From Lachnospiraceae bacterium (GTDB taxonomy: Bacteria > Bacillota > Clostridia > Lachnospirales > Lachnospiraceae): a stretch of DNA of 54,217 bases. The translations under genes and the position numbers were made by a program. The DNA lies in NCBI GenBank assembly GCA_017617545.1, contig JAFZVZ010000004.1, forward strand, positions 1 through 54,217, written 5' to 3'. Numbering within the stretch: the first letter of the stretch is position 1; each line of letters begins with the position of its first letter. Below the pieces are notes generated by a model, which saw only the letters and a program-made list of their open reading frames with translations, was not told the DNA's origin and did not search any database. Shown here one piece after another: positions 1 through 54,217 of the stretch.

Positions 1-510
1 GTCATAGTATCCCCCACTTTCTTCATAGACACAAGAATCATACACGTAATCACACCCATTACTCTTATTGTTTCTAATCCATGTTTCCGCTATGGCAATT
101 GCACTATTTTCACTAATTACATTTTCCCGATCTATACTTCCTACATTGATTTTACGCATTCCGCACAAAAGATTTGTGTTATATAAGAAAATGTACTCTG
201 TATTCTCTTCGTCTGCGTATACATCGTAGGTGCCATAAGAATCATCTCTGGAAGAAACCGACACGTTCCTGAGATTTTCCGTACGAACGTAATATACCGT
301 AATTAGGTTTGTTCCGTTATTGACAGCCCGTGTGATCGCTTTGTTTTCACTGTCATCGTAGTACGCTCCGTAAGCATCTTCATCCGGAACCGGCTCCGAA
401 CGCTTGGAGGAGTGATCCGCGATGACTGTTTTAACTATGAGCGCAGCAGCCACGATAACCACGACTGCAACAACGCCTGCTATCAATCGCATTCTGGTTT
501 CCTTACTCAT
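1..510 (-). CDS. Membrane-anchored protein of unknown function, 3' end cut by window edge
   Basis: The reading frame is open from the ATG at 508-510 to the window edge, giving 170 residues with no stop. Residues about 7-27 form one hydrophobic segment after a short basic N-terminus (MSKETRMR), so this is a signal anchor or uncleaved signal with the rest outside the cell. No lipobox is present. The exterior part is rich in Asp, Tyr and Asn and I recognise no domain. An AAGGAGAG ribosome site precedes the start. It lies 35 bp after the stop of the putative anti-sigma gene and is probably the third gene of that operon. A role in the same envelope-sensing circuit is inferred from position only. 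Confidence 0.75.
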   Translation of the reverse strand, partial: MSKETRMRLIAGVVAVVVIVAAALIVKTVIADHSSKRSEPVPDEDAYGAYYDDSENKAITRAVNNGTNLITVYYVRTENLRNVSVSSRDDSYGTYDVYADEENTEYIFLYNTNLLCGMRKINVGSIDRENVISENSAIAIAETWIRNNKSNGCDYVYDSCVYEESGGYYD

Positions 511-545
511 CTGCTCTCTCCTTGTTGATCATAAACGATAATTGA

Positions 546-1403
546 TTAGGGCATCTCAGCCCACTTGGCATATGCTTCAAAATAACCGATCACTTCCTGA
601 AGCGTCATTCCATTACTGAGTTTTTTCTTCGGTACCGCATTTTCCTTTGCGGTAAGCTCCCTGCCGGTTGCACTCTCCGCAATCTGATCGACCAATTCAT
701 TCAAATGATAGATTGCAATGAACGAAGCACATTCATCTTTGGAAACGGATAATATCCCGTTGTCGATTGTCCAGTATTCCGCCTTGCCTTTATCATCATA
801 TCCCGTCAGATATCCGATTCCACCCTGAAACAGAAGATTGATCAAAACCATATCGTGTGACACAAAATCTGCGACAGCCCCCTCGGGGACAAGAATTGCG
901 GTGAGACTGTTGATCTTACTGATTTTCTTACCATCGACATCGGTTCCCTGAAGATTCTCCGTATCCGCATGAAAGGAATAATATACCGAACAGTTAACTC
1001 TGACACAATTCACATAAGAATCCCCGGATAAATACAGTTTTACAGATTCTGAAGTCTCCTCAAGGTTCTCAAGAATTATGTACGGAGTCCATACATATCC
1101 TGCCGCAAGTATTGGCTCTGTCGGATTTGTTATTCCCGATCTCTTTTCCCCCAACATGTAACCATTGTGCTCATCGGGCTTTTCAGTTACCATGGTGATG
1201 CTTTCTGAAGCATGTTTATTATTGTACGCCTTTATGCCCCACAAGCAAACTGCAACCAATACAAGGAGACTCGCAGCTGATATTACAGATAATAGCAGCC
1301 GCCTGGTTTTCCTTTTCTTTTTGATCAGTTCTACATCAGCAAATTCCGTAACATGCCAATCATTGATATCACCGATTGCTTTCATTAATTCATCGGTATT
1401 CAT
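546..1403 (-). CDS. Putative membrane-bound partner (anti-sigma-like) of ECF sigma factor
   Basis: This 285-residue protein has about 35 cytoplasmic residues, one transmembrane helix (about 36-56) and a roughly 225-residue exterior domain. That is the topology of many anti-sigma factors. Its ATG overlaps the sigma gene stop by 4 bp (ATGA), so the two are translationally coupled. The cytoplasmic part has no HxxxCxxC zinc anti-sigma motif, so it is not a classical ZAS protein. The exterior part contains several Tyr/Ile-rich beta-like stretches and no domain I can name. Acting as the regulator of the upstream sigma factor is an inference from overlap and topology. It could instead be an effector controlled by it. 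Confidence 0.7.
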   Translation of the reverse strand: MNTDELMKAIGDINDWHVTEFADVELIKKKRKTRRLLLSVISAASLLVLVAVCLWGIKAYNNKHASESITMVTEKPDEHNGYMLGEKRSGITNPTEPILAAGYVWTPYIILENLEETSESVKLYLSGDSYVNCVRVNCSVYYSFHADTENLQGTDVDGKKISKINSLTAILVPEGAVADFVSHDMVLINLLFQGGIGYLTGYDDKGKAEYWTIDNGILSVSKDECASFIAIYHLNELVDQIAESATGRELTAKENAVPKKKLSNGMTLQEVIGYFEAYAKWAEMP

Positions 1404-1957
1404 AGCGTTACACCGTTCCCTTTCAAATAGGCTTTCAATTTCTCCCGAATACGATTCAGTCGCGTTCGCACGGCGCCCTCTCTCAGACCCGACAGTTCCG
1501 CCAGTATCTCATAGGAGTCCAAGTACCAATATCGACGAACAAACAACATACGATTCGTTTTCGAGAGCGTATCAAGGAAGGCATCTATGAGTTTGGAAAG
1601 CTCCTCTGTCATGATTTCATCAACAGAACTGCTCTCCGCGCACAGGAGGTTTTCCAATTCTTCAATGCTGACGGCATAGTTCCCTTTTCTTTTTTGTGCG
1701 TGATCATGTTTATACCTGTCAACAGATACTCTCCGAACAAGCCGGCACACGAACGCTTTCAATGAATCCGGACGGTTCGGCGGGATTGCGTTCCAAACTT
1801 TCAGATATGCATCATTGACGCACTCCTCCGCATCCCGTTCGTCTCCTAAAACGTTCATGGAAACGCTCTTACATAATCTGCCGTATTTTTCAGACAGTTC
1901 AACAATCGCACGTTCCGAGCGCTCAAAGAACAGCTCGATAATCTTACTGTCATCCAT
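1400..1957 (-). CDS. ECF-type RNA polymerase sigma factor
   Basis: This 185-residue protein has the two-domain layout of extracytoplasmic-function sigma factors. A sigma-2 region occurs around residues 10-75, with ERDAEECVNDAYLKVWNAIP as the recognisable segment. A sigma-4 helix-turn-helix lies around 125-180 and includes GLREGAVRTRLNRIREKLK. It would direct RNA polymerase to a small envelope-stress type regulon. The start is the ATG preceded by CGGAGGTAG. A promoter (2019-2048) lies just upstream. The coupled downstream membrane protein is the likely signal input. The family call is firm; the regulon is unknown. Confidence 0.92.
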   Translation of the reverse strand: MDDSKIIELFFERSERAIVELSEKYGRLCKSVSMNVLGDERDAEECVNDAYLKVWNAIPPNRPDSLKAFVCRLVRRVSVDRYKHDHAQKRKGNYAVSIEELENLLCAESSSVDEIMTEELSKLIDAFLDTLSKTNRMLFVRRYWYLDSYEILAELSGLREGAVRTRLNRIREKLKAYLKGNGVTL

Positions 1958-2018
1958 AATAACAACTACCTCCGTAATGCCTTCACTTCTTCAGTCGAAA
2001 AATAAAGTCATTTGTTAC

Positions 2019-2048
2019 ATTCTACATGTAATAAGTGGATTCCGTCAA
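2019..2048 (-). promoter_or_regulatory. Promoter of the ECF sigma operon
   Basis: On the minus strand TTGACG (2043-2048) is followed after 18 bp by TAGAAT (2019-2024). An inverted repeat TTACAT-5-ATGTAA (2015-2031) overlaps the -10 box and could be a regulator site. Whether the sigma factor recognises its own promoter cannot be told from one site. Confidence 0.5.
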
Positions 2049-2054
2049 TTGAAG

Positions 2055-2081
2055 AACGCGCAGGCGATTTGCCTGCGCGTT
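2055..2081 (-). terminator. Hairpin downstream of thrS
   Basis: An 11-bp perfect stem, AACGCGCAGGC paired with GCCTGCGCGTT around a 5-nt loop, follows the thrS stop. The U tract on the minus strand is weak (CTTCAATTG), so termination may be inefficient. The -35 of the sigma promoter lies right beyond it. Confidence 0.6.
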
Positions 2082-2107
2082 ACGGAAAATGTTGTTATAT
2101 CCGAAGA

Positions 2108-4066
2108 TTACTCTTCCACTTCAATCTTGCGGATTACCTTGTTGTCGATCTCCTCGCGTAGTGCAGCGATGAACTCCGGCAGAGCCTTCGCGCCCTCGTC
2201 CCCGAGGTAACGGCTGCGGACGGACACAAGGCCCTCTTCCGCCTCCTTTGCGCCGACGACAAGCATGTACGGGATACGCTCAAGACGTGCCTCACGGATC
2301 TTGTAGCCGATCTTCTCGGAACGGCTGTCTGCCGTAGCAAGAATGCCGGCCTTCTTCAGCTCAGCGCGCACGGAATCAGCGTAGTCGTTGTATTTTTCGG
2401 AAATCGGAAGCACACGGACCTGCTCCGGGCAGAGCCACGTCGGGAACTGACCTGCGTAGTGCTCGATCAGCCATGCGAGCGTACGCTCGTAGCAGCCCAT
2501 CGAGGTGCGGTGGATGATCCACGGCTGTGCCTTGTTGCCGTCGGCATCGATGTAGTACATACCGAACTTCTGGGCACTCTCGCAGTCGAGCTGGATCGTC
2601 ACCATCGTGTCTTCCTTGCCGTATACATTTTTCGCCTGGATATCGATCTTCGGTCCGTAAAATGCGGCTTCGCCGTCGGCTTCCGTAAACTTGATGCCGT
2701 TCTTGTTCATGACATCGCGGAGGTACTGCTGCGTCGAGTTCCAATACTCCTCATCGCCCTCGTACTTCTCCTTGTTCTCGGGATCCCACTTGGACAGACG
2801 ATACGTCACGTCACCGTCGATACCGAGCGTCTTCATGACATAGTTCGCGAGCTCAACGCATCTCGTCAGCTCTTCCTCGGCCTGGTCCGGACGGAGCACG
2901 ATGTGGCCCTCCGTGATCGTGAACTGGCGCACTCTCGTAAGGCCGTGCATCTCGCCGGAATCCTCGTTGCGGAACAGCGTACTCGTCTCGGACATGCGGT
3001 ACGGCAGGTCGCGGTAGGAACGCTGCTCATTCATGTACACATAGTACTGGAACGGGCACGTCATCGGACGAAGCGCCATGACTTCCTTGCCCTCGCCGGC
3101 ATCCTTGTTGAGGATGAACATGCCGTCCTGATAATGATCCCAGTGACCGGAGATCTTATACAGATCGGACTTCGCCATCAGAGGCGTTCTCGTGCGGACA
3201 TAGCCCCACTCGTTATCCTCAAGGTCCTCCATCCATCTCTGGAGCGTCATGATCATCTTCGTTCCCTTGGGCGTAAAGAGCGGCAGACCCTGGCCGATGA
3301 CATCCGCCGTCAGGAACAGCTTCATCTCGCGGCCGAGCTTGTTGTGGTCGCGCTTCTTGATATCCTCAAGGTGAGCGAGATACGCGTCGAGATCCGCAGA
3401 CTTCGTAAACGCCGTACCGTAGATACGCGTCAGCATCTTATTCTTCTCGCTGCCTCTCCAGTATGCTCCCGAGGACGAGATCAGCTTGAACGCCTTGATC
3501 GGTTTCGTGCTCATCAGATGAGGGCCGGCGCACAGGTCAACGAATCCTCCCTGATCGTAAAATGAGAGCTCCGCATCCTCGGGCAGATCGTTGATCAACT
3601 CCACCTTGTAGGGCTCGCCGCGCTTCTCCATGAGGTCGATCGCCTCCGCACGGGACAGCGTGAAACGCTTGAGTTCGTTGCCCTCCTTGATGATCTTCTT
3701 CATCTCCGCCTCGATGGCATCGAGAGCGGCACGGTCCAGCGGCTCCATGTCAAAGTCATAGTAGAAGCCGGTATCGATGGACGGGCCGATCGCGCACTTC
3801 GCATCGGGATACAGACGCTTCACAGCCTCCGCAAGCACGTGCGACGTGGTATGGCGGTAAGCCGCCTTGCCTGCCTCGTCGTTAAATGTCAGAATGTTCA
3901 GCGAGCAGTCGCTGTCAATGACGGTACGAAGGTCCTTGACCTTGCCGTCCACCTCGCCTGCGCAAGCCATGCGCGCAAGTCCTTCGCTCAGATCCGCAGC
4001 GATATCGATGATGCTCATCGGCTGCGCGTACTCTTTGAACGAGCCGTCCTTCAACGTGATCTTCAT
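2108..4066 (-). CDS. thrS: Threonyl-tRNA synthetase
   Basis: This 652-residue class II synthetase charges tRNA-Thr using ATP. It has the full layout. A TGS domain covers residues 1-62. The editing/SAD region includes HTTSHVLAEAVKRLYPDAKC. The catalytic core has the zinc-binding RPMTCPF motif, motif 2 around RMSETSTLFRNEDSGE, and motif 3 IHRTSMGCYERTLAW. An anticodon-binding domain ends the protein. Length matches the bacterial family. The start ATG is preceded by AAAGGAGAACCAAC. The T-box leader immediately upstream, with an ACC specifier, independently supports threonine as the substrate. Confidence 0.98.
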   Translation of the reverse strand: MKITLKDGSFKEYAQPMSIIDIAADLSEGLARMACAGEVDGKVKDLRTVIDSDCSLNILTFNDEAGKAAYRHTTSHVLAEAVKRLYPDAKCAIGPSIDTGFYYDFDMEPLDRAALDAIEAEMKKIIKEGNELKRFTLSRAEAIDLMEKRGEPYKVELINDLPEDAELSFYDQGGFVDLCAGPHLMSTKPIKAFKLISSSGAYWRGSEKNKMLTRIYGTAFTKSADLDAYLAHLEDIKKRDHNKLGREMKLFLTADVIGQGLPLFTPKGTKMIMTLQRWMEDLEDNEWGYVRTRTPLMAKSDLYKISGHWDHYQDGMFILNKDAGEGKEVMALRPMTCPFQYYVYMNEQRSYRDLPYRMSETSTLFRNEDSGEMHGLTRVRQFTITEGHIVLRPDQAEEELTRCVELANYVMKTLGIDGDVTYRLSKWDPENKEKYEGDEEYWNSTQQYLRDVMNKNGIKFTEADGEAAFYGPKIDIQAKNVYGKEDTMVTIQLDCESAQKFGMYYIDADGNKAQPWIIHRTSMGCYERTLAWLIEHYAGQFPTWLCPEQVRVLPISEKYNDYADSVRAELKKAGILATADSRSEKIGYKIREARLERIPYMLVVGAKEAEEGLVSVRSRYLGDEGAKALPEFIAALREEIDNKVIRKIEVEE

Positions 4067-4163
4067 GTTGGTTCTCCTTTCGTTGTCACGGTAATGTGTG
4101 CGTCGTCGGGATTTTCGTACTCATCGTTTTTTTGCACGGTATTTCCGCTAAATCAGTGAATAC

Positions 4164-4410
4164 AAAAAATCCCTGCCGACACTTTCGTATCAACAGGGAC
4201 GAATATACTTCGCGGTTCCACCCTATTTGGCCCATCTGTCGATGTGCCCTCTTCATTGAGACGATAACGGAGTCACCGGACCGTATTGGGGTCACTCGGG
4301 AGCGGTCTTCCGCACGGTTCTCGCCGGACGCTCTCAGCCTGCCTTCGCATGCGTCCTTCTCTGTTCGTGAAACCAGGAGTGCGTACTGCTTCTCCTTCAA
4401 CGTTTTATTT
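4164..4410 (-). promoter_or_regulatory. T-box leader (tRNA-Thr sensing) with terminator
   Basis: The conserved T-box bulge sequence AGGGTGGAACCGCG reads on the minus strand at 4211-4224. Upstream, the stem I loop-E element AGTA is at 4384-4387. The helix next to it pairs 4379-4383 with 4311-4315 (CGCAC/GTGCG) and places ACC, a threonine codon, at 4304-4306 in the specifier position. Downstream is the intrinsic terminator: a 12-bp stem with GAAA loop (4171-4198) followed by a U run (4164-4170). Uncharged tRNA-Thr would stabilise the antiterminator and allow thrS transcription. It occupies most of the 440-bp gene-free gap. Confidence 0.95.
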
Positions 4411-4416
4411 GAGACG

Positions 4417-4444
4417 ATTATAGCACCGAAACGAGGAAAGTCAA
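4417..4444 (-). promoter_or_regulatory. thrS promoter
   Basis: TTGACT (4439-4444), a 16-bp spacer and a consensus TATAAT (4417-4422) lie just upstream of the T-box leader. Transcription would start near 4410. Confidence 0.85.
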
Positions 4445-4506
4445 GCATTTTTCGAAGGAAACTCTCTCACCATGGTTTTCTCCCCCGGTCTGTGTTTCAT
4501 CAACAC

Positions 4507-6237
4507 CTAATTCGTCACCTCGTGCACGCCGTCCTCCTCCATGCGGAGCACGCGATCGCAGATGGAAAGCGCTGCCGGGCGGTGGGTCACGATCACGACG
4601 GTGCGGTCCGTGAGCGCGCGGAGGTTCTTAAGAAGAGTTGCCTCAGTCGCCTCATCCAGCGAACTTGTGGACTCGTCAAACATGAGAACCGGCGCGCCGG
4701 AGTAGATCGCTCTCGCGATCGCGATCCGCTGCATCTGGCCTTCCGAGAGGCCCGTTCCGTGCTCACCGAGCATTGTCTGAATGCCCTGCGCAAGCGTTCC
4801 GACGAACTCCTCCGCGCAGGCGATGCGAAGCGCCTCGTTCACGCGCTCGTCCGTGTCCGCGGCATCATCGGCGAAGGAAACGACCTCGCGTATGGTACCG
4901 CTCATCAACCGGTTTCCCTGCGGAACATACGCAAACAGTCTTCTGCTGCGTCCGTCAAGCGGCTTCTCGGTGCTGTCCCGGTTAAGCAGATACCGCTCTC
5001 CGGAGTCCGGCGTGTAGACACCCATCAGCAGACGTAAGATCGTTGATTTGCCGCATCCGCTCGGTCCCGTGAACGCGACATACTCTCCCTTTTTGATCGC
5101 CACCGAAATGTCCGAGAGCACGATCGGCATCTGATCCTTCGACGTGTCGTCCACGCGCTCGGAAGACGCGTAATAGGTATAGTTGACATCGCGGATCCCG
5201 AGTTCCGCGAGATCTGTCTGATAGTATTCCTGAATTTCCGACATCGGCAGAGCCTCGCCGTCGTAGTCGTCAGCGTACCGCTCGACCTCCATCAGACGCT
5301 CCGCGCTCGCTGTCATCGCGTAGTACCGCGGTAAGAACCCGCTCAGGTTCGCAAACGGCGCCTGGATCTGGCCGATCAACTGCAGCACGGCCGTCATCGT
5401 GCCGTACGTGATCGCCTTTGTCAGGATGCCGTACGCGCAGTAGCATGCACCGAACAGGTACATTCCGTGCATGGCCAGGCCAAAGCCCGCGCTGCACAGA
5501 TTCGAAAAATGATTTCGCTTCATCCGGGCGGCCCTGTGCTCGTTCATGGTCGCTTCCGCCGCTGCCGTCGTCTGCTCCTCCGCGACGTACGCCTTCACCA
5601 TCATCAGGCTCTCGATGCGCTCCTGCAGGAATACGCGTACCTTGCCGTCCTTCTCCTGGACATGCTTGTGAAGCCGCTTCAGCACCTTGCGGAACAGATA
5701 TGTAAGCCCTACCATCACGATGCCGCACGGCACCAGGATCACGGCAAATCTCCAATCAAAGATGATCAGCAGCACGACCGCTGCCACCAGCCGCACGATC
5801 ATGCCTGCGAGGTTCGGCAAAATGGTGATATATCCGTTCGCCACAACGACGGTATCGTTCGTCAGACGGTTCATCCACTCACCGGAATGCACTGCGCTTA
5901 CGCGCCCGTAGTCCTTCGCCATGAGCATGCGGAACAGTCGAAGCTTGAACAGATTCTCGATCGACGCCTGTCCCCTCTCTGTCAGCCATCGTATCATAGC
6001 GTTACAGAGCTGCTGAGCCACCGCAAGCACCGCGATCACGATGACACAGTACCAGAAACGCCGGCTGTCCCCCTTGGTCGCGTTGTCGACAAGGCGACGC
6101 AGCACGAGGGCGTAGCTGACGCTGATCAGGCTCACACCGACCTGAAACATCAGAAGCACCGCGACGTACCATTTTCTGCTTCCGGGCACGGAATACAGCC
6201 ATCGCATCACCGTTGTATTGTCACTCTTCTTACTCAC
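4507..6237 (-). CDS. ABC transporter half-molecule, fused permease and ATPase
   Basis: This 576-residue protein has an N-terminal six-helix exporter-type membrane domain (about 20-320) followed by a nucleotide-binding domain. The ATPase has Walker A GPSGCGKST near residue 390, signature LSEGQMQR near 496, Walker B VLMFDEST near 516 and an H-loop THR near 548. One polypeptide would homodimerise, or pair with an unseen partner, as in MsbA/lipid-peptide exporters. The start is GTG (MSKKSDN) with GGAG 12 bp upstream. No adjacent ABC partner is present. It is divergent from the GH2 gene. Substrate is unknown. Confidence 0.9.
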   Translation of the reverse strand: MSKKSDNTTVMRWLYSVPGSRKWYVAVLLMFQVGVSLISVSYALVLRRLVDNATKGDSRRFWYCVIVIAVLAVAQQLCNAMIRWLTERGQASIENLFKLRLFRMLMAKDYGRVSAVHSGEWMNRLTNDTVVVANGYITILPNLAGMIVRLVAAVVLLIIFDWRFAVILVPCGIVMVGLTYLFRKVLKRLHKHVQEKDGKVRVFLQERIESLMMVKAYVAEEQTTAAAEATMNEHRAARMKRNHFSNLCSAGFGLAMHGMYLFGACYCAYGILTKAITYGTMTAVLQLIGQIQAPFANLSGFLPRYYAMTASAERLMEVERYADDYDGEALPMSEIQEYYQTDLAELGIRDVNYTYYASSERVDDTSKDQMPIVLSDISVAIKKGEYVAFTGPSGCGKSTILRLLMGVYTPDSGERYLLNRDSTEKPLDGRSRRLFAYVPQGNRLMSGTIREVVSFADDAADTDERVNEALRIACAEEFVGTLAQGIQTMLGEHGTGLSEGQMQRIAIARAIYSGAPVLMFDESTSSLDEATEATLLKNLRALTDRTVVIVTHRPAALSICDRVLRMEEDGVHEVTN

Positions 6238-6304
6238 CGTTTCACTCAGCTCCGTCGCTTACTTTCAGTTCTTTCGGAAAATGTGTCCTCGACACAACAT
6301 GTTT

Positions 6305-6333
6305 ATTGTACCGAAGTGCCGGACTATCGTCAA
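6305..6333 (-). promoter_or_regulatory. Promoter of the ABC exporter gene
   Basis: TTGACG (6328-6333), 17-bp spacer and TACAAT (6305-6310) on the minus strand, leaving an approximately 60-nt leader that contains one copy of the CGGAAAATG word. Confidence 0.65.
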
Positions 6334-6382
6334 GGTTTTTATATACGTGTAGGTTCACACAATTTCCGCAAGGGTTTTCGGG

Positions 6383-6411
6383 TTGAAAACTCCTATTTTC
6401 CAAGTTATACT
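6383..6411 (+). promoter_or_regulatory. Promoter of the GH2 gene
   Basis: TTGAAA (6383-6388), 17-bp spacer, TATACT (6406-6411). The spacer contains CTATTTTCC, a copy of the window-wide recurring word core. The divergent ABC promoter is about 50 bp away. Confidence 0.7.
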
Positions 6412-6446
6412 GAGTAAAATACGTTGTTTTCCCGAAAGGATCATCC

Positions 6447-9400
6447 ATGGACAGACTTTTCAATGACAACTGGACCTTCGGCCTGTACTCACTCGAGGCT
6501 ACCGCGGAAGAGCTGCTCGCAGGTTCTGCTGCGCATCGCAAGGGAAGTTTTGCGCCGGTCGATCTGCCGCATGACTGGCTGATCTGCAACGTGAAGGATC
6601 TCTACCGCGACGGCATCGGATGCTATCGAAAGACCTTCTCAGTCAATCTCCATGAGGGCACGTACCCGCTGCAGTCCCCGCGCTTCTTTCTTCGGTTCGA
6701 GGGCGTCTATATGGATTCCCGGTGCTACGTGAACGGCCGGGAAGTCTTCTCATGGCCGTATGGCTACTCCACCTTCGGGTTTGAGATCACGCCGTACCTG
6801 CGTGAGGGAGACAATGAGCTCGTCGTCACCGTACGATACGAAAGCCCGAACACGCGCTGGTACTCGGGTGCCGGCATTTTCCGCAACGTATGGCTACAGG
6901 TCAAGCAGGATCCCTGCCTCGTCGCCGACGGCATCTACGCTGTCGCTACGCCTGTCTGTGAGGCTCGGAATGAAGACGGCGTATTCCCGGGCGAGAGCGT
7001 TCTCTCCGTCGATACGGAGATCACCTCTGCCTTCGATCCTCTCCGTGTACACGCGCCCGGCGCAGTGCAAACATATCTCCTCCGCCAGACGCTTCGCGAC
7101 GCCGACGGCAATATCATTGTTTCCACGGACGATGAATTTTCCTTCGCGGGAACGTCAACGGTACGCACGCAGACATTCACCGTTCCCGACGCGCATGCCT
7201 GGGATATTGACTGCCCGTATCTATATGAGCTTACTACTGAGCTGTTCCTACCGTGGGGTTCCCCGAGAGAATACGCTTTACTCGATTCCCACACGCTGCG
7301 CATCGGTTTCCGTTCCGTGCGGCTGGATCCCGACAACGGTTTCTTCTTGAACGGCCGCCATGTAAAGATCTGCGGAGCGTGTATGCACCACGACCTCGGT
7401 GCTCTCGGTGCCGCCGTCAACAAGGCCGCTACGAAGCGTCAGCTGCTCTCGCTCCTTTCGATGGGCGTGAACGCGGTTCGCACCTCCCACAACCCGCCCT
7501 CCGTAGAGTTCATGGACCTTTGCGATGAGCTCGGCATCCTCGTCGACTCCGAGGCGTTCGACATGTGGGAACTTCACAAGACAGATCACGACTACGCCGC
7601 CTTCTTCCGCGACCATTGGAAAGCGGATGTCGCCTCTTGGATCCGCCGTGACAGAAGCCGCCCTTCCGTCGTGTTCTGGAGCATCGGCAACGAGATCTAC
7701 GACACGCACACCGAGCGCGGTCTCATCGTCACACACGAGCTTCGCGACGAGGTTCGCCGCCACGATTTCCGTCACCACGCGTTCATCACCATCGGCTCGA
7801 ACTACGTCGCCTGGGAAGGCGCGCAGCGCTGCGCGGACCTTCTGGAAGCCTCAGGCTACAACTACCTTGAGCGTCTCTACGACGAGCACCATACGCGCTA
7901 CCCGCACTGGTGCATCTACGGAAGCGAGACGTCGTCGACCGTACAGAGCCGCGGTGTGTATCATTTTCCGGCTGACGTGCGCCTGCTGACATTTGAGGAC
8001 GGTCAATGCTCCTCGCTCTCCAACTGTTCGACCAACTGGGGCGCGAAGAACCCGACTGTCGTCATCACCGGCGACCGCGACGCTTCGTATTCGCTCGGAC
8101 AGTTCATCTGGACCGGGTGGGATTACATCGGCGAGCCCACTCCGTATCATTCGAAAAATTCGTTCTTCGGGCAGTGCGACACCGCCGGCTTCCCGAAGGA
8201 TTCGTACTACATCTACCAGTCCGGCTGGACAGACCCCGAGACCCACCCGATGGTGCACATCGTGCCGTACTGGGATTTCAATGACGGGCAAATGATCGAC
8301 GTGCAGGTATTCTCCAACTGCCCGAAGGTGGAACTGTTCTTTTGCGCGGATACCGACAGGGGAATGGCCGCTGCCGACCGCGCGAATCACCCTGCTTTGG
8401 GCACCTCCCTCGGAACGCGCGACATCGATGTGCTTCACGGTCAGAAGCTGCACGGCGAATGGCAGATTCCGTATCACCCGGGCAAGCTGACCGCGATCGC
8501 TTACGACACGGACGGCAACGTTGTTGCAACCGATGTTCAGCGCTCGTTCAGCGACCCTGCCTCGATCGTACTAACGCCGGACAAAACGACCATGACCGCG
8601 GACGGCGAAGATATGATCTTCGTCGCGGTTTCCACTGTCGATGCAGACGGAACTTTCGTCGGCGACGCCCGGAACCGCATGAACGTCACAGTCAGCGGCG
8701 CTGCCCGCCTCGTCGGCATGGACAACGGCGACAGCACCGATTACGACGAATACAAAGGTACATCCCGCAGACTCTTCTCCGGAAAGCTCCTTCTGATGCT
8801 CGCCGCCTGCAAGGAACCCGGCGAGATTTCCGTGAAGGTTTCCTCCGCGGGACTTCCGGACGCGGAGCTGCACCTGACCGCCGCCAAGGCTGACGCACCG
8901 GTCAATCCCGCGGTCTGCGCGACTGCAGCCAACACGCCGCGGATCGCAGACGAGCACATCCTCAGCGAGGTACCGATTCGCAAGATCGAGCTCTCCATTC
9001 AGGAAGACAACCCGGAGCTGACTCCCGATCGTCGGGAAATGACGGTGACCGCGAAGATTTTCCCCGCAAACGCATCGTTTGGGGATCTCTCGTTCCGCGT
9101 GATGACCGCGGAAGGCATCGATTCCGCAGCGATCCGCATCACGCCTCTGCCCGACGGGCGTTCCGCGAAGATCACCGCGCTCGGTGACGAGGAACGGTGC
9201 TTCCTCTATGTTTTCGCGAACAACGGCAAACCACACGCGGACGTGATCTCAAGCCTCGAATTACGCAGTTCCGGACTCGGCCGGGCGACGACCGATCCCT
9301 ACGAGTTCGTCAACGCCATCCGCTTTGACGCAAGCAACCAAAAGCCCTCGCTCAGCTTCGACGGCGGCGCATTTACCGCGGACGAACCGACGTGGCTTCG

Positions 9401-10040
9401 ATTTGACAATGTGGACTTCGGCGACTACGGTTCCGACACGATCACCATCCCGATCTTCTCCTTCTCGGATATCGTTCCGATCGAGGTCTGGGAGGGCACG
9501 CCGAAGGAAGCAGGCAGTACACTTCTCTTCCGTGGCAACTACGAGGCAAAGAGCTGGTACAACCACTATCAGCCCAACACATTCAAACTCGCAAAGCGCC
9601 TGCGCGGCGTGACAAGCGTGTCAATCCTTGTCCCGTTCCGGCTTTCGCTTCACGGGTTTGTCTTTGAGCGCATCGATAAAGCATGGGCTGAGATCAGCAT
9701 GACCGAGCTTGTCTCCGCGAGCGGCGACAAGTACCTTGTGGAATCTGACGGCGTGTACGGAATTACAAACAACGTGGACCTCGGTTTCGGTAAGTTTGAC
9801 TTCGGTGAGCGCGGTGCCCGGAAAATTACGCTGACCGGACAGTCGCATGTTCCGCAATGCACGATCCATCTGCATTTTACGAAGGACGGGATCACTGAAA
9901 CACAGATCATCGACATTCCGAAGACGGAAACAACGGATACCTTCACGTTCCCTCTCGAGCCGATGTACGATATCTGCGCAGTGAACTTCATCTTCCTTCC
10001 CGGAAGCAACTTCGATCTGGTATCGTTCCGGTTTGAGTAG
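6447..10040 (+). CDS. Glycoside hydrolase family 2 (beta-galactosidase-like), multidomain, cytoplasmic
   Basis: This 1197-residue enzyme has no signal peptide. In order it shows a GH2 sugar-binding jelly roll (about 1-170), an immunoglobulin-like domain (about 185-290) and a TIM barrel (about 300-610). The acid/base Glu416 lies in SIGNEIYD and the nucleophile Glu494 in YGSETSS. Further beta domains follow, including a GH2 C-terminal domain (about 700-810). Two beta-sandwich regions (about 950-1080 and 1080-1197) resemble carbohydrate-binding modules. Family knowledge suggests hydrolysis of terminal beta-galactosides or related sugars; the exact substrate is open. Cytoplasmic location implies that oligosaccharides are imported first. 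The start has GAAAGGA upstream. Confidence 0.9.
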   Translation: MDRLFNDNWTFGLYSLEATAEELLAGSAAHRKGSFAPVDLPHDWLICNVKDLYRDGIGCYRKTFSVNLHEGTYPLQSPRFFLRFEGVYMDSRCYVNGREVFSWPYGYSTFGFEITPYLREGDNELVVTVRYESPNTRWYSGAGIFRNVWLQVKQDPCLVADGIYAVATPVCEARNEDGVFPGESVLSVDTEITSAFDPLRVHAPGAVQTYLLRQTLRDADGNIIVSTDDEFSFAGTSTVRTQTFTVPDAHAWDIDCPYLYELTTELFLPWGSPREYALLDSHTLRIGFRSVRLDPDNGFFLNGRHVKICGACMHHDLGALGAAVNKAATKRQLLSLLSMGVNAVRTSHNPPSVEFMDLCDELGILVDSEAFDMWELHKTDHDYAAFFRDHWKADVASWIRRDRSRPSVVFWSIGNEIYDTHTERGLIVTHELRDEVRRHDFRHHAFITIGSNYVAWEGAQRCADLLEASGYNYLERLYDEHHTRYPHWCIYGSETSSTVQSRGVYHFPADVRLLTFEDGQCSSLSNCSTNWGAKNPTVVITGDRDASYSLGQFIWTGWDYIGEPTPYHSKNSFFGQCDTAGFPKDSYYIYQSGWTDPETHPMVHIVPYWDFNDGQMIDVQVFSNCPKVELFFCADTDRGMAAADRANHPALGTSLGTRDIDVLHGQKLHGEWQIPYHPGKLTAIAYDTDGNVVATDVQRSFSDPASIVLTPDKTTMTADGEDMIFVAVSTVDADGTFVGDARNRMNVTVSGAARLVGMDNGDSTDYDEYKGTSRRLFSGKLLLMLAACKEPGEISVKVSSAGLPDAELHLTAAKADAPVNPAVCATAANTPRIADEHILSEVPIRKIELSIQEDNPELTPDRREMTVTAKIFPANASFGDLSFRVMTAEGIDSAAIRITPLPDGRSAKITALGDEERCFLYVFANNGKPHADVISSLELRSSGLGRATTDPYEFVNAIRFDASNQKPSLSFDGGAFTADEPTWLRFDNVDFGDYGSDTITIPIFSFSDIVPIEVWEGTPKEAGSTLLFRGNYEAKSWYNHYQPNTFKLAKRLRGVTSVSILVPFRLSLHGFVFERIDKAWAEISMTELVSASGDKYLVESDGVYGITNNVDLGFGKFDFGERGARKITLTGQSHVPQCTIHLHFTKDGITETQIIDIPKTETTDTFTFPLEPMYDICAVNFIFLPGSNFDLVSFRFE

Positions 10041-10062
10041 TTTACGAACAAGGGCAAAATGC

Positions 10063-10092
10063 GAGGCGGAACAGGCTCTCCTGCTCCGCCTC
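10063..10092. terminator. Bidirectional hairpin between convergent genes
   Basis: GAGGCGGA plus CAGG pairs with CCTG plus TCCGCCTC around CTCT, with one internal mismatch. It is followed by ATTTGT on the plus strand and GCATTTTG on the minus strand. It separates the GH2 gene from the convergent XRE gene. Confidence 0.7.
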
Positions 10093-10101
10093 ATTTGTAT
10101 G

Positions 10102-11190
10102 TTACTCTACTGCATGTTCCCTCAATTCATCGAGGATCTGCTGAAAGCGCACGTCGTCACGAAGATAATCGAACACTTCGCGGTCTTCGATCACGTGCAG
10201 ACGAAGATTCGCGGCGTTCCCCGTGTAATTCTTTGACACATCCTCCTTCTTCTGATGAGTACGGTTCATCAGCAATGCGGTATAGTCAAAATCCTGATCG
10301 CGGACCCGGTCGAATTCAAACGTATATCTGCAGCACTCCTTAAGCATTTCCAACACCTTTTCGGTATTCTGAAACTCCGCATGCACATATGCCAGGCAGT
10401 AGTAATTATATGCCACTCTACAGTTGTAAAAACCGAGATTCCCGTCGGAATAGAGTCGCTTATACAGATCAATTCCAAACGTATACGCTTCGATCATCTC
10501 CTCATAACTGAGCCGCTTTTTATTGGGTATGGCAGCTGCTGTATTGGCGGCCACCTCGATCAGGTCTCTCAGATACTCCTGGCAGGCCTCAACCCCTTTC
10601 TCATCGCTCAGGACCTTACATCTCAGGTTGACACGGTTCGTGATAAAGTCTCCGCCCATGTCCGCATAATGAAGTGCTTTCTCTTCATCGACATCCCTGT
10701 ATGCGAAACACAGACACTGAATTGCACTCTCCCGGTATTCCCTGTCCGTGGAAGTGGCAAGTATTGTTTCGCCCAGTTCGACAATGCGGTTCAGTTTGTC
10801 CTCAGGGAGCGGAACATCATCCTTGTCATCCCCGAGTGCATACATCAGTTTAACCATGACCCGGATATCATTCGGGAACTCCTTGTACGCCTTCTCCCAC
10901 AGTTCCAGTTCCCTCTTCGTATCCCCATCGAAATCGTATTGCTTTCCTTCCTCCAGATACGCGTTAATGGATTCCTCGATCCGTGCGTCATCGACATTCA
11001 GCAGTTCATCCACGGTAACGCCGAAATACATCGCGATCTTCGGCAGCAACGTGATATCCGGGTAACCCTCGCCGCGCTCCCATTTTCCGACGGACTGAGG
11101 CGTGATATCGAGATGGTTAGCAAGCGCCTCCTGCGTAACATTCTTCTGTCTGCGCAGTTTGCGCAATGTATCTTTCAAATTGATTTCCAT
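10102..11190 (-). CDS. XRE-family transcriptional regulator with long helical C-terminal domain
   Basis: This 362-residue protein begins with a helix-turn-helix (about residues 5-60; QEALANHLDITPQSVGKWER is the recognition part). About 290 residues of alpha-helical, TPR-like sequence follow. That layout is known from regulators where the C-terminal repeats bind a peptide or ligand. The ATG at 11188-11190 is chosen because AGGGAAGG sits 8 nt upstream. A GTG three codons earlier would overlap that site. A consensus promoter and an 8-bp palindrome lie just upstream. Regulatory target is unknown; autoregulation is possible. Confidence 0.85.
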   Translation of the reverse strand: MEINLKDTLRKLRRQKNVTQEALANHLDITPQSVGKWERGEGYPDITLLPKIAMYFGVTVDELLNVDDARIEESINAYLEEGKQYDFDGDTKRELELWEKAYKEFPNDIRVMVKLMYALGDDKDDVPLPEDKLNRIVELGETILATSTDREYRESAIQCLCFAYRDVDEEKALHYADMGGDFITNRVNLRCKVLSDEKGVEACQEYLRDLIEVAANTAAAIPNKKRLSYEEMIEAYTFGIDLYKRLYSDGNLGFYNCRVAYNYYCLAYVHAEFQNTEKVLEMLKECCRYTFEFDRVRDQDFDYTALLMNRTHQKKEDVSKNYTGNAANLRLHVIEDREVFDYLRDDVRFQQILDELREHAVE

Positions 11191-11222
11191 AAAATACACC
11201 TTCCCTTCGTTTGCAATATTCC

Positions 11223-11268
11223 GTGATCACTTGTCTATGATTATAATAGCACGGATCACACTTTTCAA
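11223..11268 (-). promoter_or_regulatory. Promoter and candidate operator of the XRE gene
   Basis: TTGAAA (11263-11268), 17-bp spacer and TATAAT (11240-11245) on the minus strand. The perfect palindrome GTGATCAC (11223-11230) lies around +10 and part of it (GTGATC) recurs inside the spacer, which fits a repressor site. The operator assignment is an inference. Confidence 0.7.
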
Positions 11269-11317
11269 ACATCGGAAAATATAGTTTTCGTTGTATTATG
11301 CAACCGTTCGTTGTATC

Positions 11318-11347
11318 AAAAAAGAGGAACGGACGAAACCGTTCCTC
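11318..11347 (-). terminator. Terminator of the YbaK-like gene
   Basis: The 9-bp perfect stem GAGGAACGG/CCGTTCCTC with a 6-nt loop is followed on the minus strand by TTTTTTGAT. Confidence 0.9.
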
Positions 11348-11373
11348 TCGCAACTTTCTTCTTACAAGCGTGT

Positions 11374-11847
11374 TCAGACCAGGTCCGCAAAACCGCACCC
11401 TACGGTTTTGATCAGATCCTGCGGCGACAGTTCGACCTGAAAACCGACCTTGCCCGCGCTCACAAACATCCGCGACAGTTCGGCTGCCGACTCGTGGATG
11501 AACGTCGGAAACGCCTTCTTCATTCCGATCGGCGAGCACCCGCCGTGCACGTAGCCGGTCAGCGGCAGAAGCTCCTTCTGCTTGATCATCTCGATGGATT
11601 TCTCCCCCGAGGCTTTCGCGGCCTTCTTCAGGTCAAGGTCCTCCGCGACGGGCACGACGAAGACATAGTACTGTCCCGTCTTACCACGCGTCACCAGCGT
11701 TTTGAACACATGCCTCGGATCCTGTCCCAGAATCCCCGCGATCTCCTCGCCGGTCAGTGTCGCATCCTGCGTATACGCGCGGCTCTCATACGGCACCTTC
11801 TTCTGCTCCAGCACACGCATCACATTGGTCTTTTCTTCTTTCTTCAT
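11374..11847 (-). CDS. ybaK: YbaK/EbsC-type aminoacyl-tRNA deacylase
   Basis: This 157-residue protein matches the YbaK family, which hydrolyses mischarged Cys-tRNA-Pro and related species in trans. Family features seen include GEEIAGILGQDPRHVFKTLV, the conserved Lys of that segment, GYVHGGCSPIG and the glycine-rich C-terminal end (VGCGFADLV). The ATG at 11845-11847 is chosen because GGAG is 8 nt upstream; the frame is open 14 codons further without a ribosome site. It is a single gene with its own terminator. The family is secure; its precise tRNA substrate is not shown by sequence. Confidence 0.92.
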   Translation of the reverse strand: MKKEEKTNVMRVLEQKKVPYESRAYTQDATLTGEEIAGILGQDPRHVFKTLVTRGKTGQYYVFVVPVAEDLDLKKAAKASGEKSIEMIKQKELLPLTGYVHGGCSPIGMKKAFPTFIHESAAELSRMFVSAGKVGFQVELSPQDLIKTVGCGFADLV

Positions 11848-11934
11848 AGCTCGTCTCCGGTATATTGATATTCGCTCCTGCATTTCCACACTGATTTCAC
11901 GCTGCAGGCAAATTCCTCTTTCAAAACGCGCAGG

Positions 11935-12144
11935 TCACTCCTCCGGCTTGTACTCCATCAGATCCCCCGGCTGGCACTCCAGTACTTTGCAGATCGCGTC
12001 GAGCGTCTCAAAGCGGATGCCTTTCATCTTCCCCGTCTTTAAGTTGGAGAGGTTCACGTTGGTCATGCCGACGCGCTCTGCCAACTCGTTCAGGGACATT
12101 TTCCGATCCGCCATCATGCGGTCAAGTCTTATGATAATTCCCAT
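11935..12144 (-). CDS. Small helix-turn-helix regulator (YozG type)
   Basis: This 69-residue protein is almost entirely a Cro/XRE HTH, with LNELAERVGMTNVNLSNLKT as its core and CQPGDLMEY at the end. It starts at the ATG with CGGAGA upstream. It follows the DUF2975 membrane protein gene by 88 bp on the same strand. This pairing of DUF2975 with a tiny HTH is common in Firmicutes, suggesting a membrane-linked regulatory pair. The function of such pairs is not established. Confidence 0.88.
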   Translation of the reverse strand: MGIIIRLDRMMADRKMSLNELAERVGMTNVNLSNLKTGKMKGIRFETLDAICKVLECQPGDLMEYKPEE

Positions 12145-12232
12145 ACTGTTTCTCCGTCTCATTGTCACACGATCGGCGCATAAACTGCATTACCGATCGC
12201 TGCACTCACCACATAAGCTGCGTTTCCCATCG

Positions 12233-12844
12233 TCACGCGATCAGGTCGATGTCCTCCTGAAGCTTGACGCCGTGGTCAAACACCTGCGCGATCACCATGA
12301 TGGCAAACCCGATCACAAACATGTAGAAACCTTCCATGGTGAGCGGGGTGCTCACGTAGTCGAAGCGGAAAAATGTCATCAAAAACTTCACCAGTCCCGG
12401 CACGATCGCAAGTCCGAACTGCAACGCGCCGATCAACCGGATCCGGTTCGCGTTCCTATGCGTGAACGGCGTCCCTTTCGATGCGCTCATCACAATGACG
12501 ATAACGACGATCATCATCGTTCCGAGGATTACGGAAAATGCGAGCGACCGAGCCGATGAGATCAGATAACAATACCGGTAATCCGTGCTGCCTTTCTCAT
12601 CCAGCAGATTATAGAGGTTGTAATCGACATCCCCGTAGTACTCCCCGTTTTTGTACAAACGGTATACCTGCTGATGATTCTCCAATTTTCCCGCCTCCTC
12701 AAGGCGGACATCGTAGCTGTCATTCCTGGACACCGCCGCTACTACGAAATCCTTCGCCTGAAACAGTAACAAAAGAATGATAGCAACCGCTATGATCGCG
12801 CAGACCTGCTGAAAAAACAATCCCTTCTTTGACTTCTTATCCAT
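12233..12844 (-). CDS. DUF2975 four-helix membrane protein
   Basis: This 203-residue protein has four predicted membrane segments, around residues 10-30, 93-115, 135-158 and 170-190. It ends with the family signature FDHGVKLQEDIDLIA. An exterior loop of about 55 residues between helices 1 and 2 is Tyr-rich. A GGAGG ribosome site precedes the ATG. It is upstream gene of the HTH pair and probably modulates or senses for that regulator, an inference from the widespread pairing. Confidence 0.85.
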   Translation of the reverse strand: MDKKSKKGLFFQQVCAIIAVAIILLLLFQAKDFVVAAVSRNDSYDVRLEEAGKLENHQQVYRLYKNGEYYGDVDYNLYNLLDEKGSTDYRYCYLISSARSLAFSVILGTMMIVVIVIVMSASKGTPFTHRNANRIRLIGALQFGLAIVPGLVKFLMTFFRFDYVSTPLTMEGFYMFVIGFAIMVIAQVFDHGVKLQEDIDLIA

Positions 12845-12986
12845 GATTTTTCCTCCTGTTCGGGAATGACGCAGGCCGTGCCTGGCATTTCCCTGCCGAA
12901 TAACTTCGGCTTACCGTTATATTATCGCGCCTGTACTGCCGCTGATCGGACGGCATGCGAGTGCGCAGTTCCCTGCCGGCAAGGAT

Positions 12987-13015
12987 ACCATACCATGGAT
13001 TTATAAGTTTGTCAA
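12987..13015 (-). promoter_or_regulatory. Promoter of the DUF2975/HTH operon
   Basis: TTGACA (13010-13015), 17-bp spacer, TATGGT (12987-12992). The roughly 135-nt leader contains short hairpins (for example GCCGAA-GTTA-TTCGGC); I see no known riboswitch in it. Confidence 0.6.
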
Positions 13016-13043
13016 TAACAATTTAAAGTTTTAGTTTAATTAT

Positions 13044-13916
13044 TTACAGTTTGAACATTCTTTCCATGACTTTTTTCTTGTCCTTACTCCACTCCGGGGC
13101 GATCAGGATCCTCTTGTCTCCGTCACCGGTCATGCGGTGGATGACAATATTCTCCGGAAGAACGGAAAGCGCATCCTTCACAATGTCATAGTATTCATCG
13201 AACGTAAGACAGCTGAACTTTCCGTCGAGATAGTCCTGTGCCAGATCCGTACCCTTGAGCACGTGGAGAAGCTGCAGCTTGATGCCCTGCACTCCGCTCT
13301 CGCCGACGTACCTTACGGTTTCGAGCATGTCCGCCTTCGTCTCGCCGGGAAGACCGAGGATCACGTGGACGATCGTCTCGATCCCGCGTGACCGCAGGTT
13401 TCTCACCGCCTCGTCGTATACGGAAAGCGGGTAACATCTGCGGATGTACTCAGCGGTCCGCTCGTGGATCGTCTGCAGCCCGAGTTCCACCCACACGGGT
13501 TTGCTGTGGTTTAGCTCGCTCAGCAGATCAAGCACATCCTCACCCAGGCAGTCCGGTCTCGTGGCGATCGACAGGATCTCCACCTCAGGATTTTTCATCG
13601 CCTCGGTGTAGAGCCTGCGAAGCGTCTCAACCGGCGCGTATGTGTTCGTAAACGCCTGAAAATATGCGATGAAGCCGTAGTTGTCCTCCGGCAGTTTTGC
13701 GCGGATCCGCTCCTTCCCTGCCGCGATCTGCTCCGTAACGGAAAGCGCAGGGCTCCCCGCGAAATCGCCCGAGCCGCTTCCGGAGCAGAATATGCATCCT
13801 TTCTCCGAGAGCGTCCCGTCGCGATTCGGACAGGTGAACCCTGCGTTTATCGCAATCTTGTAAATTTTCTTTTGATATCTGTCCTGCAGATATTGGTTCA
13901 ATGTCTTCTGTTTCAC
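13044..13916 (-). CDS. Radical SAM protein, YtqA/TIGR01212-like
   Basis: This protein of about 290 residues carries the radical SAM cysteines in AGFTCPNRDG and GCIFCSGSGSGDFAG, giving the extended spacing typical of the YtqA family. LGLQTIHERT and LGLPGETKADM are further family motifs. The GTG at 13916 is preferred because family members begin at KQKTLNQYL; an in-frame ATG at 13964 would add 16 residues. The ribosome site is weak (GGAAAA). It lies downstream of the symporter gene. The chemistry is not known from sequence alone. Confidence 0.85.
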   Translation of the reverse strand: MKQKTLNQYLQDRYQKKIYKIAINAGFTCPNRDGTLSEKGCIFCSGSGSGDFAGSPALSVTEQIAAGKERIRAKLPEDNYGFIAYFQAFTNTYAPVETLRRLYTEAMKNPEVEILSIATRPDCLGEDVLDLLSELNHSKPVWVELGLQTIHERTAEYIRRCYPLSVYDEAVRNLRSRGIETIVHVILGLPGETKADMLETVRYVGESGVQGIKLQLLHVLKGTDLAQDYLDGKFSCLTFDEYYDIVKDALSVLPENIVIHRMTGDGDKRILIAPEWSKDKKKVMERMFKL

Positions 13917-13976
13917 GTTATTTTCCGAAGGCAAATGCTGCCCTGTGCAGTACCACGCATGCAACCGGGGTTCGAA

Positions 13977-15581
13977 TTACTTCTCCTCCAGGCGCTCGCG
14001 CATCTTGACTTCCGTCATGACCTTCTGATCGTAGCATGCGAACATCTCATCGACAGCCTTCGCATCCTGCTTCGGTGTGAAGAGACTCACGATCGGAACG
14101 AGGATCAGTCCGCCGACCATCGAGACAACGCCGGAGTTGATCGAGGACTTGAAGATGTACCCGATCACGGTGTTCGGATCAAGCGTGAACACCTTGAAGG
14201 ACACGAGCAGCTGCATCACCGTCATCGCCGTAGCGAAGATGAAGCATACGCCGACCGATGCCTTGGAAATCTTCTTTGAGTAGAGGCCGTACAAAAACGG
14301 TGCGAGGAATGCACCTGCCATGGCGCCCCACGAAACACCCATCATCTGTGCGATGAACGTGATGTTCAGCGAGTCCTTCAAGACTGCGAGAACGGCCGAG
14401 ATCGCTACGAAGAAAATGATGAACAGTCTCATGATGCCGACCTTCTTGCGGTCGTTCATGTTCTTGCTCGCGGGAGCGATAACGTCGAGCGTCAACGTCG
14501 AGCTCGAAGTGAGCACGAGCGACGACAGCGTCGACATCGAAGCAGCGAGTACAAGCACGATCACGATCGCGATGATCACCTCGGGAAGCTCGGAGAGCAT
14601 CGCGGGTACAATGCTGTCGAAGAACGGCTTGGTCTTGTCCGCATCCTGCCACTTGATGGCCGAGGAATCCGCGAAGAGGCGTCCGAAACCGCCGAGGAAG
14701 TAGCAACCGCCGGCTACGACGATTGCGAAAAATGTCGAGATGATGGTACCCTTCTTGATGGAGTCCTCATTCTTGATGGAGTAGAATTTTCCGACCATCT
14801 GAGGAAGTCCCCAGGTACCGAGGGATGTGAGCAGCACGACGAACAACAGAGCTAACGGGTCCGGTCCGAAGAAGCTTGAGAACGCGCCGTTCAGAACCTC
14901 GCCCGAAGGCATTGTCGCCGGTTTCTCGGAGAGCTTGGCTACCGCCGCCTGCAGACCGCCGCGGCTTGCGATCGTCGCGAGAATGACCGCAACGATACCG
15001 ACGAGCATGATGATACCCTGGATAAAGTCGTTGATCGCGGTTGCCATGTAGCCGCCGAAAATCACGTAGATGGCCGTGAGGACCGCCATGATCACGATAA
15101 CTACCCAGTACGGAACGCTGAACACGATGTTGAACAGGCTCGACAGACCGTTGTACAGCGAAGCCGTGTACGGGATCATGAAGATGAACACGATGATGGA
15201 CGCTGCGATCTTCAGTCCCTTCGAACCGAAGCGCTTCTCGAAGAAATCGGGCATCGTCTTGGTGTCAAGGTGTCTCGTCATAATACGCGTGCGACGGCCG
15301 AGGATCTCCCATGCGAGAAGCGAGCCGATGAACGCGTTGCCGAGGCCTACCCACGTGCTGGCGAGTCCGAAATTCCAACCGAACTGTCCCGCGTAACCGA
15401 CGAAAATAACGGCTGAGAAATATGACGTACCGAACGCGAATGCCGTGAGCCACGGGCCTACGTTACGTCCGCCGAGAACAAAGCCGTTGACGTCGGTCGC
15501 GTGCTTTTTGCAGCGCCATCCGACGACAATCATCAGGGAAAAGAAACATACGAGCATGATTGAGGTCAATGCGATCAACAT
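13977..15581 (-). CDS. Sodium:solute symporter (SSS family)
   Basis: This 534-residue protein has about thirteen hydrophobic segments and the SSS fold pattern. FVLGGRNVGPWLTAFAFGTS is the first-helix region of these transporters. It would couple Na+ entry to uptake of a small solute; the family includes proline, pantothenate, sugar and monocarboxylate carriers. It follows an acyl-CoA ligase gene by 78 bp on the same strand. That suggests the solute is a carboxylic acid which is then activated with CoA. The solute is inferred, not seen. Confidence 0.92.
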   Translation of the reverse strand: MLIALTSIMLVCFFSLMIVVGWRCKKHATDVNGFVLGGRNVGPWLTAFAFGTSYFSAVIFVGYAGQFGWNFGLASTWVGLGNAFIGSLLAWEILGRRTRIMTRHLDTKTMPDFFEKRFGSKGLKIAASIIVFIFMIPYTASLYNGLSSLFNIVFSVPYWVVIVIMAVLTAIYVIFGGYMATAINDFIQGIIMLVGIVAVILATIASRGGLQAAVAKLSEKPATMPSGEVLNGAFSSFFGPDPLALLFVVLLTSLGTWGLPQMVGKFYSIKNEDSIKKGTIISTFFAIVVAGGCYFLGGFGRLFADSSAIKWQDADKTKPFFDSIVPAMLSELPEVIIAIVIVLVLAASMSTLSSLVLTSSSTLTLDVIAPASKNMNDRKKVGIMRLFIIFFVAISAVLAVLKDSLNITFIAQMMGVSWGAMAGAFLAPFLYGLYSKKISKASVGVCFIFATAMTVMQLLVSFKVFTLDPNTVIGYIFKSSINSGVVSMVGGLILVPIVSLFTPKQDAKAVDEMFACYDQKVMTEVKMRERLEEK

Positions 15582-15659
15582 AAAAAATCTCCTGTTCGGG
15601 CAAGCCCGCTCCGGCTTGGTAAGCGCGCCGGAGTGCGCTGTATGGTTTGTGTTATGCCC

Positions 15660-17288
15660 TTACTTGATCTGGGCCTCTACCAGGCTGCCGCCGCAGTAGA
15701 TCTGGCGAAGCTTCGGCTTCTCGATCTTGCCGGTAGGATTTCTCGGGACATCGGCGAACACGATCTTGCGGGGTCTCTTGTAACGCGGAAGCTCCATGCA
15801 GAAATCGTTGATCTCCTCCTCCGTCGCGGTCATGCCCTCCTTGATCTGGATGATCGCGAGCGTCACCTCACCGAGGCGCGCGTCCGGAATACCGATAACC
15901 GCGACATCCGCGATCTTGTTGTTCGCGCGCAGGAAATCCTCGATCTGAACGGGGTAGATATTCTCACCGCCCATGATAATGACGTCCTTCTTGCGGTCTA
16001 CGAGGTAGATGAAGCCCTCCTCGTCCTGCTTGGCCATATCGCCGGTGTAAAGCCAACCGTCGTCGGACAAAACCGCCTTCGTAGCGGCCTCATCCTTGTA
16101 GTAGCACTTCATGACGCCCGGGCCCTTGACGGCAAGCTCGCCGACCTCGCCCTGCTTCACGCTCTGACGGTTCTCATCGACGATATCGCACTCCCAGCCG
16201 TAGCCCGGAACACCGATCGCGCCGACCTTGCGGATATTCTCGATGCCGAGGTGTACGCAGCCGGGTCCGATGGACTCGGAAAGACCGTAGTTCGTATCGT
16301 AATCATGATTCGGAAAATGCTCCTTCCACCGCTTGATCAGGCTCGGCGGAACGGGCTGTGCGCCGACATGCATCAGTCTCCACTGGGAAAGCTCATACTT
16401 CGTGACATCAATCTCGCCTCGGTCGATCGTGTCGAGAATGTCCTGGGCCCACGGCACCAAAAGCCATACGATCGTCGCCTTCTCGCGGGATACCGTCTCC
16501 AGGATCCACTCGGGCTTCACGCCGCGCAGCAGAACGGCCTTTCCGCCGACAAGGAGGCTGCCGAACCAGTGCATCTTCGCGCCGGTGTGATACAGCGGAG
16601 GAATGCACAGGAACACATCGTCGTGTGTCTGGCCGTGATGGTTCTGCTCGGTCAGGCAGGACGACACAAGCGCTCTGTGAGCGTGCAGGATCGCCTTCGG
16701 GAAACCGGTCGTGCCCGACGAGAAATAGATTGCCGCATCGTCATCGTCCGTGAGCGCGATGCCCGGGTTCTTCGACGTGCAGTAAGCAGCGTATTTTTCG
16801 TAGCTGTCCGCAAAGGACGGGCAGTCCTCGCCGACGTAGAACATCTCCTTCACCTTCGGGATGCGCTCCGCAATGTCCTCAACACGGCCGACAAACTCCG
16901 GTCCGAACACGAGAACGCTGCAGTCCGCGAGGTCAAGGCAGTACTTGATCTCATCCGCGGTATAGCGGTAGTTCATCGGAACAGCCAATGCTCCGGTCTT
17001 GAGAACTCCGAAGTAGATCGGCAGCCACTCAAGGCAGTTCATCAGTAAAATAGCGACCTTGTCGCCCTTCTTCACGCCGCGGCTCAAGAGAAGGTTCGCA
17101 AACCGGTTTGATTTGCGGTCGAAATCCTCCCAGGTCATCTCGCGGCGATACTTCTCGTCACGGTCGCTCTCAATCAATTCGTACTCGCGCCATGTGCGGC
17201 TCTTCTGCTCTGCCGGGTTGATCTCAACCAGACAGACCTCGTTGCTGTACAGCTGCGCATTGCGCACCAAAAAATCAGTAATCGGCAT
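15660..17288 (-). CDS. AMP-forming acyl-CoA ligase
   Basis: This protein of about 541 residues belongs to the ANL adenylating superfamily. It has the P-loop-like YFSSGTTGFPKA, the YTGDMA motif, the hinge region DRKKDVIIMGGENIYP and the catalytic lysine near the C-terminus in PTGKIEKPKLR. It would convert a carboxylic acid, ATP and CoA to acyl-CoA. The ATG at 17286-17288 has AGGGAGG upstream. It is first in an operon with a sodium symporter. Chain length or aromatic specificity cannot be read off. Confidence 0.92.
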   Translation of the reverse strand: MPITDFLVRNAQLYSNEVCLVEINPAEQKSRTWREYELIESDRDEKYRREMTWEDFDRKSNRFANLLLSRGVKKGDKVAILLMNCLEWLPIYFGVLKTGALAVPMNYRYTADEIKYCLDLADCSVLVFGPEFVGRVEDIAERIPKVKEMFYVGEDCPSFADSYEKYAAYCTSKNPGIALTDDDDAAIYFSSGTTGFPKAILHAHRALVSSCLTEQNHHGQTHDDVFLCIPPLYHTGAKMHWFGSLLVGGKAVLLRGVKPEWILETVSREKATIVWLLVPWAQDILDTIDRGEIDVTKYELSQWRLMHVGAQPVPPSLIKRWKEHFPNHDYDTNYGLSESIGPGCVHLGIENIRKVGAIGVPGYGWECDIVDENRQSVKQGEVGELAVKGPGVMKCYYKDEAATKAVLSDDGWLYTGDMAKQDEEGFIYLVDRKKDVIIMGGENIYPVQIEDFLRANNKIADVAVIGIPDARLGEVTLAIIQIKEGMTATEEEINDFCMELPRYKRPRKIVFADVPRNPTGKIEKPKLRQIYCGGSLVEAQIK

Positions 17289-17329
17289 GATTTCCTCCCT
17301 GTTTCGGACAACCCGTCGGCCGTCCTGAG

Positions 17330-17345
17330 ATATACTCGAGTATAT
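17330..17345. promoter_or_regulatory. Perfect 16-bp palindrome, candidate operator
   Basis: ATATACTCGAGTATAT is a perfect 8+8 palindrome lying between the promoter and the start of the acyl-CoA ligase, in the transcribed leader. It is a plausible repressor site. Confidence 0.55.
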
Positions 17346-17367
17346 GCAAAGACAGACAAACAAAAAG

Positions 17368-17420
17368 GGCCTGACTTTGCCGATTGAAAGTGTAACGCTT
17401 TAACGCGACAAAGTCAAGCC
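17368..17420 (-). promoter_or_regulatory. Promoter of acyl-CoA ligase operon flanked by inverted TGACTTTG copies
   Basis: TTGACT (17412-17417), 17-bp spacer, TACACT (17389-17394). The -35 lies within CAAAGTCAAGCC (17409-17420), and the inverted partner GGCCTGACTTTG is at 17368-17379, near +5 to +15. The near-perfect 12-nt arms bracket the promoter like a looped or paired operator. The core TGACTTTG is exact in both. Confidence 0.65.
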
Positions 17421-17506
17421 TTATTTTCTTTATTTTATGCTTTTTCGTTCAGTATGGTGGAATATTGTTTTCCCCTGACCGCTAAAAACGGAATTCAGTC
17501 CGTTTC

Positions 17507-19432
17507 TCACTGCTCGAACTGCCAGCTTCTCCAGTTGTAACCGCTACCAGCGAAGATGAAGAAAATGTCATGCACACCGGTCACAGGCTTCAAAAGCTCT
17601 GCCGTAACCTTGCCGTTTCCGTTCACTTCCACGTAGCCGACGTCCTCACCGTCCAGGCTGTCAAGACGGATTGCGATCACGCCGCTTGCACCTTCACTGT
17701 CGGTAAAGGTCGCCGTGAATTTCGCAGCGCCGGTCGCACCGAAATCTACGCCGCCGACGTTGATCCAGTCGCCCTCATCGATCGCAGTCACGACCATCTC
17801 GCCCGTGCCGTACCGCCAGTCGCCGCCGAACAGCTTCGTATCGATACCTGCCATGGTGCGCATCGTCGCGGCATTCACCTCAGTATAAGGGTTGAAGTAC
17901 TTCAGCTGCGCAACACCCTTTCTCGTGCCCTTGCCCATCGAGATCGTGCCATCCTCATTGACCGGAAGCTCATCGATGTGCGTGCAGCGGTATCCGCCGC
18001 CCGTGCCGAGAGGCTTGTCAAGGATCTGCGAATGGTAGGTGATGTAGTATTTGCCGTTAAACTCGAAGATGCAATGGTGGTTGTTGCCGCCCGGTCCGAA
18101 ATACTCACCGGGGTTCTTAAGGATCGCGCCCTGATAGGTGAACGGACCGTACGGGCTGTCCGAGGTCATGTAGCAGATCTGACCGTTGTGCAGCTTATAA
18201 CTGCCCGCGTTGGCGTGTCCGTCAACGTTGAAGTTGCTGCAGTAGCTGTAGTAGTATGTGTCGCCGATGCGGTTGATGCCCGAATCCTCGAAGAGGAACG
18301 GAGGATCGATCGCGATCGGATCACCGTCAAGGGAGATCATGTCATCGCCGAGCTTGACCATGCGGGCCGTGCCGGGATGCTCGATCTGGTCTGCCGTAGG
18401 CTGGTTGCCGCCCGGCACACCGCCTCCGACGTAAAGGTACGCGGAGCCGTCCTCGTCCACCAGAACAGCAGGATCGAAAAGCCATGTGACATTCGCGCAG
18501 TTCGGCGTGTCACGGTTGATCAGCGCCTTGCCGATCGGATCCTCAAACGGTCCCCACGGATTGTCCGCGCGGAGCACGCCGATGCCGTTGCCGCTGTTCG
18601 CAAAATACAGGAAGAACTGCATTTTCCCATCAATCTCCTTGCATGCCGCTGCAGGCGCCCAGGAGTTTCCGCCCCACTTGGCAGCGCCCGTGTAGCCTGC
18701 AGCCCGGATCGAGCCGTGGTCGGTCCAGTTGACGAGATCGTCCGAGGAGATCACGTTGATCGTGTTGATCTTCTGGTAGCTGTTCGCAAGCTGCTTGCTT
18801 CCCAGAGTCTCGATCACATCGCCCGTCATGTAGATATACACACGTCCGTCATACACAAGCGCGTACGGATCGGCGCCCAAACGCTGTACCATCAGCGGAT
18901 TGTTGTCGGTAGGGTTCTTCAAAGTTGCTGCCGGGGTGATCCCTGCGAATAATTCTTTGTTTTTCATTTTGAAATCCTCCTGCTGCCATTCGGCATATCG
19001 TTCCTCGTAGTCTCCTTTAATCCTGGTTCCCTCGTAGTACCAGACCGTATCCAGCCAGAAGCCGACGCCCGGGTACGATGAGAGCGTGTACGTAAAGCCG
19101 TGCGCCACATCCCGAAGCACACATTCGCGATGTCGAAACTCGTCGCTTCCGGTTTCCTGCGTGCTCAAAAGCTCCGCTTTGCCGTAGTGTTCCTCGGCAT
19201 ACGCGACGAGCGCTTCCGCGCTGTCAAGCTCAATGCCGTCCGGCGAAGTCGACCGGTTTTTCTTCGGCTCCGGCGGCAGGTTGAACAACGGTACAATAAA
19301 GTAAACCATAAACAACACAGCGACCGTGAGCAAAACCGCGATCATCAGAACGCGGTCTACGATCTTCAGCGTTTTTGCACGCTTCGCTTCGTCCGCTACT
19401 CTTACGTTATCCCGATTCTCCTTCTCTTCCAT
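17507..19432 (-). CDS. Membrane-anchored GH43 glycosidase with CBM6-like domain; probable gene fusion
   Basis: This 641-residue protein has a cytoplasmic N-terminus, one transmembrane helix (about 26-49) and an exterior stretch to about 155. A GH43 five-blade propeller follows with Asp188 (GADPY), Asp320 (LFDPAVL) and Glu382 (LFEDSG) as likely catalytic residues. It ends in a CBM6-like sandwich. It resembles arabinoxylan arabinofuranohydrolases or xylosidases. Met156 (MKNKEL) is preceded by AGGAGG with ideal spacing and matches the usual start of cytoplasmic homologues. The long form therefore looks like a fusion to a truncated upstream membrane-protein domain, or the gene has two starts. The ATG at 19432 (GGAGG upstream) is used for the long form. 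Confidence 0.85.
   Translation of the reverse strand: MEEKENRDNVRVADEAKRAKTLKIVDRVLMIAVLLTVAVLFMVYFIVPLFNLPPEPKKNRSTSPDGIELDSAEALVAYAEEHYGKAELLSTQETGSDEFRHRECVLRDVAHGFTYTLSSYPGVGFWLDTVWYYEGTRIKGDYEERYAEWQQEDFKMKNKELFAGITPAATLKNPTDNNPLMVQRLGADPYALVYDGRVYIYMTGDVIETLGSKQLANSYQKINTINVISSDDLVNWTDHGSIRAAGYTGAAKWGGNSWAPAAACKEIDGKMQFFLYFANSGNGIGVLRADNPWGPFEDPIGKALINRDTPNCANVTWLFDPAVLVDEDGSAYLYVGGGVPGGNQPTADQIEHPGTARMVKLGDDMISLDGDPIAIDPPFLFEDSGINRIGDTYYYSYCSNFNVDGHANAGSYKLHNGQICYMTSDSPYGPFTYQGAILKNPGEYFGPGGNNHHCIFEFNGKYYITYHSQILDKPLGTGGGYRCTHIDELPVNEDGTISMGKGTRKGVAQLKYFNPYTEVNAATMRTMAGIDTKLFGGDWRYGTGEMVVTAIDEGDWINVGGVDFGATGAAKFTATFTDSEGASGVIAIRLDSLDGEDVGYVEVNGNGKVTAELLKPVTGVHDIFFIFAGSGYNWRSWQFEQ
18965..18984 (-). 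promoter_or_regulatory. Internal ribosome binding site and start inside the GH43 gene
   Basis: On the minus strand GCAGGAGGATTTCAAA precedes the in-frame ATG at 18965-18967. This is the strongest Shine-Dalgarno in the region, yet it is buried in coding sequence (it encodes QQEDFK). It would give a 486-residue soluble GH43 with no anchor. Confidence 0.65.
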
Positions 19433-19485
19433 CGTTTTGTCCTCCGTCGAAAGACATCGCGCGCCGTGACGGCACTGCAATTTTC

Positions 19486-21039
19486 CTACGCGAGAAGACT
19501 CCATTCGCCGCAGTCGATGACTTCCGTGGCGATGTCTTCGTAAAACTCCGGTTCATGGCAAACCATCATGATGGTTCCCCTGTAGTCCGAAAGTGCCCGG
19601 TGCAGCGCTTCCTTCGCGTCAACGTCCAGGTGGTTCGTCGGCTCGTCGAGGATGAGAAGGTTGCTCTCGCGGTTCATCAGCTTGCAAAGACGGACCTTTG
19701 CCTGCTCACCGCCGGAGAGAACACGCACCTGACTTTCGATGTGTTTGGTTGTGAGTCCGCATTTGGCGAGCGCCGAGCGCACCTCGTAGTTCGTGTAGGA
19801 CGGATACTCATCCCAGAATTCGTCCATGCATGTTTTCGTGCCTTCGCCGCTTAACTCCTGCTCGAAGTATCCGACCGAGAGGTAATCGCCGAGCAATACC
19901 TCTCCGCCGAGCACCGGGATCTCCCCGAGAATGCTGCGAAGAAGCGTCGTCTTGCCGATACCGTTCGCGCCTCGCAGAACTACCTTCGCGCCACGCTCAA
20001 TGTGAATGTTGAGAGGCCTCGAAAGCGGTCTGTCATAGCCGATCACAAGATCCTTCGTCTCGATCACGACGCGGGACGGTACTCTCGCCTCCCTGAAGCA
20101 GAACTCCGGCTTCGGGTTCTCCTTCACAAGCTCGATCACATCCATCCGGTCAAGCTTCTTCTGACGGGACATCGCCATGTTGCGGGTTGCTACGCGCGAC
20201 TTGTTGCGCGCCACAAAATCCTTGAGTTCCCTGATCTCCTGCTGCTGGCGGTTGTACGCTGCCTCGATCTGGCTTCTGCGCATCTCGTAGACCTCGAGGA
20301 AATGCTCGTAATCCCCGGGATAGCGCGTCAGCGTCGCCTGCTCCACGTGCCAGATGACATTCACGACACTGTTCAAAAAAGGAATGTCGTGCGAGATCAG
20401 GATGAACGCGTTGTCATAACCGTTTAGGTACCTCTTGAGCCAGTCGATATGCTGCTCATCGAGATAGTTAGTCGGCTCGTCCAGAAGGAGAATGTCCGGT
20501 TTCTCCAGCAACAGCTTCGCCAGCAAAACCTTCGTTCTCTGCCCGCCGGAGAGCTCGCTAACATCCCGATCAAAGCCGAGCGCGTCAAGCTCGAACGCCC
20601 GCCCGATCTCATCGATCTTCGTGTCGATCGAGTAGAAATCGTGCTGCTCCAGCATCTCCTGCAACACGCCCATCTCTTCCATGAGCGCCGTCATTGTCTC
20701 CTCGTCCGCGTCCGCCATCTTCTCGCAGATGACGTTGATCTCCTCCTCCTTCTCGTAGAGCCAGGAAAATGCGGACGCCAAAACGTCCCGGATCGTCATG
20801 CCGGGCTTTAATACCGTGTGCTGGTCCAGATAACCGACACGGACATTTTTCGCCCACGTGATCGTTCCCTCATCCGGCATCAGATCGCCGATGATGATAT
20901 TGAAAAATGTACTCTTGCCCTCGCCGTTCGCTCCGACAAGACCGATGTGCTCACCGGCCAGGAGTCGGAACGTGACATCGCGAAATATGGCACGGTCACC
21001 GAAGCCGTGCGAAAGATTTTCCACTGAAAGAATGCTCAT
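19486..21039 (-). CDS. ABC-F family ATPase
   Basis: This 517-residue protein carries two ATPase cassettes and no membrane segment. Walker A1 GANGEGKST is at 36-44, with LSGGQRTK and LLLDEPTNYLD following. The second cassette has GANGIGKTT, LSGGEQAK and LILDEPTNHLD. An inter-domain linker rich in Arg/Gln/Lys lies between. ABC-F proteins act on the ribosome as translation factors or resistance proteins. It starts one base after the DUF1015 stop and is translationally linked to it. The second H-loop is CHEPEF rather than the usual SHDR. Without the long extensions of resistance types, a housekeeping YbiT/YkpA-like role is more likely. Confidence 0.93.
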   Translation of the reverse strand: MSILSVENLSHGFGDRAIFRDVTFRLLAGEHIGLVGANGEGKSTFFNIIIGDLMPDEGTITWAKNVRVGYLDQHTVLKPGMTIRDVLASAFSWLYEKEEEINVICEKMADADEETMTALMEEMGVLQEMLEQHDFYSIDTKIDEIGRAFELDALGFDRDVSELSGGQRTKVLLAKLLLEKPDILLLDEPTNYLDEQHIDWLKRYLNGYDNAFILISHDIPFLNSVVNVIWHVEQATLTRYPGDYEHFLEVYEMRRSQIEAAYNRQQQEIRELKDFVARNKSRVATRNMAMSRQKKLDRMDVIELVKENPKPEFCFREARVPSRVVIETKDLVIGYDRPLSRPLNIHIERGAKVVLRGANGIGKTTLLRSILGEIPVLGGEVLLGDYLSVGYFEQELSGEGTKTCMDEFWDEYPSYTNYEVRSALAKCGLTTKHIESQVRVLSGGEQAKVRLCKLMNRESNLLILDEPTNHLDVDAKEALHRALSDYRGTIMMVCHEPEFYEDIATEVIDCGEWSLLA

Positions 21040-21040
21040 A

Positions 21041-22282
21041 CTACCCCAATTTGTGAATGAACAATCCGCTGCGGAGCTTCGGCTCGAACCACGTGGACTT
21101 CGGAGGCATCAGAAGCCCTGCATCCGCCACGGCGAACAACTCCGTGATCTGTGTCGGATACATGGCAAATGCCACCTTCATGTCACTGTGAACTCTGCGC
21201 TCGAGCTCCGAAAGGCCGCGAATGCCGCCGATGAAGTCGATGCGCTTGTCCACGCGCGGATCACCGATGCCGAGCACCGGTCCGAGCAGATAGTCCTGCA
21301 ACAGAGATACATCAAGAGATGCCACGGGATCCGTGATCGCCGCAAGCTCCTCCTTAGCCGTCAACTCATACCATACATCATCGAGGAACATGCCGAACGT
21401 CGCCTTCTTCGCCGGCGCGTACTGCTCGCTTCCGATCTCACGGATCGTAAAATGCTCCTCAACAGCCGCAAGGAACGCTTCCTTCGTCAGGCCGTTCAGA
21501 TCCTTCACAACACGGTTGTACGGAAGGATCATCAGGCAGTCTTCCGGGAACAGTACCGAGAGGAAGTAATTGAACTCCTCATCACCGGTGTACGTTCCCG
21601 CCTCCGCGCGACGCTTGAAACCGACCTTGACAGCCGAAGCTGCACGGTGGTGTCCGTCGGCGATATAGATCGCGTTCATTTCGGAAAATGCAGCGCGGAT
21701 CACTGCAACATCCTCCGGAGCGGCGATGCGCCACACATTGTGCGTGATCCCGTCGTCCGCGGTAAACGCGTACAGCGGCGCTGTATTCTTGTAAGCAGCC
21801 ATCACGGACGCGATCGCGTCGTTGCTGCGGTAAGCAAGGAAGATCGGGCCGGTCTGCGCATTGCACGTGTCAACGTGACGGATGCGGTCCTGCTCCTTCT
21901 CCTCGCGTGTATTTTCATGCTTCTTGATCACGCCGTTCGCGTAATCGTCGATCGATGCGCATGCCACGATACCGGTCTGCGAGCGACCGTCCATGATCAG
22001 CTCGTAGACATAGTAGCACTCCTGCGCATCCGAAAGGTACGTTCCGTCAGCCTCGCGGGCGTCGAGAAGCTCCTTCGCCTTCGCGTAGACGCGGTCGTCG
22101 TACGTGTCGACATCGTCGGGGAGGTTGCTCTCCGCGCGGTCGATATTCAGAAACGACAGCGGCTCAGCCAGAGCTGCCACCTTCGCCTCAGCGCGGTTGT
22201 ACACATCATACGGAAGCGCCGCTACGCGCGACGCAAGCTCCGGTGTCGGACGGACACAGCGGAACGGTTTTACATCAGCCAT
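21041..22282 (-). CDS. DUF1015 family protein
   Basis: This protein of about 413 residues matches DUF1015. The N-terminal KPFRCVRP and LPYDVYNRAEA segments, KHENTREEKEQDRIRH, and IADGHHRAASA are characteristic. The conserved His-rich DGHHR motif suggests an enzyme, but no function is established for the family. The ATG at 22282 is chosen because GGAGG lies 8 nt upstream; a more distal ATG overlaps that site. It precedes the ABC-F gene by one base. Confidence 0.9.
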   Translation of the reverse strand: MADVKPFRCVRPTPELASRVAALPYDVYNRAEAKVAALAEPLSFLNIDRAESNLPDDVDTYDDRVYAKAKELLDAREADGTYLSDAQECYYVYELIMDGRSQTGIVACASIDDYANGVIKKHENTREEKEQDRIRHVDTCNAQTGPIFLAYRSNDAIASVMAAYKNTAPLYAFTADDGITHNVWRIAAPEDVAVIRAAFSEMNAIYIADGHHRAASAVKVGFKRRAEAGTYTGDEEFNYFLSVLFPEDCLMILPYNRVVKDLNGLTKEAFLAAVEEHFTIREIGSEQYAPAKKATFGMFLDDVWYELTAKEELAAITDPVASLDVSLLQDYLLGPVLGIGDPRVDKRIDFIGGIRGLSELERRVHSDMKVAFAMYPTQITELFAVADAGLLMPPKSTWFEPKLRSGLFIHKLG

Positions 22283-22343
22283 TGTTTTATCCTCCATAAC
22301 GGCATTTGCCGTAATAATCTGTCTTATACTCCCGACCGCTCCG

Positions 22344-23117
22344 TCACGGTTCCGCGGTCGGCTCGTCGGGAACTATTTTCCGCATCATATACAGCGCGAA
22401 CGCCATGAGCGCGGCCGACAGGCACAGCTGCATCACACCGGCGCGCACATGAGCCGTGATGCCGGTGAGGCCGTTGACGGTTGCCGCGTAGACCTTAAGA
22501 AAGGCCAGGAAAATGACGCCGTACACAAGCACGCAGTTGATCCCGCACAGTCTCGAGCGACGGAACGCGGAGTACGTCACCGTCACAACCGCGAACACGA
22601 GCGCCACAAGGATCAGGATCGCCGTAACATACTCAAAGATCGTTGCGAGAAACGCGGGAACAAACGCATCGCCGTTCTTGCCGCAGATCATTTCCCGAAC
22701 GCCGAGTTTTTCAAACTGCTCCTTCTCCGACGGGAACGCGTTCGCGAACAGCTTGATGTCCAGATACAGTGCACCCACATACAATACGGCGTATATTGCC
22801 AGTGACACTACAGTGTAACAGTACTTGATGAGTACGACCTTGTATTTGGAAATGCCCTCGTTCCGCAGATCGTAGAAATACTTCCGCTCGCGCAGGTTGC
22901 GCAGGAACACGGCGCCTGTCATGCCGAGATGGTATACCAGAGTGATCGCCGCCGCGTAGATCGCAATGTAGATCGTCGTCACGATCAGCTTCGTATTGCG
23001 CATTCCCACGCCGGCGAGAATGAGGCATTCCAGCACGATGAACGCGACTGCCATCATCGCTTCCGGCGTCAGGATTTCCTTAAAGTCTTTTCGAAGAACC
23101 TTCTTCAATGAAATCAA
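22344..23117 (-). CDS. Multispanning membrane protein, ABC-2-permease-like
   Basis: This protein of about 257 residues has roughly six membrane helices. ERKYFYDLRNEGISKYK after helix 2 resembles a cytoplasmic loop common in Lachnospiraceae permease-like proteins. No ATPase gene is adjacent, so transport is not established. TTG at 23115-23117 is chosen as start because GGCGGAGG lies just upstream. An ATG at 23147 has no ribosome site and abuts a hairpin. It would follow the SH3 protein gene on the same strand. Confidence 0.7.
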   Translation of the reverse strand: MISLKKVLRKDFKEILTPEAMMAVAFIVLECLILAGVGMRNTKLIVTTIYIAIYAAAITLVYHLGMTGAVFLRNLRERKYFYDLRNEGISKYKVVLIKYCYTVVSLAIYAVLYVGALYLDIKLFANAFPSEKEQFEKLGVREMICGKNGDAFVPAFLATIFEYVTAILILVALVFAVVTVTYSAFRRSRLCGINCVLVYGVIFLAFLKVYAATVNGLTGITAHVRAGVMQLCLSAALMAFALYMMRKIVPDEPTAEP

Positions 23118-23151
23118 CCTTTCCTCCGCCAAATCAGGCAGATACATAACA

Positions 23152-23181
23152 GAAGGAATGGCGGACGTCCGTCATTCCTTC
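23152..23181 (-). terminator. Long hairpin after the SH3/Tudor-like gene
   Basis: GAAGGAATG, a mismatch, then CGGACGTCCG and the complementary arms form a 30-nt near-perfect palindrome. The minus-strand U tract is poor (TGTTATGT), so it may be a processing or weak termination site. Confidence 0.5.
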
Positions 23182-23198
23182 CGAATTCAACGCCTGTT

Positions 23199-24584
23199 TT
23201 ACAGATCAACCAGATGCTTCTTAACCAGCTTGTCCTTCTTCAGGAAACGAAGGTCGCGGTCGAAACGGACCTGAATGATGTTCGCGTCGCTGTTGTCGAT
23301 AACCTCGCCCACGCCGCGCTTCTTGTGTACCAAAACATCCTGCTCCTTCAGCTCATCGAGCTTGCGGCGAAGGATCATCTCCTCCGGTGTGAAGGTGATC
23401 TCCTCCTCACCGTCCGTCGACGCTGCAGGTGCCTCGGCACTCTGCGGCTGAACATAGTTCGGAACGATCTGACGGATCAGTTCCTTCTCCTGCTCGTCCG
23501 CATTGTCCGACAGATTCTTGATGAGTTCAGCCTCGGACGCATTCCACTCCTCGACTGTCTTCCGCGCTTCGGGAGCTGCCGCACCCTGCTCGCGCGCATC
23601 CTCGGAAACCGCCTCGGCTACAGCCGCGGACACGGATTCCTGCGTATCGGTGTAATCGTCGAACACACCGTCCATATTGATCTTAAAGTTGTCGAAATCA
23701 TCGATCTCGCCGATCTGCTCCGCATCGAGCTCCAGCTCATCGGCGATGTTGCGCTTGTGCTGGTCCTTGTAATCGCGCGCAACCTCTTTCTTGCGTGCCT
23801 TTCTGCGGGCGCGCTCGTAATCCTCTTCCGATTCGCCCTCAAGCTTCTGAAGGGTGTAATCGCGGTTCGGAGAATGCTTCATCTCCTCGTCGATCTTCTT
23901 CTCCGCATAGTGGTTCACAATCATGTAAATGATCACGAACGATACGAATGCAGCAAGGAGGATCAGCAACAGCTTCCAGATGGTCCACGGGTTCTTCTTT
24001 GCCGTCTCCGTCATCTTCTGCGTTGTCTCGCTCGGCGCCGTTGTGGGCTCCTTCAGCTCATTCTTGCCTTCCTGCGTCGGAACCGGCGAGGGAGTTGCCT
24101 CCGGCGACGGCGTCGGCGTAGGAGTGAACGTGATCACGGCATCGTTAACCGTCACACGGCCGCTGTACACATAACCGACAAATACTTCGTTCTCAAACGT
24201 AACCTGTACATGGTACCAGATATCGGCATCGCTGTCTCTCTGCTCACCGAAGATATATACCTTGGTGCCCTTCTTCAGAACGACCTGCTTGCCCTTGCTC
24301 GTCTTCAGGATATCATCCTTCTTGGAGCCGTCAACCTTGCTCTTCGAACCGGGCAGCTCACGGACACCGCTGCCGTCCTTGTTCACGGTACCTTCGTAGT
24401 AACCGCTCAGATACTTATCTTTATGGACATCGTCATCAGTTACATCGACCGTTCTGATCCCTGTCTCCTCGCCTTCCGCGTGAACGCCGGAGATCAGATT
24501 CGGCAACATGGCGAACAACAGAGCCGCCGCAAGAATAAGTCCGCAGAACAAACCTTTCCTCGCCAATCCAGCTTTACGATGCAT
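23199..24584 (-). CDS. Single-pass membrane protein: exterior SH3-like domain, cytoplasmic acidic region and Tudor-like C-terminus
   Basis: This 461-residue protein has a signal anchor or signal peptide at about 10-35 (ending near GVHAEG). An SH3b-like domain (about 60-150) and a Pro/Thr-rich linker (TPTPTPSPEATPSP) follow. A transmembrane helix (about 200-225) comes next. The cytoplasmic part is long, charged and acidic, and ends in a small beta-barrel-like segment with VLVHKKRGVGEVIDN and a hydrophobic close (KKHLVDL). That end resembles Tudor/KOW-like domains found at the C-terminus of UvrD-type helicases. The ATG is chosen at 24584 (GAGGG upstream), 17 bp after argS. Linking wall sensing to a nucleic-acid or polymerase partner is a hypothesis. 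Confidence 0.75.
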   Translation of the reverse strand: MHRKAGLARKGLFCGLILAAALLFAMLPNLISGVHAEGEETGIRTVDVTDDDVHKDKYLSGYYEGTVNKDGSGVRELPGSKSKVDGSKKDDILKTSKGKQVVLKKGTKVYIFGEQRDSDADIWYHVQVTFENEVFVGYVYSGRVTVNDAVITFTPTPTPSPEATPSPVPTQEGKNELKEPTTAPSETTQKMTETAKKNPWTIWKLLLILLAAFVSFVIIYMIVNHYAEKKIDEEMKHSPNRDYTLQKLEGESEEDYERARRKARKKEVARDYKDQHKRNIADELELDAEQIGEIDDFDNFKINMDGVFDDYTDTQESVSAAVAEAVSEDAREQGAAAPEARKTVEEWNASEAELIKNLSDNADEQEKELIRQIVPNYVQPQSAEAPAASTDGEEEITFTPEEMILRRKLDELKEQDVLVHKKRGVGEVIDNSDANIIQVRFDRDLRFLKKDKLVKKHLVDL

Positions 24585-24601
24585 ACAAGTTCCCTCACTT
24601 T

Positions 24602-26371
24602 CTACATTCGATCCGGTGCTTCGAATCCAAGCATTTCGATTCCGTCCGAGAATACCGCAAGGGCCGTTCTCAGAATGGAAATCCACTCATTTTTCTTCGT
24701 CTCGTCGCTCTCTGCAACGATCTTGTTCGCATGGTAGAACCCGTTCACGTTGTCAGCAAGCTCGAACAGATACTGGCAAACTTTGTGCGGCGCAAGCTCC
24801 GCTGCCGCTTTCTCCACCATATCCGCAAATCTTGCGATGGTCAGCAGAAGCTTCGTCTCCTCCGCTCCTCGCTCGTACGTTCCTGCCTTCTCGGGCATTG
24901 CCGGAAGCTCTCCGAGCTTTGCCAGAATGGACTTGATGCGTACCATCGTGTAGAGGATGTACGGTCCCGTGTTGCCCTCGAACGAGGTGAACCGATCCAT
25001 GTCGAAGATGTAATCCTTGGTCGCCTGGTTGGAGAGGTCTCCGTACTTGAGAGCCGCAAGTCCGACCTTGTGTGCGATCTCGCGCTTCTCCTCCTCCGGA
25101 AAATCGCGGTCAGCCATCTTCCGCATGACCTCTTCCGCCACATTCTCGATCAGAACCTCGAGCCGCATCACGCCGCCTTCGCGCGTCTTGAACGGCTTGC
25201 CGTCCTGGCCGTTCATCGTACCGTTGCCGATGAACGTCAGGATCGTATCGGGATTCACCAGTTTCGTCTTGCGTGCGCAGCGGAAAATCTGATCGAAATA
25301 CAGATCCTGGCGCTTGTCCACGACATAAATGATCTGGTCGGTCTGCTCCGGGGAGAACAGCTGCATACGCTCGATGATCGTCGCAAGATCGGTCGTATTG
25401 TAAAGCGTTGCGCCGTCGGACTTCAGGATCATGCACGGAGGCACTTCCTTCGTGTCCGTCTCCTCCTTGACATCGACAACGAGGGCGCCTTCGCTGATGT
25501 GCGCGTAGCCGTTCTCCTTCATGTCTCTGATCATGTCGGGGATGTACTTCTGCGCGTCACTCTCCTTGCCCCAGATGTCAAACACGGTGCCGAGATTGTC
25601 ATAATTCTTCTTGAGGTCCTCCATCGAGACACGCATGATGTGCTCCCAGAGGGCCATATAGCCTCTGCGTCCCTGCTGCAGGTCAAAGATCGCCTTGCGG
25701 GACTCCTCGCGATAGTCGTCATGCTCCTTCGACCACTTGCTCGCGTAAGGGTAGATCTCCTCGAGTTCGGAAACGTCAAACGGCGGTTCCTTCGGATACT
25801 CTCCCGTGTAATCCGGATCAAAATAGACGAGATCCGGCTTTCTGACTTTCAATTCGGTGATGATCAGGCCGATCGGTGTTCCCCAGTCGCCGAGATGCGC
25901 ATCGCCGATCACCCTGTGTCCGACATACCGGAGAATGCGCTTCACCGCCTCACCGATGACCGCCGGACGCATGTGTCCGACATGCAACGGCTTGGCCACG
26001 TTCGCTCCGCCGTAGTCGATGACCACCTTGCGCGGGTTCTCCGCGGGTTCCACGCCGAAGTGCTCTTCGCCGCTCATCCGCAGTACATAGTCCGCGAGAT
26101 ATTCTGTTTTGATGTTGATGTTGATAAATCCCGGTGCAACCGCCTCGCACTTCTCAAGCATCTCCTGCCCGCCGACTGCGGCTGCGACCTCGTTCGCAAT
26201 GGCAATCGGAGCCTTGTGATACTGCTTCGCGGCAGCCATGGCACCGTTGCACTGGTACTGGCACAAGTCAGGGCGGTTGGATACCGTCGTAACGCCGAAA
26301 CGCTTCTCGTATCCGCATGCTTCAAACGCATTGCCCAGCAACTCGTCCAAAAGTGTTATGATCTTCTTCAC
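24602..26371 (-). CDS. argS: Arginyl-tRNA synthetase
   Basis: This 589-residue class I synthetase charges tRNA-Arg. It has the class I HIGH motif as ANVAKPLHVGHMR, followed by VGHRVIGDAHLGDWGTPIGL. A degenerate KMSKS region is seen at GKPFKTREGGVMRL and an anticodon-binding helical domain ends the protein. GTG at 26369-26371 is chosen because AGGTAGG lies 7 nt upstream. The upstream in-frame ATGs at 26422 and 26416 fall where transcription should start (TATAAT lies directly before them). It is followed closely by the SH3 membrane-protein gene. Confidence 0.96.
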   Translation of the reverse strand: MKKIITLLDELLGNAFEACGYEKRFGVTTVSNRPDLCQYQCNGAMAAAKQYHKAPIAIANEVAAAVGGQEMLEKCEAVAPGFININIKTEYLADYVLRMSGEEHFGVEPAENPRKVVIDYGGANVAKPLHVGHMRPAVIGEAVKRILRYVGHRVIGDAHLGDWGTPIGLIITELKVRKPDLVYFDPDYTGEYPKEPPFDVSELEEIYPYASKWSKEHDDYREESRKAIFDLQQGRRGYMALWEHIMRVSMEDLKKNYDNLGTVFDIWGKESDAQKYIPDMIRDMKENGYAHISEGALVVDVKEETDTKEVPPCMILKSDGATLYNTTDLATIIERMQLFSPEQTDQIIYVVDKRQDLYFDQIFRCARKTKLVNPDTILTFIGNGTMNGQDGKPFKTREGGVMRLEVLIENVAEEVMRKMADRDFPEEEKREIAHKVGLAALKYGDLSNQATKDYIFDMDRFTSFEGNTGPYILYTMVRIKSILAKLGELPAMPEKAGTYERGAEETKLLLTIARFADMVEKAAAELAPHKVCQYLFELADNVNGFYHANKIVAESDETKKNEWISILRTALAVFSDGIEMLGFEAPDRM

Positions 26372-26544
26372 GCTGTTACCTACCTGTTTCGGAGCAAATT
26401 GCTCCCCCTTTGACATACACAATTATATTACCACATTGCCCTTGTGATGTAAACCCCCGCAGAAAAAACGTCAACTTTTTCTTTTATTTTGGAAGCAACC
26501 GTGATATACTGTCGTGGGCACAAAATACAATATGCGAGGTTACT

Positions 26545-27855
26545 ATGATTAAAGTCGTCAAGTTCGGCGGCAGCTCACTTGCCAGCGCCGAACAGTTTCA
26601 CAAAGTAAAAGACATCATCTTATCCGATCCCGACCGTCGTTTTGTCGTTCCGTCCGCTCCCGGAAAGCGCGACAGCTCCGACACGAAGGTCACGGATATG
26701 CTCTATCACTGCTATTCCATCGCCGAGGAGAACGGTGATTTTTCCGAGGCTCTCGCGCTGATCCGCGCGCGTTATCAGGAAATCATCGACGGTCTCTCAC
26801 TGACCGTTTCTCTCGACGGAGAGTTTGAGACGATCCGTGAGAATTTTGCGGCGCATGCCGGTCGCGATTACGCGGCTTCCCGCGGTGAGTACCTGAACGG
26901 TATTCTTATTGCAAACTACCTCGGTTTCGAGTTCATCGATTCCGCAAGATATATCCGTTTCCTTGAGGACGGCACCTTCGACGCGAAGACAACGCAGGAG
27001 CTGCTCTCCGAAGGTCTCAAGGATCTGGACAACGCCGTAATCCCCGGCTTTTACGGAGCGTATGCGGACGGACGCGTGAAGACGTTCTCCCGCGGCGGTT
27101 CCGACATCACCGGTTCCATCGTGGCCCGCGCCGTGCATGCGAACCTGTATGAGAACTGGACCGACGTGTCCGGTTTCCTCGTAGCCGATCCTCATATCGT
27201 GGACAATCCCCGCGTCATCGAGACGATCACCTACCGCGAGCTTCGCGAGCTTTCCTACATGGGTGCCGGCGTGCTCCATGAGGACGCGATCTTCCCGGTC
27301 CGTACGGCGGGCATTCCGATCAACATCAAGAATACCAACCGTCCTGAGGACGAGGGTACCTTTATCGTGGAAAATACTTCCCGCAAGCCGGCATTCACGA
27401 TCACCGGTATCGCAGGTAAGAAGGGCTTTACCGCGATCAACATCGAGAAGGACATGATGAACTCGGAGATCGGTTTCGGCCGCAAGGCTCTTCAGGCGTT
27501 CGAGGACAACGGCATCAGCTTCGAGCACATGCCCTCCGGCATCGACACGCTCTCCGTCTTCGTTCACCAGCATGAGTTCGAGGAGAAGGAGCAGGCCATC
27601 CTCGCGGAGATCCACAAGCTCTGCAATCCCGATTACATCGACATCGCCGTCGATCTCGCGCTGATCGCTGTCGTAGGCCGCGGCATGAAGTCCAACCACG
27701 GTACCGCAGCCAAGATTTTCCGCGCACTCGACAATGCCGGCGTGAACATCCGCATGATCGACCAGGGCTCCAGCGAGCTCAACATCATCATCGGTGTTGC
27801 AAGCAAGGACTTCGAGATCGCAGTCAACGCGATCTACAAGGCCTTTGTACAGTAA
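26545..27855 (+). CDS. Aspartate kinase
   Basis: This 436-residue kinase phosphorylates aspartate, the first step to lysine, threonine and methionine. It opens with VKFGGSSLASAEQF and has the nucleotide-binding SAPGKRDSSDTKVTDM and FSRGGSDITGSIVA motifs. Two ACT domains follow (around 300-436, with FTAINIEKDMMNSEIG and IRMIDQGSSELNIIIG), where amino acid feedback would act. It is monofunctional with no dehydrogenase domain. The start is the ATG preceded by GCGAGGT. A TATACT -10 lies upstream, with a weak -35. Confidence 0.96.
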   Translation: MIKVVKFGGSSLASAEQFHKVKDIILSDPDRRFVVPSAPGKRDSSDTKVTDMLYHCYSIAEENGDFSEALALIRARYQEIIDGLSLTVSLDGEFETIRENFAAHAGRDYAASRGEYLNGILIANYLGFEFIDSARYIRFLEDGTFDAKTTQELLSEGLKDLDNAVIPGFYGAYADGRVKTFSRGGSDITGSIVARAVHANLYENWTDVSGFLVADPHIVDNPRVIETITYRELRELSYMGAGVLHEDAIFPVRTAGIPINIKNTNRPEDEGTFIVENTSRKPAFTITGIAGKKGFTAINIEKDMMNSEIGFGRKALQAFEDNGISFEHMPSGIDTLSVFVHQHEFEEKEQAILAEIHKLCNPDYIDIAVDLALIAVVGRGMKSNHGTAAKIFRALDNAGVNIRMIDQGSSELNIIIGVASKDFEIAVNAIYKAFVQ

Positions 27856-27930
27856 TTGCCTGAGCATCAGCCATATAAAAACCATGAAACCCGCGCTGTC
27901 AGCGTGAATATACAACGAGGAGAATAACCT

Positions 27931-28449
27931 ATGCAGAACCCGATCGTAACCTTTACCATGGCAGACGGCTCCGTAATGAAAGCCGAGCTCTACCCGGAGA
28001 TCGCTCCGAATTCTGTCAACAACTTCATCTCCCTTGTGAAGAAGGGCTTCTACAACGGCCTGACCTTCCACCGCGTCATTCCCGGTTTCATGATCCAGGG
28101 CGGTTGCCCGGACGGCACCGGCATGGGCGGCCCGGGATACAGCATCCGCGGTGAGTTCGCTCACAACGGTTTTGCCAACAGCTTAAAGCACACCCCCGGC
28201 GTTCTCTCCATGGCGCGCGCCATGAACCCGAACTCCGCAGGTTCCCAGTTCTTTATCATGCACAAGACCTCTCCGCATCTTGACGGCGAGTATGCCGCGT
28301 TCGGCAAGGTGATCGAGGGTCTCGATGTTGTCGACACCATCGCAGGCGTCCGCACCGATTTCCGTGACAAGCCTCTCTCTCCCGTTGTGATGAAGAGCGT
28401 CACCGTAGAGACATTCGACATCGACTATCCCGAGCCGGAGAAGTGCTGA
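27931..28449 (+). CDS. ppiB: Cyclophilin-type peptidyl-prolyl isomerase
   Basis: This 172-residue cytoplasmic isomerase has no signal peptide. It has the cyclophilin motifs FHRVIPGFMIQGG, NSAGSQFFI and the catalytic Arg of FHRV. Length is typical of bacterial PpiB-like enzymes, which speed proline isomerisation in folding proteins. GAGGAG precedes the ATG. It is 75 bp downstream of aspartokinase and is followed by a terminator. Confidence 0.95.
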   Translation: MQNPIVTFTMADGSVMKAELYPEIAPNSVNNFISLVKKGFYNGLTFHRVIPGFMIQGGCPDGTGMGGPGYSIRGEFAHNGFANSLKHTPGVLSMARAMNPNSAGSQFFIMHKTSPHLDGEYAAFGKVIEGLDVVDTIAGVRTDFRDKPLSPVVMKSVTVETFDIDYPEPEKC

Positions 28450-28477
28450 TCACGCAATTCCGACAGTAATGAAACGC

Positions 28478-28510
28478 AAGCCGGGCAACCACACGGAAGC
28501 CCGGCTTTTC
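28478..28510 (+). terminator. Terminator after the cyclophilin gene
   Basis: AAGCCGGGC pairs with GCCCGGCTT (9 bp, 12-nt loop) followed by TTCTC. It lies 19 bp before the tmcAL start. Confidence 0.8.
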
Positions 28511-28528
28511 TCATACGCGGAGGACACT

Positions 28529-29743
28529 ATGAAGATCGCAGGTATCATCGCCGAGTACAATCCGTTCCACAACGGACACCTCTACCACATGGAAGAGACC
28601 AAGCGCCGCACCGGTTGTGACGCTTTGGTTGTCGTGATGAGCGGTGATTTCGTACAGCGCGGCGTGCCCGCCGTCATGGACCGGTATCTCCGCGCGGAGG
28701 CAGCTCTTCGCTGCGGTGCCGACGTCGTATTGGAGATGCCTGCGTACGGCGCCACGGCAAGCGCGGAGGATTTTGCGCTGACCGGCATCCGCGCTCTCAC
28801 AGGATTGTCCTGCGTCGACGTCATCTCCTACGGCGCTGAGGATGCCGCACGCGGCGAGCAGCTGTTCCGCTCCGTCGCGCAGTTCCTGCTCGATGAGCCC
28901 GGCGCGTTCAAGCAGACACTTCTCTCCCACGTTCGCGAAGGAAATTCCTACGCCAAGGCTCGCTCCATGGCATTGTCAAAATTCTTCCCCGAAGCCGCGG
29001 AGCTGATCACACATCCGAACAATATTCTTGCCGTTGAGTATGAGAAAGCGATCCTCACGATGGGCAGCGCGATCACGACCTGCGCGATCCCGCGCTCCGA
29101 TCTCGGTTACCATGACACGACGGTCGACAGCATCTGTTCCGCGACCGCGATCCGCGAGGCAGTCGACAACAACGGCACTGTTCCGTACAAAGCTGTTCCG
29201 GAAACTGTATCCGATCTGTATCAGGGTCTTACCCGCGACAGCGCACTCAAGGCCGATGACTTCAGCGACATGCTCTTCGCCGAACTTTCATTGCACACAC
29301 AGGAGACACTCTCCGCGATCTACGATGTCCCCTCGGACCTTGCCAATCGAATTCTCGAGCAGGCACAGTCTCCGTTTACGTGGACATCCCTGGCAGAAGC
29401 CGTCAAGTGCAAGGCTTACACGAGAAGCCGCATCGACCGCGCCCTGTGCCACTGCCTGCTGCGTCTCACCGCGGCGGATGCCGACATTTTCCGCGAAGGA
29501 AACCTTCCGTATCTTCGCGTTCTCGGGTTCCGCAAGGGCGCTGAAGAACTGATCTCCACTATGGAACGCAGTTCACGCATACCTCTTCTTGTAAGGTTTC
29601 TGCGCGACTCCGCGGGACTTTCCGAACGCGCAAAGCAGTTCCTCGCAACGGACCTTCGCGCTTCGGCACTCTACTCGCAGGTTCTGTACAGAAAGACCGG
29701 CCTTGTCCGCGAGGACACGCACCGGCGACTGCTGACCGTCTGA
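28529..29743 (+). CDS. tmcAL: tRNA(Met) cytidine acetate ligase
   Basis: This 404-residue nucleotidyltransferase-fold protein matches TmcAL, which uses acetate and ATP to make N4-acetylcytidine at the wobble base of elongator tRNA-Met. It opens with MKIAGIIAEYNPFHNGHLYH (HxGH motif), then VVMSGDFVQRGVPAVMDRY and ASAEDFALTGIRAL. The ATG at 28529 is chosen for its GGAGG site. The helical C-terminal domain is complete. It lies downstream of the cyclophilin terminator and presumably has read-through or its own weak promoter. Confidence 0.95.
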   Translation: MKIAGIIAEYNPFHNGHLYHMEETKRRTGCDALVVVMSGDFVQRGVPAVMDRYLRAEAALRCGADVVLEMPAYGATASAEDFALTGIRALTGLSCVDVISYGAEDAARGEQLFRSVAQFLLDEPGAFKQTLLSHVREGNSYAKARSMALSKFFPEAAELITHPNNILAVEYEKAILTMGSAITTCAIPRSDLGYHDTTVDSICSATAIREAVDNNGTVPYKAVPETVSDLYQGLTRDSALKADDFSDMLFAELSLHTQETLSAIYDVPSDLANRILEQAQSPFTWTSLAEAVKCKAYTRSRIDRALCHCLLRLTAADADIFREGNLPYLRVLGFRKGAEELISTMERSSRIPLLVRFLRDSAGLSERAKQFLATDLRASALYSQVLYRKTGLVREDTHRRLLTV

Positions 29744-29772
29744 AACAAGTTTGCATACGACTTCATACAAAA

Positions 29773-29801
29773 AAGCCCCGGACCGATACGGCCCGGGGTT
29801 T
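29773..29801. terminator. Bidirectional terminator between convergent genes
   Basis: AAGCCCCGG pairs with CCGGGGTTT around a loop, with TTTCTTC on the plus strand and TTTTTTGTATG on the minus strand. It serves tmcAL and the coiled-coil gene. Confidence 0.85.
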
Positions 29802-29822
29802 CTTCATCTCATTGTCTCAAGA

Positions 29823-30461
29823 TCACTCCTCGATACCTTCAAGGAACGTGTTCTCATTGTAGTCATCGTCCGTCGTAACGGTTGCGATCGGATCATCATA
29901 CGCGTACGTATCCGTCGGGTTCATCTGAGCGTTCAGCTCTCTGCGGTTCGCTGCAACAACGCTGTAGCTGTCATTGAGGGAGTTGATCAGACCCTCGGCA
30001 AGCTTCTTCGTGTTGTTGAATGCATCTGCGAGGATACGCTCCATATCGCTCATGATGTCGTTCGCGTAGTTGAGGGCACCCGTGCGGATCGCCTCGGAAT
30101 CATTTTCCGCGCTGGTACGCACCTCGGCTGCCTCATCGGACGCCTGGGAGATCATCTCCTGCGACTTGACATACGCCTGCTGCACGATCGCGTTCTCGCT
30201 GACGAGCTGCTCCGCCTTGATCTTGGCCTCCTTGATGATGGCCTCGGCGCGCTCCTCTGCCTGCGCGATGATGCTGTCGCGGTTTGCGATGATTTTCTGG
30301 TAGCGCTTGATCTCGTCCGGCGTGCGCTCCTTCAGCTCAGCCAGAAGCTCATACAATTCGTCCTTCGGCACGGACACCTTGGTTCCGCCCCATCCGGATG
30401 TCTTGCAGGACTCGATAAAATCATAGATCTCATCAATGGTTTTCTCAATCGTTGCTCCCAT
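29823..30461 (-). CDS. Coiled-coil protein, DivIVA/V-ATPase-H-like
   Basis: This protein of about 212 residues has a long charged helical core (about 45-175) rich in Ala, Glu and Lys with heptad character, and an acidic, Asp-rich tail. There is no membrane segment. It starts at ATG 30459-30461 with AAAGGAG upstream. It follows coaD by 2 bp and lies in the rsmD-coaD operon, as seen in other Lachnospiraceae. A structural or septation-related role is suggested by the coiled coil but not shown. No enzyme motif is visible. Confidence 0.8.
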   Translation of the reverse strand: MGATIEKTIDEIYDFIESCKTSGWGGTKVSVPKDELYELLAELKERTPDEIKRYQKIIANRDSIIAQAEERAEAIIKEAKIKAEQLVSENAIVQQAYVKSQEMISQASDEAAEVRTSAENDSEAIRTGALNYANDIMSDMERILADAFNNTKKLAEGLINSLNDSYSVVAANRRELNAQMNPTDTYAYDDPIATVTTDDDYNENTFLEGIEE

Positions 30462-30463
30462 AC

Positions 30464-30955
30464 TCAATTCTCCTTTGGCTTATACAGTTTATTGTAAACA
30501 TCTTCTACGACTTCCTGCGGCACAAACTGTGTGATGTCGCCGCCGTAGCTCGCGATCTCCTTCACGATGCTGGAACTCAGATACGAATACTCCACGCTCG
30601 TCGTGAGGAAGATCGTATCCAGATCCGGGTTCAGCTTATGGTTGAGCTGCGCGATCTGCAGTTCATACTCGAAATCGGTCACGGCGCGAAGGCCTCGAAT
30701 GAGCACATTCGCGTTCTGCTCCCTCGCAAAATCAACCGTCAATCCGGAAAATGACATGACCTCCACGTTCGGAATGTCCTTCGTCACCTTGCGGATCAGC
30801 TCCAACCGCTCCTCCACGGAAAATGCCGGCTTCTTCGCGTTGTTGTTCAGCACTGCGATGATCAGCTTCTTCGTGATGCGGGAAGCACGCTTGATGATGT
30901 CCAGATGCCCGAGCGTGATCGGATCAAAACTTCCTGCGTAAATACCAATTTTCAT
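30464..30955 (-). CDS. coaD: Phosphopantetheine adenylyltransferase
   Basis: This 163-residue enzyme makes dephospho-CoA from 4'-phosphopantetheine and ATP, the fourth step of CoA synthesis. It has the signature [16 protein letters not shown] (TxGH motif), [19 protein letters not shown] and the second motif [12 protein letters not shown]. Length is exactly family-typical. GGAGG precedes the ATG. It lies between rsmD and the coiled-coil gene, the standard order in many Firmicutes. Confidence 0.97.
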
Positions 30956-30981
30956 TACTCTTTGTTCCTCCGGCGGACTTC

Positions 30982-31536
30982 CTACTCCGTCGGTGTGAGA
31001 AACACATGACGGTTTGTTTTGTAATCCTTAACGCGCGTTACACGGTACCCCGGCACTTCCGTCACGGCAGTGTCCTCCGCCGCTGTCTCAACGATCACCG
31101 TCGCGTCCTCGGCGAGCAAACCGTACCGCTTCAACGAAGCTAACGCCGCGATCTCAAGTCCCTTGCCGTACGGCGGATCCAGAAACACAATGTCGAACTT
31201 GCGTTTCTCCGCGCTCATGCGGGCCAATGCCGCTCCGGCGTCCATCGCATACACGGTCGCACGGTCCGTAAACTTCGTATGCGCAAGATTGTCCTTGATG
31301 CAGGTAATCGCCTCCCTCGAGCTGTCCGCAAAGCAGGCGTGCCTGGCACCCCGTGAGAGCGCCTCGATCCCGATCCCTCCGCTTCCTGCGAAGAGATCGA
31401 GGAATTCCTTGCCTTGAAGCTGCGGCTGCAACATGTTGAAGAGCGTTTCCTTGATCCTGTCTGTCGTCGGGCGGGTGTTCATCCCGGCCGGAGTCTTAAG
31501 AAGAAGCCTTCTGGCCGAGCCCGCGATCACGCGCAT
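30982..31536 (-). CDS. rsmD: 16S rRNA (guanine966-N2)-methyltransferase
   Basis: This 184-residue SAM-dependent enzyme has [11 protein letters not shown] at the start, the SAM site [18 protein letters not shown] and the catalytic DPPYGKG. It methylates G966 in 16S rRNA during 30S assembly. GGAGG precedes the ATG. A TTGACA-18-TATAAT promoter lies upstream and would drive rsmD, coaD and the coiled-coil gene. Confidence 0.96.
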
Positions 31537-31603
31537 AACAGACCTCCGAATACCGATTTTCTGCGATTGTTTCCGCGCTTGTACGCATAAACAACCACCT
31601 GTA

Positions 31604-31633
31604 ATTATAGCCCAACAGTCCCGTTCTTGTCAA
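31604..31633 (-). promoter_or_regulatory. Promoter of rsmD-coaD operon
   Basis: Consensus TTGACA (31628-31633), 18-bp spacer, consensus TATAAT (31604-31609) on the minus strand. A copy of CGGAAAATG lies about 10 bp upstream of the -35. Confidence 0.8.
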
Positions 31634-31688
31634 CGAAAAATGTCATTTTCCGACGCCGCAAAATCAAGCCTTTCGTCGGTCAAACCGC

Positions 31689-32564
31689 TCATTTTGCGAC
31701 GGGCAAAGCCGCTTCGATTCTCTCGACGGCACCGTCGAGTTCGCGCACCGTAAGCTGCTCTGCGAGGCCCATGTCAACGACCTTCGCGGAGTCCGGATCG
31801 ATGGGAAGCTTCGCAAGCACCGGAAGCACATGGTGCGCGGCGACCTCCTCGATCTTGCTCTCCCCGAACACGGCGTGCTGCCTGCCGCAGTCAGGACACG
31901 TAAAATAGCTGTAATTCTCGACGATACCGAGGATCGGCACGTTCATCATCTTCGCCATGTTGACCGCCTTGGCAACGACCATCGAAACAAGGTCCTGAGG
32001 GCTTGTCACGATGACGATCCCGTCCACCGGCAGCGACTGAAACACCGTGAGCGGCACATCGCCGGTTCCGGGCGGCATATCCACAAACATGTAGTCCACA
32101 TCACCCCAGCAGACATCGGTCCAGAACTGCTTGACCGTACCCGCGATCACGGGGCCTCTCCAGATGACCGGGGATTCCTCCTCGTCGAGGAGAAGATTGA
32201 TACTCATCACGCGTATCCCTTTGGCAGACTCGATCGGCCAGATGCCGTCGTCGTTTCCGCGCGCCGGGCCCTTGACGCCGAGCGACTTCGGGATGGACGG
32301 ACCTGTGATGTCCGCATCCAGGATCGCGCACTGATATCCCTTGTTCTGCAGTGCAACCGCCAGATTGACCGTCACGAAGGATTTGCCGACGCCGCCCTTG
32401 CCGCTGACGACACCGATCACCTTCTTCACACGGCTGTTCTTGTTCGCCGCCGCGAGAAAGCTTTCATTTTTCGCGCTGCGACTGCTGCAGTTCGCGCTGC
32501 AGGTTGAACAGTCATGTGTGCATTCGCTCTCCGGCGTGCTTGTTGTGTACGTGTTTTCACTCAT
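31689..32564 (-). CDS. Mrp/NBP35-family iron-sulfur carrier ATPase
   Basis: This 291-residue P-loop protein has the deviant Walker A SGKGGVGKSFVTVNLA, DADITGPSIPKSLG, and PPGTGDVPLT. A C-terminal YFTCPDCGRQH gives the CxxC used to bridge a cluster between subunits. The N-terminus adds a CX3CX2CX3C cluster at residues 15-26, reminiscent of NBP35. It would carry 4Fe-4S clusters to target enzymes, which this iron-sulfur-rich metabolism needs. GGAGG precedes the ATG. It is the third gene after the DHH phosphoesterase. Confidence 0.93.
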   Translation of the reverse strand: MSENTYTTSTPESECTHDCSTCSANCSSRSAKNESFLAAANKNSRVKKVIGVVSGKGGVGKSFVTVNLAVALQNKGYQCAILDADITGPSIPKSLGVKGPARGNDDGIWPIESAKGIRVMSINLLLDEEESPVIWRGPVIAGTVKQFWTDVCWGDVDYMFVDMPPGTGDVPLTVFQSLPVDGIVIVTSPQDLVSMVVAKAVNMAKMMNVPILGIVENYSYFTCPDCGRQHAVFGESKIEEVAAHHVLPVLAKLPIDPDSAKVVDMGLAEQLTVRELDGAVERIEAALPVAK

Positions 32565-32605
32565 GTTGTATTTTCCTCCTTCGCCGCTGTCGCGGTGCTT
32601 TACTA

Positions 32606-32619
32606 TTGATCATGATCAA
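32606..32619. repeat. Perfect 14-bp palindrome upstream of Mrp
   Basis: TTGATCATGATCAA is a perfect palindrome between the small membrane-protein gene and the Mrp-type ATPase. It could be a regulator site for an internal promoter; no good -10/-35 pair is evident next to it. Confidence 0.45.
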
Positions 32620-32631
32620 GACATTTCCGTC

Positions 32632-33030
32632 TTATCGTAAAATGTCGTCCCCCTCGCCGTACGCCTCGGTAAACGCTTCCGTCTTCCTCTGCTCCTCGCT
32701 TCGGCGGAGCAGCTCGTCGTACTGCTGATACATCTTCTGAACACCGTTCTCCAACAGATAATAGTGCATGATATACGGCACGAGCAGAACCAAAAGCGCT
32801 CCGAACAAAAGGAACATCGGGATCCCCGGGTCAGCTACGCAGTATAAAGCAACGCCCACCGACAGGATCGCGAACAATACCGTCACGATCAGGTGAATCA
32901 GCCGCTCATGCATGAAAAAGCCGATCTGGACCAGGTGTTTCTTCACCTCCGCGTCGTAATCCACGGCGATCGGAGGATGCTCCAAAAGCTTGTCGATCTG
33001 CGCAAGATACGCAAGGATCCGTTTCTTCAT
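32632..33030 (-). CDS. Small two-helix membrane protein of unknown function
   Basis: This 132-residue protein has two adjacent membrane helices (about 45-65 and 70-92) flanked by charged cytoplasmic regions. I recognise no domain. The ATG at 33030 is chosen for its GGGAG site. It follows the DHH gene by 16 bp and precedes Mrp, so it belongs to that operon. No function is proposed. Confidence 0.75.
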   Translation of the reverse strand: MKKRILAYLAQIDKLLEHPPIAVDYDAEVKKHLVQIGFFMHERLIHLIVTVLFAILSVGVALYCVADPGIPMFLLFGALLVLLVPYIMHYYLLENGVQKMYQQYDELLRRSEEQRKTEAFTEAYGEGDDILR

Positions 33031-33046
33031 CGCGCTCTCCCTTCCT

Positions 33047-34024
33047 TCAATCCCGAACTTCCTCCAGCGCCTCGCCGAACCGGTTGCGGATCGCGAGATC
33101 GACATTGTCGCCGAGAAGCGGTACGCTCTCCGCCCACAGGATGCCGCCTGCCATTGCGTAGTGACCTCCGCCGTTGCCGACGCCCTTCAGGGCACAGGAG
33201 ATCAGCTGTCCGGCGTTTACGTCGCGCTCTTCCGAGCGGACCGAAAACTTCATGCCGCCGCGTCTGTCCGCGTACACAACCGCGATCTTCACGGTGTCCA
33301 GCGCGAGAATGAAATTGCACACGCTCGCGATCAGTCCGTCGGGACAGTCAAACGGAATGTGCACAAAGCCGATGCCGCCGTGCACCTCGATTCCCTGGAT
33401 CGCGGCACCGTATGCCCTCAGATCGGAAATCTGCAGACTGCTGTTCTCAAGCCTCTGGATGATCGAGTGATCCGCGAGCTTGTGCAGCTTGGCAAATGCG
33501 GCGATATCCTCGTCCTTAACGCCGGAACAAAGGTTTCTCGTGTCAACCTTCAAGCCGTAGATCAAGGCAGTCGCAACCATCGGCGGGATCTCCTCGCCGA
33601 GTTCCTCGTACAGCTGCGTCACGATCGTCGCGCACGAACCGACGATCTTGTGGATCACGATGTCGTACTCCGCGTTCGTAACCCACGGGTGATGGTCGAT
33701 GCATACGCGCTCCATACCGCGCATATCCGTCAGATTGGAGTTGTTCTTCTGCACATCGACATTGATGATGACAGTGTCTTCCGCAAGTTCCTTCCTGCGC
33801 TGCTCCGACATCGGCTTGATGTCGAATTCCTCCATCATCAGCTTAATGTTGATCTTGTCGACCGTTCCGAAATACCCGATCTCCGCCTCAATGCCGCGCC
33901 TGCGCAGGAGCTCCTGCAGACCGTAGGCGGACGCCAACGCATCCGGATCCGGATAGTCGTGCGTCTGTATGCATACCGTGTGTCCCTGAGCGATCTTCAG
34001 TACTTTCTCAAACCGTTCTTCCAT
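33047..34024 (-). CDS. DHH/DHHA1 phosphoesterase, NrnA-like
   Basis: This 325-residue protein has the DHH motifs HDYPDPDALAS, NVDVQKNN, and VCIDHHPWV. The DHHA1 domain near the C-terminus has GNGGGHYAMAGG. The family includes nanoRNases, pAp phosphatases and cyclic dinucleotide hydrolases. The first motif has PDPDA where typical NrnA has PDGDA, so exact substrate is uncertain. GGAGAGG precedes the ATG. It leads an operon with a small membrane protein and Mrp. Confidence 0.9.
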   Translation of the reverse strand: MEERFEKVLKIAQGHTVCIQTHDYPDPDALASAYGLQELLRRRGIEAEIGYFGTVDKINIKLMMEEFDIKPMSEQRRKELAEDTVIINVDVQKNNSNLTDMRGMERVCIDHHPWVTNAEYDIVIHKIVGSCATIVTQLYEELGEEIPPMVATALIYGLKVDTRNLCSGVKDEDIAAFAKLHKLADHSIIQRLENSSLQISDLRAYGAAIQGIEVHGGIGFVHIPFDCPDGLIASVCNFILALDTVKIAVVYADRRGGMKFSVRSEERDVNAGQLISCALKGVGNGGGHYAMAGGILWAESVPLLGDNVDLAIRNRFGEALEEVRD

Positions 34025-34094
34025 GCTTCCTCTCCGTGTGTGCGTTGTCCGGGTTGCCGCAGTCTCATTTTCCGACTGCGCATGCTACGCATTC

Positions 34095-34123
34095 ATTATA
34101 TCGGAAAATGCGCATAAGCACAA
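34095..34123 (-). promoter_or_regulatory. Promoter of the DHH-Mrp operon
   Basis: TTGTGC (34118-34123), 17-bp spacer, TATAAT (34095-34100). The spacer contains GCATTTTCCGA on the minus strand, and an inverted second copy of the same word lies at 34064-34072 in the leader. Confidence 0.65.
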
Positions 34124-34162
34124 GAACTAACGCACCCCGACAGGAACATATTACAACCGAAA

Positions 34163-34186
34163 GACCCGGGGAATAAGCCCCGGGTC
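34163..34186 (-). terminator. pfp terminator
   Basis: GACCCGGGG pairs with CCCCGGGTC around AATAAG, followed on the minus strand by TTTCGGTTG. Confidence 0.75.
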
Positions 34187-34269
34187 ATGAATTCGTATTC
34201 GGTCCCGGGCGATGACGTTATTCATCTCCCGGTCTTCGTCTGTCCTGCACGCGATCACGCGTGACCGGA

Positions 34270-35928
34270 TCAGCCTTTCTCCAAAGCGAGTGTTCTGGTG
34301 GTCAGGTCGCAAACCTCAGCCGGTCCGTAGTACTGGATCGCACCCGGATACGTGAAGCAGGTCTCGATCGCCCACTTCTCGCGATGTGCCTCGAAGTACT
34401 TGAACGGCTTGCCGTCAAGCTCAACAAGGGCCTTGCGAATAACGGGCTTATCCTCACCGTTTCTGCGCTCGATGTTCATCATCTTCGTGATCGGCATACC
34501 GCCTGCATTCCACTCCTCAGCCGGCTTGGAAAGGTTGGAAACCTTCGAAAGGTAACCGGTGTAGCCGTACTGGATCAGCATGAATGCGTTGTAGCCGAGG
34601 GAGTAGCAATAGTCAGCGTCGAAGTTCGACGGGAACGCGCAACGTCCTTCGTAACCGAAGAAGTGATGCTGCTGGCCGAACTTACCCTTGTAGGAACCTG
34701 CTAACTTTCTCTTGGCAAGCTCGTTCTTAACAAGCTCGGAGAAGAGCTTCTCGGACTCGATCAGGGAAACCTGAACGTTGCCGTGAGGATCTCTCTCGAG
34801 GAAGAGCTGCTGCTGAATGCCCTGCGGAAGAATGTCAAATACCTTGAAGGACTCCTCGGTAAGGCCTGCCTTGATGAACGCGTACTTGGCTGCCCAGTCG
34901 GGAAGAGCGTTGAACTCGTCCGTCTTGGATCCGGCAAGCATCTCGTTGATCTCCTTGATCAATGCGGAAAATTCGGGAACGAACTCCACGATACCCTCGG
35001 GGATGATCGCAACGCCGAAGTTCTCGCCGTTGTTGCCGCGTGCCTCAACAGCGTTGGCAATGTAATCGGTGATCTGCGCGATGGACATCTTCTTCGCTGC
35101 GACTTCCTCGCCGATGAGGCAGATGTTGGGCTGCGTCTCAAGCGCGCACTCAAGTGCAACATGAGAAGCGGAACGTCCCATCACCTTGATGAAGTGCCAG
35201 TACTTCTTCGCTGAGTTCGCGTCACGCTCGATGTTACCGATAAGCTCGCTGTAGGTCTTGGTTGCGGTATCAAAACCGAACGAAGCCTCGATGTCCTCGT
35301 TCTTGAGGTCACCGTCGATGGTTTTCGGGCATCCGATGACCTGAACGCCGGTGTTCTTGGCTGCCATGTACTCAGCGAGAACGGCTGCGTTCGTGTTCGA
35401 GTCGTCACCGCCGATGATCACGATCGCGGTGAGACCGTGCTTCTTCGCAACATCCTCAACGACCATAAACTGGTCCGTCTTCTCAAGTTTCGTTCTGCCG
35501 GAACCGATGATATCGAAACCGCCGGTGTTGCGGTACTGATCGATGACCTCGTCCGTGAACTCCACATAGGAATCGTCCAGAAGACCGCTCGGTCCGCCCT
35601 TGAAACCGAGAAGAACGTTGTTCTTGTCAGCTGCCTTCAGAGCGTCATACAGACCGCAGACAACGTTGTGTCCGCCGGGTGCCTGTCCTCCGGAGAGGAT
35701 AACGCCGACAACCTGCTTCTTAGCAACAGCGGTGTTCGTGCCCTTTACGAAGGTGATCTCCTTCTTGCCGTAGGTGTTCGGGAACAGAGCCTTGATCTTG
35801 TCTTGATCCGCTACACTCTGCGTTGCATCGCCTTCCTTCACGCAGATGTCCGCAATACCGTTGCGGAGCATTCCCGGAAGCTTCGGCTGATACTGATATC
35901 TTGCTTTTTGAAGAGGGGAAAGATTCAT
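34270..35928 (-). CDS. pfp: Pyrophosphate-dependent 6-phosphofructokinase, long form
   Basis: This 552-residue enzyme uses pyrophosphate to make fructose 1,6-bisphosphate, reversibly, in glycolysis. It is the long (about 550 aa) PFP clade, not the 320-aa ATP enzyme. It opens the active site with GGQAPGGHNVVCG, has IIGGDDSNTNAA (the second Asp favours pyrophosphate over ATP), then KTIDGDL, and MGRSASH. The ATG at 35928 is chosen for its AGGAG site. It is a single-gene unit with promoter and terminator on both sides. Confidence 0.96.
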   Translation of the reverse strand: MNLSPLQKARYQYQPKLPGMLRNGIADICVKEGDATQSVADQDKIKALFPNTYGKKEITFVKGTNTAVAKKQVVGVILSGGQAPGGHNVVCGLYDALKAADKNNVLLGFKGGPSGLLDDSYVEFTDEVIDQYRNTGGFDIIGSGRTKLEKTDQFMVVEDVAKKHGLTAIVIIGGDDSNTNAAVLAEYMAAKNTGVQVIGCPKTIDGDLKNEDIEASFGFDTATKTYSELIGNIERDANSAKKYWHFIKVMGRSASHVALECALETQPNICLIGEEVAAKKMSIAQITDYIANAVEARGNNGENFGVAIIPEGIVEFVPEFSALIKEINEMLAGSKTDEFNALPDWAAKYAFIKAGLTEESFKVFDILPQGIQQQLFLERDPHGNVQVSLIESEKLFSELVKNELAKRKLAGSYKGKFGQQHHFFGYEGRCAFPSNFDADYCYSLGYNAFMLIQYGYTGYLSKVSNLSKPAEEWNAGGMPITKMMNIERRNGEDKPVIRKALVELDGKPFKYFEAHREKWAIETCFTYPGAIQYYGPAEVCDLTTRTLALEKG

Positions 35929-36013
35929 ACAGATACTCCTTTTCGTATAGTCATTCTTGTAGGGCACGTCGTTTCCGCGCATGCGTTGATACCGATAAGC
36001 CCATTTGATGTGT

Positions 36014-36042
36014 ATTGTATATCATTCTGCTGAAAAAGTAAA
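36014..36042 (-). promoter_or_regulatory. pfp promoter
   Basis: TTTACT (36037-36042), 17-bp spacer, TACAAT (36014-36019). Its -35 begins where the neighbouring hairpin ends, so it also supplies the U-rich tail of that terminator. Confidence 0.65.
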
Positions 36043-36080
36043 GGAAACGCAGTGATTTTTCAAAAAATCACTGCGTTTCC
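36043..36080 (-). terminator. Terminator of the zinc-ribbon operon, 18-bp perfect stem
   Basis: GGAAACGCAGTGATTTTT pairs perfectly with AAAAATCACTGCGTTTCC around a loop of two bases. The minus strand continues as TTTACTTTTTC. It is the longest perfect inverted repeat I found here. Confidence 0.85.
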
Positions 36081-36134
36081 GATGTTTCATCCGTTTCGTC
36101 AATTTAACTGTCCGGTTGTTACCCGCCGCACCGT

Positions 36135-36428
36135 TTATCTGCGCAGCTGCTTCACCGCCTTCCGTTTCTCCTCCCTCTTCTGCGCCTCCTCGATGGCCTC
36201 ATACAGATGCTCACGGAAAACCTGGTTCGTATTTATGTACGAGCTCCTGTCCTTATCCACATCATTTGAGGAATCAAAGACGTTGACATTGGAGTGGAAG
36301 TCCCTCAGAGTTCCCATGGAATCTCCGATATCGTTGGATTTTTTAACTATACAGACCGTGAAGAACAGCGCAAGCGCCAGGCCGACCGCCGCTCCCGCCA
36401 CGATCCCGATGATCGTCACAAAATGCAT
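36135..36428 (-). CDS. Small membrane protein A of triple cassette
   Basis: This 97-residue protein has one membrane helix (about 5-28) then KKSNDIGDSMGTLRDF and a basic Arg/Lys/Glu-rich helix at the C-terminus. The (K/R)SN(D/N)(V/I)GD...DF box is shared with small proteins B and C of the same operon. It starts at 36428 right after the zinc-ribbon A stop. It is the last gene before the operon terminator. No known domain; it is presumably a partner of its adjacent zinc-ribbon protein. Confidence 0.75.
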   Translation of the reverse strand: MHFVTIIGIVAGAAVGLALALFFTVCIVKKSNDIGDSMGTLRDFHSNVNVFDSSNDVDKDRSSYINTNQVFREHLYEAIEEAQKREEKRKAVKQLRR

Positions 36429-36429
36429 A

Positions 36430-37764
36430 TTATCGTCCCTGCCTTTCCCTGACAAACCGGTTGGTGACCTTCGACTCCGTGAGCTCGCGGCTCTTCGTCA
36501 TCGCGTCGTACCGCTTCCACACGGCACGCCACACGAGTGTCACAAGCACGGCGCTGCCGGCGCCTAACTGCCACGCCAGTTTTGCTTTCTCCTCAGGGTC
36601 CATTCCATCCAAAAGGAACGGTATCACAATGAGGCTGAGCAACACGAGCGGCGCGCTGCACAATGCCAGAAGAAGCAAAAACAGCGTGACGGCTTTCCAT
36701 TTTACGTATGGAACAGCCCCGACCATCTTCCCCGTCTGTCCGTTGACAAGGATCGTGTGCGGCTCGTCGTCCGTGCGGAACGTCAGGAACCACACCGGCA
36801 GCAGCGCGTACCGCGGGTTCATTGCCTTTCCGATCGGATCCGAGGAAAACAGTTTCGCATTTCTTCTGCTTGTAAGACTGTTCTTCACATCCTTCTCGAT
36901 GTACGCGTCGAAAAGGTTGGCCGCGCGTTGGATTGCCAGTTGCTCCAGCTGTTTTGCCCCCATGTCGTGTCGGTTCGAGTAAAATCCGGACAGGTACGCG
37001 GCGTCAAACTTCTTCAGTTCGCTCATATCGTACGGCTCCAGCCTCTGCGAGGAACCGTCCGGCACGAGCGATGATGCGTCCAGCGTCATGTCAAGGAGCG
37101 TGCAGTCGCCGCTTCGCCTGCAGTGCTTCGTCTGCGAAAAATATCTGTTCCTGTTCACCTCGTAGGTCCAGTACTGCGTATCCCCGTAGTACACATCATA
37201 CATCCAGAACGGGACATAGATGCCGCGAAGACACTCCGTCTCGAAATTCTTGATCTTCCGCGGAATGAAGAAGCCCTTCTTCAGTCTCTTGCGGATCGTC
37301 TGCTCCGCCTCCTCCTTCGTCACCTTGAACGGTATGATGTAGTCCGGCTTCAACCAGCCTTCCAGACGTTCGGTGACAACCGTCGCCTGTCCGCAGAACG
37401 GGCAGAACGAGGATGCCTCGGTGTCGGTGACCGCCAGCTCTCCTCCGCAGGAGTTGCAGTGCAGCACTCTCATTTGGATGGTCTCGCTCGTTGCCGGAGA
37501 CGATCCCGCCCCCGCGGCTTCGGACGCGTTATCCGCGGGTGCTTCCTCCCCGGATGCCTCCGGATCGCTCTCCGCAAATCCCGGGATCTCCTTTGTATAG
37601 TCGATCCCGTGCTTTTCCATCGCGGCCTTCATCTCCTCCTGCATCGTCTCCATCTCCTTGACGGTATACGAGGAGTTACAGAACTCGCAGTGAAGCTTCT
37701 GCGTCGCAGGATCAAACTCCATCGCGACGCCGCAGCCGGGACACCTGTATTTTTCGTTGATCAT
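36430..37764 (-). CDS. Zinc-ribbon membrane protein A of triple cassette
   Basis: This 444-residue protein has two zinc ribbons: YRCPGCGVAMEF...HCEFCNSSY at about 6-36 and HCNSCGGEL...FCPFCGQATV at about 100-130. A soluble region follows with PDYIIPFKVTKEEAEQTIR and GIYVPFWMYDVY. YALLPVWFLTFR and ILVNGQTGKMVGAVPYVK come next. Two membrane helices (about 345-395) and a TNRFVRERQGR tail end it. It is paralogous to B and C. Such proteins are often mislabelled PriA helicase; I see no helicase motif. Function unknown. A GGGGG run precedes the ATG. Confidence 0.85.
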   Translation of the reverse strand: MINEKYRCPGCGVAMEFDPATQKLHCEFCNSSYTVKEMETMQEEMKAAMEKHGIDYTKEIPGFAESDPEASGEEAPADNASEAAGAGSSPATSETIQMRVLHCNSCGGELAVTDTEASSFCPFCGQATVVTERLEGWLKPDYIIPFKVTKEEAEQTIRKRLKKGFFIPRKIKNFETECLRGIYVPFWMYDVYYGDTQYWTYEVNRNRYFSQTKHCRRSGDCTLLDMTLDASSLVPDGSSQRLEPYDMSELKKFDAAYLSGFYSNRHDMGAKQLEQLAIQRAANLFDAYIEKDVKNSLTSRRNAKLFSSDPIGKAMNPRYALLPVWFLTFRTDDEPHTILVNGQTGKMVGAVPYVKWKAVTLFLLLLALCSAPLVLLSLIVIPFLLDGMDPEEKAKLAWQLGAGSAVLVTLVWRAVWKRYDAMTKSRELTESKVTNRFVRERQGR

Positions 37765-37784
37765 ATAAACTTCTTCCCCCAGAG

Positions 37785-38066
37785 TCAGTTAAATATCCGT
37801 CCGTTAACCTTTTTATCCTTCTTGACTTCCTCACGCCTCTTTCGCAGATTGTTTTCTATTCTCTGGATCTCCGGCGTCTTCTTGCGGTTGGGCAGCAGAA
37901 ACTGCGAACCGACAACCTCAAATTGGCGGCAGAAGTCCGAGAATTGTCCCGTATAGTCACCGACATTGTTCGATTTTGTAAGATAGTGTTCCGTTATGCG
38001 CAGTGCCGCCCCGAGCCCGATCAGTACCGCCAACACAAAGGAAATGATCCAATACGATTCATTCAT
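37785..38066 (-). CDS. Small membrane protein B of triple cassette
   Basis: This 93-residue protein has one membrane helix (about 6-26), then TKSNNVGDYTGQFSDF and a basic helix near the C-terminus. It starts 6 bp after the zinc-ribbon B stop. It is a paralogue of small proteins A and C. GGGG lies upstream of the ATG. Pairing of each zinc-ribbon gene with such a partner is repeated three times. Confidence 0.75.
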   Translation of the reverse strand: MNESYWIISFVLAVLIGLGAALRITEHYLTKSNNVGDYTGQFSDFCRQFEVVGSQFLLPNRKKTPEIQRIENNLRKRREEVKKDKKVNGRIFN

Positions 38067-38072
38067 GCTGTA

Positions 38073-39305
38073 TCACCCCTGCCTTTCTCTCGAAAAATCC
38101 CTGTTGCTGTCCGATGCGGCAACTCTTATTCCGCTCCTGATACGGAACAATCTCTTAATTGCGGAAAAGCCGGACCACAGCAGTACGGCCGCGATGGCGG
38201 CGACCGGAACATAGACCGCAAAGAAAACAAATCTCTGTCCGGCAGCGTTCGTATCCATATTGAAGATCTTGTTGTTGATCAATGTAAACAGAAGCATCAG
38301 CAACGCGAAAACCCCTGCCGTTACGGAAGCAAACAGTCCGTATGCCCTCACCTTGTTGACCGGCATGGAACAAACCGTTTTTCCTGTCTGACCGTTCACG
38401 AGAACCGTGTACGGCTTGTTGCGGTATCTCGTTGTCATAAACCAGACCGGCAGCAGCGCATACCGTGCCCGAAACTCCTCCGCAACCGGATTGGAGGAGA
38501 TCAGCCATGCATGCATTGCTTTCCGTCGCTCTGTAATCTTATCGGAAAAAAGCCTTTTCGCCCGAAGGCGCGTCTGCGCTCCCGCTTCTTCCCTGCTCAC
38601 ATCAAACTGATCGGAATAGAACCCGGAGAGATACGTCTCATCGAACCTCATCACTTCATCCATGCGATACGGTTCCAGCTTCGCCGAAAAATAGTCATTA
38701 AACCTACGGGAAGCCTCCGATGTTACCCGTTGAAATACGCTGTCGGCAGCATAATATCCATAGTAAGTATTATCGTCTCCGTCATTGTACTTCCATAACT
38801 GTCCGTCTGAAGTATACACATCAAAAAGCCAATACGGGATGTAAATCCCGCAGATCCGTTCCGGTTCAAAATTCCGGATCTCGTTCGGGATAAACCCTCC
38901 TCCCGCGATCTGTTCGCGCACGAGCCGCTCCGCCCGCTCTTTCGTAACCTTAAACGGAATGATAAAATCGGGTCGCCGGCAATCCTGCAGCCGCTCCGTA
39001 ACGATCGTCGGCTGCCCGCAATATGCGCAGTACGATGACGTTTCCCCCTCCCGGGAAGCAAGTTCCGCGCCGCAGGAACTGCAGCGTAAGATCCTCATGG
39101 AGATTGTCCCGACCTCTTCCTCTTCATTTTCCGACGGATCGGCATTCCCGTTCATCCTCCGGATTGTCTCGGCAAGATCGAATTCCGCCTCTCTTACCTC
39201 CTGTAAAGTGTAGGAGGAATTGCAGTATTCACAATGTAATTCCTGTGTCTGCGGATCAAATATCATCGCGACTCCGCAGCTCGGGCATGAATAATTCTTT
39301 GCCAT
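38073..39305 (-). CDS. Zinc-ribbon membrane protein B of triple cassette
   Basis: This 410-residue paralogue has NYSCPSCGVAMIF and HCEYCNSSY as ribbon 1 and RCSSCGAEL with YCAYCGQPTIV as ribbon 2. PDFIIPFKVTKERAERLVR, GIYIPYWLFDVY, LSGFYSDQFDV and ILVNGQTGKTVCSMPV follow. Two membrane helices precede SNRDFSRERQG at the end. The ATG at 39305 is chosen for a GGGGGG site. It matches zinc-ribbon C in length exactly. Function unknown. Confidence 0.85.
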   Translation of the reverse strand: MAKNYSCPSCGVAMIFDPQTQELHCEYCNSSYTLQEVREAEFDLAETIRRMNGNADPSENEEEEVGTISMRILRCSSCGAELASREGETSSYCAYCGQPTIVTERLQDCRRPDFIIPFKVTKERAERLVREQIAGGGFIPNEIRNFEPERICGIYIPYWLFDVYTSDGQLWKYNDGDDNTYYGYYAADSVFQRVTSEASRRFNDYFSAKLEPYRMDEVMRFDETYLSGFYSDQFDVSREEAGAQTRLRAKRLFSDKITERRKAMHAWLISSNPVAEEFRARYALLPVWFMTTRYRNKPYTVLVNGQTGKTVCSMPVNKVRAYGLFASVTAGVFALLMLLFTLINNKIFNMDTNAAGQRFVFFAVYVPVAAIAAVLLWSGFSAIKRLFRIRSGIRVAASDSNRDFSRERQG

Positions 39306-39343
39306 AGTTTCTGTCCCCCCATTATCGCTTTCATCCGTCCGCA

Positions 39344-40945
39344 CTACTGCGGCGCTTCACCTTCCCAGTACTCGTAAAAATGTTCGAACATGCCTTCCGC
39401 CTGCCAACCCGCATCGGGCCCCGCCTGATCTTCCCGGACATGCGTAGGCCGCCCCTGAACATCATACTCTGTAAAAAGATCTTCATCGACCGCGAGGGAC
39501 CATTTGATCAGACAACCTTCCTCATCAAATTCCGCCTTGTAATTATCCTTGCCGTTCCCTCTCTTGTCGAATTCTATATAACTGTAATTGAACCATACAT
39601 CCTCGTTGTAGGGATTCTTCACGCAGATATACCACCTCTGCGTCTTCAGTTGGCCAACGCCATCGGTGTACTCACTGGCATCAGTTCTCTTAACTTTGCC
39701 CGCGATCCCATCCACCTGAATGTATTCCGTAACGGATTCCTGCTCAAGCTTTCCGAGATTGTCATATTGCCTGTAGATGAGCGACCCGCCATCAGCGTCA
39801 CGCTCCTCCTCCGCATTCAGCAGATACTCATTCTTTTTGTAGTCGAAGTACTTGCTTGACTGTGTGGCGATTTCTCCGTTCTCATGGTACGTTCTCGTCA
39901 CGATATATTTGATCGGATCGGTATTCGAATAGGTACCGAAGTATTCCTGTACCATTATTGTCTCCCGTCCTTTTTCATCATAGACCGATTGAATTCGATA
40001 AGATTCCGTTCCGGTCAGATCATACGCTGTGGTGTTTGCCTGAACGTTGTCACCGGCTGGGTAATACAGGGTTTCCTTACTGAGGTACGTTGTACTGTCG
40101 GGATGATTTTCCGTATACTCCGTCCTTCTCGTCGCTTTTCCGTCCTTGTCGTACTCAACTTCTCCCGAAAGTTCCAACGCCCAGCTCCATACTCCGTGCT
40201 CATCCAGTACATTCTCGCTGTACAGTTCCCACGTTCCCTTTCCGGTCTCCTGATTGTAGGCTTCCTTATACCGATACTGGTTGAAGTTATATTCCTGTTT
40301 CAGTATGATATCGCCCTCACCGCACTCCACGAGAGCGATCATATCCCCGTTTTCCGTAACCGACTGAATGCTTTTGATACTTCCGTCATCCTTGTATGTA
40401 TACTCCGTCTTCAGTTCCTTCGCGTCAAACTTGGCATAGAAAACCGAGAAGGCGTATGTATCCAGATTCCTGAGTATTTGCGAATACTCTTCCGGCAAAC
40501 GGATCTCCTCCTGCTCTTCCCACAGTTCCGGCTCATGCTCCTGTTTCTGGGAATACCGAATCAGGCGGCCCTCCGTGTCATACTCCCTGGAAACCGTCAG
40601 ATAATACGGATCCGCGTGCCATTCCACCTTCTTTAACAGAACCTCACCGGAGTTGTCATAGTACCAGCGGGTCAGCTCCGTCACTTCACCGTCCCGGTAC
40701 TTGCGGTACGTCTTCTCCGTGATCAGATCCTCATACTCTTCCGTGAGTGTTTTCTGCGAGGTCACATTTCCTTTCGTGTCCAACTCCACGGTGTATCGTC
40801 GGAACCCGTTTTTCTTTCTCTCCTTGCTTTCCTGCTCCTGTTCATTGTCCTTCTCCGGCTTCGTCTCGTTTCCGGGCTTTCCGCAAGCTGCGGACACGAC
40901 AACCAACGCCATGATCAGAAGCACCGCGACACAACGTTTCAACAT
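39344..40945 (-). CDS. Lipoprotein with YD/RHS-like repeats
   Basis: This 533-residue protein has a type II signal peptide with lipobox VVSAAC, so it is anchored outside the membrane. A charged linker follows and then many short repeats of the form YDxxGxxxR or YxDxGxI, for example EYDTEGRLIRYSQ and VYDEKGRETIMVQ. These resemble RHS/YD repeats or MORN-like sheets in secreted proteins. It sits between zinc-ribbon cassettes C and B. It is preceded by GGGGGG and is part of the operon. It may be the exterior partner or cargo; that is inferred. Confidence 0.8.
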   Translation of the reverse strand: MLKRCVAVLLIMALVVVSAACGKPGNETKPEKDNEQEQESKERKKNGFRRYTVELDTKGNVTSQKTLTEEYEDLITEKTYRKYRDGEVTELTRWYYDNSGEVLLKKVEWHADPYYLTVSREYDTEGRLIRYSQKQEHEPELWEEQEEIRLPEEYSQILRNLDTYAFSVFYAKFDAKELKTEYTYKDDGSIKSIQSVTENGDMIALVECGEGDIILKQEYNFNQYRYKEAYNQETGKGTWELYSENVLDEHGVWSWALELSGEVEYDKDGKATRRTEYTENHPDSTTYLSKETLYYPAGDNVQANTTAYDLTGTESYRIQSVYDEKGRETIMVQEYFGTYSNTDPIKYIVTRTYHENGEIATQSSKYFDYKKNEYLLNAEEERDADGGSLIYRQYDNLGKLEQESVTEYIQVDGIAGKVKRTDASEYTDGVGQLKTQRWYICVKNPYNEDVWFNYSYIEFDKRGNGKDNYKAEFDEEGCLIKWSLAVDEDLFTEYDVQGRPTHVREDQAGPDAGWQAEGMFEHFYEYWEGEAPQ

Positions 40946-40987
40946 AATTACTACCCCCCAGATTTTCCACTTTTTTCTGTGGCTGTG

Positions 40988-41290
40988 TTATTGTTCCTGC
41001 AGTCGCTGTACCCCCTCCGAAACATACCTCGACTGCGCCCTCCGTACCACAGCTTCCCTTCTCCTCTCCAACTTTCTGCGCGCGCTCGCGTAACGCTTCT
41101 TGGCAGCCTTCTCCCTCATTCCGTCCTTCTCCTCACAGAGCTGTACTCCGCGGCCGAAGTCATCACAGGTTCCCGAGTAATCGCCGACATCATTTGATCT
41201 CATGATGAGCGTAACGGTAATCCTCAGTGCCAGACCGATTCCGAGAGAAACCCCAAGCAATGCTCCTGTAACAATATAAAACAGTTCCAT
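40988..41290 (-). CDS. Small membrane protein C of triple cassette
   Basis: This 100-residue protein has one membrane helix (about 5-28), then MRSNDVGDYSGTCDDF and a long basic helix rich in Arg and Lys. Its ATG overlaps the zinc-ribbon C stop (TAATG), so translation is coupled. It is a paralogue of A and B. The shared box probably contacts the matching zinc-ribbon protein or membrane surface. Confidence 0.78.
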   Translation of the reverse strand: MELFYIVTGALLGVSLGIGLALRITVTLIMRSNDVGDYSGTCDDFGRGVQLCEEKDGMREKAAKKRYASARRKLERRREAVVRRAQSRYVSEGVQRLQEQ

Positions 41291-42522
41291 TAACGATCCT
41301 GCCTCTCTTTCACAAACCGGTTGGTCGTATTCGCACATGTCAATCCGATACATCTCTCCATGTGCCGATACCGCTTAATCGCAGTGATCCACGTCCAACC
41401 GTACAAAAACGCAATCCCCACAATATAGTATCCCACGATCTTCCCTGCCGAGTTGCTGCTACTGCCGTTGCTGTGCGACAGGATATATCCGCACATACTG
41501 TTCGCATAGGTGAACAGGATTGACAGGATTATGCAGAACACGACAGCCAGCGCGGCAAATACCGCAGCCGCTTTTTTCTTGACGAAAGGAACGGCACCGA
41601 CCATCTTCTTCGTCTGACCGTTCACAAGGATCGTGAACGGCTTTCCCATATACCGGAAGGTGAGAAACCACACCGGCAGCAGTGCGTAATCCGAACGGAG
41701 AATTTCGGTCTTCGGATCCGAGCGGACGATTTCCTTTCTCCTGCCCGGGATCGTCTCCTCCACATCCTCATTGTAGAGTTCATGGGCACGCTTAATCGCC
41801 TGCGATCTCGCCTTCATCTTTCCTACATCAAACCGGTCCGAATAAAATCCCGAGAGATACGCGGCATCGAACCTCTGAATATCTCCGGTGTTATAGGGCT
41901 CCAGCTTCTTCGAATACTCATCGTTAAACCGCTCCGAAGCCTCCATCGTCAGCCTGCGGAAGGTGCAGTCACCTGCGCGATAGCTGTACAGATCATCCTT
42001 GTCCTTGCGGTACTTCCACAGCTGCTCATCGGAGCAATACACGTCGAACAGCCAGTACGGAATGTAGATCCCGCGCAACCGCTCGGTCTCAAAATTCTTG
42101 ATCCCCTCCGGAATGAAGAACCCTTCCTTCACTCTTCTGCGGATGATCCTCTCCGCCTGTTCCTTCGTCACTTTGAACGGTACAATAAAGTCCGGCTCCA
42201 GATAATCCATGAGCCGCTCCGACGCTACGGTCGGCTGTCCGCAATACGCGCAAAATGACGATGTTTCCACGCGGTTCATCATCAATTCCGCCCCACACGA
42301 GCTACATTGTAACACCGTCATCGGTATCACGGCTCTCTCGCGCCGACTGTCCCGAACGATCCTGCTGACCGGCTCTGAGACTTCCGTGCCCGCTTCCGGG
42401 AACTGCTTGTGATGCTCCTCCACGGTGTACGTTTCACCGCAATACGGGCAGCACAGCCTCTTCACGGACAGATCGTACTCAACCGACGATCCGCAACCGC
42501 GGCACTTATAATTTTTTGTCAT
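41290..42522 (-). CDS. Zinc-ribbon membrane protein C of triple cassette
   Basis: This 410-residue paralogue leads the operon. Ribbon 1 is YKCRGCGSSVEY with CCPYCGETY; ribbon 2 is QCSSCGAEL with FCAYCGQPTV. PDFIVPFKVTKEQAERIIRR, GIYIPYWLFDVY, LSGFYSDRFDV, YALLPVWFLTFR and ILVNGQTKKMVGAVPFVK follow, then two helices and TNRFVKERQDR. The ATG at 42522 is chosen for GGGGGG upstream. A strong promoter lies 80 bp away. Function unknown. Confidence 0.85.
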   Translation of the reverse strand: MTKNYKCRGCGSSVEYDLSVKRLCCPYCGETYTVEEHHKQFPEAGTEVSEPVSRIVRDSRRERAVIPMTVLQCSSCGAELMMNRVETSSFCAYCGQPTVASERLMDYLEPDFIVPFKVTKEQAERIIRRRVKEGFFIPEGIKNFETERLRGIYIPYWLFDVYCSDEQLWKYRKDKDDLYSYRAGDCTFRRLTMEASERFNDEYSKKLEPYNTGDIQRFDAAYLSGFYSDRFDVGKMKARSQAIKRAHELYNEDVEETIPGRRKEIVRSDPKTEILRSDYALLPVWFLTFRYMGKPFTILVNGQTKKMVGAVPFVKKKAAAVFAALAVVFCIILSILFTYANSMCGYILSHSNGSSSNSAGKIVGYYIVGIAFLYGWTWITAIKRYRHMERCIGLTCANTTNRFVKERQDR

Positions 42523-42599
42523 TGATTCCCCCCTGGCAAATGTTCGGAGCACCCGTGCGACTGTCGCGCGAGTGTTAAATATCATTTACCATTTCGGTT

Positions 42600-42628
42600 A
42601 TTATAACACTCTAATTTTAGGTTTTCAA
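42600..42628 (-). promoter_or_regulatory. Promoter of the zinc-ribbon operon
   Basis: TTGAAA (42623-42628), 17-bp spacer, consensus TATAAT (42600-42605) on the minus strand. It is back to back with the pflB promoter, 47 bp apart. Confidence 0.8.
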
Positions 42629-42674
42629 GAGAAATCGTAACGAATTTTTCGATTTTTTCGTGCAATTTGTCCTC

Positions 42675-42703
42675 TTGACTGCCCCCATATGTTGTGGTAT
42701 GCT
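42675..42703 (+). promoter_or_regulatory. pflB promoter
   Basis: TTGACT (42675-42680), 17-bp spacer, TATGCT (42698-42703). Transcription would start near 42710, just before the ZTP aptamer. Confidence 0.75.
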
Positions 42704-42723
42704 GAGCACAAGTGAAGAACATT

Positions 42724-42841
42724 TAGCCTCTGACGGTTCATGTGGAAATAACCACAGTGGGGTTAAATGCGTCGGACAGCAAAACCGCTGTCATTTAGCC
42801 GACCGTCTGGGCAACAGATCATAACGACCTGTTGCTTTTTT
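42724..42841 (+). promoter_or_regulatory. ZTP (pfl motif) riboswitch with intrinsic terminator
   Basis: The aptamer shows TGACGG (42731-42736), the TGTGG/CCACA hairpin, GTGGGG, a variable stem (TAAATG..GACAGC/GCTGTC..CATTTA) and the conserved 3' element GCCGACCGTCTGGGCA (42798-42813). This is the ZMP/ZTP-binding motif first named after pfl genes. The last bases overlap the terminator stem GCAACAG/CTGTTGC (42811-42835), followed by six T. Ligand binding would sequester the 3' element and prevent termination, switching pflB on when folate one-carbon supply is short. Confidence 0.92.
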
Positions 42842-42954
42842 GTTTATTTACAACACTGCACTAAAGTGACAACGCGCCGAAGTTGCGCGGGATCATTTTT
42901 CGGAAAATAATACACTGCGAACCGCAGGAACAGCGCATGCGAGGAGGTACCGCC

Positions 42955-45186
42955 ATGGAAGCTTGGGAAGGATTTGTCGGAAGAGCCTGGCAAGACGAGA
43001 TCAACGTCCGCGACTTCATTCAGAAGAACTACACGCCCTACGAGGGAGACGGCAGTTTCCTTGCGGGCGCGACCGAGCGCACGAACGAGCTGATGGGCAA
43101 GCTTACTCATCTCTTCGATCTCGAGCAGCAGTTCGGCGGTGTCCTCGACATCGACACGCAGCACGTTACTTCTCTTCTTAACTATAAGCCGGGTTACCTG
43201 GACAAGGACAAGGAGCTGATCGTCGGTCTGCAGACCGATCGCCCGCTTCGCCGCGGCGTCAACCCCTTCGGCGGTCTCAACATGACCCGCAAGGCGTGCC
43301 AGGCTTACGGCTACGAGCTCTCCGAGAAGGTTGAGGAGGAGTTTTTATACCGCACGACGCACAACGACGGCGTGTTCCGCGTCTACAGCGACGAGATCCG
43401 CAAGGCTCGCCACGTAGGCATCATCACCGGTCTTCCGGACGCCTACGGCCGCGGCCGTATCATCGGCGACTACCGCCGTGTGGCGCTCTACGGTGTCGAC
43501 CGTCTGATTGCCGAGAAGACGAAGGATAAAGCCGAGCTCGCGGCAACGCAGCCCATGGACGCTGAGACGATCCGCCGTCTTGAGGAGCTGTTCCAGCAGA
43601 TCAATTTCCTGGGCAAGCTCAAGGATATGGCGCTTCTCTACGGCATCGACATCTCCGCTCCCGCCACAAACTCCCGCGAGGCGATCCAGTGGCTGTACTT
43701 CGGCTACCTCGGAGCGATCAAGGAGCAAAACGGCGCGGCGATGAGCCTCGGGCGCACATCCACGTTCCTTGACATTTACTTCGAGAGAGACCTGAAGAAC
43801 GGTGTTTACACCGAGAGCCAGCTGCAGGAGCTTTTGGACGATTTCGTCATGAAGCTTCGCATGGCTCGTCACCTCCGCACGCCTGAATACAACGAGCTCT
43901 TCGCGGGCGATCCGATGTGGATCACCGAATCCGTCGGCGGCATGGGCGAGGACGGCAGAACGCTTGTGACGAAGAATTCCTTCCGCATGCTCAACACGCT
44001 CTACACGCTCGGTCCTTCCGCGGAGCCGAACCTCACGGTGCTGTGGTCGAAGGATCTGCCTCAGAATTTCAAGAATTTTGCGACGAAGGTTTCCTGCGAC
44101 ACCGACGCCATCCAGTACGAAAACGACGATCTCATGCGCCCGATCTACGGCGACGACTACGGCATTGCCTGCTGCGTCTCCGCGATGCGCCTCGGCAAGG
44201 ACATGCAGTTCTTCGGCGCACGCGCAAACCTCGCGAAGCTCCTTCTGATGAGCTTAAACGGAGGCCGCGACGAGCGCTACAATATGCAGGTCGGCCCGGA
44301 GATGCCCGTCTACGAGGGCGAGTACCTCGAGTACGACAAGGTGTGCGAGCGCATGGGCATTTACCGTGAGTGGCTCGCCAAAACGTACGTCACCGCGATG
44401 AACATGATCCACTACATGCACGACAAATACGCCTACGAGAAGACGCAGATGGCTCTTCATGACACGAACGTACACCGCTACATGGCGTTCGGCGTCGCAG
44501 GCCTCTCGGTTCTCGCCGATTCGCTCTCCGCGATCAAGTACGCGAAGGTCAAGCCGATCCGCGACGCGGAGACCGGATTGATCAAGGATTTCGAGACCGT
44601 CGGCGACTTCCCCTGCTACGGCAACGACGACGACCGCGTTGACCTTCTCGCGAAGGAGCAGACCGAACTCTTCCTCGCAGCACTCCGCCGCACACCTACA
44701 TACCGGAACGCAGAGCACACGCTCTCAATCCTCACGATCACCTCGAACGTGATGTACGGCAAGAAGACCGGCAACACGCCCGACGGACGTCGCGCGGGCG
44801 AGCCGTTCGCGCCGGGTGCCAACCCGATGCACGGCCGCGACAAGAGTGGCGCTCTCGCATCCCTCAACTCGGTTGCGAAGCTCTCGTATCAGACGTGCAA
44901 GGACGGCATCAGCAACACATTCTCGATCATCCCGCAGGCTCTTGGGCACAACGAGGCTGAGCGCTGCAGTAACCTGATCCACATTCTGGACGGGTATTTT
45001 GCGCAAAATGCTCACCACTTAAACGTCAATGTCCTCAACCGCGAGACTTTGATCGACGCGATGAACCATCCGGAGAAGTACCCGACGCTCACGATCCGCG
45101 TCTCTGGCTACGCCGTAACCTTCAACAAGCTCACGCTCGAGCAGAAGAAGGAAGTCATCTCCCGCACGTTCCACGAGGCGGTATAA
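42955..45186 (+). CDS. pflB: Pyruvate formate-lyase (formate C-acetyltransferase)
   Basis: This 743-residue glycyl radical enzyme converts pyruvate and CoA to acetyl-CoA and formate. The catalytic cysteine pair is Cys406-Cys407 in GIACCVSAM. The radical glycine is Gly718 in RVSGYA near the C-terminus. Length and motifs are those of true PFL, not choline or diol lyases. GAGGAGG precedes the ATG at 42955. A ZTP riboswitch controls the leader and the activase gene follows. It supplies both fermentation and formate for folate-dependent purine synthesis, which fits ZTP control. Confidence 0.97.
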
Positions 45187-45247
45187 TTCCCGGTCATCGT
45201 AAGTTCCCGATCATCGGGCAAACAAGCAATCAACGACACCTATCATA

Positions 45248-45272
45248 CGGGCGGGGCCTTACGCCCCGCCCG
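45248..45272 (+). terminator. GC-rich hairpin between pflB and pflA
   Basis: CGGGCGGGGC pairs with GCCCCGCCCG around CTTAC (10 bp). The following ATTTCTTTC is a weak U tract. It may be a partial terminator or RNA-stability element lowering activase relative to lyase. Confidence 0.6.
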
Positions 45273-45290
45273 ATTTCTTTCGGAGGCATT

Positions 45291-46058
45291 ATGGAAGGCA
45301 GCATCACCGGACGCATACATTCGTTCCAGTCCCTCGGCGCCGTGGACGGCCCGGGTCTTCGATTTGTCATCTTCGTGCAGGGCTGTCCTCTCCGCTGCAT
45401 GTACTGCCACAATCCCGATTCGTGGAACAAAAGCGGCGGCACGGAGTACACCGTGGACGAAGTTGTCGCAAAGGTTCTCCGCTACCGCACCTACTTTGGC
45501 GAAGACGGCGGCGTGACCGTCTCCGGCGGCGAGGCTTTGCTGCAGGCACCTTTCGTCACCGCGCTCTTCCGCGCTCTCAAGGCGGAAGGGATCCACACCT
45601 GCCTCGACACCTCCGGTCTCGCGGCCTCTGCTACTGCGGCTTCAACCGAAAAAGCCGCTCCATTTTCCGCAGAAGTCATCGACGACCTTCTCTCGGTCAC
45701 CGACCTTGTCATCTGCGATATCAAATTCACCAACGAAAAAGACTACCTCTCGCACACGAAAGGCAGTCTTTCCGCTGTTTTAGAGTTTCTGTCCCACACA
45801 CAAGCTCTTCAGGTACCCCTCTGGGTACGTCATGTTGTTGTCCCCGGTTTCACCGACACCGAGGACGAGGTGCGCGCCATGGTTTCCCTGGCGCAGCGCT
45901 ACGACAATCTCAGGCGGATCGAGCTGTTGCCCTTCCGCAAACTCTGCATTACCAAGTACGAAGCTCTGGGGATCCATTTTCCGTGCGCGGATATCGACGA
46001 ATGCGACGAGGCAACGATCTCGCGTCTTTCCTCCTGCATTCCGGATGCACTGCGGTAG
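45291..46058 (+). CDS. pflA: Pyruvate formate-lyase activating enzyme
   Basis: This 255-residue radical SAM enzyme installs the glycyl radical on PflB. The cluster cysteines are Cys32, Cys36 and Cys39 (GCPLRCMYCHNPDSW), and VDGPGLRFVIFVQGCPLRC is the family start. An Ala/Thr/Ser-rich insertion (about residues 102-124) sits between GEALLQAP and DLLSVTDLVICDIKF. GGAGG precedes the ATG. It lies 104 bp downstream of pflB. Confidence 0.95.
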   Translation: MEGSITGRIHSFQSLGAVDGPGLRFVIFVQGCPLRCMYCHNPDSWNKSGGTEYTVDEVVAKVLRYRTYFGEDGGVTVSGGEALLQAPFVTALFRALKAEGIHTCLDTSGLAASATAASTEKAAPFSAEVIDDLLSVTDLVICDIKFTNEKDYLSHTKGSLSAVLEFLSHTQALQVPLWVRHVVVPGFTDTEDEVRAMVSLAQRYDNLRRIELLPFRKLCITKYEALGIHFPCADIDECDEATISRLSSCIPDALR

Positions 46059-46121
46059 CGCTCAACCGCTTCACAGCAACATCTTTTCCGGTCGGATGTC
46101 CGTACACGCGTCACGAACCTC

Positions 46122-47708
46122 TTATTCCTTCCAGCGGACCTGCAGGTCCCAGGTCTCTACAATCCCGCCCCAGCTGTCCGATCCTTCCTCCCTGACACTT
46201 ACTGCTTTTCCGAGTGAGAACAGGAATTCTCCCTTATAAACCAGACCGGTTTCGGAATATACAAACACAATCATTGCATCATCATACGCGATCACAGCCT
46301 GTGCAAGACGTTTGCCGTCGAACGCATACTTGCCGCCGTAATATTCCAGAAACGCGTTCGTATTCAGTACAATCTCATACTGACCGTTCTCATTTCTTTT
46401 GATCACGTACAGTTTTGATAATCTGTTGCGTGTCTCCATCCGCTCCTCATAGGAGTTATATTCATCTGACACATTTTTCGGAACCAGATTGATGAGGAAC
46501 ATATCTTCCGATGTGTCAACGAATGTGAACCAGCGCTCGGAAACAGTTTCTCCGAGTTCGGTTTCATATACACACTGTCCGGACGCAAGGTCAATGAACC
46601 GGACATGATCGACACCGTTCAACGCATAATAGATCATCATGTTTTTCTGATTGTTATCGATCATGAGATTCACATAATCCGCCTCCGGTGACAGCGGAAC
46701 GAACAACTTCATCTCGTCGATCAGCACCGTCGTATTGCCTGCCTTCCTGTCAACGCGATACGGCAGGCGATAGATACCGTATCCGCCGGGGATCAGCGAA
46801 GTATCTACCACGGAACCACCGTCAGTATGTGTATTAAACGTAAAATACATCGCTTCTTCCGTCACGGAACCGGTAAACCGGGGCTGGTAACAATCCTTTC
46901 CGACCGCCACCTGCTCCACATACGTATAGCCATCTTTCCTTGAACCTTCAATCCTGCGTTCATCCTCCGCGATCACGGGAATACGGAAGAACTCCTCAAA
47001 CTTTCTTGCGATCTCTTTGACTTCCGAATAGTCAAACCGATCCTCCGGAGCATAGAATTTCTCATCTTCCTCCCATTCCTCATACTTATCAAACGGCCAG
47101 ATAATATTCCCGGCCGGTTTCCGCGGTTTTCCGTTTTCATATGCCCTGTCCGTATATATGTCTTCACTCGGAGCCGGAAATTCCATCCTGTCAAGGATGG
47201 GGTAATATTTTACGTAATCCGACAATCGGACGACAATCGGTGTATCACTTTCACAGGCAGCATCGCGCATGGAAGCCGGGAGCCAGTTCGGATCATATGG
47301 ATAGCCGATATCCTGCGTCTCAATCCCGTACCCACCGTAGTAGATACCGCTGCCGTTCATTTTGGTCAGGAATTCCTCCCTGTCCTTGTACTGCTTCGCC
47401 TGTTCCAGAATGGCGTCGGTCTCCCGGAACATATCCGAAGATATCCTGCTTTTGCCACCCTGAAACGTGATCGTATTCTTCCACTGGCGGTCGCTCATCC
47501 GCACGTAATCATAACTGTCCGGATCATCCAGCTGCGGATATTCGACAAATGAGATCTCAAGACCTTCCGCCGCACTTGCATCTCCGTAGCGTACCGTAAT
47601 CTCCGCCGTGGTATTTCGCTCCCGATACAGCAGGAAGCCAACCATCGCTGACGCGCCGATCGTGCTGACCAGGAAGACGATCGTGAGTAGTAGCATTCGT
47701 TTTCTCAT
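46122..47708 (-). CDS. Membrane-anchored exterior protein of GntR/ABC operon
   Basis: This 528-residue protein has one N-terminal membrane helix (about 5-27) and about 500 exterior residues rich in Tyr, Asp and Glu. A beta-propeller-like or lipoprotein-like fold is possible, but I recognise no named domain. It has no lipobox. The ATG at 47708 is chosen for GAGGGG upstream. It is the last gene of the operon. A role next to the ABC transporter is inferred by position. Confidence 0.75.
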   Translation of the reverse strand: MRKRMLLLTIVFLVSTIGASAMVGFLLYRERNTTAEITVRYGDASAAEGLEISFVEYPQLDDPDSYDYVRMSDRQWKNTITFQGGKSRISSDMFRETDAILEQAKQYKDREEFLTKMNGSGIYYGGYGIETQDIGYPYDPNWLPASMRDAACESDTPIVVRLSDYVKYYPILDRMEFPAPSEDIYTDRAYENGKPRKPAGNIIWPFDKYEEWEEDEKFYAPEDRFDYSEVKEIARKFEEFFRIPVIAEDERRIEGSRKDGYTYVEQVAVGKDCYQPRFTGSVTEEAMYFTFNTHTDGGSVVDTSLIPGGYGIYRLPYRVDRKAGNTTVLIDEMKLFVPLSPEADYVNLMIDNNQKNMMIYYALNGVDHVRFIDLASGQCVYETELGETVSERWFTFVDTSEDMFLINLVPKNVSDEYNSYEERMETRNRLSKLYVIKRNENGQYEIVLNTNAFLEYYGGKYAFDGKRLAQAVIAYDDAMIVFVYSETGLVYKGEFLFSLGKAVSVREEGSDSWGGIVETWDLQVRWKE

Positions 47709-47719
47709 AGTATTTCCCC

Positions 47720-48427
47720 TCATCGCATCTCAAGGTTATTCTTGCGGTCATACACGGTTTCCGCCGCGAAGAATACGACAGCAGGCACCATCATGGCCAC
47801 ATATGTCAATTTGCACACGAATCTGACGATCTTTTCGAATTGCTGCGGATCGCTGTTCCACCACTGATCCATCGCCTCCCGTACCGGTCGGAACAACGAA
47901 CCCTCATCAACAAATCCGGCCGCACTGATCACATAAAACACTATGATGATCAGCGTAAGCACTGCCAATATCCGAAGCGGAACCTTCCAACGTCCTACGA
48001 AAAATGCTCTCACCGCAGCGATCGCAGAAGGTCCTGCGAACAGTATCATAGTAAGCAGTACGAGACCCAGCTGGTTGCTTTCAGAAATTGTTTCCCCGAA
48101 GAAGAACAACAGAACAGATATAGGACCGAAACTGCCAAGCGGCGATGTGTCACCCTCGACAATCCAGCCCACATTCAGCGAAGCACAGCAGAGCACTGTT
48201 ATCACGGCACACACGATATCCATTTTCCTGCGACCTGCGATCGCCAAGATGACAAATCCGATCGGGATCAGGTACACCCAAAATGCCAGAAGTGAATAGA
48301 TCTGTCCTGTTTTCCTTTCGAAATCGTCAAACGGCGTCCATGGATTCAGGATCGCGCCCAGTGCCAGGAACAGATACCCGAGCAGGCACAGGAACCGTCC
48401 GATCCAATAGTATTCCTTCCGTTTCAT
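47720..48427 (-). CDS. Multispanning membrane protein of GntR/ABC operon
   Basis: This 235-residue protein has about six membrane helices with short loops and no recognised domain. GGGGG precedes the ATG at 48427. It lies 19 bp after the ATPase gene and 11 bp before the next. It could be a permease subunit, as its position follows the ATPase, but no ABC-2 signature is certain. Confidence 0.75.
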   Translation of the reverse strand: MKRKEYYWIGRFLCLLGYLFLALGAILNPWTPFDDFERKTGQIYSLLAFWVYLIPIGFVILAIAGRRKMDIVCAVITVLCCASLNVGWIVEGDTSPLGSFGPISVLLFFFGETISESNQLGLVLLTMILFAGPSAIAAVRAFFVGRWKVPLRILAVLTLIIIVFYVISAAGFVDEGSLFRPVREAMDQWWNSDPQQFEKIVRFVCKLTYVAMMVPAVVFFAAETVYDRKNNLEMR

Positions 48428-48446
48428 AGCATCCCCCTTGCAAAGC

Positions 48447-49202
48447 TCACTCTTCACTCTTGCGTTTCGTCTTCTCGCCGGTGATGATTTCCAGCGAACG
48501 GCTGACACGGTCGGATTCGTATCCGTACAGCTTCTTCACATACTCCACCAGCGTGTCCCCATTTTCCTCGATATCAGCCACCTGAACATCACCGATGATC
48601 TTTCCCTTGTGGATCATCACGGCGCGGTCGATAAAGCCCTCCACCTCCTCGATCAGGTGCGTGGACAGGATGATCGTCTCCGTCGGCTCCAGAATTCCCA
48701 GGAGCACCTTATAGAAATCCTCGCGGTTGAAGATGTCATGCCCCACAAAGGGCTCATCGAGGAAAATGTAATCCGCTCCCTGCGACAGCGCGAGGATCAC
48801 CTCGATCTGGCTCTTCTGACCCATGGAAAGGTTCTTGATCGGACGGTAGGCCGGAAACTCGAAGAACTCAATCAGTCCGCGGAACCGTTCCTTTCGAAAC
48901 TTTGGAAAATGATCCGCGTAAAAGTCCGCGTGTTCCATCGCCGTCAGCTCCGGGAAGAAGCTGAACTCACAGGTTCCGAACGAAAGCCTCGCGATATTGC
49001 TGCGGTCGATCGGTTCCCCGTCCAAAAGGATCTCGCCGGTGTAACCGAGAAATCCGAGAATACATTTCATGAGCGTCGTCTTGCCGGCGCCGTTCTCTCC
49101 GAACAGCCCGATGATCTCACCCTGGCCGATGGACAGGTTGATGTCGGAAAGAGCCTCCACCGTCTTTCCGTAACGCTTCCCTACATTTTTCAACTCTACC
49201 AT
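48447..49202 (-). CDS. ABC transporter ATP-binding protein
   Basis: This 251-residue ATPase has Walker A GENGAGKTT (35-43), signature LSMGQKSQ near 129, Walker B YIFLDEP near 149 and an H-loop STHLIEE. The CcmA/YtrB-like type is suggested by size and GntR linkage. GGAGG precedes the ATG at 49202, which overlaps the previous gene by 7 bp. It would energise the adjacent membrane proteins. Substrate unknown; cell-envelope antibiotic sensing is known for related operons. Confidence 0.92.
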   Translation of the reverse strand: MVELKNVGKRYGKTVEALSDINLSIGQGEIIGLFGENGAGKTTLMKCILGFLGYTGEILLDGEPIDRSNIARLSFGTCEFSFFPELTAMEHADFYADHFPKFRKERFRGLIEFFEFPAYRPIKNLSMGQKSQIEVILALSQGADYIFLDEPFVGHDIFNREDFYKVLLGILEPTETIILSTHLIEEVEGFIDRAVMIHKGKIIGDVQVADIEENGDTLVEYVKKLYGYESDRVSRSLEIITGEKTKRKSEE

Positions 49203-49825
49203 GCGAATATCCTCCAAAATCTGAATGTGGTATACATCGGCAACCTTCCCGGAAGTGAACAGTGCCAGTATATGAAATAGCATACGAGACATACTGTCAC
49301 GCAGATGATCACGTGCAGAAGTAATTCCGCGAGCGGTAGCAGTAAGCACCGTTTATGCATCTCCCATCGGTTCGGCAGCCGCCTCATCACGTAGTACCCA
49401 TTCGAGGGCTTTCTGTAGCTGCGGTAATTCAGTATGATCATAAAGATCGTCGCCACAAAGACCGCCGGCAGAAGCGGGAACGTCCCGTACATCAGTTTAT
49501 CAAACTTGGGGAGCGGCTCATACACCACTCTCACTCTGGTCTCCGTCTTCGGAACATCCGGAACGACATAGGTACAATCCTCAAACGAAAGGGTCGATCC
49601 CATGGAGGCCCAGCTATAATAATTTCCGTCTTTGAAATCAAGCATAACATGATCATCATTATGCTCTTTATCTTCAAGAAAGCGATACGCGAAACATCCG
49701 CAGCTGTACACAACGACCAGCAACAGCAGCAGAAGCGAGTCGATTGCATACCACTTGCGCTTCTTCGCGTTGGCACTCCCCTGCCAGCGCGCGGGGTACA
49801 ATTTATCAGATGTCAGCCACTTCAT
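49196..49825 (-). CDS. Membrane protein with YVMRRL box, permease-like paralogue 1
   Basis: This 209-residue protein has an N-terminal helix (about 28-48), an exterior region, a second helix around 114-132 and a third at about 160-185. The segment YVMRRLPNRWEMHKRCLLLP is nearly shared with the 220-residue protein at 50539-51201 (YVMKRLRSKAEMHRRCLLFP). The start overlaps the previous gene by 20 bp. It looks like an ABC-2-like subunit of this operon. Confidence 0.75.
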   Translation of the reverse strand: MKWLTSDKLYPARWQGSANAKKRKWYAIDSLLLLLLVVVYSCGCFAYRFLEDKEHNDDHVMLDFKDGNYYSWASMGSTLSFEDCTYVVPDVPKTETRVRVVYEPLPKFDKLMYGTFPLLPAVFVATIFMIILNYRSYRKPSNGYYVMRRLPNRWEMHKRCLLLPLAELLLHVIICVTVCLVCYFIYWHCSLPGRLPMYTTFRFWRIFAW

Positions 49826-50522
49826 TATCGGTTCTTTCCTTTCCGTCGTGCAGCTGTTGCACGGTCAGAACAACCGTGATCACCAATCCCAATCCGACAA
49901 AGAATACACTTTCCAGTTCCCATCCGCTGACAAACATGATCGAGGTAAACACCATGGTTGCGATACCCGTCCCGAAGGATGCGCTCTTTCCGGTGTGCAT
50001 TGACACGCAGGCACACGACACGCCTCCGCAGATCACGCACACGATACCGTGCAGCCATCCCGTGACCGACAACATCGGCACAATGCTCTTGTAGAACTTA
50101 TTTCCGTACATGGCGAACACGATGTCCTGCGGGCCGGCCTCGTGCCACTCGAAGGAACTCTGGATCAGTCCCGCAAGTCCGAGCGTGATGATCTCTGCCT
50201 GCCACAGAAGCAGGAAGAACAGTGAACACGCGACGATCTCCCAAAGGAACACGTTCCGCTCGGATATCTGCAATCGCGTCAGCAGATACCGTCTCGTGCT
50301 GCGCGCGGACAGGATACCCGTGCAGGCAAGCGCCGTGAAAAATGATGCCACTGAGAAGATACCCAAAAACAGAACGTAGCTTTTCCCGAGGCGAAATGAA
50401 TTCGTTCTCACCAGCACCGTGTACACGCCCAGGCTGAGTACCATCATGCACGTGATCGAGACAAGCACCCATTTCATCTTCACCCGCAGCATCAGCGCGA
50501 GTACCGATAGATTCTTATGCAT
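49806..50522 (-). CDS. Multispanning permease-like membrane protein
   Basis: This 238-residue protein has about six membrane helices and a short soluble start. Loop STRRYLLTRLQISERNVFLWE between helices 2 and 3 resembles the ABC-2 permease cytoplasmic loop. GGGGG precedes the ATG at 50522. It sits between the two YVM(K/R)RL paralogues and likely is the core permease. Confidence 0.75.
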   Translation of the reverse strand: MHKNLSVLALMLRVKMKWVLVSITCMMVLSLGVYTVLVRTNSFRLGKSYVLFLGIFSVASFFTALACTGILSARSTRRYLLTRLQISERNVFLWEIVACSLFFLLLWQAEIITLGLAGLIQSSFEWHEAGPQDIVFAMYGNKFYKSIVPMLSVTGWLHGIVCVICGGVSCACVSMHTGKSASFGTGIATMVFTSIMFVSGWELESVFFVGLGLVITVVLTVQQLHDGKERTDNEVADI

Positions 50523-50538
50523 TCTTCGTTTCCCCCTT

Positions 50539-51201
50539 TTACAAAAACGTTCCGAAAACAGAAACCGTATCGACACCGGTTTTAAAAATTTCCGCATTGT
50601 TGTAAATGTGAATGAAGCAGCGTATCATGACCCACACATAGGCGGTTCCGATCAGCGCGCATGCCATCGGGAACAGCAGGCACCGCCGATGCATCTCTGC
50701 CTTGCTTCGCAGCCGTTTCATCACATAGACGCTTTTGCTTCCCCGGTAGAAACCAACGTAATGCAGGATTACCAGGAATACGCACCACAGGATCAGAAGC
50801 GGATACGCGGTAAAGCAATCCTCGAGGAAGTAATCCAGGTTTTTAAACGCTCCCTCACTCCACCGTACTTCAACAAGTCCTCCGTCCGACTCTTCTTTCA
50901 GCCTGTCATACGAAGCCTGCATTTCCCGTGATGTTTTTTTCCAATCGTCCATGCGCTGATAAAACCGCATACTCCCCAGAACCAGAAAGCAAAGAAGTAC
51001 AGCGCTTACGAAAATCTCAATCAGGATATGTGCTCCGGGCGGAAATCCTGCAGCGATCCATTTAAAAAATCGGTTCTGTCCGGCCTCTTCAAACTGTCCG
51101 GTCTCTTCGTTCCGTCCGGCCTCATCTGTCCGCCCGGTCATTTCGACCTCCGAGGTTTCCTCCGCGATCCTCTCGTCCGTCAACTCATTTTCCGTATTCA
51201 T
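50539..51201 (-). CDS. Membrane protein with YVMKRL box, permease-like paralogue 2
   Basis: This 220-residue protein has an acidic cytoplasmic N-terminus (about 45 residues rich in Glu), helices near 60-80, 138-158 and 182-205. It carries YVMKRLRSKAEMHRRCLLFP, the box shared with the 209-residue protein downstream. The start is the ATG at 51201 with GGGGG upstream, 13 bp after the GntR stop. It appears to be a diverged duplicate. Confidence 0.75.
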   Translation of the reverse strand: MNTENELTDERIAEETSEVEMTGRTDEAGRNEETGQFEEAGQNRFFKWIAAGFPPGAHILIEIFVSAVLLCFLVLGSMRFYQRMDDWKKTSREMQASYDRLKEESDGGLVEVRWSEGAFKNLDYFLEDCFTAYPLLILWCVFLVILHYVGFYRGSKSVYVMKRLRSKAEMHRRCLLFPMACALIGTAYVWVMIRCFIHIYNNAEIFKTGVDTVSVFGTFL

Positions 51202-51214
51202 GGTCAATCCCCCG

Positions 51215-51592
51215 TCACTCTTCATCCCAGAAGCGTTCAATCAGGCGAACCGCCTCTTCGCGTGTAATTCCCATCTGCCTAAGCGATTCCGTAATGCTTC
51301 GGATATCCTCCCTCAGAAGATCCTCCCGAAGCTTCACGATCTTCTCATCATTCAGTTTCATCGTACTCTTCGCCCCCGTTTGCGACTCGATTAAGTCTTC
51401 GTCCTCCAGCATTCGAAACGCCTTCTGCACCGTGTTCGGATTGATCCCCAGAAGCGCCGAAAGAACACGCCTCGACGGCAGTTCGTCGCCGTCCAGGATC
51501 GTTCCCGCGACGGCACCGCGCTTGATGAACAACAATATCTGCAGATAGATCGGTGTTCCGTCTCCCGGTTTAAATGTGTCAAATGAAATCAT
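51215..51592 (-). CDS. GntR-family repressor, YtrA type
   Basis: This 125-residue protein is a winged-helix GntR with a short C-terminal dimerisation helix, typical of the YtrA subgroup. Recognition features include GTPIYLQILLFIKRGAVAG, LPSRRVLSALLGINPNTVQK and FRMLEDEDLIE. Such proteins repress adjacent ABC operons. The ATG at 51592 has AAGGAAACGG upstream. It leads the operon and its promoter holds two adjacent 26-bp inverted repeats, strong candidates for its own operators. Confidence 0.92.
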   Translation of the reverse strand: MISFDTFKPGDGTPIYLQILLFIKRGAVAGTILDGDELPSRRVLSALLGINPNTVQKAFRMLEDEDLIESQTGAKSTMKLNDEKIVKLREDLLREDIRSITESLRQMGITREEAVRLIERFWDEE

Positions 51593-51681
51593 GTTCGTTT
51601 CCGTTTCCTTCTGTTTGGCCGGATCCTTGCCAAACCCTAACCAGTCTTTGTACGTGCACGTTACTCCGTTCCCCACATCCA

Positions 51682-51707
51682 AACCGTATTAGTCATGTAA
51701 TACGGTT
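51682..51707. promoter_or_regulatory. Operator O1 (perfect inverted repeat) in GntR operon leader
   Basis: AACCGTATTA and TAATACGGTT (10-bp arms, perfect) flank GTCATG. It lies about +1 to +25 of the GntR transcript. The half-site AACCGTATTA recurs in the array at 51912-52007. Confidence 0.85.
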
Positions 51708-51733
51708 GGCTGTATTATACGACTAGTACAGTT
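51708..51733. promoter_or_regulatory. Operator O2 overlapping GntR operon promoter
   Basis: Directly next to O1, the minus strand reads AACTGTACTA, GTCGTA and TAATACAGCC. This has the same arm length and 6-nt centre as O1, with two arm differences. It covers the -10 box and most of the spacer, so binding would block RNA polymerase. Confidence 0.75.
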
Positions 51734-51742
51734 GCTTGTCAA
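51714..51742 (-). promoter_or_regulatory. Promoter of GntR/ABC operon
   Basis: A near-perfect promoter: TTGACA (51737-51742), 17-bp spacer, TATAAT (51714-51719) on the minus strand. A CGGAAAATG-type word (GGAAAATG) lies just upstream of the -35. Confidence 0.9.
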
Positions 51743-51846
51743 TACATTTTCCGAATCTTTTTTCAAACCTTTTAAAGCGCTTCGGAAAATGGCTGTGCTC
51801 TACTCCGGAAAGTCCTTATTTTATGCGGCTTTCGCGCCCAACAAAC

Positions 51847-51877
51847 AAGCCGGCAATCCATCTCGGACTGCCGGCTT
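51847..51877 (-). terminator. Terminator of the aminotransferase-like gene
   Basis: AAGCCGGCA pairs with TGCCGGCTT (9 bp) and the minus strand continues TTGTTTGTTG. It lies beyond the tandem array, so the array falls in the 3' untranslated region. Confidence 0.7.
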
Positions 51878-51911
51878 GAAACCGTTAGTATGCATATGTA
51901 CTGTATTTCTA

Positions 51912-52007
51912 AACTGTATTACTTGCGAACTGTATTACAAGTAAACCGTATTACTTGCAAACCGTATTACTTGCAAACCGTATTGCTTGCGAACCGTATT
52001 CCTTGCG
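51912..52007. repeat. Six 16-bp direct repeats carrying the GntR half-site
   Basis: Six consecutive 16-bp units, from 51912 (AACTGTATTACTTGCG) through 51928, 51944, 51960, 51976 to 51992. Units 3 and 4 are identical (AACCGTATTACTTGCA). A degraded seventh copy (GACCGGATCACTGCAG) runs into the aminotransferase stop codon. The first ten bases equal the arm of operator O1 (AACCGTATTA) and the spacing is 16, the same as arm-to-arm in O1. This half-site array lies 180 bp from the promoter. Confidence 0.92.
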
Positions 52008-52014
52008 GACCGGA

Positions 52015-53202
52015 TCACTGCAGCGTCGCGGGCTTGCTGAGTACATCAGCGATGATCTCCACCGCCTCGTCGACCAACGCCTCGGTGTGCGAAGCCATGT
52101 AGCTTGTGCGCAGCAGGCACTCGGTGGGTGCCGTTGCGGGCGGAAGCACTGTGTTGACATAGACGCCTGCGTCATAGAGCTGCTTGGCGCGGATCAGCGT
52201 AGTATCAGCGTCATAGGTGTAGATCGGAATGATCGGCGTATCGCTCATGCGGATGCGAATGCCGCGGTCCAGAAGTCCCTTGCGGGCACGGGACGAGATC
52301 GCCTGCAGTTTGAGAGGAAGCGAAGGATCTCTCTCAAGGATGCGAAGCGCCGTCAGCGCAACCGCGCAGCTTGCCGGAGTGATGGACGCCGAGAAGATGA
52401 ACGGACGGGAGTTGTGTCTCACGTAGTTCGCCACTCTCTCGCTGGCCGCCATGTAACCACCCAGGGATGCAAGCGATTTGGAAAATGTCCCCATGTAGAT
52501 ATCGACATCATTCTCAAGGCCGAAGTAGCTCGCGGTTCCGCGGCCGCCCTCGCCGATGACGCCTAAACCGTGCGCATCGTCCACCATGACGCGCGCGTTA
52601 TACTTCTTAGCCAATGCTACGATCTCGGGAAGCTTGGCGATATCACCGCCCATGCTGAACACACCGTCGGTGACGATCAGGCAGCCCGCCGTGTCCGGCA
52701 CCTTCTTGAGCTGCTCCTCAAGGTCCTCCATGTCCGCGTGGCGATACCGAAGCATCGTTCCGTAGCTCAGCTTGCATCCGTCATAGATGCTCGCGTGATT
52801 CTCGCGGTCACAGATGACATAGTCATGTCTGCCGACAAGGCAGCTGATGATGCCGAGGTTCGACTGGAAGCCCGTGGAAAATGTGACCACGCTCTCCTTG
52901 CGGAGGAATTTGGCGAGCTCATCCTCAAGCTCCAGATGAAGACGAAGCGTTCCGTTCAGGAAGCGGGATCCCGAACAGCCCGATCCGTATTGTTCAAATG
53001 CCTTGATCCCGGCCTCCACAACCTCCGGATGCGTTGTCAATCCGAGATAGTTGTTCGAACCGAGCATGATGCGCCGCTTGCCCTCCATGATGACTTCCAC
53101 ATCCTGGCGGCTCTCAAGCGCGTGAAAATACGGGTAAACCCCCATTGCCTTTGCTTCTTCTACCCTTGTGAACTTAAAACACTTTTCAAACAGATCATTC
53201 AT
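52015..53202 (-). CDS. Alpha-oxoamine synthase (serine palmitoyltransferase/KBL-like)
   Basis: This 395-residue PLP enzyme condenses an amino acid with an acyl-CoA. His136 (ENHAS), Asp209 and His211 (DDAHG) and the PLP lysine Lys242 (TFSKSLASLGGY) are all present. The opening GVYPYFHALESRQDVEVIMEGKRRIMLGSNNYLG is closer in reading to bacterial serine palmitoyltransferase than to biotin KAPA synthase, but KBL (glycine acetyltransferase) is not excluded. The ATG at 53202 is used; a GTG at 53217 next to GAGGGG is possible. A promoter lies upstream. Confidence 0.85.
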   Translation of the reverse strand: MNDLFEKCFKFTRVEEAKAMGVYPYFHALESRQDVEVIMEGKRRIMLGSNNYLGLTTHPEVVEAGIKAFEQYGSGCSGSRFLNGTLRLHLELEDELAKFLRKESVVTFSTGFQSNLGIISCLVGRHDYVICDRENHASIYDGCKLSYGTMLRYRHADMEDLEEQLKKVPDTAGCLIVTDGVFSMGGDIAKLPEIVALAKKYNARVMVDDAHGLGVIGEGGRGTASYFGLENDVDIYMGTFSKSLASLGGYMAASERVANYVRHNSRPFIFSASITPASCAVALTALRILERDPSLPLKLQAISSRARKGLLDRGIRIRMSDTPIIPIYTYDADTTLIRAKQLYDAGVYVNTVLPPATAPTECLLRTSYMASHTEALVDEAVEIIADVLSKPATLQ

Positions 53203-53274
53203 AGCAGTCTGTAACACCTTCCCCTCAGATATTCGTTAGTCGATACGAAATCATTTCCCGTAACACACTAATCC

Positions 53275-53303
53275 ATTTTACCGCGAACAACGCTAATTGG
53301 CAA
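53275..53303 (-). promoter_or_regulatory. Promoter of the alpha-oxoamine synthase gene
   Basis: TTGCCA (53298-53303), 17-bp spacer, TAAAAT (53275-53280). A 12-bp perfect palindrome AGTAAATTTACT (53324-53335) lies 20 bp upstream of the -35 and may be a regulator site. Confidence 0.6.
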
Positions 53304-53375
53304 GCGAAACCAAAGGATTTAAAAGTAAATTTACTGTAAACAGAGCTGTGATACGCTCACATTGCAGGCATGGAA

Positions 53376-53399
53376 AAAGGACCGGTTTCCCGATCCTTT
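53376..53399 (-). terminator. Terminator of the hydrogenase gene
   Basis: AAAGGATCGG pairs with CCGGTCCTTT around GAAA on the minus strand, with one mismatch, then TTCC. It ends the hydrogenase transcript before the next promoter. Confidence 0.75.
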
Positions 53400-53457
53400 C
53401 TCCGATCATACTTTCGTATGCTTATTGACTTGTAATCACGCAGGATTGCGTCGCCGA

Positions 53458-54217
53458 TCAGCCGTTGATGCTTCTCTTAACGTAGTGCGTGTGGAGGATC
53501 TCATGAGCCTTGTGGCTGCCGAACTCACCGAAGAACTCCTCGTAAACCTTCTTGATGGAAGGATTCTCATGAGACTTGCGGATCGTCTTAGCAGCGTCGT
53601 TGTCATAGAGAGCCTTGGCGCGGAGACCGCGTACATCTACGAAGTTGCGAACCTCGGAGTCAACGAGAGGCTGGCCACCGCCGTTGATGCAGCCGCCCGG
53701 GCAAGCCATGATCTCGATGAAGGTGTAAGGCGAGGTGCCGGCCTTGATCTGATCCATGATGATGCGAGCGTTAGCAAGCGAGGATGCAACAGCAACCTTA
53801 ACCTCAAGGCCGCCGACATTGTACGTAGCTTCCTTGATACCCTGCATACCGCGGACTTCCTTGAAGTCAACAGCGGTGAGCTCCTCACCGGTGATAACCT
53901 CAACTGCGGTACGGAGAGCTGCCTCCATAACACCGCCGGTAGCGCCGAAGATAACAGCTGCACCGGTGGACTCGCCGAGCGGATCATCGAACTCGCCGTC
54001 CGGAAGGGCTGCGAAATCGATGTCGTTGCGCTTGATCATGCGGGCAAGCTCACGGGTCGTGATGGAGATGTCAACATCCGGAAGACCCGGAACTGCGCTC
54101 TGGTCTCTCGTAACCTCGAACTTCTTCGCGGTACAAGGCATAACGCCGACGCAGACGATCTTCGCGGGATCGATGCCCATCTTCTGTGCGTAGTAGGTCT
54201 TAACCGTAGCACCGAAC
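53458..54217 (-). CDS. [FeFe] hydrogenase catalytic subunit, C-terminal part (cut by window edge)
   Basis: The frame is open to the right edge; 252 residues are visible. VGVMPCTAKKFE is the L2 H-cluster motif and MACPGGCINGGGQP is the L3 motif, both with their cysteines. The L1 motif (TSCCP) lies beyond the edge. The C-terminus HKAHEILHTHYVKR matches the group A catalytic subunits. It reduces protons or oxidises H2, disposing of electrons in fermentation. The start is outside the window. Confidence 0.95.
   Translation of the reverse strand, partial: FGATVKTYYAQKMGIDPAKIVCVGVMPCTAKKFEVTRDQSAVPGLPDVDISITTRELARMIKRNDIDFAALPDGEFDDPLGESTGAAVIFGATGGVMEAALRTAVEVITGEELTAVDFKEVRGMQGIKEATYNVGGLEVKVAVASSLANARIIMDQIKAGTSPYTFIEIMACPGGCINGGGQPLVDSEVRNFVDVRGLRAKALYDNDAAKTIRKSHENPSIKKVYEEFFGEFGSHKAHEILHTHYVKRSING

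Follow-up and report, generated by a model that had tools for sequence, protein, structure and literature searches.

A 16-bp tandem repeat resembling the arm of a neighbouring GntR operator: probably a young, lineage-restricted minisatellite

Operators of GntR-family regulators are frequently accompanied by additional recognition elements. Two papers (PMC4494728; PMC6746942) describe extra, weaker half-sites beside the operator as common among GntR regulators, those of the YtrA type included, and give direct-repeat sites for other members of the family, of the FarR, NagQ, NanR and MocR types. Direct repeats of half-sites add to binding in the case of Sulfolobus YtrASa, according to PMC6746942. 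PMC4494728 places the known extra boxes 7–12 nt from the site centre, and states that YtrA-type regulated genes have mostly single sites.

Here we describe a locus of a Lachnospiraceae bacterium in which the arm of a candidate GntR operator recurs, always in the same orientation, within a tandem repeat behind the neighbouring gene. The window (the whole stretch of DNA that was analysed, 54,217 nt) was compared with congeneric genomes and with a sample of genomes from the family.

The locus and the operators of its repressor

On the minus strand, a kbl-like gene and its stop codon are followed by the array, a terminator-like hairpin, a promoter-like site with O2, then O1, gntR and more genes, one of them for an ABC transporter ATPase. 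The features are listed in that order, with the possible further unit placed beside the stop codon that it overlaps:

52015-53217, minus strand: kbl-like gene (BioF/Kbl-type PLP-dependent enzyme; Pfam PF00155), with the array in its 3′ untranslated part
52015-52017: stop codon of the kbl-like gene
52007-52022, minus strand: possible degenerate further unit of the array, picked out by eye, overlapping the last codon and stop of the kbl-like gene
51911-52006, minus strand: array of six 16-bp direct repeats (Tandem Repeats Finder), GCAAGTAATACGGTTT on the transcribed (minus) strand
51846-51878, minus strand: terminator-like hairpin downstream of the kbl-like gene
51714-51742, minus strand: promoter-like site before gntR, TTGACA-17-TATAAT, sigma-70-type, 12 of 12 consensus bases
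51708-51733, minus strand: candidate operator O2, abutting O1 and overlapping the −10 hexamer and the promoter spacer; score 28.8, second highest in the window
51682-51707, minus strand: candidate operator O1, AACCGTATTA-GTCATG-TAATACGGTT, inverted 10-bp arms about a 6-bp centre; score 35.7, highest in the window
51215-51592, minus strand: YtrA-like GntR regulator of 125 aa (Pfam PF00392, E 4.2e-9, residues 27-73)
48447-49349, minus strand: ABC transporter ATPase of the presumed operon (PF00005, E 4e-22), start codon uncertain

The regulator has the short C-terminal part after the winged-helix domain that typifies YtrA proteins, as well as the neighbourhood expected of them, with an ABC_tran gene downstream on the same strand in an operon presumed from gene order. 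Solved GntR-type relatives of 113-134 aa, 4r1h and 4ham, match its residues 7-120 and 11-120, and the NCBIfam PmtR model gives E 2.3e-10, yet 40.5 bits against a cut-off of 200. The kbl-like protein matches the Kbl, BioF, serine palmitoyltransferase and glycine C-acetyltransferase models strongly, in every case under the model's own cut-off. An 18-bp direct repeat of 2.7 copies (51076-51123; Tandem Repeats Finder score 61) lies inside the minus-strand reading frame 50539-51240 that comes after gntR.

O2 overlaps the promoter-like site and O1 follows it. In the window genome an exact operator search returned O1 only, and allowing three mismatches added O2 and one distant place. By protein search, 16 of 22 congeneric genomes (counting that of the window) encode a GntR orthologue, at 70-100% identity. 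When these genomes were searched for the inverted operator with up to three mismatches, a pair of sites with starts 26 or 27 bp apart was present in all 16 genomes with the orthologue and in none of the six without it; outside the neighbouring pairs there was one distant match each in four genomes: the window genome G000, G005, G006 and G020. This co-occurrence makes it very probable, as far as comparative sequence analysis can tell, that O1 and O2 are true operators of this GntR protein, and so supports the pairing proposed in an earlier note on this DNA; the O1 architecture described there, of inverted 10-base arms around a 6-base centre, is likewise borne out. Across the 64 arms of the 32 congener operators, positions 5, 6, 7 and 10 are invariant, and position 4 is C or T.

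The array and its likeness to the operator arm

Tandem Repeats Finder assigns the array a period of 16, 6.0 copies, 85% matches and a score of 129, with the consensus AAACCGTATTACTTGC, which makes it the top-scoring tandem repeat of the window (the runner-up scores 61). The six head-to-tail copies that had been recognised by inspection are confirmed: units start at 51912, 51928, 51944, 51960, 51976 and 51992, and all read AAC(C/T)GTATT(A/G/C). The exact arm, AACYGTATTA, is present in four of the six, while the units at 51976 and 51992 are one base off, ending in G and C. These two deviate at arm position 10, the same in all 64 operator arms; arm position 4 is T in some array units and C in others, as it is in the operators. 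The earlier note had set the array in the next gene's 3′ untranslated region, ending at its stop codon; it does lie there, between stop codon and hairpin, but ends eight bases short of the stop codon. The distance to the operators, previously given as 180 bp, needs only a small correction, O2 and the array being separated by 177 bp. No further copies of the array were found elsewhere in the genome. An assembly artefact was judged unlikely because one congener, G016, has a distinct array of its own in the corresponding position.

The likeness of the array unit to the operator arm, which the earlier note had pointed out, is beyond chance. The unit has 12 consecutive bases in common with the promoter-operator region (51660-51760, both strands) and agrees with one arm plus its flanks at 15 of 17 positions, ungapped. 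A run of 12 or more arose in 48 of 200,000 shuffles of the unit (about 1 in 4,000); the 15/17 match arose in none of 3,000 shuffles, and 2 of 3,000 real 16-mers drawn from the window attain it. In the 2.73-Mb genome AACYGTATTA occurs 10 times, six of them in O1 (two arms) and the array (four); its reversed control string occurs 10 times too. The four exact array arms score 17.85-18.92, against 17.85 for O1's own, and rank among the best half-sites of the window.

Two further features of this region are observations in their own right. The first is a 10-mer, CATTTTCCGA, of which two inverted copies lie near the array at 51745-51791. It is present at nine more places in the window (6274, 11081, 12097, 16310, 21681, 31644, 34066, 34101 and 39125), its flanks without evident conservation, and with 11 copies is the commonest 10-mer of the window. 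The genome holds 454 occurrences (251 and 203 on the two strands) against 1 for the reversed string, and three congeners examined, G021, G018 and G012, hold 432, 174 and 74 against 2, 1 and 4 for the control. There were none in 62,603 bases from seven loci with 80-86% kbl identity, and two in 595,934 bases from 66 more distant loci. Inverted pairs of its 9-base core number twelve genome-wide (control, 0). A second genome match to the array, on contig C4, is the inverted repeat of CATTTTCCGA and not a further array. GAAAATG is itself enriched in the window (37 vs 4). The 10-mer looks like a genome signal of the uptake, Chi or regulator type.

The second is the double operator (51682-51733), kept in all 16 GntR-bearing congeners, in contrast to the mostly single sites reported for YtrA types in PMC4494728. 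These two observations, the double operator with its conservation and the 10-mer with its genome-wide spread, are sturdier than the array.

Distribution, divergence and origin of the array

Twenty-two congeneric genomes, eight of them just 79-86% complete, were searched throughout for runs of same-orientation arms, three mismatches being tolerated. The array came up in two closely related bacteria, the window genome (six units) and G016 (five units). The other congeners had at most two scattered arm matches per genome, the same as the reversed control; none of the remaining 14 operator-bearing congeners yielded an array, and no arm repeats were seen in the upstream regions of the other gntR orthologues. 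For G001 and G008, in which the 500 bases before gntR are without operators, and for G020, in which the gene is cut off by a contig end, absence was read from the genome-wide search alone. G021 has the same kbl–gntR junction, a terminator-like hairpin and both operators, but lacks the array. Family-wide, 397 sampled genomes (the window genome and one congener included) were scanned for pairs of same-orientation arms, at most two mismatches being allowed, and 31 had a match: five in the window genome and one in each of 30 others, a frequency that the reversed control equalled or exceeded for the single-match genomes. Judged from these searches, the array stands outside the conserved GntR-operator system.

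The copy number differs between the two carriers, six units against five, and their alignment shows one 16-bp gap. Between them the array has 6 substitutions in 80 positions, and the spacer that separates it from the −35 hexamer has 9 in 164; the promoter plus operators have 2 in 61, the 5′ UTR 1 in 89 and the coding end of kbl 6 in 33. Although the counts are small, the array diverges like the neighbouring spacer, and faster than the promoter-operators or the 5′ UTR. The earlier note had suggested looking for orthologous arrays in which copy number varies and the half-site is kept: the variation is there, but the arm is exact in four of six units of the window genome and in two of five units of G016, so that the expectation holds weakly.

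Our data are consistent with a model in which the array is a drifting minisatellite, young and restricted to one lineage, that carries an operator arm between the kbl stop codon and the terminator; we consider this the probable reading. Units of at least 10 bases stand head to tail and differ between carriers by a whole unit, and the presence in two of 22 congeners, the array-free junction of G021, the six versus five units, the spacer-like divergence, the want of a good inverted site and the low number of exact arms in G016 all support it, as does the family-wide scan. The 16-bp unit, which contains the presumed recognition arm of the GntR repressor whose gene comes next downstream, would have multiplied by slippage or unequal exchange. 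The array itself would be close to neutral, at most a weak half-site platform on whose single arms GntR dimers may make weak contacts.

Several observations sit less easily with neutrality. An arm match of about 1 in 4,000 is left to coincidence or to descent from O1, and the T/C alternation at arm position 4 mirrors the operators. Within the array, arm positions changed less between carriers than spacer positions did (2/50 vs 6/30; Fisher p=0.047), and over all 11 units departures from the consensus are fewer in the arm (6/110 vs 11/66; p=0.019) if the C/T of the operators is allowed; if it is disallowed, the arm count rises to 10/110 (p=0.15). Of the 16 possible phases of a 10-column block, the one that holds the arm shares second place in conservation on either measure. 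Because the cells of these tables share descent, and hence are not independent in Fisher tests, the lower change at arm positions is a hint of selection on the arms, not a demonstration.

For the origin of the first unit, derivation from the operator has a rival in slippage at the kbl stop codon, since array-free kbl 3′ ends are like the unit as well, if a little less convincingly than the operator: the kbl 3′ end would already have had GCAAG and TTGCAGTAATAC about 16 bp apart, tandem copying would have given rise to the unit, and most of its similarity to the operator would be chance. This origin, which is compatible with a drifting minisatellite, seems to us quite possible without being probable. 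The array adjoins the kbl stop codon, where such a duplication would start, and the last codons of the array-free G021 gene hold GCAAG and GCAG exactly 16 bp apart. Alignment scores of the unit with the G021 kbl 3′ end were reached by only 3 and 1, or 6 and 0, of 4,000 shuffles (two scoring schemes), and high scores came likewise from the kbl ends of G002 (49 and 21 of 4,000 shuffles) and G006 (7 and 16). Yet six of the nine array-free congener kbl ends are without likeness (291 to 3,860 of 4,000 shuffles reach their scores), and the best of the nine ends is equalled by 21 and 9 of 4,000 shuffles, against 4 and 4 for the operator region under the two schemes. The kbl match moreover requires two single-base gaps, whereas the 15/17 operator match has none. 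Seven bases, GTAATAC, are common to both candidate sources. On these sequence comparisons, a copy of O1 has a slight edge over the kbl end as the source of the first unit. The earlier idea of a degenerating duplication of the operator is possible, though the kbl 3′ ends resemble the unit too.

The position between stop codon and terminator would also suit an element acting in the kbl 3′ untranslated RNA, on its stability, processing or protein binding. The 181-nt 3′ region, terminator included, folds with a z of −5.5, and both carriers have a predicted six-pair hairpin inside a single unit. Taken without the terminator, the array has a z of just −1.5 in the window genome and −0.9 in G016 relative to base-shuffled sequences, and the longest hairpin of the window genome (ten pairs) is absent in G016. 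Rfam returned nothing above threshold over 51200-53400; the sole match with E up to 1 lay outside the array, at 23 bits against 48. The array alone not being unusually stable, and Rfam giving no match above threshold, we rejected the RNA-level explanation as very improbable.

Possible use by the repressor and comparison with known systems

With arms 6 bp apart, as in the operators, the top inverted site of the array scores −7.2, where O1 scores 35.7 and O2 28.8. Over spacings of 0-12, the best inverted pair scores 14.3, at spacing 11, with a good left arm at 51912 and a poor right arm. At spacings of 1, 4, 8 and 11 bp the best inverted-pair score of the window falls in the array, a further point against strict neutrality, but never exceeds 14.3. 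A composite inverted operator was rejected on that maximum. As the array offers no good inverted site, a normal GntR dimer could set only a single DNA-binding domain of its pair on an arm. B-DNA has a helical repeat of 10.5 bp per turn, and 16 bp is about 1.5 turns; neighbouring arms would therefore face opposite sides of the helix. The nearest array arm starts at 51912 and O2 ends at 51733, outside the 7-12 nt from the operator centre within which additional half-sites are recognised. Given that other GntR regulators have direct-repeat sites and weaker adjoining half-sites, half-site use of the array is not absurd.

A functional version of this idea is that GntR binds the array arms as half-sites, the array serving as a decoy or recruitment platform that leaves less free repressor or supports a loop to O2/O1, with repeat number tuning the ABC-transporter operon. 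We think it rather unlikely. It would explain why the arm match exceeds chance, why four array arms score at least as well as O1's own and why arm positions show a weak excess of conservation, and it has parallels in the extra half-sites of GntR and YtrA regulators and the direct repeats that aid YtrASa binding (PMC4494728; PMC6746942). Against it, the known extra boxes (PMC4494728) lie 7-12 nt from the site centre, not some 180 bp away, and adjacent arms would lie on opposite helix faces. Titration, cooperative spreading and looping, all raised in the earlier note, moreover go unsupported in view of the 14 operator-bearing congeners found without the array, the absence of a good inverted pair in it and a rate of change about that of the spacer. 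It is distinctly unlikely that we are seeing an early-stage, evolving natural decoy, in which a chromosomal repressor gained a nearby direct half-site array with weak cooperative binding and unit gain or loss (six vs five) tunes its own transporter operon.

If GntR does bind the array, the locus would offer a particularly simple example from nature of a tandem repeat altering the effective number of repressor sites beside a controlled gene, and two species with different copy numbers offer a comparison. If it does not, the locus is a warning that a match to an operator arm can occur in a short repeat at a level of about 1 in 4,000 with no sign of strong selection.

Bacterial minisatellites, or VNTRs, are characterised by a short head-to-tail unit, whole-unit differences in copy number, a non-coding position and decay at the edges. 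The array shares each of these features, and differs in carrying the exact arm of the neighbouring repressor's operator. In plasmid iterons, repeats at the origin bind the initiator, and the site of a single protein may be inverted at its own promoter and directly repeated nearby. The array is similar in that one motif forms both inverted arms at a promoter and direct repeats close by. It is unlike iterons in that the candidate binder is a GntR repressor and the neighbours are kbl-like and hydrogenase genes; no replication initiator appeared among the Pfam matches of nine proteins in 46122-54216, five of which match no family.

Among open-licence papers, whose silence is weak evidence, the YtrASa paper alone turned up for direct-repeat half-site arrays of GntR regulators, and none for tandem half-sites varying in copy number. 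The closest described systems are the YtrA operators with extra half-sites (PMC4494728; PMC6746942), of which the locus has the small GntR regulator beside ABC-transporter genes and the long inverted operator at the promoter. The extra half-site copies are also shared, and in YtrASa these are direct repeats of an adjacent half-site (PMC6746942). The known boxes flank the operator within a few bases, whereas the six arms here (five in G016) form a head-to-tail series some 180 bp upstream, within the 3′ part of a different gene, and were found in just two species.
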